A stretch of 64,000 nucleotides of DNA from Isoetes taiwanensis (lineage: Eukaryota > Streptophyta > Lycopodiopsida > Isoetales > Isoetaceae). Where the stretch lies: positions 15,610,386-15,674,385 of the forward strand of contig JAJEKV010000003.1 in NCBI GenBank assembly GCA_021234155.1, written 5' to 3'. The notes beneath the pieces were generated by a model, which saw nothing but the letters and a program-made list of their open reading frames with translations, did not search any database and was not told where the DNA came from. Below are positions 1-64,000 of the stretch, one piece after another (position 1 is the stretch's first letter; each line of letters begins with the position of its first letter). Both the position numbers and the translations under genes were made by a program.

Positions 1-1460
1 AATGTCAGCTATGAATGCTCCCTTTCTGTTCCTCCTGTGTTGTATGGGTAAAATGGGGGTAGAGACCTAAAGACTATCTACAATTAGATATGCTTCTAGA
101 TAGAACCCTTAAATCCCATTAGATGCGGCCTTGTACAAGAGCCCACCGGGCTGTAGATGCCAGCACCAAATAACGGTCACAACTGGTGAAGTGGGGGCGG
201 AGCCTTGCTGAACATGGCTACTGGGGATCCTACAGTGTGCTAGACTTATAGTCGGTCACTATGTGTGGATCGGATATGGGTCTGACATCCCCTGGGTCGC
301 ATGATACGTGCCTATAGGGACGTCCTGGACATGGTATAGATTTAGGGGGTAAGTCGAGTACGAATGCTTGTGCACCTGGGTGGCACGTATTCTCTAGCAC
401 ACCCATGGAACCATTGTGATTATGGAGGGGATTAATCCCTTTCCTGCCTCGTCGAACGGGGGAGATGTAACCCGGAGTAGTCTCATAGGGTGACTCCATG
501 AGATTACGTCTCCGGAAGATTACAACCATGCCATAGCATGATTTAGCCTATCTGCAAAGTGTGCACAGGAGGGGCGGATGGAGTGGACTATCCTAGCCAT
601 TGTTCTATGCCAACCAATGCCATATTATACCTCTGTCTATTGTTATCCAGAGGCCCTGACCATCATTCGACCCCCTCGAGTATGAGCCTGGGGTAGAGCC
701 TTATTTATCGTGCATTTCTTATGTTATATTGGCATCGTATTGTTGTTTATATGGAAGATGGATAGACCACCCCTCGTGGTGGTATATTATTATGTGTATG
801 GTTGCTAGGTGCTAACATATATGTACGCTCGCGCTGTATAGGATTTCCATAGAAGACGTGGGACGAATGACACCTCCGTGTCCTTCACCTGGACACTTGG
901 CCATCCCAAGTGGTTCGAGTTAGACGGAGGGCCTTTTCATGGTGATCTAGTCGCCGGTGGGCGGGGAATTCCCCGTATTTGTACGATTGGAGCATCGTAT
1001 GGACTTGGGGAGCGTCACACACATGGAGGTGGGTCCAAGGAATATTCCACACTACATGGCAAGTCCAAAAAGTTAGCTTTGCACCTTTGTAAGGCGTGGT
1101 TGTCATGGCTTATCTGGAAGAGGCGACGGATGAAGATCTGCCATAATGCGGAGGTTCAACCTGATACCCAGATTCCTCAATTGAGGTATAAGTTATACAT
1201 TTCATACCAAGCATCCACTCAAAAAGAACAGGTCAAGTCTGCTATGTGGAAAATGACACTTCATGTTGTGAATAGTGTGTCTTCATCACGTAAGGGTGCA
1301 GTAAAGTGTGTTTTGTATGATATTTGAGCTATCATCTGAGTATGTTGGCGTAGGCGAGTGTTCTCTTATATCATTCTCCATGTACTTTGAATCTCTTTAA
1401 TTAAAGTCTATTTGTGGGGGGTGGGGGTTGGGGTGGGTGGGTTGGCGCCCTGGGGGTTAT
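1..1460. other. no gene recognised
   Basis: I see no recognisable coding region on either strand. The longest open stretch, 878-1327 on the plus strand, has no motif I know and is overlapped by another frame on the minus strand. The base texture resembles a degraded retroelement LTR or leader, but I found no second copy, primer-binding site or TG...CA pair in the window to prove it. Confidence 0.5.
1416..1441 (+). other. guanine-quadruplex-forming motif
   Basis: Five consecutive G tracts of 6, 5, 4, 3 and 3 bases are separated by single T or TT spacers. This satisfies the usual G4 rule with loops of one to two bases. It lies 22 bp before the first copy of the 308-bp direct repeat. A similar G-run sequence occurs on the minus strand at 6588-6613, also preceded by a TTTGTG stretch. 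Confidence 0.6.
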
Positions 1461-1462
1461 AT

Positions 1463-2475
1463 AAGCATATTTTACTTCAACTAAGGTTGCACAATCACTT
1501 TGTTGTATTGTGGGAGGTTACGCAAAAGTTTGAAGTAAGATTTTGATGTAGTATTGTATTTGAGGTCGTTAGGAGCTTGTTTCCAAATTGCTAAATCTTT
1601 TTTCGCCCTTGTCCCCTCAATGGCTGACTGGAGGCTTTTTTTTTGGTCTACAAGTAGAAATTGACGTGCTGAGGTCACAACCTCCCGGGGCTGATTCGCA
1701 TGCCAATTCTTCTGAAGGTGCTATGATCAAACTTTGTAGGGGCATTGCAGTCATGGAGCGTGTAGGTGATAAGCATATTTTACTTGAACTAAGTTTGCAC
1801 GAACATTTTGTTGTATAAGGGTAAGACAAAAGTGATTCTGATTAATCGGCCGGCCGCTAGCGGGAGCCGCAAGCCTGAATCATCGAATCGGGTTTTCACC
1901 CTTTACAATATCATGGTTGGGGAGTGATTTTGAGCTCACGGCTGATGGCTATGGTGCTATGATTTTAATCCCTATTTGGTTTTGATCTCTGTTTCCCTTT
2001 CATATCCGTTCTTCAGCTGCTGTACAAGGTCAGAATAAGAAGCAAAACAACAAATAGTTGTTCTTCACTTCAGACACGGTCGGACGGAACAAGCAAAGAA
2101 CACAAATTCCTGTTTTCAGAACCGATCAACAGTAATCCTAATCTTCATACCCGATTAGCATTCCTGGGATATTGGCCGTGCCACATGGCATCAGGGAAAT
2201 ACACCACCGGAAGAAATCACGACCCAACCATGATATTGTATTGTGGGAGGGTACTTACGCAAAAGTTTGAAGTAAGATTTTGATGTAGTATTGTATTTGA
2301 GGTCGTTAGGAGCTTGTTTCCAAATTGCTAAATCTCCTTAATGGCTGACTGGAGGCATTTTTTTTGGTCTACAAGTAGAAATTGACGTGCTGAGGTCACA
2401 ACCTCCCAGGGCTGATTCGCATGCCAATTCTTCTGAAGGTGCTATGTAGGGGATTGCAGTCATGGAGCGTGTAGG
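1463..2475. repeat. 308-bp direct duplication, second copy interrupted
   Basis: The sequence starting at 1463 (ATAAGCATATTTTACTT) recurs at 1771, so the unit is about 308 bp. The remainder of the unit, including the stretch around 1503-1599 and 1619-1769, recurs at about 2236-2475 with small deletions. The second unit is therefore split by roughly 420 bp of foreign sequence at 1817-2235. A weaker third echo of the unit start occurs near 3090. Minus-strand frames through the two copies give similar short peptides, but none is recognisable and they carry stops. Confidence 0.75.
1817..2235. mobile_element. small inserted element with inner inverted repeats
   Basis: Relative to the uninterrupted first copy of the duplication, 419 bp are inserted, flanked by TTGTAT at 1811-1816 and again at 2236-2241. 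A perfect 18-bp inverted repeat lies at 1904-1921 and 2223-2240 and extends imperfectly inward (TGATTT on both sides). A short GC-rich hairpin centred on the palindrome CCGCTAGCGG is near 1860. An alternative reading is a mariner-like MITE from 1906 to 2238 with a TA target duplication. No coding capacity is visible. Confidence 0.5.
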
Positions 2476-3160
2476 TGAGTGTGCTGCAGAACCGCTTGTG
2501 TTGTAAATTCCATTTGCAAATTGGGGTTTGCAGTGGTATTTGGCTGTGAATGAATCAGGCAAAGGTAATTTAATCCAGATTGCAAACCCGATTCTTCGAG
2601 TTGTTTAAGTCAGATTGAAGTGAGTATTATAGGAGACTCCGGCCAAGGTTTCTGGCATGCTCTGTTTTTCGTGTTTGCTTCTACAATGATTCTGAGGGCA
2701 AATCGTAACCACGATGAAGTCTTTGTATAAGTTAAACCATTGGCTTTCAACCGCACGCGGCAAATTCACCCCTGTTTTTTTGAAAATCCAATGACATAGC
2801 AAATCCAATGACATGCATTCAGGTTTGTTCCTTCAGCTGTTTCAGGCTGAGGCGGTGACCGTGGGAAGCATGGCCGCTGGCCTAGTTCCTGCCAGCATTT
2901 TTCCACAAAATAGCTCAGACAATGGTGTTTCTGTACCATGGATTCATGCAAGAGTTTTTAAGCAAGAAAATAGGCTGACCTTCAATGTGGAAGATTGTTT
3001 GGAAGATTTTTTTAAGGGTCCCGAATTAACAATACAAACATTAATCATAAAGAAAGTGATACGAAAGTAATATAAACTGTTTTTACGAAGGCATATTTTA
3101 CTCCAATAAACTGTTGCATGCACCGGGTATTATAAATTGGTAGTTTACATAGTACATCCT
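2476..3160. other. unassigned sequence downstream of the GOLD gene
   Basis: A plus-strand ATG frame at 2813-3070 (85 codons) overlaps a minus-strand frame at 2766-2951. I recognise neither, and neither shows splice-supported extension. This is the 3' flank of the minus-strand gene that ends at 3161. I could not pick out a confident polyadenylation signal. Confidence 0.3.
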
Positions 3161-6100
3161 TTACGCCTCTTCTAACGAATCCTCCGATCTCTGGGAATCA
3201 GGAACTGGGGGTATAGCATCAACTTTGTACCGCAAAGTCTGCACACATTTTTTGGAAATAAGTCATATGTTATCTTCTCAATATTCTTGTCTCAGCATCC
3301 ATACCTTCTTGTTAAACGTTGAATATGTATTATCCCAGACAAGTCTATAGCTCCCTACTCCAGGTGAAACAAAATTGCCCTGCTCATGCTCTAGTTAGAG
3401 ATCTCTTTAGATATCTAATACATAAAGAAAGAGCTTACAACCTGGTGAGCATCATATCTCCGGTATGGAAGCATTTGCTGCAAAATAGGAGAAGCATGTT
3501 TCAGATTTTTGCACGTTGAATATATATCTGGTCCTAAAACAGATGATAAAGCCTTCTACTTAATACAGACAAAATTACCAGCTTCATGCCCTTTGAATCA
3601 ATAAAATCTACACTGAACCCTACATCCTGCAAAGATGAAAATGTCTTGTCAAATGGCCTCTGTAAATGCAAGCAATAGACAAAAAATCAATATTCAAAAT
3701 ATGAATCTAATACAAAATGTTCGCTTTTACTAACTACTAGTCTTAAAACACTAGTCCAGACTAACCCCTCATGAGAGGTCTTCTCAAAGCTAGGATGCTG
3801 TTAGACCCCTCATCTCTTTCCATTGGACCCAAATTTCTTACCTTCCTTTGGGTCCCCATGGTTTTTTCCCAATGGCTGCTACTGTTCATCCTGTGACACA
3901 GCGTAGATGGCATGATGCTGGTGTTTTTTCACTGGGTGCATGGAATGACAGCGGTTGCCTTCTCTTTTGGCGGGAATTTTAAGCACGGGTACTGGATTTT
4001 CCCTCTGGGAGACAGTGGTAGATAATATTCCCTTGCTCTCAAATCAGCCTAACGCGTCAGTCTAGCAGATTGTGTCTAATGATTGTATGCTTACCTCACG
4101 GCTCAGCTTCCTCATCTCCCTCTCCACATTGTCTCTCAAGCTGCAAGTGGAGCAGTTCCCTTTGGTGTGGAGTTCCATTTGAGTACGCATCTTCCCCAAA
4201 ACAATCTGTTTTGTCTGGAAAATTGCACGTGGGCTTTTGAGAACATCCGTTATGTAGTGAATCTACTTTGTTAGGTCTGTGAATTTAGACCAGAGACTAT
4301 TGAGGCATTGTTTTGTGCCGTATAATGTTCGTGCATCTAGTCTTAGGCACGGTCTCATTTTCACTATCATCTAGTGAGCCAACAGGTCTTGTTGGGCCTC
4401 TTTTTTCCATCCTCTTGGCCTCGGCTTAAAAAGCTCGCCTTCAAATCTCTGTAGAGCAGTCACTTGGTGGGTCATTTATTTGGAATTGAAGAAATCAACT
4501 TATCTTTTAGAGGCAGCTTCTCAAATGCTCAGTCGCTGCTTCATGAGATTGAATCTAGCAGATCTTCTTTCTAGGTTGTCAGATGATAATAAGGGTGAGG
4601 TCTGGGGGTCCTTCCTCCCCCCCTCTAGTATATCCATTTGTAACATCTTTCTCATTTAATAGCAGTCATTTGTTGGGTCATTTATTTGGAACTAAAGAAA
4701 TCAGCTTAACTTCAGGTTGTATCAGTCTTTTGTTTCTAGGTTGTCAGAAGATAAGGATGAGGTCTTAGGTCCTACCTCCGCCTCCCCTAGGGGAAAAAGG
4801 ACCTGACAACAGGATGATAACAATGTTGTTCGACCAAGTGCCGACCATAGAAGGACTGAAAAAACGAAACACATAGTCCAAGTCTCTGACCTTTCCTGAG
4901 GTTAGCCTGAAGTCCCATGCAACAAAAGATCCTTCAGTCTCCACAGCCAGGAAAACCTGCATACGTAATAAGGGGATGTCAGAATGACAGTCAATCTGTC
5001 TAATAAATCTAACAAATAGAAACCAGGATGTAAAACTAACTGTGCATGATCTAAAGCATGTATCAGAATTTCCTGGAGGAGTTAAAGGGGCAGTTTTCTT
5101 TTTTCATGAATTTTATAAAATGAGCTGTTTAACTGTAAAAGTGCCCATGTATTCATAAAAATAAGGTTAGTCAGAGTGAAGTAGATATAATTTACTTTCC
5201 ACCCATCAGCCCTTGAAGCTGGTATGAATCAAGTACATCCATACTTGGCCATAAGCTTTTAAAGATTAATATCAAGCCCAGAAAAAGTTCTCCAGGGACA
5301 CCAAATCACATCTCCGACACACAAGATATTCCACATTTGAAGGAAGTTTGGAGGCTATAGTTACACATTGTATATGTGTTATGGCACAAGCTCGGGGGTG
5401 TGGCTCAGAGGACTTGCAAGCATTCTATTGACGCAAGGAACAACCTTTAGCTAAATTGGATCATGATCATCTATGACTATATATCTATGATTGCATCTGT
5501 GTTCCTTCTGCAAGTCCTCTGAGCCACAACCCTGAGCTTGTGCCATAACAATATGACATCGTGATAGAGTTGTGTGCATGCATGTGGTGCTTGTACACAT
5601 TAAGAGATCTGCTCAAAAAGCACCACAAGACTTATATAGTCTTTGAAAGAGATGTTTTGCGCGAGAGGGGAATTAGCATTTGGGTGAGACTACATCAAGG
5701 GCAACTACATGAATATCTGCAAGCAAATCCATAGACGTTTGAAATGTCATTCCCACGTGGGCCATGTAATCAATCTTACCGACATTAGAATATGAAAATG
5801 GGCACCATATGGTAGCCATGCTGATCATTCAGTTTTAATATGCTTGGCTTGTCTCACTTCTAGCATTAAAAAACAGTTTAGCTTTCGGCAGCATTAATAA
5901 AGCTTTATTTAGCGTGGCTAACAGAAAAATCGTTTCCAACTGATCTGGCATATGAAATGGTACTACTTGCCTCAATAAAGGAGCACAAACCCACAACACG
6001 CAGGGCTGGTTCAATGTTGTGATATTTGAGGCAGTACCTTACGGATAACCAATAACTATGTAAAAATGACAAGTTAGAACTCGATAGATGGTAGTAGATA

Positions 6101-9100
6101 CCTCATGGGTCTTTCCTGTTGCAATTATGGTCTCTTTGAAGTCATTCCTGCAGTGTTGATTATTCCAAAGTAAGTTAACTGGAAGTTGTTTGTTGCTTAT
6201 AATGCATTTCATCTGAATTCAACACCTAATCTTGTGCACAAAGAGGCCAGCTATTGAATCAGGACAAAGTCCTACGTCATAAAAGCTGAATGCTTGCTAA
6301 ACTCACTGTCTGCCTTATATCCTATACATATAAAATCCCAATGCACGGTTCCTAGGGATAAAGTTACATCCACAGGGTATATCATTGTCATAAGCCTATG
6401 CAGAACAAAGGCTATCGCAACCCCCAAGAACAAGGCGCTCCATTGAGACATTGAGTACTCATATTGGACAGCGGGTCGGCTAACTCAACAGCTTGAACGT
6501 CTCATGCAAAATCAATTGAAGCTGATAAACAGCTCTTTAGGATTGCACATAAACACAGCTTAGTAATCAGTTGGGTCCTTATGCTATCCCCCCCCCCCCA
6601 ACCCCCAACCCCCACAAAGTTAGGAGGAATAAATGTGCCTATACATAAACAAGATCAACAGATGACTTACTTTGCTTCGCGAAGTCCAGCTTGGTCAGCA
6701 GATATTAGAAATGGCGAGTTGTCAAATACTTCTCTGTATTGAAGATTCAATTTTCAGTAACCATGCAACTGGAAGAAGGTTGAGCAAACTTCCTTACCCA
6801 AGAAAAGTCAAGTATCTACTCATCTCTGCCACATAAGCCCTCACAGATTCCTCGAACAATGTAAGATGGTTATCAGTTAACCTGCCAATTTTACAATTCG
6901 GGATGGGTGCTCAAATTGCCTCCCACTAATAGAAAGCATCCTATTCTAGAATCTTGAATGACTCACGAACTAAGGCCATTAGAAGTCTTCCACCAGAGGT
7001 CTAAAAAGATACGAATGCACAATGACAGTTCTGTAAGTTGATAAAGTGGAGGACCATATCTCTGACGTTGTTCCTCCATGGGCCTGGAACATAAATTGTT
7101 ACCCATCAACTCAAGGAATTACAGGTCTATAATAAGTCCTTGGAAGACCATTTACCCGTTGTGGTCATTTATTTGGTGTACAAAGTCAAGTAGGACCTGC
7201 AAACAGATATGTACTTAAAAACCACCTTAGCAAAATAAGCCAACAAGTTTATCCAAGAAAGAAAATTCAATTTGTGGCCCCCAAAATACCATCTCATGAT
7301 AGTAACTGTTTTGATTACATGGAGATCCCACAATTTTCACTGAGTAATCATGACCCTAACCTTGGTTTCATGGCTTGTATATAACCACAAAGCATAAGCC
7401 TACCTGGGGAACGCCAACAAGATACTTTACAAGAGTCTTGTACACTCCACTAGCAGATCCCAAAAGTGCTAATTGTCTACGTCTGCAGTAAGGCAAAGCT
7501 CCTCAGCACCCAAAAATCAGAGATCATGGGACAAACAAGCGTCATCATATCACACCTTTCAACTTGCTGTTTCCACAATAACATATACTTTGCATGTATA
7601 GACCCCCCATTGTTAACGAGTGTTTCTACTTCTGCTTGCCGTTTACGTTCAGACCGCTCCCGTTGTTGTTTTATAAGTGAACCTCGAAAATCCTGTGGCA
7701 TATAGGTAAGAACTGCACAGCAAATAAAGTGTCTTACAGGGCATGTCATGAAATCTAATAATGTCCACAGTAAACGGCCTATGATATCACAAAATCCTTC
7801 TAACAGCTATCAGATCCATCAGATAGCGAATTAAATAGAAATAGAAATACTGCATAACAAATATACAGAAATAGAAATACTGCATAACAAATGAAATGAC
7901 GTCAGGCTATATAAAAGAAGCATTATCAGAATTGTGACCTAGTTTGGCATTGAAAGCCAAAAGCTCCTTCATTGATGTCTCTGTGCAGATGATTTCTCTC
8001 CCTAAGGGCAACAGCTAGATTTTGCATATGCCTATCCATTGCAATATATATGACCTTGTCAAATAGTATTTTGACAACATATGGTTCTTGAGAAATACGA
8101 TTCATTAGTGGGATAGCTGAGCTGCCACCAAAAACAACGATATGGAGTACAATTTTGGATGCATGTACTTATTTTGCAGACATTATTGCCTTTGTGCACA
8201 TTATTCACGAGGCTTAATCATCTCTGTTAATTCAGGGAACTGTGCTGGCCAGGCCACGTAATAATTTATCCTCTATGCGCAAGAAAAGGGTATGGGTGAT
8301 TGAGTGTCTCAGGTAACCTTTCCCATATGCATTTTCCCGCATTTTGTTCTATATTCATGTGCTTTGCTAATCCAATTATACTGCTTGGTGGAGATAAATT
8401 CATAATTTACCCATCTGTAAGAATCATGAATATGGCTAATCTAGGCAATTGAGTCAGAAAAAAAATTATGAATACCAACGTTTCTCATTATATTTTTTAC
8501 TAGCGTATGGTTGAAGGAGCCAATGGACACACCAGTTTTGCCCATAATTTTAGAGCCAGTTTTGCCCATAATTTTCCTACAGGTTCCTACCAAATGGCAA
8601 AAACGTGGGTCTTAAATAAGCTGGGCTCAATAGTAGTGCACAAACAAGTACTTGAAAAGATAGCATAGGTTCTTTTTAATGCGCCATAATGCCAACATAC
8701 TCATGTTGAAGACCTTTTCAGAGCTTGAGGATTGGAAGTTTTTAACATTGTTGAGTACATTAATCATCTCCATCATTAAATGTTCAAGCTTGCCATTTAC
8801 TTGCTTGTTTGCAATTATCTGCAAGCATAAAGAGTATTATTGCTTAAGGACATGGAATCATACATTTGTCCAGCCGAATCAAAACTCAAAAGCAATAACT
8901 TACTGTTACTGGCCAATTTCTCTTTTCCAAACTGGCTATGCATTCTTCAATTTGTTCCCTGTTCTTCCACAGGTTTTCATCAATTTTGTGAGGAGGGTCG
9001 AACTTCAATTTCTCAATCAAAAGACTATCTCCTGCGCATTTTGCAGCGAAACATGATAAGCAGTGACAAACATCATCTAGACTAGATATAGCTAAGAAGA

Positions 9101-9706
9101 ATAACAGAATATGTCATAGCTTGTTCTTCAAACCTTGAAATCATTATGGAACGGAACATAAGCAGCCATTTAATACTGAGTAATCAAATAAGATTCATGT
9201 TCACCTATATTAAATCAATACTATGCAGATGGAACAAGCACAGCAGCATCGCAAAGCAAGCCTTGTTTCGCTTGTAGCTATGCCCTTGTCAGTTGAGATC
9301 CTATGACCTGATCTAGACAAAACTTATACGCAGCAGCACTTAAAGCTAACATATTTAGAAACTAGAAAGCTATCGGGGATTTCCTGATACGGATGGTTGT
9401 GCTCCTAGGGCTGACTAGTCTAGGCCAGTGCAGGCTGTTTGTTTTTCCTCGTGTCTTCAGCTGATTCCTGCTCTGTGAACTATAATGATGATTTGCGTTT
9501 AAGGAAATTTTCATTCATAACTTGGGAAAGACAAAACAACTTATACCTGTTTCTTTGGCCCATTTCTCGTTCATCTGCAAGTAACACTCCTTAAGAGCCC
9601 CAGAGAAAGCAGGCACGCTAGGAGACAGTTCAAAAGGGTATTTATCATAAAATTTGGCCAGAAAAGCTCTGGTGATTGGGACGAGTCCTTCAGTTGAAGC
9701 TGCCAT
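3161..9706 (-). CDS. 15-exon conserved plant protein with C-terminal GOLD-like domain
   Basis: Exons, in transcript order: 9547-9706, 8904-9031, 8701-8818, 7556-7712, 7404-7482, 7156-7196, 6967-7083, 6798-6881, 6671-6733, 6102-6147, 4891-4956, 3579-3626, 3442-3477, 3305-3379, 3161-3238. Every junction is GT-AG, every phase agrees, and the sum is 1296 nt, giving 431 residues and a TAA stop. The start is ATG (MAASTEG). The N-terminal two thirds is helical and charged (for example TYMPQDFRGSLIKQQRERSE). The last third has the beta-rich pattern of a GOLD/GOLD_2 domain: VETEGSFVAWDF, DVGFSVDF, GSYRLVWDNTYSTF, LRYKVDAIPP. From memory it matches a single-copy plant protein I cannot name. GOLD domains generally serve Golgi or vesicle trafficking, so a membrane-trafficking role is inference only. 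No stop or frameshift was found. A 174-bp MITE lies in intron 10. Confidence 0.88.
5377..5550. mobile_element. 174-bp MITE with 5-bp target duplication
   Basis: The left arm begins TGTTATGGCACAAGCTC and the right arm is its reverse complement. The arms are about 42 bp with two mismatches, around a core of about 85 bp that contains ATGATCAT. ATATG flanks both sides (5372-5376 and 5551-5555), giving a clean target-site duplication. It lies inside intron 10 of the GOLD gene, between exons ending at 6102 and starting at 4956. It has no coding capacity. The superfamily is unclear because a 5-bp duplication does not fit hAT, PIF/Harbinger or mariner elements. Confidence 0.85.
6588..6613 (-). other. 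G-run motif in intron 9 of the GOLD gene
   Basis: Runs of 12, 5 and 5 cytosines separated by AA on the plus strand become G runs on the transcribed (minus-sense) strand of the GOLD gene. They lie in the intron between the exons ending at 6671 and starting at 6147. The long run could supply two of the four tracts needed for a quadruplex in the pre-mRNA. Confidence 0.45.
7833..7892. repeat. 30-bp tandem duplication in an intron
   Basis: The stretch ATAGAAATACTGCATAACAA occurs at 7841 and again at 7871, as two adjacent 30-bp units. It is intronic in the GOLD gene (between exons 3 and 4). A second short tandem pair, built on AGTTTTGCCCATAATTTT, lies near 8531-8575 in the same intron. Confidence 0.7.
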
Positions 9707-10729
9707 TGATCAAGCAGCTCTGTGCTGCAAGTTACACACTTGTTGGCTTCCTGAAGCGCATATATGAGGATATTCTTCTTCGTATAAAGTCATGCCTCGG
9801 GATTGTTTTTGCAGCGGCAAACACGGGACACCCTTTTGCTAAATTGCCGGGCAATCCTGGTTATATACTCGGGTCCCGACCCTATATTTAAGTTTGCTTT
9901 GACCTTGTTATACTCCGGGCGTTAATATATTAGTTAAAAATAGGCCTAAGATAATTTAGTACGCGACATGGAAGTTGGGTTTCCACTTTTAGTTGAGTGT
10001 GCCTTGCCTTGTGGGCTTAAAAGCTACTGAACTTGGGTTGAGGCAAAAAATTTCAGCCCTGTTTTGGAAAATCAGCCCTCGCAAGATCCAACTTGCGTAG
10101 CTGACGCAACGCTGAATTTTGTTATCAGTGTTGACTCCGCTAGAAAGCCAGGCCTTCACTTCTCCATGTGAACCACCCATTAGGCGTATAAACCACCTAA
10201 CATAAACGTAAAAATCTTGCAAGCTATGCATGCCACATGGCAACATGCACAACCAGATGACCTACATAGCAATCCTTGTTGCATGCCAAACTGGAACCCG
10301 CAAGTCAACTTATGATGTGCCAAAGTAGAGGGGGTATTGGTACCATCAAGGCTGCGGTGGTGGCCACATAGGCTACCAACTAGCCATCTAAGGCTGCATG
10401 CGAAATTTAAAGCAGGATTTCATAGCAACAAAGCTTAACCAAGCTCAAACAGCCATGCAACTTATATTCCAGCAATAAAACTATAGATAATAAGAGGCAG
10501 CTAACAATGTTCATTCAATCTGTATTGAATTTATCAAAATTGATTTCATATGAATAGTAGACTTGAATATTTGCATAAATGAATAGATAAGGAGAATTTT
10601 GCAGTAGGATTCAAATCGATCATGGAACGGATGCTAAACAAACAATTATATTATAACTTGCATTCAAATAAATTTAATGAGTTAATCCAAACTTAGTTAC
10701 AAGACATTACAACTGCCATTGCCCCGAGG
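9707..10729. other. intergenic region upstream of the GOLD gene
   Basis: This holds the presumed promoter and 5' leader of the minus-strand GOLD gene. On that strand TATA-like words lie near 9758-9766 (CATATATG) and 9784-9795 (TTTATACG), but neither is decisive. Short frames here are unrecognisable. At about 10715-10745 the plus strand has a GGTTCAAG box like a tRNA-derived SINE B box, without a visible A box. Confidence 0.35.
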
Positions 10730-12463
10730 TCACGGGTTCAAGTACGACCAATCGGTCTTGTGGTAGAGACTATAAACCTGCCATATGTACTCGATAATCA
10801 CATGCAAAGCAGCTCCTAGTATACCGCGCCTAGGTAGTGGATTGGCTTCTATGTGATATGTAGAATAAAGTGATATATCTTTTTTCTCCAAGTCTTCTTC
10901 TTGAATTGCTCCCTCAGCCAAATGCTTGAGCATAACACTTTTGCATAATGCATCAGCTTCACCATTCTGCTCCCTTGGCACGTGACATAGCCTCCAAGTC
11001 TTGAAGTTTCTTAATTCTCCCATGGCTTGGTCCCTAAGTAAGATCATGTCCTCATTTTTGGCTTGGTACTCCCCCATTATTTGCCTGCATACAAGCTGAG
11101 AATCTCCAAAGATAACAATTTCATTAATATTTAAATTCTTTGCTTCTTGAAGGCCTGCTATCAGAGCCTTATATTCTGCCATATTTGAGGTTGCATTAGG
11201 AAAAAATTTGCCTACATTTGCAAGCAGCCTATTAGAAGAATCTTTAAGAATAGCAGCAGAGGAAGCCACACTCAATCTTTTAGAAACACCACCATCAAAC
11301 CATAAGTAAGCAAAATTTTCTTGTTTTGGCAAAGCTACTTGTATAGGGAATTCTGAGTTAGATATTAGATCATTTGTATTCAACTCAAACTCTCCACAAG
11401 GATTTGACAGCAGAATGTCTTCTTCTATGAAGTTTAAGGCTTCAAATTCACCTACTTTGTTGTAGAGTGTTACCTTTCTCTTACCATTGGAAATAGTGCA
11501 TTCTTCTTTTGACCAAACAGGCCTGGCATCAACTGTAGACAACCACTTCCTCCCCAAAAGCAAATCATGAATGTCTGATTTCTCCTCTATTCCTTCAAAA
11601 GCAACAACAACAAAGTTAGATGCAACAACTATTCCCTCTACATCAATTGGCACATTGCTAACTATGCCCATAGGGCTGATTTTTGTGTTTGAGAAGGATT
11701 TTAAAACCATTGGAGCTTTTTTGTTTCTCTCAAGGCCACACATTCTCATAATGTGATGGAGCATTACATTCAGAGGTGATCCTCCATCTAATAGGACCTT
11801 GGTCAAGATCTTCTTGCCCATTCTGGCAACACAAGTGAAGGCCCCTGGGTCATAATCTTCCTGAGTGAGCATGTATGTGCTCCTCAATATGATTGTTAGA
11901 GCAAACTCATCTTCTTTGGTCAAATTCAGTACCTTCTTCCTGTAGGATGGAGCTATCTTGAGCAGAGTCAACAAGTCAATACTGATTTTAGAATTCTTGA
12001 GCAAATACTCAAAATCCTCACTATCTTTATCTTTTCTCAAATATTTCTGAACAGGGGGAGGAGGTACAACCATGTTTTGCTCGATTTCTCTGTGTCTCAC
12101 GGCATTAGCATCCTCATTGGCTTGTGCTGGCTCTTTCTCCTTTGCATTGTTCATCCCTCTTGTGTGTACAGCCATGATCTCCTCCTGTTCTTCAATCTTC
12201 TGCACAAACCTGATAGAAGCATTTTGCTCATTGGATTTAGATTTTTCTTGCCTAGCAAAATACTCTTTCACACTACATCTGTCTTCATAATGCCACGGTT
12301 CTATTGCTATACCGACATTCCTTGGATGGGGACGCCCTTCCTCGCATCTCTTATTTATTTCGCCTCTTTTTCGTTTTCGTTCATCGGCGTTCTCTTGAGC
12401 TCCATTCATTTTTCCTCTTTGGCTCCACAAGTTTCTTCTATTCCCTCCACAATCGTCTTCCAT
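10730..12463 (-). CDS. uninterrupted Tat-type protease-RNase H frame without reverse transcriptase
   Basis: This is an ATG-initiated 577-codon open frame of Ty3/Gypsy Tat-lineage origin. The first 170 or so residues are charged (ADERKRKRGEINKR). An aspartic protease follows at about residues 200-330, with LLDGGSPLNVM (DGG where most elements have DSG or DTG) and DIHDLLLGRKWL. An archaeal-type RNase H follows at about 390-515, with LWFDGG, NMAEYKALIAGL, IFGDSQLV and a terminal NGEADAL supplying the acidic residues. The order matches the start of pol in the full element at 51604-63723, where RNase H precedes reverse transcriptase. Here the frame stops just where reverse transcriptase should begin, and the last 35 or so residues look like unrelated sequence. 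No gag zinc knuckles, integrase or LTRs are nearby. It is most simply a retroelement fragment, but the lack of any stop is unusual beside the decayed relative. Confidence 0.8.
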   Translation of the reverse strand: MEDDCGGNRRNLWSQRGKMNGAQENADERKRKRGEINKRCEEGRPHPRNVGIAIEPWHYEDRCSVKEYFARQEKSKSNEQNASIRFVQKIEEQEEIMAVHTRGMNNAKEKEPAQANEDANAVRHREIEQNMVVPPPPVQKYLRKDKDSEDFEYLLKNSKISIDLLTLLKIAPSYRKKVLNLTKEDEFALTIILRSTYMLTQEDYDPGAFTCVARMGKKILTKVLLDGGSPLNVMLHHIMRMCGLERNKKAPMVLKSFSNTKISPMGIVSNVPIDVEGIVVASNFVVVAFEGIEEKSDIHDLLLGRKWLSTVDARPVWSKEECTISNGKRKVTLYNKVGEFEALNFIEEDILLSNPCGEFELNTNDLISNSEFPIQVALPKQENFAYLWFDGGVSKRLSVASSAAILKDSSNRLLANVGKFFPNATSNMAEYKALIAGLQEAKNLNINEIVIFGDSQLVCRQIMGEYQAKNEDMILLRDQAMGELRNFKTWRLCHVPREQNGEADALCKSVMLKHLAEGAIQEEDLEKKDISLYSTYHIEANPLPRRGILGAALHVIIEYIWQVYSLYHKTDWSYLNP

Positions 12464-14334
12464 CAGCTTGAGCTCGCTTCCATCTCTGTTGGAGCTTCTA
12501 TCATGGCGTCTGTTGGTTCGAGCGGTTCTTTTTTCAGTTTATTTGGTTTGCAGGTTCTGGCCAGGAAGTCTGATCCAGATCCGACCTGGGTTTCTTGGAT
12601 AGTTTTGGCTTTGCCGACTTTGCCTTCCATCACAGGTTTGAATTTTGTTCATCTTTTTTGGTTGATTCATTTCTGGAACATTCTTGCAGATCGATTTGGG
12701 CGTTTTGGGGGCTCGGTACCAGGTTGGGTGCTCCATCGATGGATTTGTTTATCTTCTGGGTCGTGGAATTTTTAAACCCCATCGATGGATTTGTTGGGTT
12801 TGCCGTGCCAGTTTGAAGATCCGACTGATAAATGCCGCCCTTGGAGGCGTTTGGGCTCTGATTCTTGGTTGCCAGGTTTGATTCCTTCCCTTTTGTTTGA
12901 TTACTGTGGTAAATTCAGCATACCGTATAGCTGGGTCGTTGCTGGCTGGAGTATTCCTTTTTCATTCCAGTTTTTGTTAGATCGGTGACCTCTAATCTAC
13001 CTAGTTCAATCCACCGCCTTGTATTCTTCATCCTTGTCTTATCTCTGGCTTGCTTCTCTTCTGCAACTGGCCGCCTTACAGCCTTCCGTTTTCGATCTGT
13101 CACCGCCTTTCTATGGTTTTCTTGACCTCACCTGCCGAGCCTGCATCATAGGGCGACGTGGCAGCCATCCAGGAGATCTCGGATCTTATAGTAGTCGGCC
13201 CACAGCTCTGCCATAGATTTCGATGGGTGAGCCCCCAGTTTTCGGGTGCTCACATTCTCCTATAGTTTTTAAAACCCTTAAGCATTATTTTGGTTTGGTT
13301 TTTACCTTCCAAGTCCACCTTGGCATCCTTATTATTACGTCTAGTTTCTCCTCTGCAGTACCCTCTGGTTGTAGTATAGGTAGTGGTTATTACGTTGACT
13401 TTCTCATCCGTTTGCTCTAGGCTCTAGTTTCCAGTATGACATTACCTGATTTCTTATAATTTTGTTCCCTCGTACAAAGGTTGCATTGCATTGTTTGATT
13501 TATTTCAAAAGGATGGCTTCGGTTTTATCAAGCATTGTTTTTTGATCCGTCTCTTATGCATGTGCTTTCTAGTGGTTCTTATTCGGTTTTTTCGATTCCG
13601 TCTTGCATCTGTATAGTCACGCATGCATTAGGCTACTTTGTATAGTCATGCATAAGGCTACTTTGTTGCATACTGTTTGGTTAGGTCTTTGGCCACGTGG
13701 ATAATCATAGGACCCTTCTTACAAACACATATTTTTCTTCATTATTTACTAACGTAGGTTTGTATCGCCTTTTTTAATACGAGTTTGCATGGTATTCTTT
13801 GTAACATCATGAGTTGAACATGATCACTATGCACGGGGTTGGTGACTTTATTTTGTCGTGATACATACTGGGGTTCGTGTCCCCCTTCGAGCACGACAAG
13901 ATGTTTCTCTGGCTTTATACTTCTATCATGGGGACTTGAGCATGAAATACAGGTTTTTCTAACGATTCTTGTCCTGTTGTTGAAATATTTCCATTCTTAT
14001 TGTCGGGTGCTCCCTGGTTCGTTTCCTCCTCGTCCAATTGGAGTTTTGTAGCGTCGTTTTGGCCGCTTGATTGTATCATAAGACCCATCTTAGGAATTGA
14101 TTTTCATTGCATCTTTGTTACTAATCTTTGTATGTTACGTTAGATGTTTCGTTATGATCGACCGGACACTCTCAGTACCATTACAATTCACTATTATCTT
14201 CGATTTAGACTTACACCGATGACGCTGCACCTGGTTGAGCACATGGGCCCGTCGACTCCATGCATGCAAATCGACCCTTGAAACGATAGCCGCCTAGTTC
14301 CAGAGGCAGTTTCTCCTCTTCGACATCTGTTAGT
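12464..14334. other. T-rich non-coding stretch
   Basis: Several short overlapping plus-strand frames exist (12077-12775 and smaller), but they overlap the antisense of the retroelement frame and lack motifs. On the minus strand it is the upstream region of the protease-RNase H frame and may be remnants of its gag or leader. CCATCGATGGATTTGTT occurs twice (12734 and 12779). I see no gene. Confidence 0.4.
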
Positions 14335-15090
14335 TTTGAAAAGATGCAACAGATAGGAATACAACCAGATGGAGTTATATTCTTGAGTATCTTGAAAGCA
14401 TGTGCCTCGCTAGGAGCTATAGATCACGGCAGGCTTATTCACTACGAAATCTGCAAAACTCGATATCATTTAGATGTTCTTGTGTCAAACACAATAGTTT
14501 ATATGTATGCCCAATGTGGAAGTTTAGATGAGGCACGGGTTGCTTTTCACCATCTTTCAATTCGAAATGTTGTATCATGGGGGGCAATAATTGCAGGATA
14601 TGCCCAGCATGGTGATGGAATTCATGCTGTCAAATATTTTGAGAGGATGCAGCAAGATAGAATCCCACCGGACGATGCGGCATTTATTAATATTCTCGTT
14701 GCATGTAGTCGTCAAGGTCTAGTAGAAGAAGGTCGTTGGTACTTGAAAACCATAATAGATGACCATGGAATTCTTCCAGATATATCTCATTGTAGTAGCA
14801 TGAGTGATCTCCTAGGTCGTTCAGGTTGCCTCAGTGAAGCAGAGGATTTACTCTGGTCGATAGCTCGGACCAATGTTATAGGATGGACATCTCTGCTTAG
14901 TGCTTGCAAAATGCATGGAAATGTCGAAATAGGGAGACGTTGCTTTGATCGAGTTGTCCATCTGGATTGTAGCTGTGCTGCTGCATATGTGCTGATGGCA
15001 AACATCTATTCTGATGCTCAGATGCAGGAAGATGCTTGTAAAATTGAAAAGATGAGGCTCATGCAATTATATGGAAGATTCAAGGGGTGA
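14335..15090 (+). pseudogene. truncated PLS-type PPR protein
   Basis: The frame is open from 14290. PPR sequence begins near 14335 with FEKMQQIGIQPD, and an in-frame ATG lies at 14344. Successive P, L and S style motifs follow, for example LVSNTIVYMYAQCGSLDEA, NVVSWGAIIAGYAQHGDG and CSSMSDLLGRSGCLSEAE, ending in an E-domain-like stretch AAAYVLMANIYSDAQ. Plant proteins of this class normally have an organelle targeting peptide, 10 or more repeats and a complete E/DYW tail, acting in organelle RNA editing or processing. Here there is no targeting peptide, only about five repeats, and the frame ends within the E region. It is most likely a 5'- and 3'-truncated gene copy. There is no sign of an intron or poly(A) tail to show how it arrived. 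Confidence 0.8.
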
Positions 15091-18067
15091 TAAATGATGT
15101 CATTGTCAATGTTTTGCATGATAACTGCCCCATCTTGAAATCTAAGCTGAGAAGGAATGTTAGGTACAGCAAGGGCTTCAAAAAGGACTACTTATAAGAC
15201 AGCAGTCTAAGATTTCCAAATAATTGACCATTTAGTCACATCAATGGTGGTTTGGCAAGATCAATATACCCGGACAGAGAACCAAAAATTGCCCTGTTCT
15301 GATATCCTGCATGTGGCATAAGGAAGAAAACGGGCCAATATAACGTTTCGATGAGGCATGCTTAAAAGATTGAAGGTTTTAAAACAGCCAAATGTCATAG
15401 GAGAAGCAAAAAATGAGAGCTGGCCACAGCCACGAGTCCTTTGCAGCAGTAATAATGGTCCACATGAAGAGACAGGTTTGGAGTTTTATTTACCATGCAG
15501 AAGTTAAGAAATGAAACTGCTGTGTTGGCAAAGCTAAATCAATGCAAGGCTGATGCATACATTGGTTGGAAGATGTTTGTCAACATCTTGAGCGACAGAG
15601 CAGGCCCTCTCTGGAGCTGTATAGAGGTCCTCTCAAAGTTTGAGAAGGCCATTGACTGAAAGACACACTCTGGGAAAATCTCACCTCGCATTGTTATATT
15701 ATTGGATGACGAAGATACATGCATGACCGTACTACAGGCTTGATTGTTCAACGTTGTGGAAAACACATAGGAATGTAAATCTAACATTGGAAAAACTTTA
15801 TTCATGACATAAATTCAATAGGCTGACATCTAAGAAACTGAAATGGAGAACAAAACAAAGATGCTCCCAAACTTTTTAGCATAAGCACTTGTATGCCTAA
15901 GTTTTTTGTCATGGAAGTGGTGCACGAAAGTTTAGCAACATATAATTTATTGGAGTATACATGTGAGGAAAATGCCTTCATCAATGTGCTTGAAATGTCA
16001 AACTCAAACCATGAACCTAAACTCTATGCGTTTGGAAATCTTGTACTACCTATCCCTTAGTACCCCATGTCAATGTGCAATTACTATTTCTATGCATGTA
16101 GTTGATGTTCTCAAACATACATAACCATCCAAACAAGTGCTACAAAATGCGTGATACTATATTTGTTGCTTCCTTTGTGTCAATAATCGCAACATCATCA
16201 CCCTTGAAGCCTTTCTCTATTCTATTCTTAATGCCTAGATCTCCATATAAGAAACACCTTGAACCAAAAAGAAGATATGAGATTTTCAAACGTAATCTTG
16301 CTTCATGGTATTTTTGTCTACATGCTTTATGTCTTAATTGTACATGTCCACGAATCCCTCTCCCATTTAGTTGGAATATCAACCCCCTCCCCCCCCCAAA
16401 ACCCACCCTCGGGCCCCATCACAAAAACACCACAGAAGAAGTGCAAGAACAACAATAAGGAAGATATAGTGGACAATTAAGTCAAGGAGATTGTTATCTA
16501 AAATTGGGTTATACAAATGTGGAATCTGGGGAACAAGTTTTTCCTTAGAACTATGGAAAAAATTGAGCAGATCTCGAAGAAGAGTTGGAAGTGAAAACAC
16601 AACTAGCCTATGAATTAGGGGAGATGAGCCATCCATCATGCACTTAAAGGGAAAACAACAATCAACGCCTTTGTGATTATCTAGATGTAACAAAATTTAG
16701 TGAATAGATGGAGAGAAAAAAAATGTTATCCAATGATGCCACATCTAGGGCAATCTGACAAATGGTTGGGAAGTTATGGTATCTATGAAGTCAAGGTATT
16801 AATGATCACCGCGCAACAATTGCCCATCTACTTTGCAACTCATTTTCACTAAAAAAAGGGGCAACAAGCTCACATTCAATTTGATTCAATTTAGACCCCA
16901 ACGTATTAATATATTAAGTTTATATACATGTTAAAACTTGAAATGCATAAATTGTGGCATGAACAAAGGATAATGTATAGAGATGGAACTTGTTGTAGTA
17001 ATGACATGGTGATGGTGGATAAGAATAAAAAAAGCAATGCCAAGCACTGAAGTAATGGTCAAATTTATCCTGGGCAGGCTGATGAATGAAGAAGAAAGGA
17101 TTACGCTTCATTTTCAAGACTTAAACATGAAATGTAGGTTAAGATATATCATTCTTGTTAGCAGACGGCAAGATGATAACTATATGAAAAATTACAACAC
17201 AATTACGTGAAGAAGGTAGATGCTAATTTGCAAATGTGTGGTTACCAAATCTGGCGAAATTGCTGCAAGAATTGCCTAGGAGTTGCGCATGTGCACTTCC
17301 TAAGTTCTAACATAGACTAATACAATGATCTGCAAACTTCAAGTGCAAACGTTGCAAGGTGGATGCTGAAATTATAATTAATTGTGATCTTGAAGTGACT
17401 TATTCAAACAAATGAAAACTTCAAATGCAAACGTTGCAGGGTGGATGTTGAAATTATAATTAATTGCGATCTTGAAGTAATTTATTTAGAGTAATACCAT
17501 GATGTGCAAACTTCATGTGCAAACATTGCAAGGTGGATGTTGAAATTATAATCAATTGTGATCGTGAAGTTGGTGATGATGGGTAGAAATAACAAGAATA
17601 AAAATAATGAGAGCATTATAACATTACTCTTCTTGAAGAGAAAGTTATAATATTTCATAAGTTGTAACATAGGAGTAAAAGTGAAACTTCTTGCAACCAT
17701 TTGCATTTCAGAAGTGGTAAGAAATGTAGAAATATGTTGAGCAAAAGTTGCAGGTTAAATCTTGAAATTATATTTTATAGTGGTCCAAAAATCTAGGCTA
17801 TGATTGTTGCAGTGCTACTAAAATACAACAACAAAGAAACAAAGATGATGGGTAGAAATAACAAAGAAAGAACAAGAGAATGGGAAAGGTCAATGGTCAA
17901 TGGTCAAGCAATGGCATGCTAGACCATTACTCATTTAAGCAACTCATTTAAGCATTGCCCAATCTCTTCTCTTCAGTTCAGTTAATTTCATTTCATTTCA
18001 ATTCAATTCAATCGATTTATTACCCGCCGGGCTTCGATTGCTGATTGCGCACAGCGCCCGGACAAAG
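15091..18067. other. AT-rich intergenic region
   Basis: No coding region is recognisable. Minus-strand frames at 15539-15805, 16379-16693 and 17482-17706 carry no motif. Low-complexity runs include a C-rich stretch at about 16383-16412 and a CATTT/CAATT run at about 17979-18013, just before the GT31-like exon. A set of three imperfect repeats at 17333-17570 is listed separately. Confidence 0.45.
17333..17570. repeat. three spaced copies of a 64-bp unit
   Basis: Copies begin near 17333, 17414 and 17507. Each runs from an ACTTCAAGTGCAAACGTTGC-like start, through GTGGATG and GAAATTATAAT, to GATCTTGAAGT, with 82- and 92-bp spacing. A degenerate fourth copy may start near 17740. The word GATGGGTAGAAATAACAA also recurs at 17577 and 17848. 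No function is apparent. Confidence 0.7.
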
Positions 18068-18403
18068 ATGAAGATTGATTGGCAGAAGATATTAGTGCTT
18101 ACTTTTTTCATGTTTGCATTTCTCCTCTACTCTTCCAACTTGTGTAATAAAGATGCATTCTTCCTTCTCCATCCTGCAGCACAGATCGCCTCGGCGCCCG
18201 CGCCGCGGCAACTGGAGACACACAATATGAAGATCTTCATTGGGATCTTAACCATGGCATCGAAATTCGAGAGAAGAAATCTGCTGAGAATGGCCTACAG
18301 AGTTCAATCAACACCAGGCACTGAAGTAACACCAGGCACTGAAGATTTGGGTCTTAGAAGAAGGGGCAACATGGCAATCCGCCCAAGCACAGGGAGTAAG
18401 TAA
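18068..18403 (+). CDS. first exon of a GT31-like type II membrane glycosyltransferase (partial)
   Basis: The frame is ATG-initiated, beginning MKIDWQKI, with one hydrophobic segment (about residues 8-24, ILVLTFFMFAFLLYSS) fitting a Golgi signal anchor. A short stem and then MKIFIGILTMASKFERRNLL follow. That last motif resembles the start of the catalytic domain of plant beta-1,3-galactosyltransferase (GT31) proteins, which transfer galactose in the Golgi lumen. A good donor (GAGTAAGTA) lies at 18390-18398, just before the in-frame TAA, so this is probably exon 1. A TTG 30 bp upstream is in frame but is not a likely start. The tail has a duplicated 18-bp segment encoding TPGTE twice. No later exon with the DxD region is visible, and a CACTA element begins 480 bp downstream. 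The gene may be interrupted or truncated. Family assignment rests on one motif plus topology. Confidence 0.45.
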   Translation: MKIDWQKILVLTFFMFAFLLYSSNLCNKDAFFLLHPAAQIASAPAPRQLETHNMKIFIGILTMASKFERRNLLRMAYRVQSTPGTEVTPGTEDLGLRRRGNMAIRPSTGSK

Positions 18404-18884
18404 ACACAGAAATGGCTATTTTAGAGATGGCTTCCTGGGCTGTTGAGACAGCTGGTTCACCATGATGAGCACGATGATTCATCCCTAATTCTGTCAGAAC
18501 GATGTTTCGTCCCTGATTCTGTCAGATATATTAGATTGGCATCTCTTTCTCTTTCTGCACGTGGAAAATTTATAGTGGTTCCAGATGTTGCCTGGATTTA
18601 GGAAGATGTTTATGGATCAATTCGCGTGTAACATTTACTGTGGATCTCTCTGGGTATAAATAGGCTTAGATCGCCCAATTTTTTGAATTCGCTAAGACTC
18701 ACTAATGCCGCACTCACATGGACGAACGGTTTTGCAGCTGCGGCAACCATGTAACTGAAACCAATCTGGCTTTATTGCCCTTTGTATTCACATGATCATA
18801 TTCCTAACTGGGCTCCAGTTGCATCGCTGACGAACAGGAGAAAAAATAGCAACAGTGTTTTCAAGAGGTCTTTGCAGACGGAAA

Positions 18885-19640
18885 CACTACAAGAGAAATG
18901 GGGTATTAACGTCACCATAGCATCGATGGATTTTTTGGTGTTTTTGAGGTGAAAAGAGTGTTCAGAAGTTAATAGCAACAAGTTATTATCAAATAATTCT
19001 TTTGTGCTAATTCGACGCTTTGTCCGATGCTATGGATGATGCTATATCATTTTGATCTACTAACGCTATAACCGATGCTATGGTCGACACAAGAGCCGAT
19101 GCACTATGAATCAAAGGTATTAGCATCGATTCAAGCATAAATTCCACTTGACTCTAATTCTACGACCCCATGCCGACACTCACGTATGACTCTAATATGG
19201 GTATTGAATGTAACGTTGGGCTTGACTCTATGTCCGACTCAATGTTCACCTCTATTCCTCGACTCTAAAGTGACTTTTATGTCCGACACTACCTTTGGTT
19301 CTAATTTTGACTTTACTACCGACTCTATTTTTGATGCTACTGATTGACTCTATATCTAACCCTATGTCCGACACTAAGTTTGGTTCGACTGCCTCTACCA
19401 CCCACTTTACGGCTTGATGCTACTACCGACTCTACAACTAACCCTATGTCTGGTGCTAGATTGACTCATACAATAGTATTATGAAGTCTACTATTCGTGC
19501 TAACATGAGATCTCACTCTTGTATGTACACTATCTCCAGATTTGATGCTACCATAGATTTTATGTTCTATGATTGACTTATATGGTATACACGACTAGTC
19601 AGGCGCTTTACTATAGGTTTTAAAACTTTTTGAATAATCT
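18885..19640. repeat. CACTA left subterminal repeats
   Basis: After the terminal CACTA, variants of GACTCTAAT, GACTCTATGTCCGAC and GATGCTA recur every 15-30 bp. In CACTA elements such motifs are binding sites for the element's own DNA-binding protein. That role is inferred here. Confidence 0.75.
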
Positions 19641-20022
19641 CATATGCAAAGATACCAAAAAAGAACTCACTTGCCATCTATATAAAGAGCCATTTGCCTC
19701 TCAACTCTCAATATAATTATTGCTCCTCTAGATTTTTCACTTTCTCAAAGTCTTCATTTCATATCATCCTATATGGCTAGGAAGAAATTACAAAGGCTAT
19801 ATCTTATTTATCTCATATGCTTCAAAAGTTCTTTAATAGATAATATTAGCAATTGTATGAAGAGTATCTCAATACAATATCAAGTAACGACAATTAAATA
19901 TACTTCAAAAACTAATTGAATTAGTCTTCAATAATGTCATATAGCAAATCACGCTCAACCTCTTCTATTTCATCATCATCTAATTGCAAAAGAGCCGATT
20001 CATGTCTCTCCGTCTCGATTTT

Positions 20023-23000
20023 CTATCGCCCCTCCTCGTCAATTAAGTAATCATCAAATATCTGATGTTCTGGGCTATGCATTATTGGAGACCTTAACTG
20101 AAGGTCTTGATGGTCCTCTAATTGTGAATCATGCTCGTGATCAATGATTTCTTCGACTGGGTTGATCAACTCCAACTCATGAGGAAGCGGGAGTCTATCA
20201 GTTGACGATCCTTGTGTGTCACAATTAGTATCATTGAGGACAGGCAGGGCAATAACTCTTCGAGAAGTTGGTTGTGAATGAACCACTATCCGCCATTTCT
20301 TATCCCCAGGATTATCATGGAAAAAAACTTGCTTTACCTGACTAGGAAATATAAAAGGCTCGTCCAGATCCCTTAAGACGTGTGAAGTATCTACCTCATA
20401 GAATCCAGAAGGGTGTGCTCGAATAGTTTGATTTCTTCCTTGGGTTTGTGTTTTGAACCATTTGGCCTTCAGTACGTTCACATGGAATGAGCGAAAGTTC
20501 AAGTCCATGATTTTGGTAATAACTCCAACATACTCCACATTGCCATCAATAGGATTTACGCCGCCAAGATCGCATTGACTTCTTTTGCGTAAAAGAAGCA
20601 ATTATTCCGTAGTCAAAAGTGACACGACCTTTGTCAACTTCCTCAATAATGAAAGTGTTGTCCATAAACCCACATTGAAGAATGGTATCTTATCCGCAAA
20701 CAAGTGAGAAGGAGAAATATTACTTTCGTAGTTTTAAACATAATACATGTCATTTCTCTATATTATCGCGTTACCTTCCTCTCACAACCTAAAGCAATAT
20801 TGAAGTCATCGGTGGATATCTTCTCGCCTTCCTCCTTTTGCTTTCTCCATTTCTGAATCAACCACCAATTTGGCATCGACAAAGGTAACTCCTCTAGATA
20901 ATCGGGATATCTTAATCTTCCTCTTGAGACACTCTATTTTCCCCGCATATATGCTTCTCTAGCCGTTCTTCTTTCATTATGAAGCCTTCTCATATAATTC
21001 ATGCCATCGTCCGAGAGACTTTCGGATATTAATGACAAACCTATTAATGGCAACAAATTCTTCATCACTTAGTTTTCGACCTTCCTTACCCAGTCCTTGC
21101 AACACTTCACCTTCTAACTCTTCTTCAACATCCTTTTTCCATATTCTAGGTGCATTAGAATGTACCAAGGCCATAACTTCTGTAAGAAAAAATAACGTCT
21201 CTTGTACCAAATGTCCCTCAGCAATACAACCTTCGCGTACAAAGCCGTTCAAGACTTTCATGTATCTCTCCAAGAAGAACATCCACCTTGATGGAGCCGG
21301 ACCAACAAGCATAATTTCTCGTGGCAAATTTAATAGTAGATGCACCTAAGACAAAAACATCAATCATCTCATATTTTGTCATACTCTATAAGTGTCTTGT
21401 ACTTACTTGTAGATCAAAGAAGCTGGTGGGAAAAATCATCTCAAGCATACATAAAGTTTCTACAATTTCGACTTCCATTGCAGGAATATCTTCTAGATTA
21501 ATTTCCTTTGATGAAACCCATCGAGAGAACTTGCCAAGTCTGTAAATGATTGTACGTACGGATGGTGTAAGGCAGTTTTCAATGGCACAAGGAAGAAGAT
21601 GTTGCACCCACGCAAATGGAATATTAGTTTTCAAGAAAAAAACCAATTGGGTAATGCTAATAATAAACCTGTAAGAATGTGTGCCAATCATGTGTCTTCA
21701 ATCCAGTAACTTTATCCTCCTTTGTAAAAGCCCGTTTTAAAGACGCCCCATAACCCGTAGGTGTACGCATTTTTTTTATAACATTTTTCACTTGAATAAG
21801 CTCTTGTTTTGTCAAAACCCATGGGCCCCGTCGAATAAGAGGTGCTTTGCCTTCCTTTTCAATTGGCCATAACTCAGGCATTATTTGTCGTTCCTTGAGG
21901 TCATATCTTGCGTTTAGTGTCTCGCACTCCCCCGTCAAATGCCTCCATAAAGAATGTGCAACATTCTTGAAAATGTGCATTGGATCCAACAAATGTACAA
22001 CTTTTAGGTCACACCAATAGTCTAGTCGATAGACTATTGACAGTCTCTTCATTCCAGGTGGAGGAGAGTTGGAGGTGTTATTGTTCCATTTCTCCAACCA
22101 ATATTTAGGAGTTAGTACTTTTGGTTTACTACGAAGAGAATGACCATCTGGCAAATACTTTTGATGCCCCTTGTAAATCATCTTTGATAAATGTTTTGAG
22201 CTATATGAGGGCACTTGATCACCACAAGATGGACAACCACAAGCACCTTTATTTTGCAAACCTATATAACCCATAGATAAGTATTAATACACCACTAAAA
22301 TAAAGATAATTGCCAATTTTGATCTAGGTACCTGAGGCAACACTAAACCCAGGATAATCATGGATCGTAAAACATAAAATCCCATGGAAGGTAAAAACAT
22401 GGGGTGCCTTCACTATATCATACATTTTGATTCCTTTCCACAATATCTCTAGCTCCTCAACAAGAGGCTCCATGTAAACATCCATATTCTTCACTTGATA
22501 CTTCCCTATTGATAGCAATTGAAAGATAATATGAGAATACATGAAAACATAGCGAAGAATATAAGAAACATCTTATAAAACTCAAATATCTACATACCTG
22601 GTACAATAAGTGTTAACATCATGTGCCCAGGCTTAGTTGCCATCCAAGGTGGAATGTTGTAATTAATAACAACAATGGGCCAAACACTATGTGAGGATGA
22701 CATTGTACCAAATGGACAAATACCATCCATCCCAAGTGCAAGGCGTATGTTTCTTGGTTCCTCCTTGAAAATTGGCCATTTGTCTTCAATATGCCTCAAG
22801 GCTTCACCATCAGCAGGGATTCTCATGATGCCATCTTTGCTCCTATGCGTTGCATGGAAATCCATGAATGCTGCAAGTGATGGTGACCTAAACATGTGTT
22901 GTAGACGAGGGATGATTGGCATATGCCTCAACACCTTCTTAGCTACTTTTGTTTTCATATGGTCAACGTATCTTGATTCTTTGCATTTTGGACATTCTTG

Positions 23001-23539
23001 CATATTCTTGTATTCATTGCGAAATAGGATACAATCGTTTGGACATGCATGTATACAATTATATTCCAATCCCATTTCGCGTAGTAACTCTCTTGCCTCC
23101 CTTCTATTTTTAGGAAGGCAATTGTCACTTGGAAGTATCTCACCAAGCAAACTTGAAAAAAAGGGACAAGTGTCAACTCAAAGATAAATAAAGTGACAAG
23201 AAAACTTGTAAAACAACTCAAAATTATAACATACCTAAGAAGCTCTGACACACTGTTATTGCTCCAACCCGATTTATGTTGCAAGTTGAGGATGAGCAAA
23301 CATGTCGCTAGACGAGATGTCTTTGCACCAGGATACAAAGGCTTTCCAGCCTCGGAATATAGAACCTTCCCTGTGCAGGTGATGTTGTCTGTCTCATCTA
23401 CGTCCATTTCGTCCCTGACAGGAAAATAATTTTGTATTGTGTCAAACAATCCAGCTTCAGGGCAGAACTCACTTTCGGAGGAGGAAACTTCTACATCGTC
23501 GTCCTCATCATCCGAGGACTGCCCCTCATCATTTGTGGG
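20023..23539 (-). CDS. CACTA TNP2 transposase with DUF4218 and DUF4216-like regions
   Basis: Exons with good splice sites: 23235-23539, 22598-23151, 22332-22505, 21669-22261. A further exon ends near 21409, another runs 21345 to about 20977, and the last is within 20023-20601. Order along the protein: acidic start; TNP2 N-terminus (HACPNDCILFRNEYKN, CPKCKESRY); IPPWMATKPGHMMLTLIVPG; LDPMHIFKNVAHSLWRHLTG; RLDYWCDLKVVHLLDP; EIVETLCMLEMIFPTSFFD; DUF4218-like LPREIMLVGPAPSRWMFFLE; DUF4216-like FIFPSQVKQVFFHDNPGDKK. It would cut and paste the element by binding its ends. Codon phase is continuous over the first four exons. The acceptor at about 21656 and the junction after 20977 (where the good RRLHNERRTAREAY continuation is in another frame) suggest small lesions, so activity is doubtful. 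Confidence 0.85.
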
Positions 23540-23828
23540 CTGTCAAACATAAACCATTTTTGGATTAGTGAATGTTTCAATGTTGGTTGTATTCTATATT
23601 CAAATTCTAAACTATATTTAATCCTAAATGAATAAAAAGAAATAGTCATCATGTCTCTTTCATACACGTACATGATACATTATATTTTTATGAGATCACA
23701 TGGGTTTATGAGTATATGATACTTATAAACACGACATCACTCAACTTATACCTTAATATAGCGCGCACTATATTTTATTAATATAATATAGTCTACTTGT
23801 AAAATTGCACCAAAGTGCATACATCATT

Positions 23829-24527
23829 TCAAGTTATGGTCTTAGGTCTAGGGTTATGTTTTCGTCCATAAGGAACAATAATAGGGTCACCCTTTTGTTG
23901 ACGTTGTCTTCGTTTCGGAACATTCCTTTTAAAAGAATAGTTAATAAACAATTCATCCCCTGGTTTTAGACTTCGCGTAGCACAAACACGAACATATGGT
24001 CCGATATGGCCATGCATATAACGCAAGTCATGGTCCTCTGTCTCCTCAAAATCTGCATTTGTCAACTCTGGACGATTACGCGAGCTATTTATGAGCCCTG
24101 CAATATTCCCATGAAGACTTGGTCGACCATCAACATATATCAACTCATTGCGAAAAACATCTTGACCTTGACTTCTACGTTCTGACCAAGATGCAGCATT
24201 CAATGTCATGCCATAAGTAGACATGCTTGGCATGAAGGATGCTAGTTTTTGCCATGTACCCCATGGGTACGAAGGACCACCATATGCCATCAATATTGCT
24301 ATTTCTCCCGGTCGCACATTCACGTGATCTAAAATATACAAACCTCGACCTGCTGCTGGTAAAAGTTTTGATGGTGCAATCATGTATTTATGGCCCCAGT
24401 ATATAAACTCCTCTAGCATAGAAGGTAGTTGTCCATCCCAACATCCCATTGTCATGCGGTCAAATGGAATAATGCCAGCTTTGAGGGAATCAGGGATTTC
24501 ATTAGTAAAATCCCCCTCAGTCTCATC
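23829..24527 (-). CDS. SET-domain protein carried inside the CACTA element
   Basis: The frame is open from an AG acceptor at 24527 to a stop at 23829, about 230 codons. The first in-frame ATG is at 24455, so a 5' exon may exist. SET hallmarks appear in order: GRGLYILDHVNVRPGEIA (start of the SET fold), DGRPSLHGNIAGLINSSR (equivalent of the cofactor-binding RFINHS segment, with the His replaced) and DELFINYSFKR (terminal Tyr-containing motif). A basic tail, RNVPKRRQRQQK, follows. SET domains methylate lysines, usually in histones, using S-adenosylmethionine. It has no pre-SET cysteines. It lies about 290 bp upstream of the TNP2 gene on the same strand, within the transposon. It could be a captured host gene or a standing component of this CACTA family. 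The frame is intact, and a TGTGAT microsatellite lies just upstream (about 24541-24566). Confidence 0.75.
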   Translation of the reverse strand, partial: DETEGDFTNEIPDSLKAGIIPFDRMTMGCWDGQLPSMLEEFIYWGHKYMIAPSKLLPAAGRGLYILDHVNVRPGEIAILMAYGGPSYPWGTWQKLASFMPSMSTYGMTLNAASWSERRSQGQDVFRNELIYVDGRPSLHGNIAGLINSSRNRPELTNADFEETEDHDLRYMHGHIGPYVRVCATRSLKPGDELFINYSFKRNVPKRRQRQQKGDPIIVPYGRKHNPRPKTIT

Positions 24528-25659
24528 TGCATGAGCAACAATCACAATCACAATCACAATCACAAATAGTAAGTTTGTTTCCAATTTTCGTAGAGTTCAT
24601 TCTTTACTTAGAAATTAGTAGTCATTTTTTCCAAACCAATTTTCTTTGGATATCGAATGGCTTTCCAATGGCCTGGTTATGCTGGTTCGGTTCGGATGCA
24701 AGTATAGACTGGTTGTGCTGGTTCGGTTCGGACTCAAGATTCAGGAGGACTCGAAATCGAATTTTCATAGCTGAATAGTTTCCATCAAAATAATCTTCAT
24801 TGTATTTATTCAAATGTTAATATCATTTGATTGGTTTTAATTTATATGATTCGGACTCTTTTGAAATACTGTAGCCTTCTTTGAAGCCATGTATTCCTTT
24901 CTTACAATAGTGATTTGTAATCTGTCAAATTTTTTAGTTCATTCCCATTGATCCTCACAGCTTATCTTATTATTTGCACAAAGGAAATTTATGTTAGGAT
25001 TCATGTTATGATCAAATTTATCTGTTATGATGCAGGCATGAACTTGCTTGCCTTCTGCAAAGTAGAATATTCAAGCCCTCCCCCTGTTATAAGGATGTTA
25101 AGTGCATGAACTGTGCTGGTTTTCAGAATATTCAGTTTTGACTGTTTTGCACATTGACTGGAAATGCGACCTGTTATTTCTTGCATGCCATCTCATGCGT
25201 GAATTTGTTTAGAACACTAAAGAGATGCCACATTTCTATAAGGCATCTGTTGAAATAGTTGCAATGCTGCACTCAGAATACCTTGCTGTGCACATGCCAT
25301 GTGCAGCCAACCATCTTTATCCACAGTTTCAGATGTAGCCTCGGGGTTATCTAAATAACCTGCAAATGTTGAATACACAATATGAATATGAACTCTAATG
25401 TATCACTGTATCATGCAAGATCCTTTGATCTGCAAACTCATTCAAGCCTTTAATCCTGCCATGCAAGATATGTCATTTGAACAATGGATAGTAAAAAATA
25501 TACAGCATTTTAATACAGCAGCCCAACATTGGGAAACAAAGTTCCCTGAAAGCAGTACCATGTTATGTCTTCAGAATACACGTTTCTGAAAGCAGCACCT
25601 TCAGAGTACATGTAAGCTAACACAATCCTACAAACATATCTTCTGTTAGAGCATAGATG
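24528..25659. other. CACTA interior without a recognised gene
   Basis: This contains a (CACAAT)n microsatellite at about 24541-24566 and a repeated CTGGTTCGGTTCGGA word at about 24690-24735. No coding motif is visible on either strand. It separates the SET gene from the 4-coumarate:CoA ligase-like fragment. Confidence 0.4.
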
Positions 25660-26254
25660 TTAGCTATCATTGTTAGCCATTCTTATAAGGAGGAAGAGAC
25701 TTTCCAGTTTCCAGATCAACAATTTTACTTCCACGTTTGGCATAATTCTTCCTGCTGAACCAACGGGTCCTGATCCTGCTGCCCCAACCCAGTAGATTCT
25801 GTCAATCCATATCCCTGTTTGAAACATCACGACAGAGATGACTGCGAAGGCATTAACATAGCTACTGACATAGGATATACAATGCCTGACTAAGAACAAT
25901 TGAGGTACCTGACTAAATTTTGGGACATGAGGATATTTTTCTATAAACGCGTCAATCGTGTCTTTTCCAAGGGGCGCAGCACCACTGCCCACAATTTTCA
26001 GAGAGCTAAGATCATACTTGTTTACCAAGGAATGCTTAAGAAGTGCAATTATTATTGGAGGCACAATGGGCAGATAAGTAACTTTGTACTTCTGAACTGC
26101 TTCCAGCATATCAACAAAATCAAACTGAGGCAGTATGACTATGGTGGCACCAGATCTCAACGTTTTGCAAGCCAGCCACATAAGGCCAGCAACATGAAAT
26201 AGGGGTACAAGAGCAAAGGCAACATCAGTATCCTCTGCCTCTTCTTCCTTTTCT
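25660..26254 (-). pseudogene. 4-coumarate:CoA ligase-like (acyl-activating enzyme) fragment
   Basis: On the minus strand, from an acceptor at about 26254, the frame encodes ALVPLFHVAGLMWLACKT, LRSGATIVILPQFD, KYKVTYLPIVPPIIIALLKH and SSLKIVGSGAAPLGKD, the middle of a plant 4CL or OPC-8:CoA ligase family enzyme. After KFSQ comes a GT donor and an intron of about 100 bp, then GYGLTESTG, the characteristic continuation. Two single-base frame breaks follow, before PVGSAGRIMPNVEVK and again before VDLETGKSLPPYKNG. The N-terminal AMP-binding P-loop exon and the C-terminal domain are absent. The retained intron shows capture at DNA level rather than through mRNA. It sits inside the CACTA element and is not expected to make an enzyme. 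Confidence 0.88.
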
Positions 26255-27708
26255 GAAATAGAAGAATCTTATTCATCCTTTATACCACCTATCATAGCAA
26301 CACCAGCAATATGTAAAGTACAGATGAAGAGAATAAAGTAACCGTAGATGCAAGACACTCTCTCATAGATGCAAGACTCTCATCCGGTTGACTTATTATT
26401 AAGTCTGGGCCCTGCATATAATACCTGAGATGGTAAAAACGTGTTGCCCTAGAAGTCCTAATCTATATGAAATGCAGAAATGGAGAGCCACAGATTTGCT
26501 AATACACTACAAAAAAGCTACCTCAATAAGCCTGGTAAATTTACCTCAGTCACGATGCAAGCTACACCTTGAAGTACAGGTTACACCTACAGGTACAGGT
26601 TGAACTCATTTTACGCTACACCCAGAAGTACAGGATTATCATCCACCTACAGGATTATCATCCACCTGCAGGATTAATATGCTCTGTTTGAGCTGGCTCA
26701 TTGGGCGTATGATTGCTGAACAGAACACTGATGTTTATTTAGAAGGAATGCAGAAGATTTTGATTGAAAGAAAGCTAATGCAAATTTAGATATTGATATG
26801 AGCGGACATGCGCCTGTCTTGAAGGCATTGGCTTAAAATCTTACCATATTCTTTTCTAATCTTGCCTTTAGGTCCCATTTAAGCCCAGCTTGCTTATAGT
26901 TATATTTGATTTTGATGAACGAAATCATCATGTGTAAGCATCCCTATTTCTTCTTCATCAATGTAAACAGGCTATCTCAAATATGTTCCATCGACATTGA
27001 GTGGAGGCAGACATTTTAATGGGCTGTATATGCTTGCAGAAGCTGTAGTTTCGTTGCTTGATCTGCAAAGGGAGGATGAATTGGCATGTTTAAGATCAGT
27101 TAACAATACAAGTGCTTTACATGTTCAAATTTCCTGTGACAAGTTTAAACTATGGTAAACTCCCTTGGGTGTATTACGGGAGCCCTTGACTTGGTTAGAC
27201 GATCCCGATCAAATCTGGATATAACAGGCAGTAACAGCAGCATATGACAGCACTGACGGCTTCCTAACAATATGGATAACAGTCTACATTACAGCAACGG
27301 CCGATGCTACATTACTTAGCAAAAGCTACAGTATTTTTATTCATCTCATTGTGACAATGATAGGGATATATTGAACATATCATTGCTTGCTTGAATATAC
27401 CTTTACTATTTTCCCTTGAATATGCCATTGCTTTTTAAGTTGTGGTTTTTTTTACAAGTTATGTTAAGAATAAGGTGTTAGCAATTGAGAAATGGTTTGG
27501 TCCTTGCACTACAGCTCCATAAAAGCAGTGGCTTACGTTTGTCAACAAGCCTCTTTGAGATGTTAATATCAAATTGAAACCATGTCAAAACCCACTGTTT
27601 CGAGTCATCTTAATTTCAATATTGGAACCATGTCAATACCATGTTCTTCATTGATGTTATCTCAATTACATTATTTCTTAAATTCTAATATTTTCTTACT
27701 TTTTCTAG
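26255..27708. other. CACTA interior, no confident gene
   Basis: This holds short imperfect repeats near 26560-26680 (AAGTACAGG, CTACAGGATTATCATCCACC twice) and otherwise unassigned sequence. A further captured exon might lie near 26975-27075 on the minus strand, after a TTTGCAG acceptor, but the similarity is too weak to call. The plus-strand gene starts at the end of this stretch, and an ATG at 27582 precedes its first supported exon. Confidence 0.35.
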
Positions 27709-29640
27709 TGACAACAAGCAAAAGCAACAAGGGCAAAGGGCCGTTGGTGTCCAACGCTACCTCTACCTCCGAGGACATGGCTCGAATACTTGCTAATATG
27801 GATGTTGAAAATCTAAAGGCGATACAAGAACAAATTGCCAGTAGATTACAGTCTACCCCGTCAATAACCAAGTCCTCGAAGCGAAGAGCTAGCAGTTCTT
27901 CTTCTACTCATTGGACGGGTAAGCGCCAGGACTCATTAAGCATTGAACAACATCCACTCACTATAGATGAGGATGCATACTCGAGTGACCGCGAGGAGGA
28001 AAAAGCAATGGAGGTCGAGTTTACAAAGCTTCCGAAAGGAGAGGTATGATCAATTTTATTGTTTCGAGATGTAAGTAATGCTCAATTAGGTGTGATTTTG
28101 TTATAGGTCTTCTATTCAAAGGGAGGTAGCCTTCATATGGACGAGCAGGGACGAGGCTTTACAAATACTTGTGCAATTGCCATGCGGCATTATTGTGGTA
28201 GTCAGATCAACAAAACATGGCCACAAGTTAAGCAAAGCCGAAAATATGAAGCTGTCGAAGCAGTGCAGAGGACTTATGGAAAGGGTGTTTTTGTGGAACA
28301 CATCCTTGGAATTATGGCGAAGAGATGGAATCGTTGGAAGTATGTTTCTTTCTCCAACCTTATCTAATTATTTGTCTTCTTCCTTTTCCCTTTTTTTTTT
28401 TACACTTATCATTAGATATATGCATACTAATTCGCACTTAAAAATAGGGACAACTTGCGCAAGAAGGTACGCAAAGGAATAAAATGCAGGCCCATTAACG
28501 TCTCGGAAGAGGCATGGAAAATATTCAAAGCCTCCACGTTCCAACCACATGAGCATCAAAGGAGAGCTGCAGCTGCTAGGAAATATGTTCCAAAGACTGG
28601 AAGAGGAGGATGCGATGGAATACGTGCAGCATATGTATAATATATCTCTTGTTTTTTCTTGTTTTTTGTTATGCTCAATATTATTGTCTGAATGCTGGTT
28701 AGAGTATTAATTAGATTAATGAAGTCTTCTTTATTTTTATGCGATACAATTCAAGTTCAAAGATTGGGGTCTTTACCCGGGGGACGAAATCTTGGACAAA
28801 ATTAAACCGATAGGGTATAAAGCGTACAGAGAAATGATGATTGAGGATGGACAAGAGCCAGGATCTGTAAGTTATTGAGTAAGTTATTTTTTTTTCTCTT
28901 GTAAGTCATCTAACTTATCTTTATTTCATTTGGTTTTTGTAGTTTAACCCTCGAGATTTTTGTGGACCAAAAGCAAGGAGTCGAACACAAAAGGAAAATA
29001 AAGTATGATATGACATTGTAGCATCTAAATATTTCTTTTGTTATTCTATTATTCCATGTGTCTTCTTAACTTTACACTCTACTTTCCATATTAGGAAGAC
29101 ATAGTAAAAGAGGTTGAGGATGATGAAGACGAAGGGGAAGATGAGGATCCAAATTATGAGGCTGGGGATGAGAGCGAGGATGAGAGCGAGGACGAGGACG
29201 AGGACATGGACGAGGAGGACGAGGATGATGACGATGACCGTAATGGAGATCAAAATGATGATCCGGATCAAGTTGAGGATCGAGATCAAGGTGGGAATGA
29301 GAAAGAGGATGAAGACGTGCATGAAGAACAACAGGTGTTGCAACATCGTCCGCTTGAGGTATACATCAAAGTTTACTTTTGATGTTCACATATGTAATTT
29401 ATTATTAGATTTATAAACATCATAAGTATTTCATTCCAGGAACCAATAGAAAAGGAGGAGCATTTCGATAAAGACGATCATGACAAAGTGGAGAGGGCAT
29501 CTGATAATGAGGGCGATGCATATGCGGAAAACTATTACAGGCGTAAGGATGATATTGGCGCTTCATCACGGAAGATTGCAAAACTTATTGCTCGACGGAA
29601 CATTGAGAAATACAAGAAGATTGCTAGATCACATCGTTGA
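27709..29640 (+). CDS. second CACTA gene, En/Spm (Transposase_24-like) protein
   Basis: Seven exons with GT-AG borders: 27709-28043, 28107-28339, 28449-28634, 28756-28866, 28943-29002, 29095-29358, 29440-29640 (stop TGA). Protein order: Ser/Lys-rich start; GKGVFVEHILGIMAKRWNRW and NVSEEAWKIFKASTFQ followed by RRAAAARKYVPKTGRGG, the pattern of the plant Ptta/En/Spm transposase family (Pfam Transposase_24 as I recall it). A long acidic Asp/Glu tract (exon 6) and a basic end (KIAKLIARRNIEKYKK) follow. Such proteins are thought to bind subterminal repeats and assist the TNP2 transposase. All seven exons are open, so it may be functional. The first exon's 5' limit is uncertain, since an in-frame ATG lies 127 bp upstream at 27582 but an acceptor (TTTTTCTAG) suggests an earlier exon. 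Confidence 0.8.
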
Positions 29641-30500
29641 TTTCAGTATTTGACGTCTCTTTTCAACTATGTACTATGGAATTTTCTACTTATGTTCTAT
29701 GGTTTCTGTAGACTTTATGCAATACTATGAATTTTGCTACTTATATTTTATGGTTTCTTGTTGCAATAGTAAAATATAATTAAAGTAGTTGTAGAACGTG
29801 TTTCAATGTTCCTGAGTTCATAAGATATAAATTTACAACTTAGATAGCCCTCCCTTTAATTTAATCAATGTGAAAAAAGGGATGTGGGATAATTGATTCG
29901 TGAATTGATGTATGGGCTGACTCATGGACTGATGCATGAGATGCCGCTATAACTAACACAAATAGTGCCTTCTATCCTGATATTAAAACCGACTCTAATT
30001 GTGACATATTGACTGACTCTAATTCTAACGCTATAGATATTCTATTCTGACGCTACTTCTGACCCTCAAACTGATGCTAATGCTGCCTAAAGTCTGACTC
30101 TAATTGTGATGATAGAGTTGACTCTAGTTCTAACACTATAAATGACTCTAATTGTGACTCTATACTGACTTTAATTGTGATAGTCGAGCTGACTCTAATT
30201 CTAACACTACCTTTGACTCTAATATTGACTCTAATGCTGATGGTAGAGATGTCTCTAATTCTAACGCTATGGTTGACTCTAATTCTAACAGTATGGTTGA
30301 CTCTAATGTTAACTCTAATGTTGATGGTAGAGATGTCTCTAATTCTAACACTATGGTTGACTCTAATCATGACTCTATGTCTGCTGCAAAACTGACGCTA
30401 AATTCTGACGCTAATGCTGACGTTTAAACGACAGAGCTTAGAGTCAGTTGTAGCGTCAGCCATAGTGTCATTTTAAGGACCTTTTTTCGATTTTTTCTGT
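29641..30500. repeat. CACTA right subterminal repeats
   Basis: From about 29890 to 30460, TGACTCTAATT, TCTAATTCTAACGCTA and close variants repeat at 10-25 bp spacing, matching the left-end motif. Open frames across it give Leu/Glu/Ser/Thr-rich peptides that merely translate the repeat. The terminal CACTA word itself is missing or altered. Confidence 0.7.
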
Positions 30501-31527
30501 CTAAGTTTATAACTAGGTTCGACTTTTTGCAGCCATGTCTTGCAGCCAGGTGATTCTAGCAACAACCAGATCCACGTGCACCCCTCAGCGTGGCGGTGGT
30601 CGAGTTTGAAGCTGCGTTGACGCAGCTTGCGGCAGGCTCCTGCAACTGCAAAAAATATCTTCCATGTGAACGTGCCATAAGACTGCAAGCAAACTTCATA
30701 TGAGGTATGCCCCCTATTTCCGAGTTTGTTTTCGAATCCCCTGCTTTTTCTTTGATTTCACGCAGTAGCAGCAGAAGTCCGTATATATCAAGCGAGATCG
30801 GGTTAATGTGGCCAGAAATTCCGTTATTGGCCACTCCATCCCCATCCAACCCATCGATCCGCTTTATCCCCATGGGTTTTCGCAGCCATGCCCCATTCAT
30901 GGGGCAGAGGGGGTGCCATGCTTCAGCAACCATGCATATCCCATGCTATGCCCCTTATGCATTAACTGCAACAATCCATCCGGTCTGCCAACCGTACCTG
31001 CCCAATTCACTTCAATGATTTCTGTTCTACACTCCTGTACGTGAAATGGATAGTTCGCGCAGGAATAAGGTCATTCAACCTCTTCAGCCTGTTGAAATGC
31101 CTTGCTCCCGAAGAAATTCCCTTCGGATCAAAAATCCTCTTCTACCCATTCCCCTTCCCTGCTACTACTTGAATCCGCCGGCTTGTAGGAGATGGCGGCC
31201 GACGTAATTGATCCCGGGGTGGAGAAGGTAAGCTGTTAATGGTTGGCTCTTTCAATTTGGGAAAACCCCGTAAGCAGCAAATTGTATCGAATTTCAGAGG
31301 CCCCATTCAAGATATTCCCCAATTCAGATCCTTCCCATTCAAGATCCTCCTCCAGGCCCGTTTTCAAGGAAGGATCTGATATAGAAAATCGAAGATCACC
31401 ATACAGTCGCAAAGAGTGGCTCTGTTGCTATTCCTTGCTGCTATATTCCAACAAACAGAGTTTCAGACTTCATCACTGGGGAGCAGAATTATCCAGGGTT
31501 TTAAGAAGATCGTGAGGTCAGTGATTG
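30501..31527. other. unassigned region with possible host exon
   Basis: Plus-strand frames at 30707-31044 are rich in Pro, Cys and Ser. An ATG at 31048 opens a 53-codon frame (MDSSRRNKVIQPLQP...). Another ATG at 31192 opens MAADVIDPGVEK, followed directly by a good donor (GTAAGC). One of these may be a first exon, but they are in different frames and I cannot link either to a downstream exon with confidence. Confidence 0.3.
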
Positions 31528-31875
31528 TTAATGTGGCCATAACCCAACTCTTAAATTTGGCGTGGGGTGGTACTGATGGTAAGTTTAGGAAAGGGAGGTA
31601 GTGATTTTGAACTGAGTGATGGTTAATGTGGCCATAGTCTGTTGCCTCAGGCATTGGGTGGTTTAATAAGTGGTTAATGTGGCCTTTGGGTGGTTAATGT
31701 AGCCTTTAGTAGTGGTTAATGTGGCCATACTTAGTGCAGGGCCCTAAGTGCAATTTAATTTGGCAAAGGGAGGTGGTGGTCTATGTGGCCTTTAGTGGTT
31801 AATGTGGCCCTATTTAATGCAAGTTAGTTAATGGTGCCTTAGGCCTTAGGTGGTGCTGGTTTGTTAATGTATATA
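31528..31875 (-). repeat. array 1 of the GGCCACATTAA motif (inverted orientation)
   Basis: About eight irregularly spaced copies of TTAATGTGGCC, the reverse complement of the motif that forms arrays 2 and 3. Spacing is 20-60 bp rather than tight. It lies directly before the SWIM-finger coding stretch. Confidence 0.8.
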
Positions 31876-31921
31876 TGTTTGAATGTTTCACATAGTAATT
31901 GAAGTTTGGTTTTTTTGTTTT

Positions 31922-32900
31922 AGCTACCACTGTGGCTATGGGCCAAAAGATCTCCGTAAGCAACCTCGTGAAGTAAAGCACAAGACAAAGCTAGAGGTTT
32001 CGAAGCACGCCTTGAGAGGTAGGAGGATTGACTGGTTGATCTACATGCTCACTTGTAGATTGGAAACACACCTTCTCTATGACAGGTTCAAGAAGGATGA
32101 GGGTTTCAAAGTGAATAAGAGACAGAGCACATAGTTGAGACAGCAATTATAGGGGCACGTGTCATTCCTGATGAGGCTGTTAGATGGTTGAACTTCAAAG
32201 ACGGGAGGGCAGAAGTGTGGAGTCAAAATATGGATGCATGGGATGCCAGCCGAGAGGCCGTGCCCTACCTTGTGGATGTTGCCCATGAGCATTGGTCATC
32301 TTGTGACTGCCCTTGGGGTATGAAAGGCAACATATACAAACACCAGGTCAAAGTGATCCAAATGATGGCCAAGTACAGTGAGGAGGACATTTTAAGGGTT
32401 TGTGGAACATTGCATGGTTCTCAAGCTGGCGGTTTAGAGAACTGAGGGCATTTGGAGAGGCATACGATGATGGTTTTCTTGATAACAGGGCACCATCCAG
32501 TCCAGAGGATACTTGCACATTGGTACAAGGGTTGGAGGATGACAATGGTGAGGAGAAGATTGTACATGAGGATGGCATTGGTGAGGAGAAGATTTCCCCC
32601 ACCACAAGAATTGAGAGTAGCATAAATGCCAGCATGACCCGCATTAGGGAGACCATATCTAGTAGCCCACAGGTTGCATTGGAGGCGGATTTCCTGCTAC
32701 GGGAGCTTAGTTTGAAGTTGGAGAGACTGACAACTTCCAAGTTAGACACTGTTGCTGCACCCAGTCTATCCATTGTGGAGGACTTCAATGGAAAAACATT
32801 GGTGAGGCCAGTTCCATTCGTGGAGTGTCGGAAGAGGCGAAAGAAGCTTGTTGATTCTAGTGTGTTTTCGCGAGAGTGTGAAGGGCACCTTCAAGAGTGA
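31922..32900 (+). pseudogene. C-terminal part of a SWIM zinc-finger, transposase-derived protein
   Basis: An exon-like start follows a TTTTAG acceptor at 31921. The first frame gives HALRGRRIDWLIYMLTCRLE. After a frame change near 32125 comes IPDEAVRWLNFKDGRAEVW and then CDCPWGMKGNIYKHQVKV, the SWIM pattern CxC...(C)xH in which the third Cys is Tyr. After a second frame change near 32400 a Ser/Glu-rich tail runs to 32898. From memory the layout resembles the C-terminus of plant SWIM zinc-finger proteins that descend from transposases (MULE-like). The catalytic N-terminal part is absent. With two frame breaks and a lost zinc ligand it is probably non-functional, unless the breaks are short introns. 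It is flanked by arrays 1 and 2 in opposite orientations. Confidence 0.55.
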
Positions 32901-32920
32901 AGGATGTGGCATATGTTCCA

Positions 32921-33590
32921 TGTCCACATTAATCCTTGGCCACATAAACTCATTTTGTTCAAAGTGTTAGCTTTTCTTTTAAAGTGTTACCATGATTTAA
33001 AGTGTTACCATGACCACATTGATCCATGGCTACATTAATAATGGCCACATTAACCTATGGCCACATTAAAACATGGCCACATCAACCCATGGCCACATTA
33101 AACCATTTTGGTTAATGTGGCCACATTAACCCATGGCCACATTAAACCATTTTGGTTAATGTGGCCACATTAAACCATGGCCACATTAAACCATGGCCAC
33201 ATTAAGCCATTTTGGTCACATTAACCTATGGCCACATTAACCTATGGCCACATTAACCTATGACCACATTAACCCAAGGCCACACTAACCACTATAGCCA
33301 CATTGACCTATGGCCACATTAACCTATGGCCACATTAACCCAAGGCCACACTAACCACTATGGCCACATTAACTTATGGCCACATTAATCTAGGGCAACA
33401 TTAACCCATGGCCACATTAAACCATTTGGGTTAATATGGCCACATTAAACCATGGCCACATTAAGCCATGGCCACATTAAGCCATTTTGGTCACATTAAC
33501 CTATGGTCACATTAATCCATCGCCATATTAATCCATAGCCACATTAACCTATGGCCACATTAACCTATAGCCACATTAACCTATGGTCTA
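32921..33590 (+). repeat. array 2 of the GGCCACATTAACC motif
   Basis: Dozens of near-tandem units of about 16 bp, consensus CTATGGCCACATTAAC. Most are in one orientation. At two places (33111 and 33153) a reversed unit abuts a forward one, creating a palindrome of GGTTAATGTGG with its exact reverse complement. Confidence 0.9.
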
Positions 33591-34196
33591 GGGTAGGTAA
33601 ATGTGGCTATCTTGGTGGGTGGCAGTTGCTCTCAAATAATGTTGCATTCAAGGTGCATTCAATAGTGAACCAGATTCAATCCGAGCTGAGGATTCGTGAG
33701 CAGACAAATATGGAGCCGGTGCTTACAAGTAAGGCTACATTTGTTGCAGTTTCCACGGCCTCTAGACTTTCTAAAGTATTTTAGCAGTTTCTTATTTTTT
33801 GGATGCTGTAAATTGGTAAGGAGCTGTGGAAAAGTTTGAACGAGATGGAATCCCCCGAAAACACCCTAACCCAGATGAGGAACTGGACTGGGAGGCTCTG
33901 TATAGCCTCATGAAGAAGGTTAAGAAATACATGATTGGTGAGTGGGCAATGAAGCTTCTGCTGGAGACCAGTGGGTTGACTCGCGGGATGAGGGTTCGTC
34001 TTGAAGAGATGCGCCAAGTCTGGAGGCACCACAAGAAAAGCACAATCAGATACTGGATGGAACAGTACTGTGGCCCGATATACTCGACATGCAGTTTTGG
34101 TTCAAAGGAGATGATGAGGTGGAGGACTTCACAACGGAAACCATTGATGATGCTCGTGAGCAGTACAAAGAGTTGTTCTGTTGAACATTTTGTTTA
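33591..34196 (+). other. unrecognised coding-like stretch between arrays
   Basis: A plus-strand frame to 33783 ends a short peptide (NNVAFKVHSIVNQIQSELRI). A second frame at 33826-34196 begins MEKFERDGIPRKHPNPDEEL and continues with a charged helical region (EWAMKLLLETSGLTRGMRVR, MRQVWRHHKKSTIRYW). The two may be exons or frameshifted parts of one protein. I recognise no family. Composition is unlike the AT-rich flanks and argues for real coding origin. Confidence 0.35.
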
Positions 34197-34244
34197 GTGT
34201 GCACGTTAATCCAGTGGTCAATGTGGCCTCAAGTAAGAAAGGTT

Positions 34245-34470
34245 AATGTGACCATTCACATTGGCAAGACTTTTAATCTGTCAAAATCTGTTGGTAAGAC
34301 TTTTAATCTGTCAAAATATGTCACATGTTTTATCTGTCACATGTTTTATCTGTCACATGTTTTATCTTACACACAGAAAATCAAAATCAGTTGGCAAGAC
34401 TTTTAATCTGTCAAAATCTGTCACATGCTTTATCTGTCACATGTTTTATCTTATACACAGAAAATCAAAT
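34245..34470. repeat. composite short tandem repeat
   Basis: GGCAAGACTTTTAATCTGTC recurs (34264, 34292 with a T, 34393), alternating with TTTATCTGTCACATG units (four or more copies) and ACACAGAAAATCAAA. The larger block of about 110 bp is itself duplicated. Frames through it are repeat artefacts. Confidence 0.75.
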
Positions 34471-35234
34471 GTTACCATCCAATGTGTTTTCAGAAAATTG
34501 TATGGACATGAAATCAGTGGCTTTCAGCAAAGCAAATGCTACCTACTTCTTGAGCTTTCCCTTGCCTTTCCTAGCATTGCTTCTGGCTGCTTTCTTTGTG
34601 CTTACTAACGTCTCCTGCAATCTGCCCAACACAACACTGTAGGTCTGCCTGCAATTTGCAACCTGCACCTTGCTAAACCAGTCTGGACTGACCTGCAGTT
34701 GTGAAGAAGTCAATGAAGCGCAATTCAAGACAAAAGATTGACTGCTTCTATGGCTTACCTCACGAGCTTCCTTTGTGGAATCATTGGCAATGAAGTCCTC
34801 AATGAATCTTCGTGCACATAGAATTGTGTATATACCACAATCTAAACCATTATCCTATTCAGGATTGCGCATTTCAACCATTGTTATTGAGAGCCAGTCA
34901 GGAAACGTAGGGCCCCAGAACCCATGAACCTGCTGTATGAACCTGTAATATGACAGCACAACCTGCTGTATGAACCTGTTGTATGAACCTGTAATTAGAT
35001 TAAAAAAAACAGAACACAAAAATGATGACTTACTCTGCCAAATGGGTTATGACTCCAGCAGAATGCCAGTTTCGAAGCGAGTCGAAGTGAAGCAAACTGG
35101 GGCAGCTTGTTCCAACAGAATAGCAAATGTCTACATCTCCACAGTAGACAAACAAACTCCAATGGCAACTACAGCAATAATGCAAGAAATAAGATCACGT
35201 TCAAATTTAAAACAGAACATTTAAGCAAACTGAC

Positions 35235-36622
35235 TTACTTGGCACATACTGGCAGCAAGTAGAACAGCAGGTCTGAGCTCGGTTTGGGAGGAAACATTTT
35301 CTTCCACAAGGTATCTACATGCCTCAGACATAGGCCGAATAGAGCTGGATGAAAGAATTGGTGGTACTTACGAGACTCCACAGGTATGAAGTGAGACAGA
35401 ATCCTGTATTTTGGGGGCAATTAGCATTGTATACACAATAAAAAATACTGCAGCCAAAGGAACAGTGAACTTACATAAAATAAGACCCGACCGACTCCTG
35501 TGTAAGTCTTCAACCTTTTGCAAGAAATCTGGACTGAGCACAAAATCAGCTTCTAAGGTCAGGACGGTTCTATGGCTTCCCTGTTGGCTTCTTGGGCTAT
35601 CATCAACAAGATGAACATGCATTTGGCGTAGTGGGGAGGCCGGATCAGCCACAGTAGAATCCTCAGCTGCTTCCACCCAGGAGGTCTTAATTGGGCGTTG
35701 ATGCTCAACCCGGCTGCCTCTGCTGAAAGCTTGGTCACAGGAGTTCCAGGGTTCGGATCTGCATCTTCCTCTGCTCCATCTTCACTAGAATCTGACCCAT
35801 CATGTGATGGACTGTCGAAATACCATGTCTTCTCCAAAAGTTCAGACTGCAGCTCATCCATGCAGGATCTGATATTGTCATCCAACTCCCTCTCATGCCA
35901 TTGTTCTTCTGTGCAATCAACATCATAGGCCTCTTTGATATTCTTCTTGTACAGAGCTATCTTACTGTTCTTGGATCTGTCCCAATCCAAAGCCCTCCTT
36001 TGCACATAATCATCGCATATCTCTTGACCTCGAGCTCCTTCTCTCTGCTATCGGGCATGTCCACAAGGAGGGCATATGCAATTGCTATGGCATCTGTCTG
36101 TGCCCTTCCACCTGTGAACCGGATCCATCCTGTACTTCTAAACATATTTGCTCAGGTCCTGGCCTGGCCTTCTCTTATGCTTAGTCTCAGCCTGCAATCT
36201 CCTACCTCCACAACCAGCCCATGCCTTCTTTTCAAATGCTCCTCCAGTTCCATTCCACCAACAATCCTCAGAGAGACAACACCATTTGCTTCTCTTCTTA
36301 CTGTAAAAAAAAAAACCCTTTCCCGAGCCTGATCATCAACCTCGGAATCTGCTTGCATGTGTTGTTGGGCCTCCACTTTCCCAGCAGGACCACGCCTTGC
36401 CTTCTTGAGCTTCCTCAGAGAAGCCGGTTGCTTAGAATCGACCTCAGCACATGCTGCTCTACCCGATTCCCTTAAATCCTTCACTGTCACTGATAGCTCT
36501 TCCTGTGTCGGTAAAAAAGGCTCGTCTGCATCTGATCCCTGGGCCGAAGGCGATCGATCCGATCCACTACCCTCGCTTAGAGACATGTCTTCACCACCAG
36601 AGTGACTGATCGAACTCGCCAT
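35235..36622 (-). CDS. unrecognised acidic/charged protein gene, broken or spliced
   Basis: The ATG is at 36622 and the first frame of 156 codons runs to 36152: a Ser/Glu/Asp-rich start (SLSEGSGSDRSPSAQG), a basic patch (LRKLKKARRGPAGK) and a folded-looking segment (VVSLRIVGGMELEEHLKRRH). Coding continues in other frames: GWIRFTGGRAQTDAIAIAYA (to about 35990), then WDRSKNSKIALYKKNIKEAY and an acidic tract (to 35700), then VLTLEADFVLSPDFLQKVED (to about 35440). The junctions may be short introns or indels. An ATG with a clean upstream leader suggests a true 5' end. I recognise no domain. It lies in the unit bounded by arrays 2 and 3 and runs opposite to its neighbours. Treat it as a hypothetical gene of a possible mobile element. 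Confidence 0.4.
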
Positions 36623-36780
36623 AGCACTGTTTCGGTTTCAAGCGTCAGAAATCAGAGTTCTTTTCCCCACATTGTACGAGCCCTCCACGTGTCGCGTGGA
36701 AATTGGTTCGGGCATAGGCATAGATTGCCTTGGTTTTGGCCCCCCAAAAAGTATTGCCTAATCAATCATGGCTTATAGGA

Positions 36781-37771
36781 GGCCACATTAACCACCCGGG
36801 TCACATGGTTGGCCAGATTAACCAAACATTTGCATGGCCACATTAACCACTTTGACATTGGTAGAATATTATTAGAACTACATTAATAGAATAGCACTAG
36901 TAGACTATGGCCAGAATAATCATAAAAGGCTATGGCCACATTAAACAAATCAATTCATGTCCACATTAACCCATGGTTGTCCCATGTCCATATTAAGCCA
37001 TGTCCACATTAACCCCATGGCCACATAAACCCAAGGCCACATTAACCCATGGCCACATTAACTCCAAGGTCACATTAAACCATGGACACATTAACTTATG
37101 GCCACATAAACCCAATGCCACATTAAACCATGGACACATTAACCTATGGCCACATTATATAAGCCAAGGCCACATTAACCTATGGCCACATTCACATAAA
37201 CCCATGGCCACATTAACTCATGGCCAGATTAACCCTTGGCCACATTAAGCCATGTCCACATTAAACCATGCCCACATTAACCCTTGGCCACATAAATCCA
37301 AAGCCACATTAACCCTTGGCCACATTAACCCATGTCTACATTAACCCATGGGCACATAAACCCATGTCCACATTAACCCATGTCCAACCTGCCATGGCCA
37401 CATTAACCTGTGGCCACATTAATCCAAGGCCACATTAACCTTGGCCACATTTAAACCATGTCCACATTAACCCTTAGCCACATAAACCCAAGGCCACATT
37501 AACCCATGTCCACATTAACATGTGTCCACATTAACCCAAGGCCACATAAACCCATGTCAACATTAACCCATGTCCAACCTAAGAAAAGTGTTACCATCAT
37601 TTATGTTTTATTCTATGGTTGTCCCATGTCCACATTAACCCTATGGCCACATTAACCCTTGGCCACATTAAGCCATGTCCACATTAACCCTTGGCCACAT
37701 TAAGCCATGCCCACATTAACCCAAAGCCACGTTAAGCCAAGGCCATATTAACCCATGGTCCACATTAACCG
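36781..37771 (+). repeat. array 3 of the GGCCACATTAACC motif
   Basis: About 1 kb of near-tandem units, consensus CATGGCCACATTAACC, with variants GTCCACATTAACC and GGCCACATAAACC, all in the same orientation. It begins about 160 bp upstream of the minus-strand gene's ATG and ends about 30 bp before the plus-strand frame at 37802. It therefore occupies the whole divergent intergenic space and may act as a shared promoter or protein-binding region. Confidence 0.92.
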
Positions 37772-37801
37772 TTGCAACATTGTCTCGATGCGCAGGGTAG
37801 G

Positions 37802-38485
37802 ATGCCTGAGAGTAGTAAAGATGGTGGGCTAAGGATTAAGAGAGATGGATCTGCAATTGAGGAGGTTAGTTGGGGTGGGGCAAAGCTTAGATCTTTCAGT
37901 GTCTTAGTTGGTGGACAGGGTAGATATGATAGTGGGAACAACTTTGGTTTAGATTCAGAGTATTGTGATGCAGGTGGATTGCCTGACAATGGGCGGAAGG
38001 CCAGCTCTGTAAGCAGAGATTTACTAGTGATCTATGAGGATCGTGGTCCATTTCTCTTTCCATATTCTGCAATAGAGAAATGCAGGATGCAAGGTGGTAG
38101 AGGTGGAGGGGGCAAGTCTGATGTTAGAGGGAGTGCACGTGGGCGAGGCAGGGGTTCATGTGGGAGAGGGAGACGTAAGAATTTGTGAGCCAGGTGATGA
38201 ACGTTTGCAGGAAGATCATGTAGAAGAAGCTGAGGGAGAGGGAATCATATATATCACGAGGGGTAGAGGTGCAAAATGAAGGCGAGGGAGAGGAAGGAGG
38301 AGTCGCGGTATGCTTGAAGAGCACCTGGGTGCAGACATTGCAGGAGGGGCAGGAGAAGAGGTTGTGGACATCTCTTCAGTTCTGGGTGTGTTGGTCACAA
38401 TTGTGTTCGGAGGTGCGGATGTACCCGTTTGTAATGCCTTATTGAACGAGGCGGTTAGCACTGATATTATGGACGGCCCAAGATG
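37802..38485 (+). CDS. Gly/Arg-rich protein frame adjoining array 3
   Basis: The ATG is at 37802 (an acceptor-like GCGCAG precedes it at 37789-37794). The N-terminal 85 or so residues look folded (SWGGAKLRSFSVLVGGQGRY, LLVIYEDRGPFLFPYSAIEK). They are followed by an RGG-type basic stretch (GGRGGGGKSD, ARGRGRGSCGRGRRK), typical of RNA- or DNA-binding tails, and a stop at 38188. Coding character seems to resume in shifted frames to about 38485 (VVDISSVLGVLVTIVFGGAD), so a frame break near 38185 is possible. No known family is recognised. It is the rightmost frame of the array-containing block. Confidence 0.4.
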
Positions 38486-40598
38486 ATGAAAACATATTTT
38501 TTCTTCTGATGTCATAAAATGTAAACGCGCCTTCACCTATGCAAGCGCTTCTCCATCTGCTCTCAAATAACAAAAGGTGTTTCTATCAAAAGGATTTTTC
38601 TAATATGCTTCACCACTAATGAAAGAAGGAGAAAGCTTGAACAACACCAGCTATGGCATTTCTAGGTGTTTTGTAGTCTTGTTTGTAATCCATGTTTTAC
38701 TACTATAGGCTTTTTTGAGAGCGTAAAGGCAAAATGATGCCAATAAACCTGGAAGTAAGACAACATAAGGTACTTACCTACAATAGCCTGGCCCCGACAA
38801 AGGAAAATAAATGAAATTATAAAACTTGCCCGTGCAATATTATTTCATTTAAAGCATAGCATAAGCTTGAAAAACTGTGATTCAAGAACTTTCATCCTAT
38901 ATGCAACTTCATCATAAAAATGGACAATCTAAATCCCTAAATGAGTTGGAGAAATCCTCTATTAATGATCGTGGCCTCTATAAAAGCGTATGAGTCATGC
39001 ACCTTTGCCAAGTGCACTAACAATATTTGCTGAGGACATTCCATCACATCTTCTTCATATCCATGGTTGTCTCCAAGAGGTTCTATAATATTCTAGAACC
39101 TACATGCATGCACAATACGGCACGATCTCGTCCATTAGAGTGGCGCGATCTTGACCATTGGCCTAGATATATATAGAGATGCCTCCTTCTTGTCGAACCA
39201 TTCCTGTTTAATGCCAGTCTTGAGCCTTCTAGGCATCTCTCTCGTATTCATGCTTGCCTTCGGGCTATTGTATTCTTGTTTCTTCATCATATATCATATT
39301 CTTTGCTAACCTTGATGTATTTCTTCTGTATTCTTCGCGTATTTTCCTTGTTTTCGCGTAGGTTCATGACATGGGTAGCTCTACAATTCTCGACCTCCTC
39401 AGTTTTATTTTCGCTTGCATCTCCACAACCCTGGCTGTTTACTATTCTTTTGAACAATTAACTTTCTTTCTTGCTCCTATCTGTTGCAAGGCTTTTTGGT
39501 GCTTTTTCATTTCATGTTGCTCCCAAAAACTCAACCAATTAACTTTCTCATTTTTTTTTATGTAGACAGTATGCTATCGCAAAAGTTAAGAGGTACCATG
39601 CCTCTCCAAGCATGTAGCTTTCCAGTTATCTGTTTATTCAACATCACTACCTCTTGGTATTGGTATGGGTTGAGATTCTTTCATATGAAATGAAAATATT
39701 CCAAGACATTGAAACAATGACATTAAAATTAAATTACAAATGAAATTGAATCCACAGATTATATAATGCACTTGTAGCATGTATGTTTTGTACTCCCCTC
39801 CTTCCCCCCCCCCAACAAAAAAAAAAATAAAACCAACCCCACTCCCACTGACTTCAACTCATTTGGTGAAGCATACTACTCAACATATTTGGAAGTTGTC
39901 TGTACTCTATAAGTATATCCGACAACGTTGTCATCTAGTTTCAAATCCATTTGCACAATGAAGCTTTCTACTGTATTTTCTCCTAAATCCGGCAGCAAGA
40001 CGAGGGAGAGTTTCGGGAGAGGGAAAGAGTTTTTGAGGGAGAGAATTTGCTTAATCAATCTACCATCATTATAACTACCTCTTCCATAACTTTTAGCCCA
40101 TACTATCATGGACCTATGCATGGTCATTACACCTACTAAAACACATCCATGCACTACAAATGTGGCGTAAAGTTGTGGTGAAAAAATGCATGATATTGAT
40201 CCACTTCAACGTGCTTTTATTCAAATGTGTACCTCTGCAAGACTATACAACCATTTTTTTAATGATAGAACTGCATATGTATTTCTGTGCCAAGATAGTA
40301 CCAATTTTTTAGATTACTTCAACTTCAAGGTAATTCAGTAACTATGTGGCATTGTTATCTATCAGAAGTCTATAGTCATCATGTTGTCATTATATCATAT
40401 GGTAATTAGTTTCTTTTCTTTACCTTAGGACTGCTATATTTAGTGTAGATGCCATAAGGTTTGCTATTAGAGCCTACACGACTAATTGACATTGATCAAG
40501 AAATGGTGGTTTCTAAAAATGTACTTATGACAAATGATGGACAAGAAAGGGAGAATACGAAAATCTGCCTCGGTTTCTACATGTATGCATATGTGCTC
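38486..40598. other. no gene recognised
   Basis: AT-rich sequence with scattered short frames lacking motifs. Low-complexity runs include a C run then an A run at about 39804-39829. TATA-like and T-rich stretches give some frames a hydrophobic look (39371-39565), which I do not take as coding. Confidence 0.45.
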
Positions 40599-41470
40599 CT
40601 ACACATTCCATCTAGCCAGCCATTGTGGTCTCTTTTTCCTCCAGCAGGCCTTGAGGCATTGCGGCCCCATTGCCATGATATAAGCTAGATTAGGGAGACG
40701 AGCATCATCCATATTGACCACCTTCTGAAAATAGACAATGTGGCGATCAAGGGCCGCCCTCTGAAGAGGCAAGAAACCCGTTTCCTGCAACATAATTTGA
40801 TATGGGACTGTGGACTTCACCCCCAGTGCTCGTACCCAGAAGGTTTTCTGCACCTGCTCCAAGTCATTCCACGTAGTAAGGGACACCATTGGACCCCATA
40901 CTTCGACTCCGTATAAAAAGACAGGCTCCTTGAACAAGTGTGACTGATGGCCCAATCATATAGCTCCGCTCTGTGACCATTGTTCTGCATTGCATATAGT
41001 GCCTTCCAGCACGCCGTCACTCGTAGCCGTATGGATGTATCCCAGTGCATAGTAGAAGGAAACTCTACTCCCAAATATTGGTACGTGAATGCCATTTCCA
41101 CGTTTTGCCCCAGTAACTAAAGGATGAGGCTCTCGGTTGACGTGAGGATGATATGAGGACCACCTTAGCCTTGGCCAGGTTGACGTGCATATCAGTCACC
41201 TGGCAGAATGTGTCCAGAGCATCGAGATAGCACTGCATGTCTGCTGGAATGTAAGCTAGAGGTCCACATCATCAGCATATATTAACTGCCTGATGATCCA
41301 TTGCAGAAAATGAGCTCCCTCGCGCCCATTGTCAGCAAGCCAGCTCTCCAACTGATCAATGTAAAGCCCAAACAACATTGGAGAGAGAGGGCATCCATGG
41401 CAGACCTCGATACTACTATCGAATGGTTGGCTTGTTAGCTGCAACTAACCCGAGCATGTCTCATATAACC
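40599..41470 (-). pseudogene. LINE reverse transcriptase, 3' part, decayed
   Basis: Minus-strand pieces in several frames. CHGCPLSPMLFGLYIDQLES with IYADDVDL (the reverse transcriptase YADD motif) lies at 41256-41444. FTYQYLGVEFPSTMHWDTSI lies at 40817-41101. LFKEPVFLYGVEVWGPMVSL and the downstream conserved C-terminal region of plant LINEs lie at 40599-40955. The 5' portion is missing, and an LTR begins about 30 bp beyond the last recognisable codons, as if the LTR element inserted into the LINE. Frameshifts preclude function. It belongs to the same broad family as the plus-strand LINE at 49820-51300. Confidence 0.85.
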
Positions 41471-41497
41471 CGTTACATTGTATTCTGCAGCTCTACA

Positions 41498-42085
41498 GTG
41501 TGACGTTCCAGCACAGTATACGGTCCCAGGATGTATACTGTACTGCCTCGTCACGCGTACACGCCACCCCGACTGACGTGTACGCCGACGTGTAGCCAAG
41601 CAGGTAGCACCCTAGGGGGCAACTTGCAAGGTATGTACATTTATTTATGTGCACATTTACCCATGTGCACATTTATCTAGGTACACATTTTCCCATGTGG
41701 AACATTTTATGCTATCTAGTTATTAAAGGCAAGTGGGCCACACCCAATTATCTCACATGCTTAAAGGGATAATGGGAAACCCTAGCCCTAACCCTTTGTC
41801 TATATAGGTTAAGGAAACCCTAACTTGCCATTTTTGTTCATGCCATTTTAGGGCTCTGTTTCACTTGCTCCAAGAGTCAAACCCGACTCCCAGACTCTGT
41901 CTGAGCGATCTAGCTCATTAGTTTTCCTTTCTAGCTTCATCTTCTAGCCGTTCAGCAGGATGGTCGAGTTCAGGGCAGGAGGAGCGAGCCAAGGATCAGG
42001 TATTTAGTCAATTTAATAGCCTAAACCGTCTCCCAGTCATTGAATCAGTAGGTTTAGCCTATTAAATTGCCCATAGCAGCTAACA
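41498..42085 (+). mobile_element. 5' LTR of an LTR retrotransposon with tRNA-iMet primer site
   Basis: The probable LTR runs from TGTGACGTTCC at 41498 to GCAGCTAACA at 42085 (TGT...ACA ends). It is followed after one base by TGGTATCAGAGC at 42087-42098, the complement of the 3' end of plant initiator methionine tRNA. The left border is inferred from the TG and the loss of LINE similarity. No second LTR is in the window, so the element is truncated, or its 3' half has decayed or been deleted. Confidence 0.7.
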
Positions 42086-42086
42086 G

Positions 42087-42098
42087 TGGTATCAGAGC
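42087..42098 (+). promoter_or_regulatory. primer-binding site, initiator-Met tRNA
   Basis: TGGTATCAGAGC is the standard minus-strand priming sequence of many plant LTR retrotransposons. It sits one base after the LTR end and fixes the element's orientation as plus. Confidence 0.85.
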
Positions 42099-44505
42099 AA
42101 TGTTCTTGGAGGCCAAGAGCAAAGCACTGGCCATGCTCCCAGTAGTACTAACTTGATAGGATCTTCAAACCTCGAAAAGTGGGAAATTTTTTTCTCATTT
42201 TTGTAGTATATGCTAAGCTAGTAACAGTTAAGCGAATTGGAACATAAAAAGACTAAAAACAGTGAGCCAAATCTTTCTAAGGCAAGAAGGTCTCACACGT
42301 CGCGCCAGAGCAAAAACCAAGACTCCAGGTTTTGCCCTGGGCGCAACTGCGAGACATTAGGTCAAAATCACCTTAATACTTGATGAATTTTAAAAAGGTA
42401 ACATGCTAGATCGAGTTTTAAGGTAAGAATTAGTTAGATTTGTATATTAGACCCAAGAAGTGTACGAGCAGATAGAGCGAGAGATAGAAGAAGAGGACAG
42501 GACAGAACGAGAGGGGGAGGCCAAGGTTCAAGAAGCAGCAGAGCAGAAGCTGGTCCAACATTTTGAAGACGCAACAGCATGCACGGTTCACGCAAAAAGG
42601 GTAACCTTAATGAAGAAAGATATGCACTTGGCCAGTCATATCAAAGAAGAGCCTTATTAATTTTGTAAATGATAAAATTTTGTTTAATACAAAGTTTTTT
42701 TTCTTTTTTTGAGTAGATTATGTGTATAAATGTACTTAACTAAGTTGAGTTAGCAAGTAACGGCTTTTTTTTTAGTTAAATTGGACATTTTTAGAGCAAG
42801 TAGTGATGATGTCTCACACGTCGCACCAGAAGCAAAACCAAGACTCTAGGTCTTGACCTGGGCGCAACGTGTGAGACCTTCATACCTAAACTAGTCCTAA
42901 ACTAGACCAAAACACCTCCAAATCGACCAAGTAAGGGGTCAATTCTGCCTAACTCGATGAGTCTAGCATAATTTGACCCTTAGATCACCCAAATTGGACA
43001 AGTTTGACCAAGATAGGGCAGATGTCTCACACGTCGCGCCAGGAGCAAAACCAAGCCTCCAAGTTTTGACCTGGGCGCAATGTGTGAGACCTCCAAACTT
43101 TGAACCTCCATAACTTGGGCTACAGAGCTCCAAATCACCTGAAATTTGTTGCATTAGGACCGTTAGACAGTCTAGAATCCATTTATGACCTAAAATTAGG
43201 CTAGAAATGTCAAACTTCAGCTCAAAATAACCAAAATTGCTCAAACCCTTGAATTGTTTTTCCAAACTGTGGTTTGTTTGTAAATAGAAGCATAACCCAT
43301 TAGTACCTCGCAAGTATTGCTCTCGGCTCGAAGATGATGCCTCACTCCTAGATAGAAGTGCTCAAGAACACCCCTTTGTTATAGCCATCTAGACCTCAGC
43401 ATAGCAACCCAAGTTCAACTGTTCGTACATCACCTCTGCTCATGCCAAAGGCATAAACCTTGACCTAATTATGTGTCCTTCTAATAGAGTTTGACTTATA
43501 TAGCCGCCACATTGACACTCCCTATTGCCAGTAGAGAGGAGATAGAGTCTAGAGCTGCCCAAGTCACTCCATGTGTAGAGATTGGACCCCCCAAACCAAC
43601 TTTGCTAGGACCTTAGAGTATGCCTCAAACATCATGAAGGCTTTGCAAAACAAACCTCAATTCATGCCATACCACACGTCCTAATGCCCATAGACTTGTA
43701 GATTATAGATATGTCTCCAGTAATGCTGCTCGAGCCATCTTGCTTGCTTATAGAGCCCAGAATGTTGTAGGAGAGCCCTTCAAGTAGACCCTTAGACTCT
43801 AGGATATACGAGCGTTGCTTTCGAAGTACAGGGCCAGAGCCACAGACGAGCTAGAGGCGCAACTTCTTGAAGACATCGAGGTCCCAGCCGATGTACAGAC
43901 AGATAAGGAGAGGAGACCCAAAAGGCAGACCCAAGAGAGGGAAGCACAACGCCAAACACCTCAACCGACAAACGAGTAGAACACGACACCACCGGCCTAT
44001 CATCAATCTTCATCAAATGGGAAGAATATTTGGTAACTAACGACATCAAGAATTTTCTAGATGTCAACCTCCCGGCTACCACGTCCACGAGCTCACATCA
44101 GAAAGAGGATCTCGACGCCTTCACCAACTCGACGCACATGAGTTTCAAATGGAAGAATGCAAGGCAGCAAAATACAGGTGCAGGAAGACGTTAGACATCG
44201 ATGCCACGTTAGCATCACGAGCTAAGGCCAGAGGGCATAATCTTCCGTCGAGGAGAGAAGTCATGGCGACACAGGAGCGTATAGAAACCGGAGGGAAGAC
44301 CACCACGACCTTGCAGCTCAGCAGCTCAAGCGAATGTCATGCAACGTCAACAAAAGGAGCAACCAAGTTAGGCGACCACAAAGCACCTAAGGCTAACCAA
44401 GACGAGCTTCCAGCTCCCTTGCACCAGCAGGAGAACTTTCATCGGTCGTGCATGCCCGGGGCAAACATCCTTTACCTAGGGTTGTTTTGTTGAAGCTAGA
44501 ATCCA
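42099..44505. other. leader and decayed interior of the LTR element
   Basis: A charged frame at 42460-42660 (YEQIEREIEEEDRTEREGEA) could be a gag remnant. A frame at 44149-44493 is not recognisable. No protease, reverse transcriptase or integrase motif is visible. Three hairpin repeats (42290-43090) dominate the first kilobase. Confidence 0.4.
42290..43090. repeat. three copies of a 67-bp near-perfect hairpin
   Basis: Copies lie at 42290-42355, 42811-42877 and 43024-43090. Each starts GTCTCACACGTCGCGCCAG and ends CTGGGCGCAA...GTGTGAGAC (the first copy ends TGCGAGAC). Arms of about 29 bases pair along nearly their full length (GTCTCACAC with GTGTGAGAC, GCGCCAGG with CCTGGGCGC, CAAAAC with GTTTTG) around a short loop. 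Arm changes are partly compensated between copies. They lie downstream of a primer-binding site, in what would be the untranslated leader of the retrotransposon RNA. Confidence 0.88.
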
Positions 44506-44631
44506 TTGCTGCAGCCAAAGATCAAGCTTCGTAGACCTAAGCAACCTAAAAACCTAAGATCCAACAAAAAGAAAGGTTCTGAAGCCCCTGCTGTTAGGGG
44601 TTATCAAGAGTGCAGGATTAAGCCTGGTTGG

Positions 44632-45411
44632 ATGGCAGATTTTTTTTCTGTGTATGAGCACGTTTTTTGTAGGAGGGACATTGCAAATCATCACATTCCA
44701 TTGTATTTTGCCCGAGCATATGCACTTCGTTACAAAGGAGTAAGCATTGATTGGGATGAGGTGAAAGCAAGTGCAAGTCTTCATTCAAAAGGCTCTCAAA
44801 AAGAATCTGACCTGACAGAATTAGCTACAGTAAAGTCTTCCAATGTTAAAGCTATTAAATGTATGCCTCAGGTAGAATTGGGGCAGCAGTTGGAAATGAT
44901 GAAAAGGTGGAGGGAAACAAGAGCATTAGATTCTGCCTCCATGCTTGATGAAATACAGACTTTAAAAGAGAAAAGGAAAACAATGGAAATTGCACTGTTG
45001 AAGCATGAGAGTGATAAGAGCTTCTTGACAAGACTTGTGCAGAGTAAAGATGCAAAAATATGTGAGCAGTTCAGCATTATGGCAGGTTTAAAAGCAAGAG
45101 GGAAGCCAACTGATGTGCAAATGGCTTTGGCATCCCATTTAGAGGAGGAGAAATCAAGTTATATTGCTGACTTAGATGCTCTAATGATTCCCATTGATTG
45201 TTTAAAGGCTGATTTGCAAGAATTAGAAGCTGCCATTGAAAAAATCAGCAAGGATTTGGAAGTTAATTCCAACTGTGAGAATAGAATAAAGGAGATGACT
45301 AAGCATTTGGAAAGATCAGACCCGATAGGCCTACAGCCCGCTCCCATACTCGCAGCAAGACGGAGCGCTTCATTCTCACATAATAAGCAATACTTGCAGC
45401 AGCTGCAATGA
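44632..45411 (+). CDS. hypothetical coiled-coil protein
   Basis: The frame is open from 44506, the first ATG is at 44632, and the stop is at 45409. Before the ATG the frame is Lys/Arg-rich (LRRPKQPKNLRSNKKKGSE) and seems coding, so the true start may be upstream or in another exon. The region after the ATG has an aromatic-rich segment (DFFSVYEHVFCRRDIANHHI). About 170 residues of heptad-like helix follow (MLDEIQTLKEKRKTMEIALL, LDALMIPIDCLKADLQELEA), predicted coiled coil. I recognise no family. It could be a host exon or a retroelement-borne frame downstream of the LTR at 41498. The frame is intact over 300 codons. Confidence 0.45.
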   Translation: MADFFSVYEHVFCRRDIANHHIPLYFARAYALRYKGVSIDWDEVKASASLHSKGSQKESDLTELATVKSSNVKAIKCMPQVELGQQLEMMKRWRETRALDSASMLDEIQTLKEKRKTMEIALLKHESDKSFLTRLVQSKDAKICEQFSIMAGLKARGKPTDVQMALASHLEEEKSSYIADLDALMIPIDCLKADLQELEAAIEKISKDLEVNSNCENRIKEMTKHLERSDPIGLQPAPILAARRSASFSHNKQYLQQLQ

Positions 45412-46452
45412 TTGCCTTGACTCGACCATGGTAATATATAAGACTCCTCGACAATGCAACACCCCATTTAGGTTCAGATATATGATGTATTGGTTTATTG
45501 GTTGAGTTTTTATGTGTAATTTGAGAGCGCAAAATTTTTCATGAAGTAGTGGCAGCTTCTTTTCTTACTTTGATTTATTTCTTGCATTTCTACCATTTTT
45601 TGTCTTCTTAAGAGGGTACTGAGGTATACAGCTATTGGATTTGGTAAATTGGCACTTTGCTCCTATATTATCCTTTTTATGAAGGAGGAGAGACGAGAGA
45701 GCTTAATTAGAACTGATCTTTCAATTGTATTTACAGAAATATTTCTTGTTATGAGCCCTGTGGATCCTCCATGTAATAACTTTTTCCATATCGAATTGTT
45801 TAAAATTGCAGCTCCGTTTTTTCAAAAAATATAATACAACAAGTATCAAAAGTTATGAGAAAGAGCAGCATAGGATTAGCACGTTCAATTCGTGAATCTA
45901 TCAATGCCTCACATTTTAAATTCGTGAATCTATCATGATTGATGTGCTTGCATGCCGAATCCCTCAAACATTTGCTGTTTTTTTAAGCGTGTTAATCTCT
46001 ATGTCATGTTGGGCTGAACGTATGTTACAACCCATTGAACGGGCCAAGTTTGGCTACCATGAACCCCCTGGATTCCCCACTCCTCGAGTCCCTTGGACTC
46101 CCCACACCAAACTTGTGTTGATCCCCTGGATCAATACTGCAACATCGTGCAGTTCTCTAATCGTTCCCAGAACGATTCTTCATGGCCTCCCTTTCTTGAG
46201 ATCCATGATCTCTTATATAGGGTACCTACTCTTGTGGCATGCCGCCACATGTCTGCATGCATGCGTATGGACTCTTGGAGTCTCCTTATGCCACTTGTCC
46301 CTTAAACCTCTAATCCTTAGGTTTAATGGTCCTATAACCTAGGGACCAACATATGCATATAACATATGACTTAGGGCCTAATCTATGTTCGTAACATACC
46401 TCCCCCCTTCAAATCCTTGGTCCCCAAGGATCATGGGAGTATGTGTATCTTG
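45412..46452. other. no gene recognised
   Basis: AT-rich at first, then from about 46021 to 46400 CT-rich sequence resembling an LTR or leader (CCCCTGGATTCCCC, CTTATATAGGG as a TATA-like word at 46212). No paired copy is present in the window. Confidence 0.35.
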
Positions 46453-46713
46453 AAACCCATTCCCCTGGTCACCCCCAAGTGACCATGGTTTCACCATCTA
46501 GTCCATTTGAAACCCTTTCCCTAAATCACCTCGTGATCATGGTTTTGTCTTCGCCCCTTCGTAAACCGGTTCCCCTGGATCACCCCGTGATCATGGTTTC
46601 ATCCTCTAGTCCCTTCCAAACCTCGTTCCCCGGATCACCCCGTGATCATGGTTTCATCCTCTAGTCCCTTCAAAACCCGCTCCCCGGATCACCCCCGTGA
46701 TCATGGTTTCATA
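46453..46713 (+). repeat. five-copy tandem array, 55-57 bp unit
   Basis: Units start near 46453, 46510, 46563, 46618 and 46673, each about AAACC...TTCCCCGGATCACC then CCGTGATCATGGTTTCATCC. The best-preserved units contain the hairpin GATCAC-CCC-GTGATC followed by CATGG. The array shows progressive divergence toward its left end. Confidence 0.85.
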
Positions 46714-49700
46714 GCTCATTCTTTAGCGGACGTCCTACTTGTCATCCCCGATGCAAGTCTCTAATTCTTTAGTTTTAGGTAATCACCATATTGACTCCAC
46801 TAATCCTTCCGTGTTATCAAGGGATTTTGAGTCGATGAGGATTTGGTCAAGATGTACACTTCACTTTCCCATGTGGCCTTGGAAAGTGACCGATCTCGCC
46901 ACAAGATCTAGTACTCGCAATACTCTTATTATTCTTGCTGCGACCTCCAATGCGAAAGTGTCTAGAATCGCCTCAGGTTTTACCTCAGAGCTAAGGGCTA
47001 GGAGTACTGTCACAATCTTTGGACAATATTGCTTTCTTGAGTTGACTTATGCGGAATAGGGCGCACTCCTAATCCATTTATAAGTTCTAACTCAACTCAT
47101 ATGCTGTCTTCATTGACCCTTCCTGAGTCCAACACATTGGGACATCTATAACTAATGGTCTCAAGGTTCTTACCTTGCCACTAGTATTATAATACCTATT
47201 TGGAACCTTGCGTCTATTCTTCTGCCAAGAACCCCAGGTTCTTTATGACGCATGTACCAACTTTTTGGACTAGAATAGAGGCCCACTTTATCCCTTAGAC
47301 ACTTTTAGGGAAACATCATGGCACCAATCCATCTTTGCATCTTAGCATCTTACATCATCCAAATCAGATACCTGGAGCTCAATATTGACCCACTGGGGTC
47401 ACCGTGTGTCAAACGCATTTTGGAGAGTCTCAAAAAGCTCTTTTTGCACGGAGTGACTCGAGTCAGTCATCTTAGGCCAAAGTTGTTCAAAATGCATCGA
47501 ATAAACTACTTCAACATGCTTCTTACCTTGTTCCAACCAAAATAGCTCTTCAAATCACTCAAATTGGTTCTCCAAGTTGTAGTTCCAACATGGAAAACTA
47601 GGAAAGCTTGATCGATATAAGGGAACCCTTAGTTGATATTTTCTTCCCTCAGAACTCAAGCTCTGTCTACTTAGGTGATTTTCCCAATTCATGTATCTTT
47701 TTACCATCCTTTACACTCCAACGCCTTCTACCAGCTTCATCGAATGGTACAATGACTTCGACCACATTCGGGAGGTACCTGTCGAAGAAGTCTTTTAGGT
47801 GTTTGACTGCATCTATAATCTTCATGCAACATTGTCCAGGACTCCATTCTACACTAATATCAAGTCTGAGTATGACCAGCAGCTTCAACCTTGGGTGATG
47901 ACCCTCTCGCTAAGGGTGGATGATGGATCTCTTTGGAAGCAGTCAGTCAGATGCTCGATAAGAGTTTGAAAGTCAAAAAGCAAATTTGGGACATGACAAG
48001 AAATATGCTAGACTACATGAACTGCCAAGTCTAAAGACACATGTCATCACATGTAGCTTTAACAATATTCATGCACTTCAACGCCATCAAGCCATCCATA
48101 CAACCACTGGACATAGCATCCTTGTACACAAGGGTAAATCAAGACATGATCCAATAGCTCAATACCATCGAGTACCTCCTTTGGGGGACTTCATCTCAGG
48201 GAAACTCCATATAGAGGAGAGGCAGTTCATGAAGAAGAGACGATGGAGGACGAGGAGAGAAGGCTAGCAGAAAGGATGGAAGATAGATAGATAGTAGTTT
48301 TAACGTCACGCCACTAGGCAGCATCCAACTGGACATGTGACCACACACTACACTACATTGCTCGGTTGGGCCCTGCCCCCAACCACCTTACATTGCGTCT
48401 GTTGGGATGTGACCCCCAACAGTACCGAGTGCGATTCTGGACGGTCTCAAACTTGAGACCACATTGCTAAGGAACTAGTGTGTTACCACTAGGCAAGTTG
48501 AAAGGCAAGGAAAAGAGCTAAGAAAAGAGACAGAACCATTAGTAGGAATCACAATCTTATCACTTGTGGTCATTGAAGGAGAAGAATATCTTTTCGTCAT
48601 TGACATCCTCCAGGGCCTGAAGAAAGGGTTAAGGATGGATGAGCTCCTGAGCTTGATTGCGAGGGTCAGCAGGATGACTTCATCTATTACTCATATCAAG
48701 GGTTTTCCTTAGAAGTAGTAGAGTAACACTCCTATGCAAAGGAAACAATATCGAATGTGGTAGCTTATGAGTATATCAGATATAGTTTCAGCAGCAATGC
48801 CATCTGATGACAGAAGTAGAGTTTCAAGCAATCCAGAGGGACATATACAAGACAGGGAAGAGACCAAGCACAAAACTCCCTCCTCATTTCAAAAGAGAAA
48901 GAGGAAGAACTCATGTCAATCTTGAGAGCATGGTTATGATGCATAGGGATCACAATAATATGTTAGTAATTGATATCTATCGCAGCTCAACGGACGGGAA
49001 GGGCACAGGAGCATGGAAATTAAAGATAGGGTCCAAAGAGAAAACACACTTCGCTATTACCTCCTAGGCCTAACCCAAAGACAGATGATAGTATTTCATA
49101 GGGACTTTAGCCTGAGGAGGGAAGAGGTTGTTACGCTTCTCATTGCATTTACGGGCTTCAGAGGCATGCCAAGATAAGAGAAAATACAGATCACATTATT
49201 TTCATTAAGAGATCGGTGGCACTATACATTTTTGATTCGCACTGGAGACATCTTGCCATGCACCCTTAGCGGTAGATGCAGCTACAACACTGAACTCCTA
49301 GCACATCAGATGCCTCAAGCTCTAGAAGGAAGAACTTCCCAAAACATCCTCCAAAATATCGACAAAGGCTTCAAGCTTAAAGAATCAAGCAGTTCTTCAA
49401 ATCTAAGCGCCAACATCTGGATTAGCTCCTCTAGGTTTTGTGTAATCAATAAAATTAATATTGCAACCATACAACCGTGTTTTGTCTTTATTCCTTTTGT
49501 GATTGAAATAAATCAACATAGCAACAACACAATAATATGTACATTGTATAAGCATGCGTGATTAACATTTGCAGCTAGAAACTTTAGTTCAGCTTCATAG
49601 GTCCAGGAGAATCAAGGCTAAGCATGCAACTAGCAGCCAAGGAACTTGTCTCGCATGGACCCTCAAGACAAGGAAATGACCCCGCCAGCTATCAACAAGC

Positions 49701-49820
49701 GCCTAGTCCAAATAAGAAATTAGATGGCACAACTTGTGCAACAAGCTACCCCATTCATGCTCAAATCAATGTGATGGGAGAGCATTTGATAGAATTGGAA
49801 CGATTTGTGGAATGAAATGG
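46714..49820. other. no confident gene
   Basis: Several frames of 60-110 codons occur without motifs. Short hairpins are visible near 48362-48421: GGTTGGGCCCTGCCCCCAACC, and CTGTTGGG paired with CCCAACAG. The region before 49820 may include the decayed 5' part of the following LINE. Confidence 0.35.
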
Positions 49821-51300
49821 CATCGAGAGATTCTCAAATTCAGAAAAATTCACATGCTTCAATCATGTAGGAGCTTCTGCAGCAGATTATCTTTTGGCAA
49901 ACAATTTGGAATTACTTCATGATTGTTCTGTTAGTGAGAAGTTAGTGAAATCCGATCATAGGCCTTTGCATGTAATGGTCCAGGCATCAAGAGACCATGA
50001 TACGCAACATCCTCCTTTTCATTTTAAAATCAAAGTAGACTATAAATTGAATGAGCCATACGAGAAGCTTATAGAAGATCTGATTTCCAAAACTTCATGG
50101 ACAGGAGATGTGTCAAAAGATGCCGAACTTTTCTGCACTCTTTTAACTCCAAGCTGCAACAAAGACTTTTGGTTGTACAAAAAGAACAATACAAGGTAGG
50201 CCTTGTAACTCCTGGTGGGATGATGAATGCAAGAAGGCAAGAGACTTGTTGTCACAAAATTGCATCAGGAAACCAAGCTGGTACAGAAGATTGCTAAAGA
50301 GGAAAAATCATGCTTTTATTAAAGCAAGACAAATGGATCTAAAAGAGCAGATAAGACAAGATCCAAAGATATTTTGGAATACAATGCACAAAAAGCCAGA
50401 CCAACCAATTTTATATGTGGATGCCCTTCTAAAATTGGTGCAGGATATTTATGCAGTTGGCAACCCAAAGGGCATGCCAATCCTGGCCACAAATGCCGAT
50501 CTGTTCTCTGAACACGAGGTCAAAGAGACTTTGGCAGATATGGGTAATAATAAAGCTCCCGATTTGGAAGGCCTATCTGTGGAGTTATTAAAATGGGGGG
50601 AGACAATACACATGCATCGCTCACATATCTGTTAAACTTGAGCATTAAGCAATTCCTGCCACACAATTGGAGACTAAATAGGGTCCACCCTATCCAAAAA
50701 TCTGGAGACAAGACAAATGTGCACAATTACAGGACAATTTTAATAGGAAGTGTGTTTGCAAAGATTTTGGGGAGTCTGCTTGATCATAAGTTGAGCACAT
50801 GGGCAGAGGAGAACAGTAAGCGCTCTAGGGATTTTAACACACTAGACCATGTTATGAATTGCGCGTGCTTATTGAAAAAGCAAAGGTGCCATCTGCATCT
50901 CTTTTTGTAGCTTTCATAGATTTTACAAAAGATTTTGACATGGTGCAGGGACTGGGACTACATGAGAGAGTCGTACATCTTGGGGTTCTGGAAGAAATAA
51001 AAGGAGCAGTCTCGCAGGTATACTCAGAAGTGTTAGTCAAATTGTCATGGAATGCAAACACGATAGTAAAAAACACAATTGGTGTACACCAGGGCTGCCC
51101 TCTATCTCCTACATTGTTTGGCCTTTTCATTGACGAATTAAATGATTGGTTACAGGTGCACTCACTAGCAGGGACACAGATTGGGGATTATATTGTTCAG
51201 CTTCTGTTATATACTGATGACGTGGTACTCTTGGCCAACAAAAAGAAGGTTGCTAAAGGAACACCTTAACCATCTAGAAGCTTTTTCTGAGACCAAACAA
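49820..51300 (+). pseudogene. LINE retrotransposon (endonuclease C-terminus and reverse transcriptase), decayed
   Basis: The endonuclease end is visible as ADYLLANNLELLHDC...SDHRPLHV. A WWDDECKKARDLL region near 50210 precedes reverse transcriptase: NNKAPDLEGLSVELLKWG (about 50550), NWRLNRVHPIQKSGDKTNVH, SLFVAFIDFTKDFDMVQGLG, IGVHQGCPLSPTLFGLFIDE and LLLYTDDVVLLANKKK, where the catalytic YxDD is YTDD. At least four frame changes (near 50200, 50600, 50860 and 51270) break the protein. After 51300 no RNase H or tail is recognisable. A Tat-type LTR element begins at 51604. Confidence 0.88.
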
Positions 51301-51603
51301 ATGAGGGTGCAAAATAAACAAGGTGCTGCGCATGGAGGGTTGCCCTCCATGGCCAGAGGGTGAAATGGCTTAGATCATACTTGAAAATCATGTTTTTACA
51401 ATCAATCAAAGTTGCTATTTTAACATTGACATTTTGCGAAGGTGATGGTAGCCATTTGCATTACTAACTCCTCCTTAGATGTTGAGCTCCTCTTGGACTA
51501 GGATCCAGCCGGACACATGGACTCTGAGGTTTCAGTGTAAAAACATATTGTTGCTAAGTTACTAGTAATTATAATAGTAGTGTTGTCAGGGCTGGTTATT
51601 GTG

Positions 51604-54082
51604 TGTTGCCCCTTTTTGGGCAACATGGACCATCATGATACCTAGAGTTTCAAGATTGGAAGATACTTGTCAGAGTTTGGAAGACTTGTGGTTTCTTTTG
51701 AGGTTTCATCTTAAGTTACTTTCCTATTACTCATATGGTAAGAGTTAGTGTTATTTTGATCCTGCTAGAGTTTGGAAGAAATTGGCTCAAGTTTGGAAGA
51801 CCCTTGGGATCTTGGTTGTATAGCCTAATTCTTTCCTTTGAGGAAATTTTCTAGTTACATTCTTATTTCTTGAAGACCAGGCAAAGGATATAGCAAGCTA
51901 TACAAGGAGTTATAAGCATGTTGCTCATATTCACTCATATGGAGCTAAATGGAGTTGCACCAATGGTTTGGAAGTCACACCTATGAAGATGTCACTTTAA
52001 AGGTGAATTTTGCTCTTGTTTAGGCCTTTGAAGATTGGAAGACCTTTTTAGAAGTTTGGAAGACCCTAGGGCCTTGAGCAAAGTTATGAGGTATGATTTG
52101 AGCTTTGGAGATAAGATCATGTGCTACTGGGGGTTTCCATCCTTTATCCATTTCATCCATTCCATATCCACTTTCCTTTCATCTTTTTATACCCCATTTC
52201 CACCTTGTCATGCCTTCTTTCATTACTTCACTACCTATATTTTTATTGGCCTCACCTCCACTTGTGAATTGCTCTCAAGAGATCATGAAAAACTTCAAGA
52301 GCAAGGAGGCTTGAATTTTACTTTCATCTTATTTCCCTAAATCCTGCCATAGCCTTTTTTTTCCTATCTTTTCACCCTCTTCCTATGATTTTTTCACCAT
52401 TCCCAAGGTTGAAAACTCATTGACCATGGTCAAAATGGGCAAAATTTCAAGTATCTCAATTTGACTTGAAAACACTCTAGATTTGGAGCTTGGCAAAAAA
52501 TAGCTATGTTGGCCTTTCCAAAATTCAAAAAAGACCTTGGAAAATTCCTCAAATATTATTTCTTGGGATGCGTGCCAAAAAAATAAAAAAAAGTAGCAAA
52601 AAAAAACCTATTCTAGCCTATCTACCCTATTTTTCTATTTTCCACCTCAGCCTAAATTCCACCTCAGCCCCCATTGGTCCACGTGGCGGCCGAGGCGGGG
52701 CCTCCGAAACACGAGCCGGCATTAACCCTTCAAGGTGGCACGCAAATTCAACATGCTGACTCGGATTATTCAATTTATATCCTTATCTTCCAGAATCATT
52801 CAGGCCTGTGGGATATATCGAGCTTTGAAAAAAAACCCTAAACTTCTGAGCCTGCTAAATCTGGCAAATTCGTGCCCAAATCTGATTGAATCCCGCCCTT
52901 TTGCTCCCGAAATCATCTCCTGAACCTTTTCCGAGACCTCTGGAACCCCCTGTGGCACTTGATTCAAGGGAATTTGCTCAAATTAAGCCTAAAATCACTC
53001 AACCGAGCTGGTTTTTGGGAGGGACAGTTTTTATCCAAGAATGGACATCATTTTCTTCACCCCCTGAGATATACCTCTCGTGATCCGGGCGCTTTCTATA
53101 TCTTTGATATTTTATTGATCTGTTTCTACTCCAAATTCAGCTAATCCCGTGTTCGAGATTGAAGATTGATCAGATTTTGATCGAAGACCGACTGTGTTGT
53201 GACCTACCTGACACCAAAACTTCTACTGCAATTCAAAATTCCTTATTACTTTCTCTTCCAGACAATTTCTAGATTATCAGAAGCTTACTATGCTTTGGGA
53301 GTTACTCTCAAGCATTATTTTGGATATTTTCTCCTGAGATTTCTGAACTCCTGTGATATTTTATGATCTTAATGCATATTCTTTGCCCGAAAAATAGTGT
53401 TGCCATCTTCTCAAGTTATAAATCTGTAATGCCCTGTCTAGACCAATAGAAATCAGATATTTTTAAGTTGAATCCCAAATAAATAGTTGTGTCCCAGCCT
53501 TAAATAGGATTGAGTATTGTTTATATGCAAAGAAAACAAAGAAAAAATAGTTTTTTCATATCTGTCACAAACTCATGGCATGAATTCAAGACTTTGGTCC
53601 GTCTCAAGAAATATCATAGTGTTTGCTTGTCAAGAAAACCCTATGCACGTGATTTAGAGTTCATTCTGAGGTCATTTGCACAAATTCCAACTCAAAATTC
53701 ATCACCAAACTCCATTTGCAAATTTTGGCTCTCTGTCTTGGCATTGACCAATTTTTGACTGAACTTTGACATTGATTTTCTTGGTCTTCCCCTATCCAAA
53801 TCGAGACGGACTTTCATCAAAAGAGTTCCCTCTACTTGTCTATAACTCATACCAAAAACCAAAACTCAAAAATCTTAAAGGGTGTGACTGCAAGATTGAT
53901 TTTTGTTCTGACAGTTTTTTCTGCTTCAGGGACTGTAGTGATTTTGACAAAACCAGCATTTGAAATTGAGTTCTTTTGCTTTATATGATTAAGGATTGAT
54001 CACCCTAAGTGATCCGAGGTCCCACCCAGTTTGTTTACACTTCCTTTGAGGTTAGGCTAAAATTCCGGTTTTTAGGCTAACA
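51604..54082 (+). repeat. 5' LTR, 2479 bp
   Basis: It starts TGTTGCCC, T-rich loop, GGGCAACA: an 8-bp perfect stem at the very end of the LTR. Most of its length matches the 3' LTR. Differences occur in small clusters, mainly indels, such as around 52679-52745 and 53090-53155. Open frames inside (52035-52340 and others) are present in both LTRs but have no motif. Confidence 0.92.
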
Positions 54083-54085
54083 TTT

Positions 54086-54105
54086 TGGAGGTCCCACCGA
54101 GATCT
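54086..54105 (+). promoter_or_regulatory. primer-binding site of the Tat element
   Basis: TGGAGGTCCCACCGAGATCT starts three bases after the LTR end, the normal position. It would pair with a tRNA 3' end of form ...GGTGGGACCTCCA. I think this is glutamine tRNA but cannot verify it. A near copy (GAGGTCCCACC) also lies inside the LTR at about 54017. Confidence 0.6.
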
Positions 54106-54126
54106 TTACCCTGAAATTGAACTCAA

Positions 54127-55354
54127 ATGGGGCCAAAGAAGCATGCTGAGCCTGCTGAACCACCTGAGGAGACAAATCAACCAGAATTAGTAGGAGTAAG
54201 CATGAGAGTGGCTACCAGATCTATAACCAATGCCACAAACACTCCCAATGTGCCTATTCCTCCACAAGCTCCTCTCTATCAGTCTACCAATGTTACAAAT
54301 ATTTCTACCTTGCCCTCGCCTTCACAAGTTCAAAATCTTTTGAGCCAACTCCTCCACCAGCCCCTTATCATTTTGAGCTAATCTGTACTGTTTCTCCTCC
54401 TTATTATGATTCTTCCATGAATGCCAACCATTTTTTTGAAGAATTTTGAAGAATACTATGAGGAGCATGGGAGAAAAAAAGGCTCCAGATTTTCTGAGTT
54501 CACCAAGTGCATGAAGGGTGATGAGGCCAGGTCTTGGTTGGATTTTGAGCTCTCCATTGGTACTAAGTGGGATGAATTGGAACAAAAGTTTCTATCAAGG
54601 TTTGGTAAGACTACTTAGCCTCAGGATCTTGTTTTTGAACTCAATTCTTTCTCTATTAGACCTCGTGAAAGTGTGAAGCAAAGATGTGGAAAAGATTTAA
54701 CTCTTATTTGCTAGTTTGTAACAGAACCAAGTCTCTCACCCAACTTTGCATTTGGTTGCTTCTTTTTATCAAAGGTTTGATGCCCGCACCCGTGGATTTA
54801 TAGGAAATTGCTAAAACTTCGGAGATTTGGTGAACTAGATTCTATTCATAAAGCATTTGTAAAGGCCGTGGATTTAGTAGAATTGCTAAGCTATTTGCCC
54901 GATGAAGAAATCCGGACCCATTCTATCCTTCTCATCATGATTCTCGAGCATGAGCTACACTATACTAATGCTTTTCCCAGATATGCGCCTCGTGAAAGAA
55001 AAGAAAAAGCCAAAAGTTGAGGAATTAAACCCTCAGGTTTCAGAGATGAAATCTGAGATAAGTAAAGTATCTGAAGCTCTTTTAGAGGTGACTAAACAAC
55101 TCATGGAGTTGAAAAATGGAAATGGTACTTCTTCTTCTAGCTCTGCCTCACCTGATTGTACAAACTGTGGTAAGCCTTTTCATAGGGCTGAGAATTGTTA
55201 TGCTAGGCCTTGTCCTAAATGCAACAGGAAAGGCCATTTTGGTAGAGAATGTCCTGTCTGTTCCTTTTGTAAAGAGGTAGGTCATGATGACAGTTCTAAG
55301 CAGTTGTCAAGAATTACTTTGCAAGACAAGAAAAGGATAAACAGTGTCAAATGT
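54127..55354 (+). pseudogene. gag (capsid and nucleocapsid) of the Tat element
   Basis: The ATG is at 54127 (MGPKKHAEPAEPPEE). After a frame change near 54380 comes FEEYYEEHGRKKGSRFSEFT and WLDFELSIGTKWDELEQKFL, the retrotransposon gag capsid pattern, then a stop at 54616-54618 within an otherwise continuing frame. The nucleocapsid has two zinc knuckles, CTNCGKPFHRAENC and CPKCNRKGHFGREC (CX2CX4HX4C), and a third incomplete one. Several indels separate the pieces (near 54380, 54700-54800 and 55000). Confidence 0.85.
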
Positions 55355-55359
55355 TAGTT

Positions 55360-58300
55360 TTATTGAGACTTGTGCGGGGGGACAAGAGGAGCAAGATGTT
55401 ATGGTTGTGCGTACACGCAAGGTGCCTTATTCGTAACCCCGCAGGTTCTATTCCACCAACTACACCCCATAAGGTAACATTTCAACCAGATCCCCGTAGT
55501 ATAGCCCCTCCTCCGTCCAAAGGTATAAAATGTAAGGATTCTCGAACTTGATGAATTTGAATTGCTCATGAAAAACTCCAAAGTTATCAGAGACTTATTA
55601 ACTCTGCCGAGAATTGCACCATCTTATAGGGAAAAGCTTATCAAGAGCACTCAAAATGTTGAAGAAACTGCTGTAGTAGACTTGTCACAATATTTCAAGC
55701 CCTACCCGAAAAGCAAACCAAGATCCGTGTGCTTTTACTTGTAATGCCACCATAGGTACTTTCCATCCGGATAAGGTTTTGCTAGATGGAGGTTCCTCTC
55801 TAAATGTCATGCCTTACCATGTCATGAAAGCATTGATCTCAAGGTAGAAGACAATACTTCTATTGTTCTAAAATCTTTTCCAATGCTAAGGTAGTGCCAA
55901 AGGGAATTGTGAGGAATGTGTCTGTTAATACAGAGGTATTATTGTGATAGCTACATTTGTGGTTGTTGATTTTGAGAATGTTCATCATTCTAACATTTAT
56001 GATTTATTATTGGGAAGAAGATGGATGAAAACAAGAGATGCTAGGCCGATATGGTCCTAAGGCATCTGCACTATTTCAAATGGAGCAACCTCCATTAAAT
56101 TGGTAAACAAGACTGATCCCTCTGCTAATATTAGGTTCATAGGTGTGGATATTTTGCGGGAAGAGGAGCCGTGAATTTATAGTTTAGGTCCGATGTTGGT
56201 ATAAAAAGAAGAAGTGGTCAACTTTGCTCATGCCAATCTTCCGATCCGAAGGAAATAAGGCCTACCTTTGGTTTGATGGAGGTATGTCCAAAAAATTAGG
56301 AATTGCTTCTTCTCGGCCGCTATTCTAAAGGATACAAATTTAAAACTAATGACCAAAATAGGGAGAATTCATCCTAATATTTCCTCTAATGCAGCAGAAT
56401 ATAGAGCCCTCATTGCAGCCCTACAGAAGCAAAATTCATGAATATTTCCTATATTATTATTTATGGAGACTCACACAGTTTTATGCTTGCATTTATTTTG
56501 GGAGAATACCAAACAAAGCATCATGAGATGGAGGATTTGAACACTCAAGCTCGAGATTTGTTAACTTTTTGATCATTGGGAGATTCATCATATTCCAAGA
56601 TCTAAAAACTTTGAGGCTGATTTATTGTGCAGGGAAACATTATTGGAGCACTTATCCAAGGAGCTATCCAAGAAGACTTCTTAGATGAAGACGAAGCTTT
56701 CTCAACTTCATCCTATCTTAACTATAAACTTAGCCCAAGAAGAATCATACAAGGAGCTTAAAGTGAATAAAGAAGGTGTGCCTAGGACTTTGCAAATGGG
56801 AGACCTATATGAAGAGGATGACAGAGGTAAAATGGTTGAGTTGTTTGAGGATTGGGTGGATGTTTTTGCTTGGGAATATTCAGAACTAAAGGGGATTGAT
56901 AAAAATATTTGTGAGTTTGAAATAAAAGTTCGAGAAGATGCTAAACCTTATATGCGTAAATTGAGGAGAATTAATTCTTCACTCTTGGATCTTATCAAAC
57001 AAGAGTTGTCTAAAATGCAGAGTCGTCCGATAATGCCTATTGTGAATCCTTCCCGGTTTCATGCATTGTCCCAGCTTTTAAAAAAAAATGGTTCTTTGAG
57101 GATTTGTGTAGATTATAGAGATCTTAATAAGGCTACCATTAAAGATTGTTATCCCTTGCCTTTTTAGAAGAAATCCTTTATGCAAGAGTCGGGTAAATCC
57201 ATGTACTCATTTTTTTGATGGTTTCTCCGGGTTCAATCAGATAAGCATTAAACAAGAAGATCAGCCCAAGACATCTTTTATCACCCCATGGGGAACTTTT
57301 GCAATGAAAAGGATGCCTTTTGGTTTAATGAATGCCCCCGCTACATTTCAAAGGGCCATGGACACCGCTTTTGCAAGCATGACTCCAGAACAGTTTAGAG
57401 TCTTCCCCGGATGATTTATGCCTAGGTAATGAAGGAAATGACCATGTTTCGTGAGCTAACAAGAATATTTATATTGTGCGCATAAGCTGGAGTTAATCTA
57501 AATCCAAAGAAGTGCATCTTTTTATCATCTAGAGGCCAACCTGTTAGGCCATGAAGTTTCTCGCCTGTGGTCTTCAAGTAGCCGAGGAAAAAATCATTGC
57601 CTTAAAGAAGCTTCTGACCCCAAGACACTTAGAGATGTTAAAGAATTTATGGGGATGACTTCTTTTTTGAGAATTTATGTGCCTAATTTCTCTCACCATG
57701 TTAGTCCTATTTCCAAATTAACCGTGAGGGGCCATGTTAGTAAAAAGAAAGTAAATACAAAGCTATTGTTTGGACCGATGAATGTGAGAAGGCTTTTTAT
57801 GCATTATAGAAGCTATTTGCCATGCCACTCGATTGAAAACCCCAGATCTCTCAATCGCCATTCACAATTTACATTATCAAGTTACTAAAAGAGTCATTTG
57901 GGATTGCTATTTTGCAGAAAAGCACCCCATTGCTTTTGCAAGTAAACAATGGTCTCAAACCGAGGAGAGGTATCCTAAGATAGAGAGGAGTGTCAGCTGC
58001 TTTATTTTTTTAATAGAAAGGCAAGGACATCTTCTACAAAAATCCCAAGCTACCGTTTATATGCAGCAGAATCCCATGCCTTTTTGTATGGTAAGAAATT
58101 GGAAAAACCCAAGCTTCATATAGGTGGGCTTGTAGGCTCCAGTCTTATGATCTAAAGGTTAAGGTCATCCATGTGGTGAATAATCCGAGTTTGTATTTAC
58201 CTGCTGCCTATTTTGAGCATGAAGAAGTTGTGCAGGAAGAAGGAGAGATGGCTAATCTTGTGGCAAATGAACAAGATCTTTCGGATAAAAACAGGCTCAA

Positions 58301-59568
58301 GGTTGGCGACAATCTATTAGAAAATTCCTCAAATATCAAGAGATACCTCCTGAATTTTCTAAAAGTCAAGCTTACAAGTTTAGGCTGAAATGTTTAACTT
58401 ACACTTTGATTGGAGATATTTTGTGCAAGGTAAACAGGGATGGTGTTCTTTAAGGTGTGTTGATGAAGAGGAGGTCTGCCTTTAGTGCTTGGCCGAGAAT
58501 CATAAAGGTGTTTGTGGTGGTCATTTTGCGCAGATACAACCGCCAAAAAAATATTAAGGTCCGGTTATTTCGCCTCATTTATTTAGAGATTGCTATGATG
58601 TCATTAAAACTTGCCATCAATGCCAGATCTTTGGTAAGAAAATTTTGCATCCTGCCCCTCTTACTGGGATTGTGTCCCCAGGCCCATTTCAAGTTTGGGG
58701 GCTAGATTATGTTGGCCCTATAAATCCCCCATCTTCCGCTTCAAAGATGAATACATTGTTGTGGCCCGCATTTATTTACCAAATGGTCGGCAAAGACCCT
58801 TGAGAAAAGCAAATGCATATACTACTGCTAGGTTTTTGCATGAAAATATTTGTTCTAGGTTTGGAATCCCTTTCAAAATTTTGACCGATAGAGGCTCTAC
58901 TTTTTATTAATGAGGTTATTCAAATTCTTGTCTCAAGTCTCAAAAATCGACATGTGAAAAGCTCAGCCTATTATCCTCAAGGAAATGGTCAAGTCGAGTC
59001 TACTAACAACGTGCTTAAGGGAATTTTGCGTAAAAAACGGTTTGCCAAAACCAAAAAGATTGGCATTTGAAATTATATGATGCCCTTTGGGCTCATAGAA
59101 TCACTGCTAAAAAGTCGCCACTAATGCTTCTCCCTTCAGTTTGGTTTATGGTGTTGAAGCAGCTTATTCCTGTTGAGTTGGAGATTCCCTCTTTGAGAAT
59201 GGCACTCAAGTTGGATCCGAGTTTATCAAGCATTACAACACGTATGAAGTTTTGCTAAAATTGGATGAGGATAGATTTGATGCGTAAAAACTTCAATCTA
59301 CTTAAGAAGGCTAGGAGTGCAAGCTACTTTTAAAGCAGCTCACAAGCTCCGTGATAGATTGGCTCCATTGGAACTCGTGCTCAAATGGGATGTTGCAAAT
59401 GAAGGTAAGCTATCTAAATTTGAAAATCCTTGGGAAGGCCCTTACCAGATTGTAAAAGAAGTCGGCTGTTCATCCTATTGGCTTAAGGATCTCAAAACAG
59501 TTTGGAATTACCAAATCCTACAAATATCCAAAGATTTGAAAGATATTGGCCTCAACATGCATGTTTAG
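55360..59568 (+). pseudogene. pol of the Tat element (protease, RNase H, reverse transcriptase, RNase H, integrase)
   Basis: Protease: VLLDGGSSLNVMPYHVMK near 55773-55828. First, archaeal-type RNase H: KAYLWFDGGMSKK near 56260 and AAEYRALIAAL near 56395. Reverse transcriptase: LRICVDYRDLNKATIKDCYP at about 57096-57155 and TFAMKRMPFGLMNAPATFQR near 57300. The catalytic YxDD region near 57409 is altered, although an Asp-Asp pair remains. Second RNase H: HPIAFASKQWSQTEERYPKI near 57926. Integrase: zinc-binding CHQCQ near 58613, then catalytic residues in LDYVGP, LTDRGSTF and GNGQVEST. The protein is divided among many frames, each about 50-160 codons. It closely resembles the intact frame at 10730-12463 in its protease-RNase H part. 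Confidence 0.9.
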
Positions 59569-59860
59569 GCCTTTTGCTCCTATATGAATACTTATTTTAA
59601 CTTAGAGTAGGTTAATTGTTGTTGAAAATTGAAGATTTAAAAACTCTTTTGATTGGTTCTGTTCATTTCCCTTTAGGCTTAAGTCAGAGATTCTTGTTGA
59701 TTGGATTTGCTAAGTTGTTTTTGGTTAGTTGTATTCAAGGTTCTTAATACTTGTACCATCAAGACCATTTTTCCTTTGAGGTGAGCTAATTGTGTGTTCT
59801 GCTTGAAGCGTAAAATATTTTTTCAAGACCGCATAATTTCAAAAAGAGCAAGAGAATTTC

Positions 59861-59902
<42 letters not shown>

Positions 59903-61264
59903 GTACACAAATTTACTGGATGATCGATCCTCTCATAGGAAGCCAATGCTATCGCAGATTCCCTCGAAGGGATAGTAGGAATCTTGTCCGAAGGAGAGTC
60001 ATCTCGCAAAGATCCAAGAGACCATTATATCCGTAAAAAATTGTTCATGGTACCAAAAACATACCGATCTTCACTCCGAGATTCTCTTTCAGAGTTTGAA
60101 ATGCATCTCTTTATCATGAGAAGCATCAAGGAACCATAGCTATCTGCTAGCATCCCTGTGGGAGTAGTACAACCGCCTATACCACCAAATTGAGCATCCG
60201 TCACCATGATGATGCTTACACAAAAAGTAGTGCATATGTAGCATCCGAATGCATTCCCTTGTAAAAATTCCCGCCCACGAGCCTTTGTGTTCTGATACCT
60301 GTGGCAAAGGTCGCTAGTTTCTCTTGATAAGTCTTTTGCCCAAGGAAACACTCCATGGCAAGGTGATCATGGTTCATGTCTTTTTGTAGAGTTCCTTTTC
60401 TGAGTCGGGGTAGTTTTGGTCAACATTTGTGCCTTCCCATATACACCGCCTAAAATGCATGTGCACCGTAAATTTCCACGAGGAAGAGGTTCTTCATTAA
60501 TTAAAACATTGTCCCATTCTCAGATCTCAGATGCAATTCTTGCAACGTGTCTGACATACACCATAAGGAATAGGTACTCTCAGAAATGGATCAAGCTCGT
60601 GAAGCACTCCTAAATTGCTCTGATCAGCTGTTACATTGTCCCGTATAGGTGTATGGTAAGAAAAAGGAGCCATGATCTAAGGGAGGTCGAGTTTTCTCGA
60701 GCACGAAAGCAGAGGAGGAGCAAATTAGGGTTCGAGCTCGATGGTTTGAATTTTTGGTTTGAAGGTTTGAATTTTTAGTTTGAAATACATTCAATGGTTG
60801 TATGAGCCAAATTTCTTGAATAGTAGAAGTTTAGTTAAATAGGGTAGAGATTTGCTATGCTTTAACAATTTTGAGTGTTGTCATTTCAGTCCATTTGCTC
60901 ATTACTCTTATTTGTCTTAAGTTGGCCTCTTTCCATCTAGCCCTTGCTTCCATATGAAATTTTAAGAGTGCTAATCCTACATTGTTACTCATCCCTTTAT
61001 TTGGCACTCATGCTAATTTGATTATCATTGTCATATGCAGGTTCATCCACTTCTTCCATATTTCACCTGCCTTGAGTTGTCCTACCCTCCATTTGATCTT
61101 ATTTTTCTTATCACTCTCCCATTACCTTATACTCTGCCTCATATTTCCCACCACCGCAGCAGTAAATTCTATTCCTCCACCACTTGTTGATATTTTGAAG
61201 ACCTTCGTTAGCATTTCTTTTCCTTTGAGGCTGGGGACCAGCCTCATTCTTTCCTTTGAGGAGA
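59569..61264. other. 3' untranslated region of the Tat element, with poly(A)-G junction
   Basis: A run of 35 A at 59865-59899 is followed by GGGG. From there to about 60700 the sequence has a different texture and a 108-codon minus-strand frame (60025-60351) without a recognised family. Tat relatives can carry an antisense frame here, but I cannot identify this one. A clear polypurine tract next to the 3' LTR was not evident. Confidence 0.45.
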
Positions 61265-63723
61265 TGTTGCCCCTTTTTGGGCAACATGGACCATCATGAT
61301 ACCTAGAGTTTCAAGATTGGAAGATACTTGTCGAGTTTGGAAGACTTGTGGTTTCTTTTGAGGTTTCATCTTAAGTTACTTTCCTATTACTCATATGGTA
61401 AGAGTTAGTGTTATTTTGATCCTGCTAGAGTTTGGAAGAAATTGGCTCAAGTTTGGAAGACCCTTGGGATCTTGGTTGTATAGCCTAATTCTTTCCTTTG
61501 AGGAAATTTTCTAGTTACATTCTTATTTCTTGAAGACTGTGCAAAGGATATAGCAAGCTATACAAGGAGTTATAAGCATGTTGCTCATATTCACTCATAT
61601 GGAGCTAAATGGAGTTGCACCAATGGTTTGGAAGTCACACCTATGAAGATGTCACTTTAAAGGTGAATTTTGCTCTTGTTTAGGCCTTGAAGATTGGAAG
61701 ACCTTTTTAGAAGTTTGGAAGACCCTAGGGCCTTGAGCAAAGTTATGAGGTATGATTTGAGCTTTGGAGATAAGATCATGTGCTCTGTGGGGTTTCCATC
61801 CTTTATCCATTTCATCCATTCCATATCCACTTTCCTTTCATCTTTTTATACCCCATTTCCACCTTGTCATGCCTTCTTTCATTACTTCACTACCTATATT
61901 TTTATTGGCCTCACCTCCACTTGTGAATTGCTCTCAAGAGATCATGAAAAACTTCAAGAGCAAGGAGGCTTGAATTTTACTTTCATCTTATTTCCCTAAA
62001 TCCTGCCATAGCTTTTTTTTTTTTCCTATATTTTCACCCTCTTCCTATGATTTTTTCACCATTCCCGAGGTTGAAAACTCATTGACCATGGTCAAAATGG
62101 GCAAAATTTCAAGTATCTCAATTTGACTTGAAAACACTCTAGATTTGGAGCTTGGCAAAAATAGCTATGTTGGCCTTTCCAAAATTCAAAAAAGACCTTG
62201 AAAATTCCTCAAATATTATTTCTTGGGATGCGTGCCAAAAAAAAAAAAAAATAGCAAAAAAACTATTCTAGCCTATCTACCCTATTTTTCTATTTTCCAC
62301 CTCAGCCTAAATTCCACCTCATTGGTCCACGTGGCGCCAGGCGGGGCCTCGAACACGAAATGGCACAACCCTTCTCAAGGTGCACGCAAATTCAACATGC
62401 CTTGACTCGGATTATTCAATTTATATCCTTATCTTCCGTAATCATTCAGGCCTGTGGGATATATCGAGCTTTGAAAAAAAACCCTAAACTTCGAGCACAC
62501 TTCAACCGCAAATTCGCGGCCCAAATCTGATTGAATCCCGCCCTTTTGCTCCCGAAATCATCTCCTGAACCTTTTCCGAGACCTCTGGAACCCCCTGTGG
62601 CACTTGATTCAAGGGAATTTGCTCAAATTAAGCCTAAAATCACTCAACCGAGCTGGTTTTTGGGAGGGACAGTTTTTATCCAAGAATGGACATCATTTTC
62701 TTCACCCCCTGAGATATACCTCTCTGATCTCCGGGCGCTTTCTATATCTTTGATATTTTATTGATCTGTTCTACTCCAAATTCAGCTAATCCTCGCTCGA
62801 GATTGAAGATTGATTTGTTTTTGATCGAAGACCGACTGTGTTGTGACCTACCTGACACCAAAACTTCTACTGCAATTCAAAATTCCTTATTACTTTCTCT
62901 TCCAGACAATTTCTAGATTATCAGAAGCTTACTATGCTTTGGGAGTTACTCTCAAGCATTATTTTGGATATTTTCTCCTGAGATTTCTGAACTCCTGTGA
63001 TATTTTATGATCTTAATGCATATTCTTTGCCTGGAAAAATAGTGTTGCCATCTTCTCAAGTTATAAATCTGTTAATGCCTGTCTAGACCAATAGAAATCA
63101 GATATTTTAAGTTGAATCCCTAAAAATAGTTGTGTCCCAGCCTTAAATAGGATTGAGTATTGTTTATATGCAAAGAAAACAAAGAAAAATAGTTTTTTCA
63201 TATCCATCTCACAAATCATGATGTAATTCAAGACTTTGGTCTGTCTCAGTAAATATCATAGTGTTTGCTTGTCAAGAAAACCCTATGCACGTGATTTAGA
63301 GTTCATTCTGAGGTCATTTGCACAAATTCCAACTCAAAATTCATCACCAAACTCCATTTGCAAATTTTGGCTCTCTGTCTTGGCATTGACCAATTTTTGA
63401 CTGAACTTTGACATTGATTTTCTTGGTCTTCCCCTATCCAAATCGAGACAGACTTTCATCAGTAGTTCCCTCTACTTGTCTATAACTCATACCAAAAACC
63501 AAAACTCAAAAATCTTAAAGGGTGTGACTGCAAGATTGATTTTTGTTCTGACAGTTTTTTCTGCTTCAGGGACTGTAGTGATTTTGACAAAACCAGCATT
63601 TGAAATTGAGTTCTTTTGCTTTATATGATTAAGGATTGATCACCCTAAGTGATCTGGAGGTCCTGACCAGTTTGTTTACACTTCCTTTGAGGTTAGGCTA
63701 AAATTCCAGGTTTTAGGCTAACA
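61265..63723 (+). repeat. 3' LTR, 2459 bp
   Basis: It is a direct repeat of 51604-54082, with the same TGTTGCC start and CTAACA end, followed by the TTGTG target duplication. It is about 20 bp shorter because of small indels. Confidence 0.92.
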
Positions 63724-63728
63724 TTGTG

Positions 63729-64000
63729 TGGAGGAAGTATTTACTAGTTTTTCATAAAAGAAAACTGTGGTGTTGCAAATCTTGGTTGCCAAGCTTGCCA
63801 TGTAGTTGCTGGAGGGTTTTCCTATAACAATGCTTCAAACTGCAATGTAGGTGCCCATGAGCCTGCTTTTTTGTGATCTTTTTGGGTAATTTACAATGTT
63901 CCTTTTTGTCCTGCATGATTCAGCCAGTCATATATGGGCCTGAAAGCATCTTCCCAACATCTGCACAAGTTATTCAGCAAAACATGGAATACAACAAAAT
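63729..64000. other. right flank of the Tat insertion
   Basis: Only 272 bp of flank. No coding motif is recognised. The sequence across 51598/63724 should be contiguous in a chromosome lacking the insertion. Confidence 0.4.

Follow-up and report, generated by a model that had tools for sequence, protein, structure and literature searches.

The block of coding-like stretches and repeat arrays in the window (the whole 64,000-nucleotide stretch of Isoetes taiwanensis DNA analysed here, C1034:15610386-15674385 in a 1.66-Gb genome) is, judging by its sequence, a decayed, non-autonomous copy of a Mutator-like (MULE) DNA transposon. Its arrays are built from a short motif that also lies within the terminal inverted repeats (TIRs) of the family, and there is close to an even chance that a protein encoded by the element docks on them and opposes host silencing. 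A first-pass annotation of this DNA had suspected a large DNA transposon, and common borders, TIRs and target duplications in other copies bear this out. It had found no TIRs or target duplication; both occur in other copies, and the window itself keeps a left TIR.

The motif arrays in the window are real. On both strands of the whole window TTAATGTGGCC has 43 exact sites, all of them between 30803 and 37703, compared with a mean of 0.05 and a maximum of 1 in 100 dinucleotide shuffles of the window. The motif had been described as 16 bp long; the period is indeed 16 bp, but the conserved core comprises only 14 bp, GGTTAATGTGGCCA. The left TIR (30773..31037, plus strand, about 265 bp) is where family homology begins, with a TIR pattern match at C1034:15641162 (window 30777). 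It matches the 3' end of the L063 copy in inverted orientation, and the first base of its GGAA is changed to A. At base 29 of this TIR starts a copy of GGTTAATGTGGCCA (30801-30814, plus strand), so that the earlier listing of the motif was correct for the arrays but missed the copy at 30803. Array 1 (31528..31809, plus strand) holds five exact TTAATGTGGCC and precedes the coding sequence of the transposase; it may lie in a 5' intron of that gene. The 3' part of the transposase, with a SWIM-like finger, follows at 31982..32900 (plus strand); it is frameshifted, and the catalytic core has been lost at a junction at 31982. Array 2 (32921..33590, minus strand) comes after the transposase, and array 3 (36781..37770, minus strand) is the last. 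In both, Tandem Repeats Finder places minus-strand arrays with a 16-bp period, of 36 units at 33008-33586 and of 48 units at 36981-37770, while sparser motif copies begin at about 32921 and at 36781, respectively; array 2 also contains two plus-strand copies (33112, 33156). Between them lie a small coding-like stretch called gene 3 (33666..34207, plus strand), which matches no Pfam family above cut-off, and a gene for an Ulp1-like cysteine protease (ULP; 34543..36622, minus strand, multi-exon by eye), whose reading frames are broken and include an in-frame stop. The transposase and the ULP gene converge in the window, with the middle array between them; the divergent promoter that had been supposed is not evident.

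The right limit of family homology is at 37771..37781, matches to several copies stopping near 37781. No right TIR was found within the window, and window 37766-42000 has no match in six family copies. The last of the presumed coding stretches, 37769-38485, is thus foreign to the element and was rejected as a further element gene. Among the matches listed, the sole one to that stretch is C1081:4806052-4806715 (92%). The TIR pair and the target duplication are invisible in the window because this copy lost its right end.

A DNA search of the genome with window 30800-38600 gave 347 matches, the best 40 of 1,141 candidates being scored. The left border is common to the window copy and to copies C930 and C932, at window 30773-30774, and the latter two also share a right border. 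The ends of the element are inverted repeats starting GGAAGTCCGTATAT; in this family the TIR has the form GG...CCGTATAT...CGGGAT followed by the motif, and measures about 212-276 bp in alignments of opposite ends. A pattern of 35 places in the TIR, allowing up to three mismatches, was found at 283 places in the genome (153 + 130), and at none in the reversed control. Twenty-two TIR pairs were examined, 20 from small pieces plus those of C930 and C932, and the flanks were compared by eye. Target duplications are present in 20 of the 22, of which 19 are exact at 9-10 bp and one, at C1029:3693140, matches in 8 of 9 bases; among the same 22 pairs, C932 and C1029:17400992 have none. The duplications directly adjoin GGAA...TTCC, with CTCC in place of TTCC in one exact pair. 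The span between paired TIRs ranges from 2.6 to 28 kb, about half being 12.3-13.4 kb. A transposase domain, a target duplication of 8-11 bp and TIRs are the features by which a MULE is recognized, and all three are found here: the TIRs, the duplications of 9-10 bp and the PF10551 transposase therefore place the element among the MULEs. The alignment of further blocks that the first-pass annotation had advised thus yields common borders, shared proteins and target duplications across other copies of the family.

Fourteen copies were analysed, 11 with both ends (L063 among them), two with the left end only (C912 and the window copy) and one, C196, with neither; C1028:13709001-13729000 was excluded, as it has no TIR. 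Long copies have the order TIR with motif, array 1, transposase, array 2, a small basic gene (geneX), ULP on the opposite strand, array 3, coding-like stretches and TIR. In the other copies the motif also occurs at a distance of about 0.85-1.2 kb from the left end, and gene 3 is placed differently in the window copy and in C932. A copy of 2,621 bp, flanked by a target duplication, has kept its TIRs and 26 exact motif copies; it has no transposase or ULP match, and retains the region of another candidate gene, gene 5. Throughout the 14 copies the motif avoids coding DNA: 1,389 sites (up to two mismatches) fall outside and one inside the bases that tblastn aligns with five element proteins, or 15.3 versus 0.02 per kb.

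The proteins themselves are under varying constraint. C930 has an open frame of 749 amino acids with the MULE domain PF10551 (2.8e-19; 69.8 bits against a cut-off of 27.6) and a SWIM match of 0.0032 that stays below cut-off. The ratio dN/dS is 0.2-0.64 for the transposase (12 comparisons), 0.1-0.65 for geneX (eight comparisons, with one stop in one) and 0.2-0.62 for the C-terminal exon of ULP (10 comparisons, several with stops). It is mixed for gene 3 (0.15-0.93), and gene 5 is unconvincing as a constrained protein, with 0.39-1.05 across its two pieces. The joined last (3') exons of ULP match PF02902, Peptidase_C48, above cut-off (4.5e-7); residues HW, FDS and DCG are present, and the protein has weak PDB matches to ULP2 and SENP8 (0.005). 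Inspection of the N-terminal exon by eye shows a C2H2-like pattern, C-x4-C-x12-H-x4-H, in the window family, in C928 and in C1033; C1025 is without the last His at that place, and Pfam reports no finger in the exon. This N-terminal part is weakly constrained (0.42-0.71 in 11 comparisons, with stops in most), which counts against the arrays as docking sites that oppose silencing. Profile searches detected no DUF1985 at E up to 1 in the 500-amino-acid ULP exon, nor up to 10 in seven accessory pieces, and homology of these pieces to VANC was rejected on that ground. At least 24 of 60 transposase loci have a ULP place within 13 kb, compared with about 0.08 expected by chance, when 82 ULP places from the matches listed among 219 are used. 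All 24 lie downstream of the transposase on the opposite strand, and the loci include the relatives C1025, C1040, C997 and C900.

The same genome contains related families. Twelve loci were taken, with transposases 47-75% identical to that of the window family. The exact window motif is absent in the six relatives tested, and 11 of the 12 carry an array of their own variant that starts no more than about 1.4 kb downstream of the transposase. The twelfth, C1050, appeared to be without an array, but it is a truncated copy in which homology to its sisters ends just after the transposase. The array motifs share a loose skeleton, GGTTnATnnGGnCA. They are GGTTAATCAGGACA in C1025, GGTTTATCCGGACA in C1075, GGTTTATCTGGACA in C1045 and C1019, GGT(T/A)AACCT(A/G)GACA in C1060 and C1033b, GGTGTTTCTGGCCA in C928, C974 and C1055b, GGTATTTCTGGCCA in C1040 and, as the poorest fit to the skeleton, GGTTCAAACATGACA in C1033. 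Position-weight counts for ten arrays give 24-154 sites per locus and 0-5 in reversed sequence; C1033 sites were counted by pattern only. The outer arrays had been said to face each other. This holds for the window family but was rejected as a general rule, since the downstream arrays of C1033 and C1040 point the other way.

Four relatives (C1033, C928, C1025 and C1075) have TIR pairs of 114-294 bp. C1033 and C928 have target duplications of 9 bp, that of C1025, read by eye from the flanks, is CCAGAACTT, and C1075 has TIRs 99.6% identical and no target duplication. For C974 and C1050 no TIR pair was found, the left TIR being present; in C1019 and C1033b no TIR was found. The suggestion that the motif also occurs at the ends of the element is supported: in C1025, C1075, C928, C974, C1055b, C1045, C1040, C1060 and C1050, as in the window family, it starts at base 29 of the TIR, while C1033 carries its motif in another form. 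About 24 bases beyond lies a second copy, often degenerate.

Motif and transposase diverge together. In a tree of 18 transposases, every motif class with several members falls within one clade, with support of 100/99 for the window family and 100/100 for the three other classes; C1075 groups with C1045, its commonest variant differing by one base. The motif in the TIR differs from that of its own array by 1.44 bases on average, compared with 3.26 when permuted. The fraction of permutations reaching the observed value is 5e-5 for nine loci, of which three are near-identical, 0.0012 for seven and 0.017 for five (C1033, C1019, C1033b and C1050 were left aside). The fit is not perfect, as the TIR motifs of C1025 and C1045 equal the array motif of C1075 and not their own, and that of C1040 is four bases away from its array motif.

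On the basis of these observations, it is possible to propose how the arrays might act. The first-pass idea that the element's own protein binds the motif is plausible. One element-encoded DNA-binding protein would read the motif in the TIR as well as in the arrays, and its dense binding over the gaps between genes could keep the promoters and ends of the element free of silencing, in the manner of VANC. Such protection would be private to each family, since the motif variants differ between families. As the putative reader the transposase has a slight edge over the Ulp1-like protein and geneX, because the motif is present in the TIR and because clades in which no Ulp1 gene was found also have arrays. 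Two genome-wide searches have, among the matches listed, no ULP within 13 kb of C1075, C1045, C1019, C1060, C1050 or C1033b; the complete C1075 copy, which has an array and no ULP, argues against ULP as the reader. In favour of the transposase, it is present in all clades, by choice of the search, and MURA is reported to reduce methylation of the TIR as well (PMC10398659). The observed/expected ratio of CpG is 0.31-0.51 in the 14 copies versus 0.37-0.53 for three regions elsewhere in the window, and CpG as a sign of lasting escape from methylation was discarded, as the 14 copies have no such trace. In favour of docking sites that counteract silencing count the family with TIRs and target duplications, the noncoding placement, the 2,621-bp copy, the variant arrays of 11 of 12 relatives, the motif clades, the co-variation, the conservation of the core and the published parallel of VANC21 (PMC5735166); against it count CpG, the absence of DUF1985, C1075 without ULP, the mismatched TIRs of C1025, C1045 and C1040, and two ties in the comparison of core and linker. 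With the evidence on candidate readers and CpG taken together, we consider a role in anti-silencing about evenly balanced, a use in transposition alone rather unlikely, and functionless arrays more doubtful again.

The strongest rival is that the arrays are extra binding sites of the transposase, serving transposition only, by synapsis or by titration of transposase, and have no part in silencing. It agrees with the constant start of the motif at TIR base 29, shared by the window family and the nine relatives whose TIR has the usual form, and with the array that the non-autonomous copy has retained. There are also precedents: MURA is reported to bind a motif of about 32 bp in Mutator TIRs (PMC3310237), and 10 of 12 mosquito MULE families with long TIRs are described as having subterminal tandem repeats of 9-15 bp (PMC5225508). 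However, the majority of sites lie inside the element between genes, kilobases away from its ends; C1075, for example, has 95 of them in an interior block spanning about 4 kb. Sites for transposition alone are somewhat improbable.

A second possibility is that the arrays have no function and arose when a piece of the TIR expanded neutrally in tandem and was homogenised inside each family. Tandem repeats are readily homogenised, coding sequence would exclude arrays in any case, and TIR and array consensus are just 1-4 bases apart in eight of nine loci. Drift of this kind does not sit well with the repeat units of seven motif groups, in which 12 of 14 comparisons show stronger conservation in the core than in the linker, even if linker indels may depress the conservation of the linker. 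The other two are ties, in which the anchor is its own reverse complement, and the window family stands outside the comparison because its unit is nearly all motif. Furthermore, the position of the arrays after the transposase is kept in 11 of 11 relatives, and the skeleton is largely retained across families as distant as these. Functionless arrays are therefore improbable.

The genomic distribution of the motif bears on a third reading. The motif dimer has 360 matches in the genome, and 24 clusters were built from 100 listed places of these (100 of 283 for the TIR). A listed TIR or transposase lies within 16 kb of 18 of the 24; a further cluster, C255, has ULP exons, five are without listed TIR, transposase or ULP, and two of the 24 sit in one element. 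That the arrays are a genome-wide satellite which the coding stretches adjoin by accident, the outcome which the first-pass annotation had named as fatal to its proposal, can draw on the 360 matches and on the six clusters without listed TIR or transposase nearby, but is extremely improbable and was rejected, since at least 18 clusters are in or beside family copies, and the arrays occupy the same intervals in copies with common borders, TIRs and target duplications.

Docking sites that oppose silencing thus remain the preferred reading, and invite comparison with known systems. The fullest evidence that transposons counter silencing in a sequence-specific way comes from the VANDAL elements of Arabidopsis. 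In the present genome, several related families coexist that have motif arrays of their own and long TIRs, some of them also an Ulp1 gene. Motif, TIR and protein can be compared along this natural series, which could reveal whether anti-silencing predates the eudicots or had more than one origin, and which protein, the transposase or an accessory one, sets its target. The plastid genes point, without proof, to a land plant that does not flower: psaB on contig C840 (L082) has its best PDB matches in chains 7ksq, 6l35 and 8htu (1383 bits; moss photosystem I), followed by 9lut (1380) and 7wfd (1361; Arabidopsis), while for a 476-amino-acid part of psaA 9lut ranks first, 6zzx (a green alga) second and 6l35 after it. 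Maize MuDR carries mudrB rather than Ulp1, and we know of no internal motif arrays in it. Like the element described here, it has a MULE transposase, long TIRs and a motif in the TIR to which the transposase binds (PMC3310237), and MURA is reported to lower methylation of the TIR (PMC10398659). The Muta elements of mosquitoes are likewise MULEs, and the length of their short tandem repeats depends on the family; unlike the arrays between genes in Isoetes, the nine repeats of Muta1 are described as lying inside the TIR, in an element of 3,198 bp (PMC5225508).

Among the titles and abstract openings listed in searches of open-licence literature, no description of the present layout was found. 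The earlier opinion that no named plant element resembles it nevertheless needs correction, as VANDAL and KI-MULE of Arabidopsis are close in plan. VANDAL elements (VANDAL21/Hiun, VANDAL6) are multi-gene MULEs with short, family-specific tandem motifs in introns, between genes and in terminal noncoding DNA, which vary between related families (PMC5735166; PMC10398659). VANC21 is described as binding a 9-base motif, YAGTATTAY, arrayed in introns and intergenic DNA of VANDAL21, with loss of methylation (PMC5735166), and VANC6 as acting through other motifs (PMC5735166; PMC10398659). The TIRs of VANDAL are given as mostly absent or degenerate, some members of the clade having TIRs (PMC6446971), whereas those of Isoetes are long; VANC has DUF1985, which was not found in the profile searches of the Isoetes element; and in Isoetes the motif lies within the TIR as well, with a loose skeleton common to the motifs of the families. 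KI-MULE (KIU) elements are described as having an Ulp1 domain in reverse orientation to the transposase gene mudrA (PMC2528002). An Ulp1 domain is also said to be part of some VANC genes (KIU), and the KIU elements reportedly recognise motifs of their own and undergo loss of methylation (PMC13317346). In contrast to Isoetes, KI-MULEs are presented as non-TIR elements, the title of a 2022 report in EMBO J speaks of eudicots, and the C2H2-like finger seen by eye in the N-terminal part of ULP is a trait of the Isoetes element.

From its sequence, then, the element appears as a MULE that resembles VANDAL and KIU in layout and differs in two of their features, the DUF1985 domain, which the profile searches did not detect, and, as a softer distinction, the degenerate or absent TIRs. 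It could tentatively be imagined that a clade of land-plant MULEs bearing TIRs acquired its sequence-specific anti-silencing separately from VANC, in which case one protein would read both TIR and arrays, and the identity of a family would be rewritten by a change in a few bases of GGTTnATnnGGnCA together with the protein.

A small basic protein beginning MAITRS, encoded at element positions 6088-6444 in C932 and 5905-6246 in C1089, two contigs carrying copies of the window family, may be regarded as a third candidate for the predicted motif reader, the supposed element-encoded protein that binds the array motif. Its dN/dS is 0.1-0.65 in eight comparisons, with one stop in one of them, and it also matches C1075, a related element lacking the Ulp1-like protease gene ULP. 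A Pfam search with this protein gave no match.

The array motif is not the only repeat in this region. Within the element, the decayed MULE copy of the window, a further 16-bp repeat, TGTCACATGTTTTATC, occupies 34319-34451 and is adjoined by 30-bp repeats from 34261. Immediately to the left of the element, at 30094-30413, TGACTCTAATTCTAAC forms the centre of tandem repeats whose units measure 24-84 bp. The element's broken right end is adjoined by a coding-like, Gly/Arg-rich stretch (37769-38485), which has no match in six other family copies and is 92% identical to C1081:4806052-4806715.

Elsewhere in the window, direct copies at 51673-54014 and 61333-63654, spaced by about 9.65 kb and 91-100% identical by pieces, look like the long terminal repeats of an LTR retrotransposon, and a reading frame at 25660-26268 appears, by eye, to resemble an AMP-binding (4CL-like) enzyme. 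Plastid psaA/psaB are found on C840:6738-11097; among PDB entries psaB matches moss chains best, which hints at the lineage of the host.

In the related MULE loci, the motif copies inside the TIR often keep a CpG (TCCGG, CCCGG, TTCGG), whereas the array consensus at the same place reads TCTGG, TCAGG or CCTGG; in the C1075 arrays the CpG is partly kept. Either deamination or selection could account for this difference between TIR and array.
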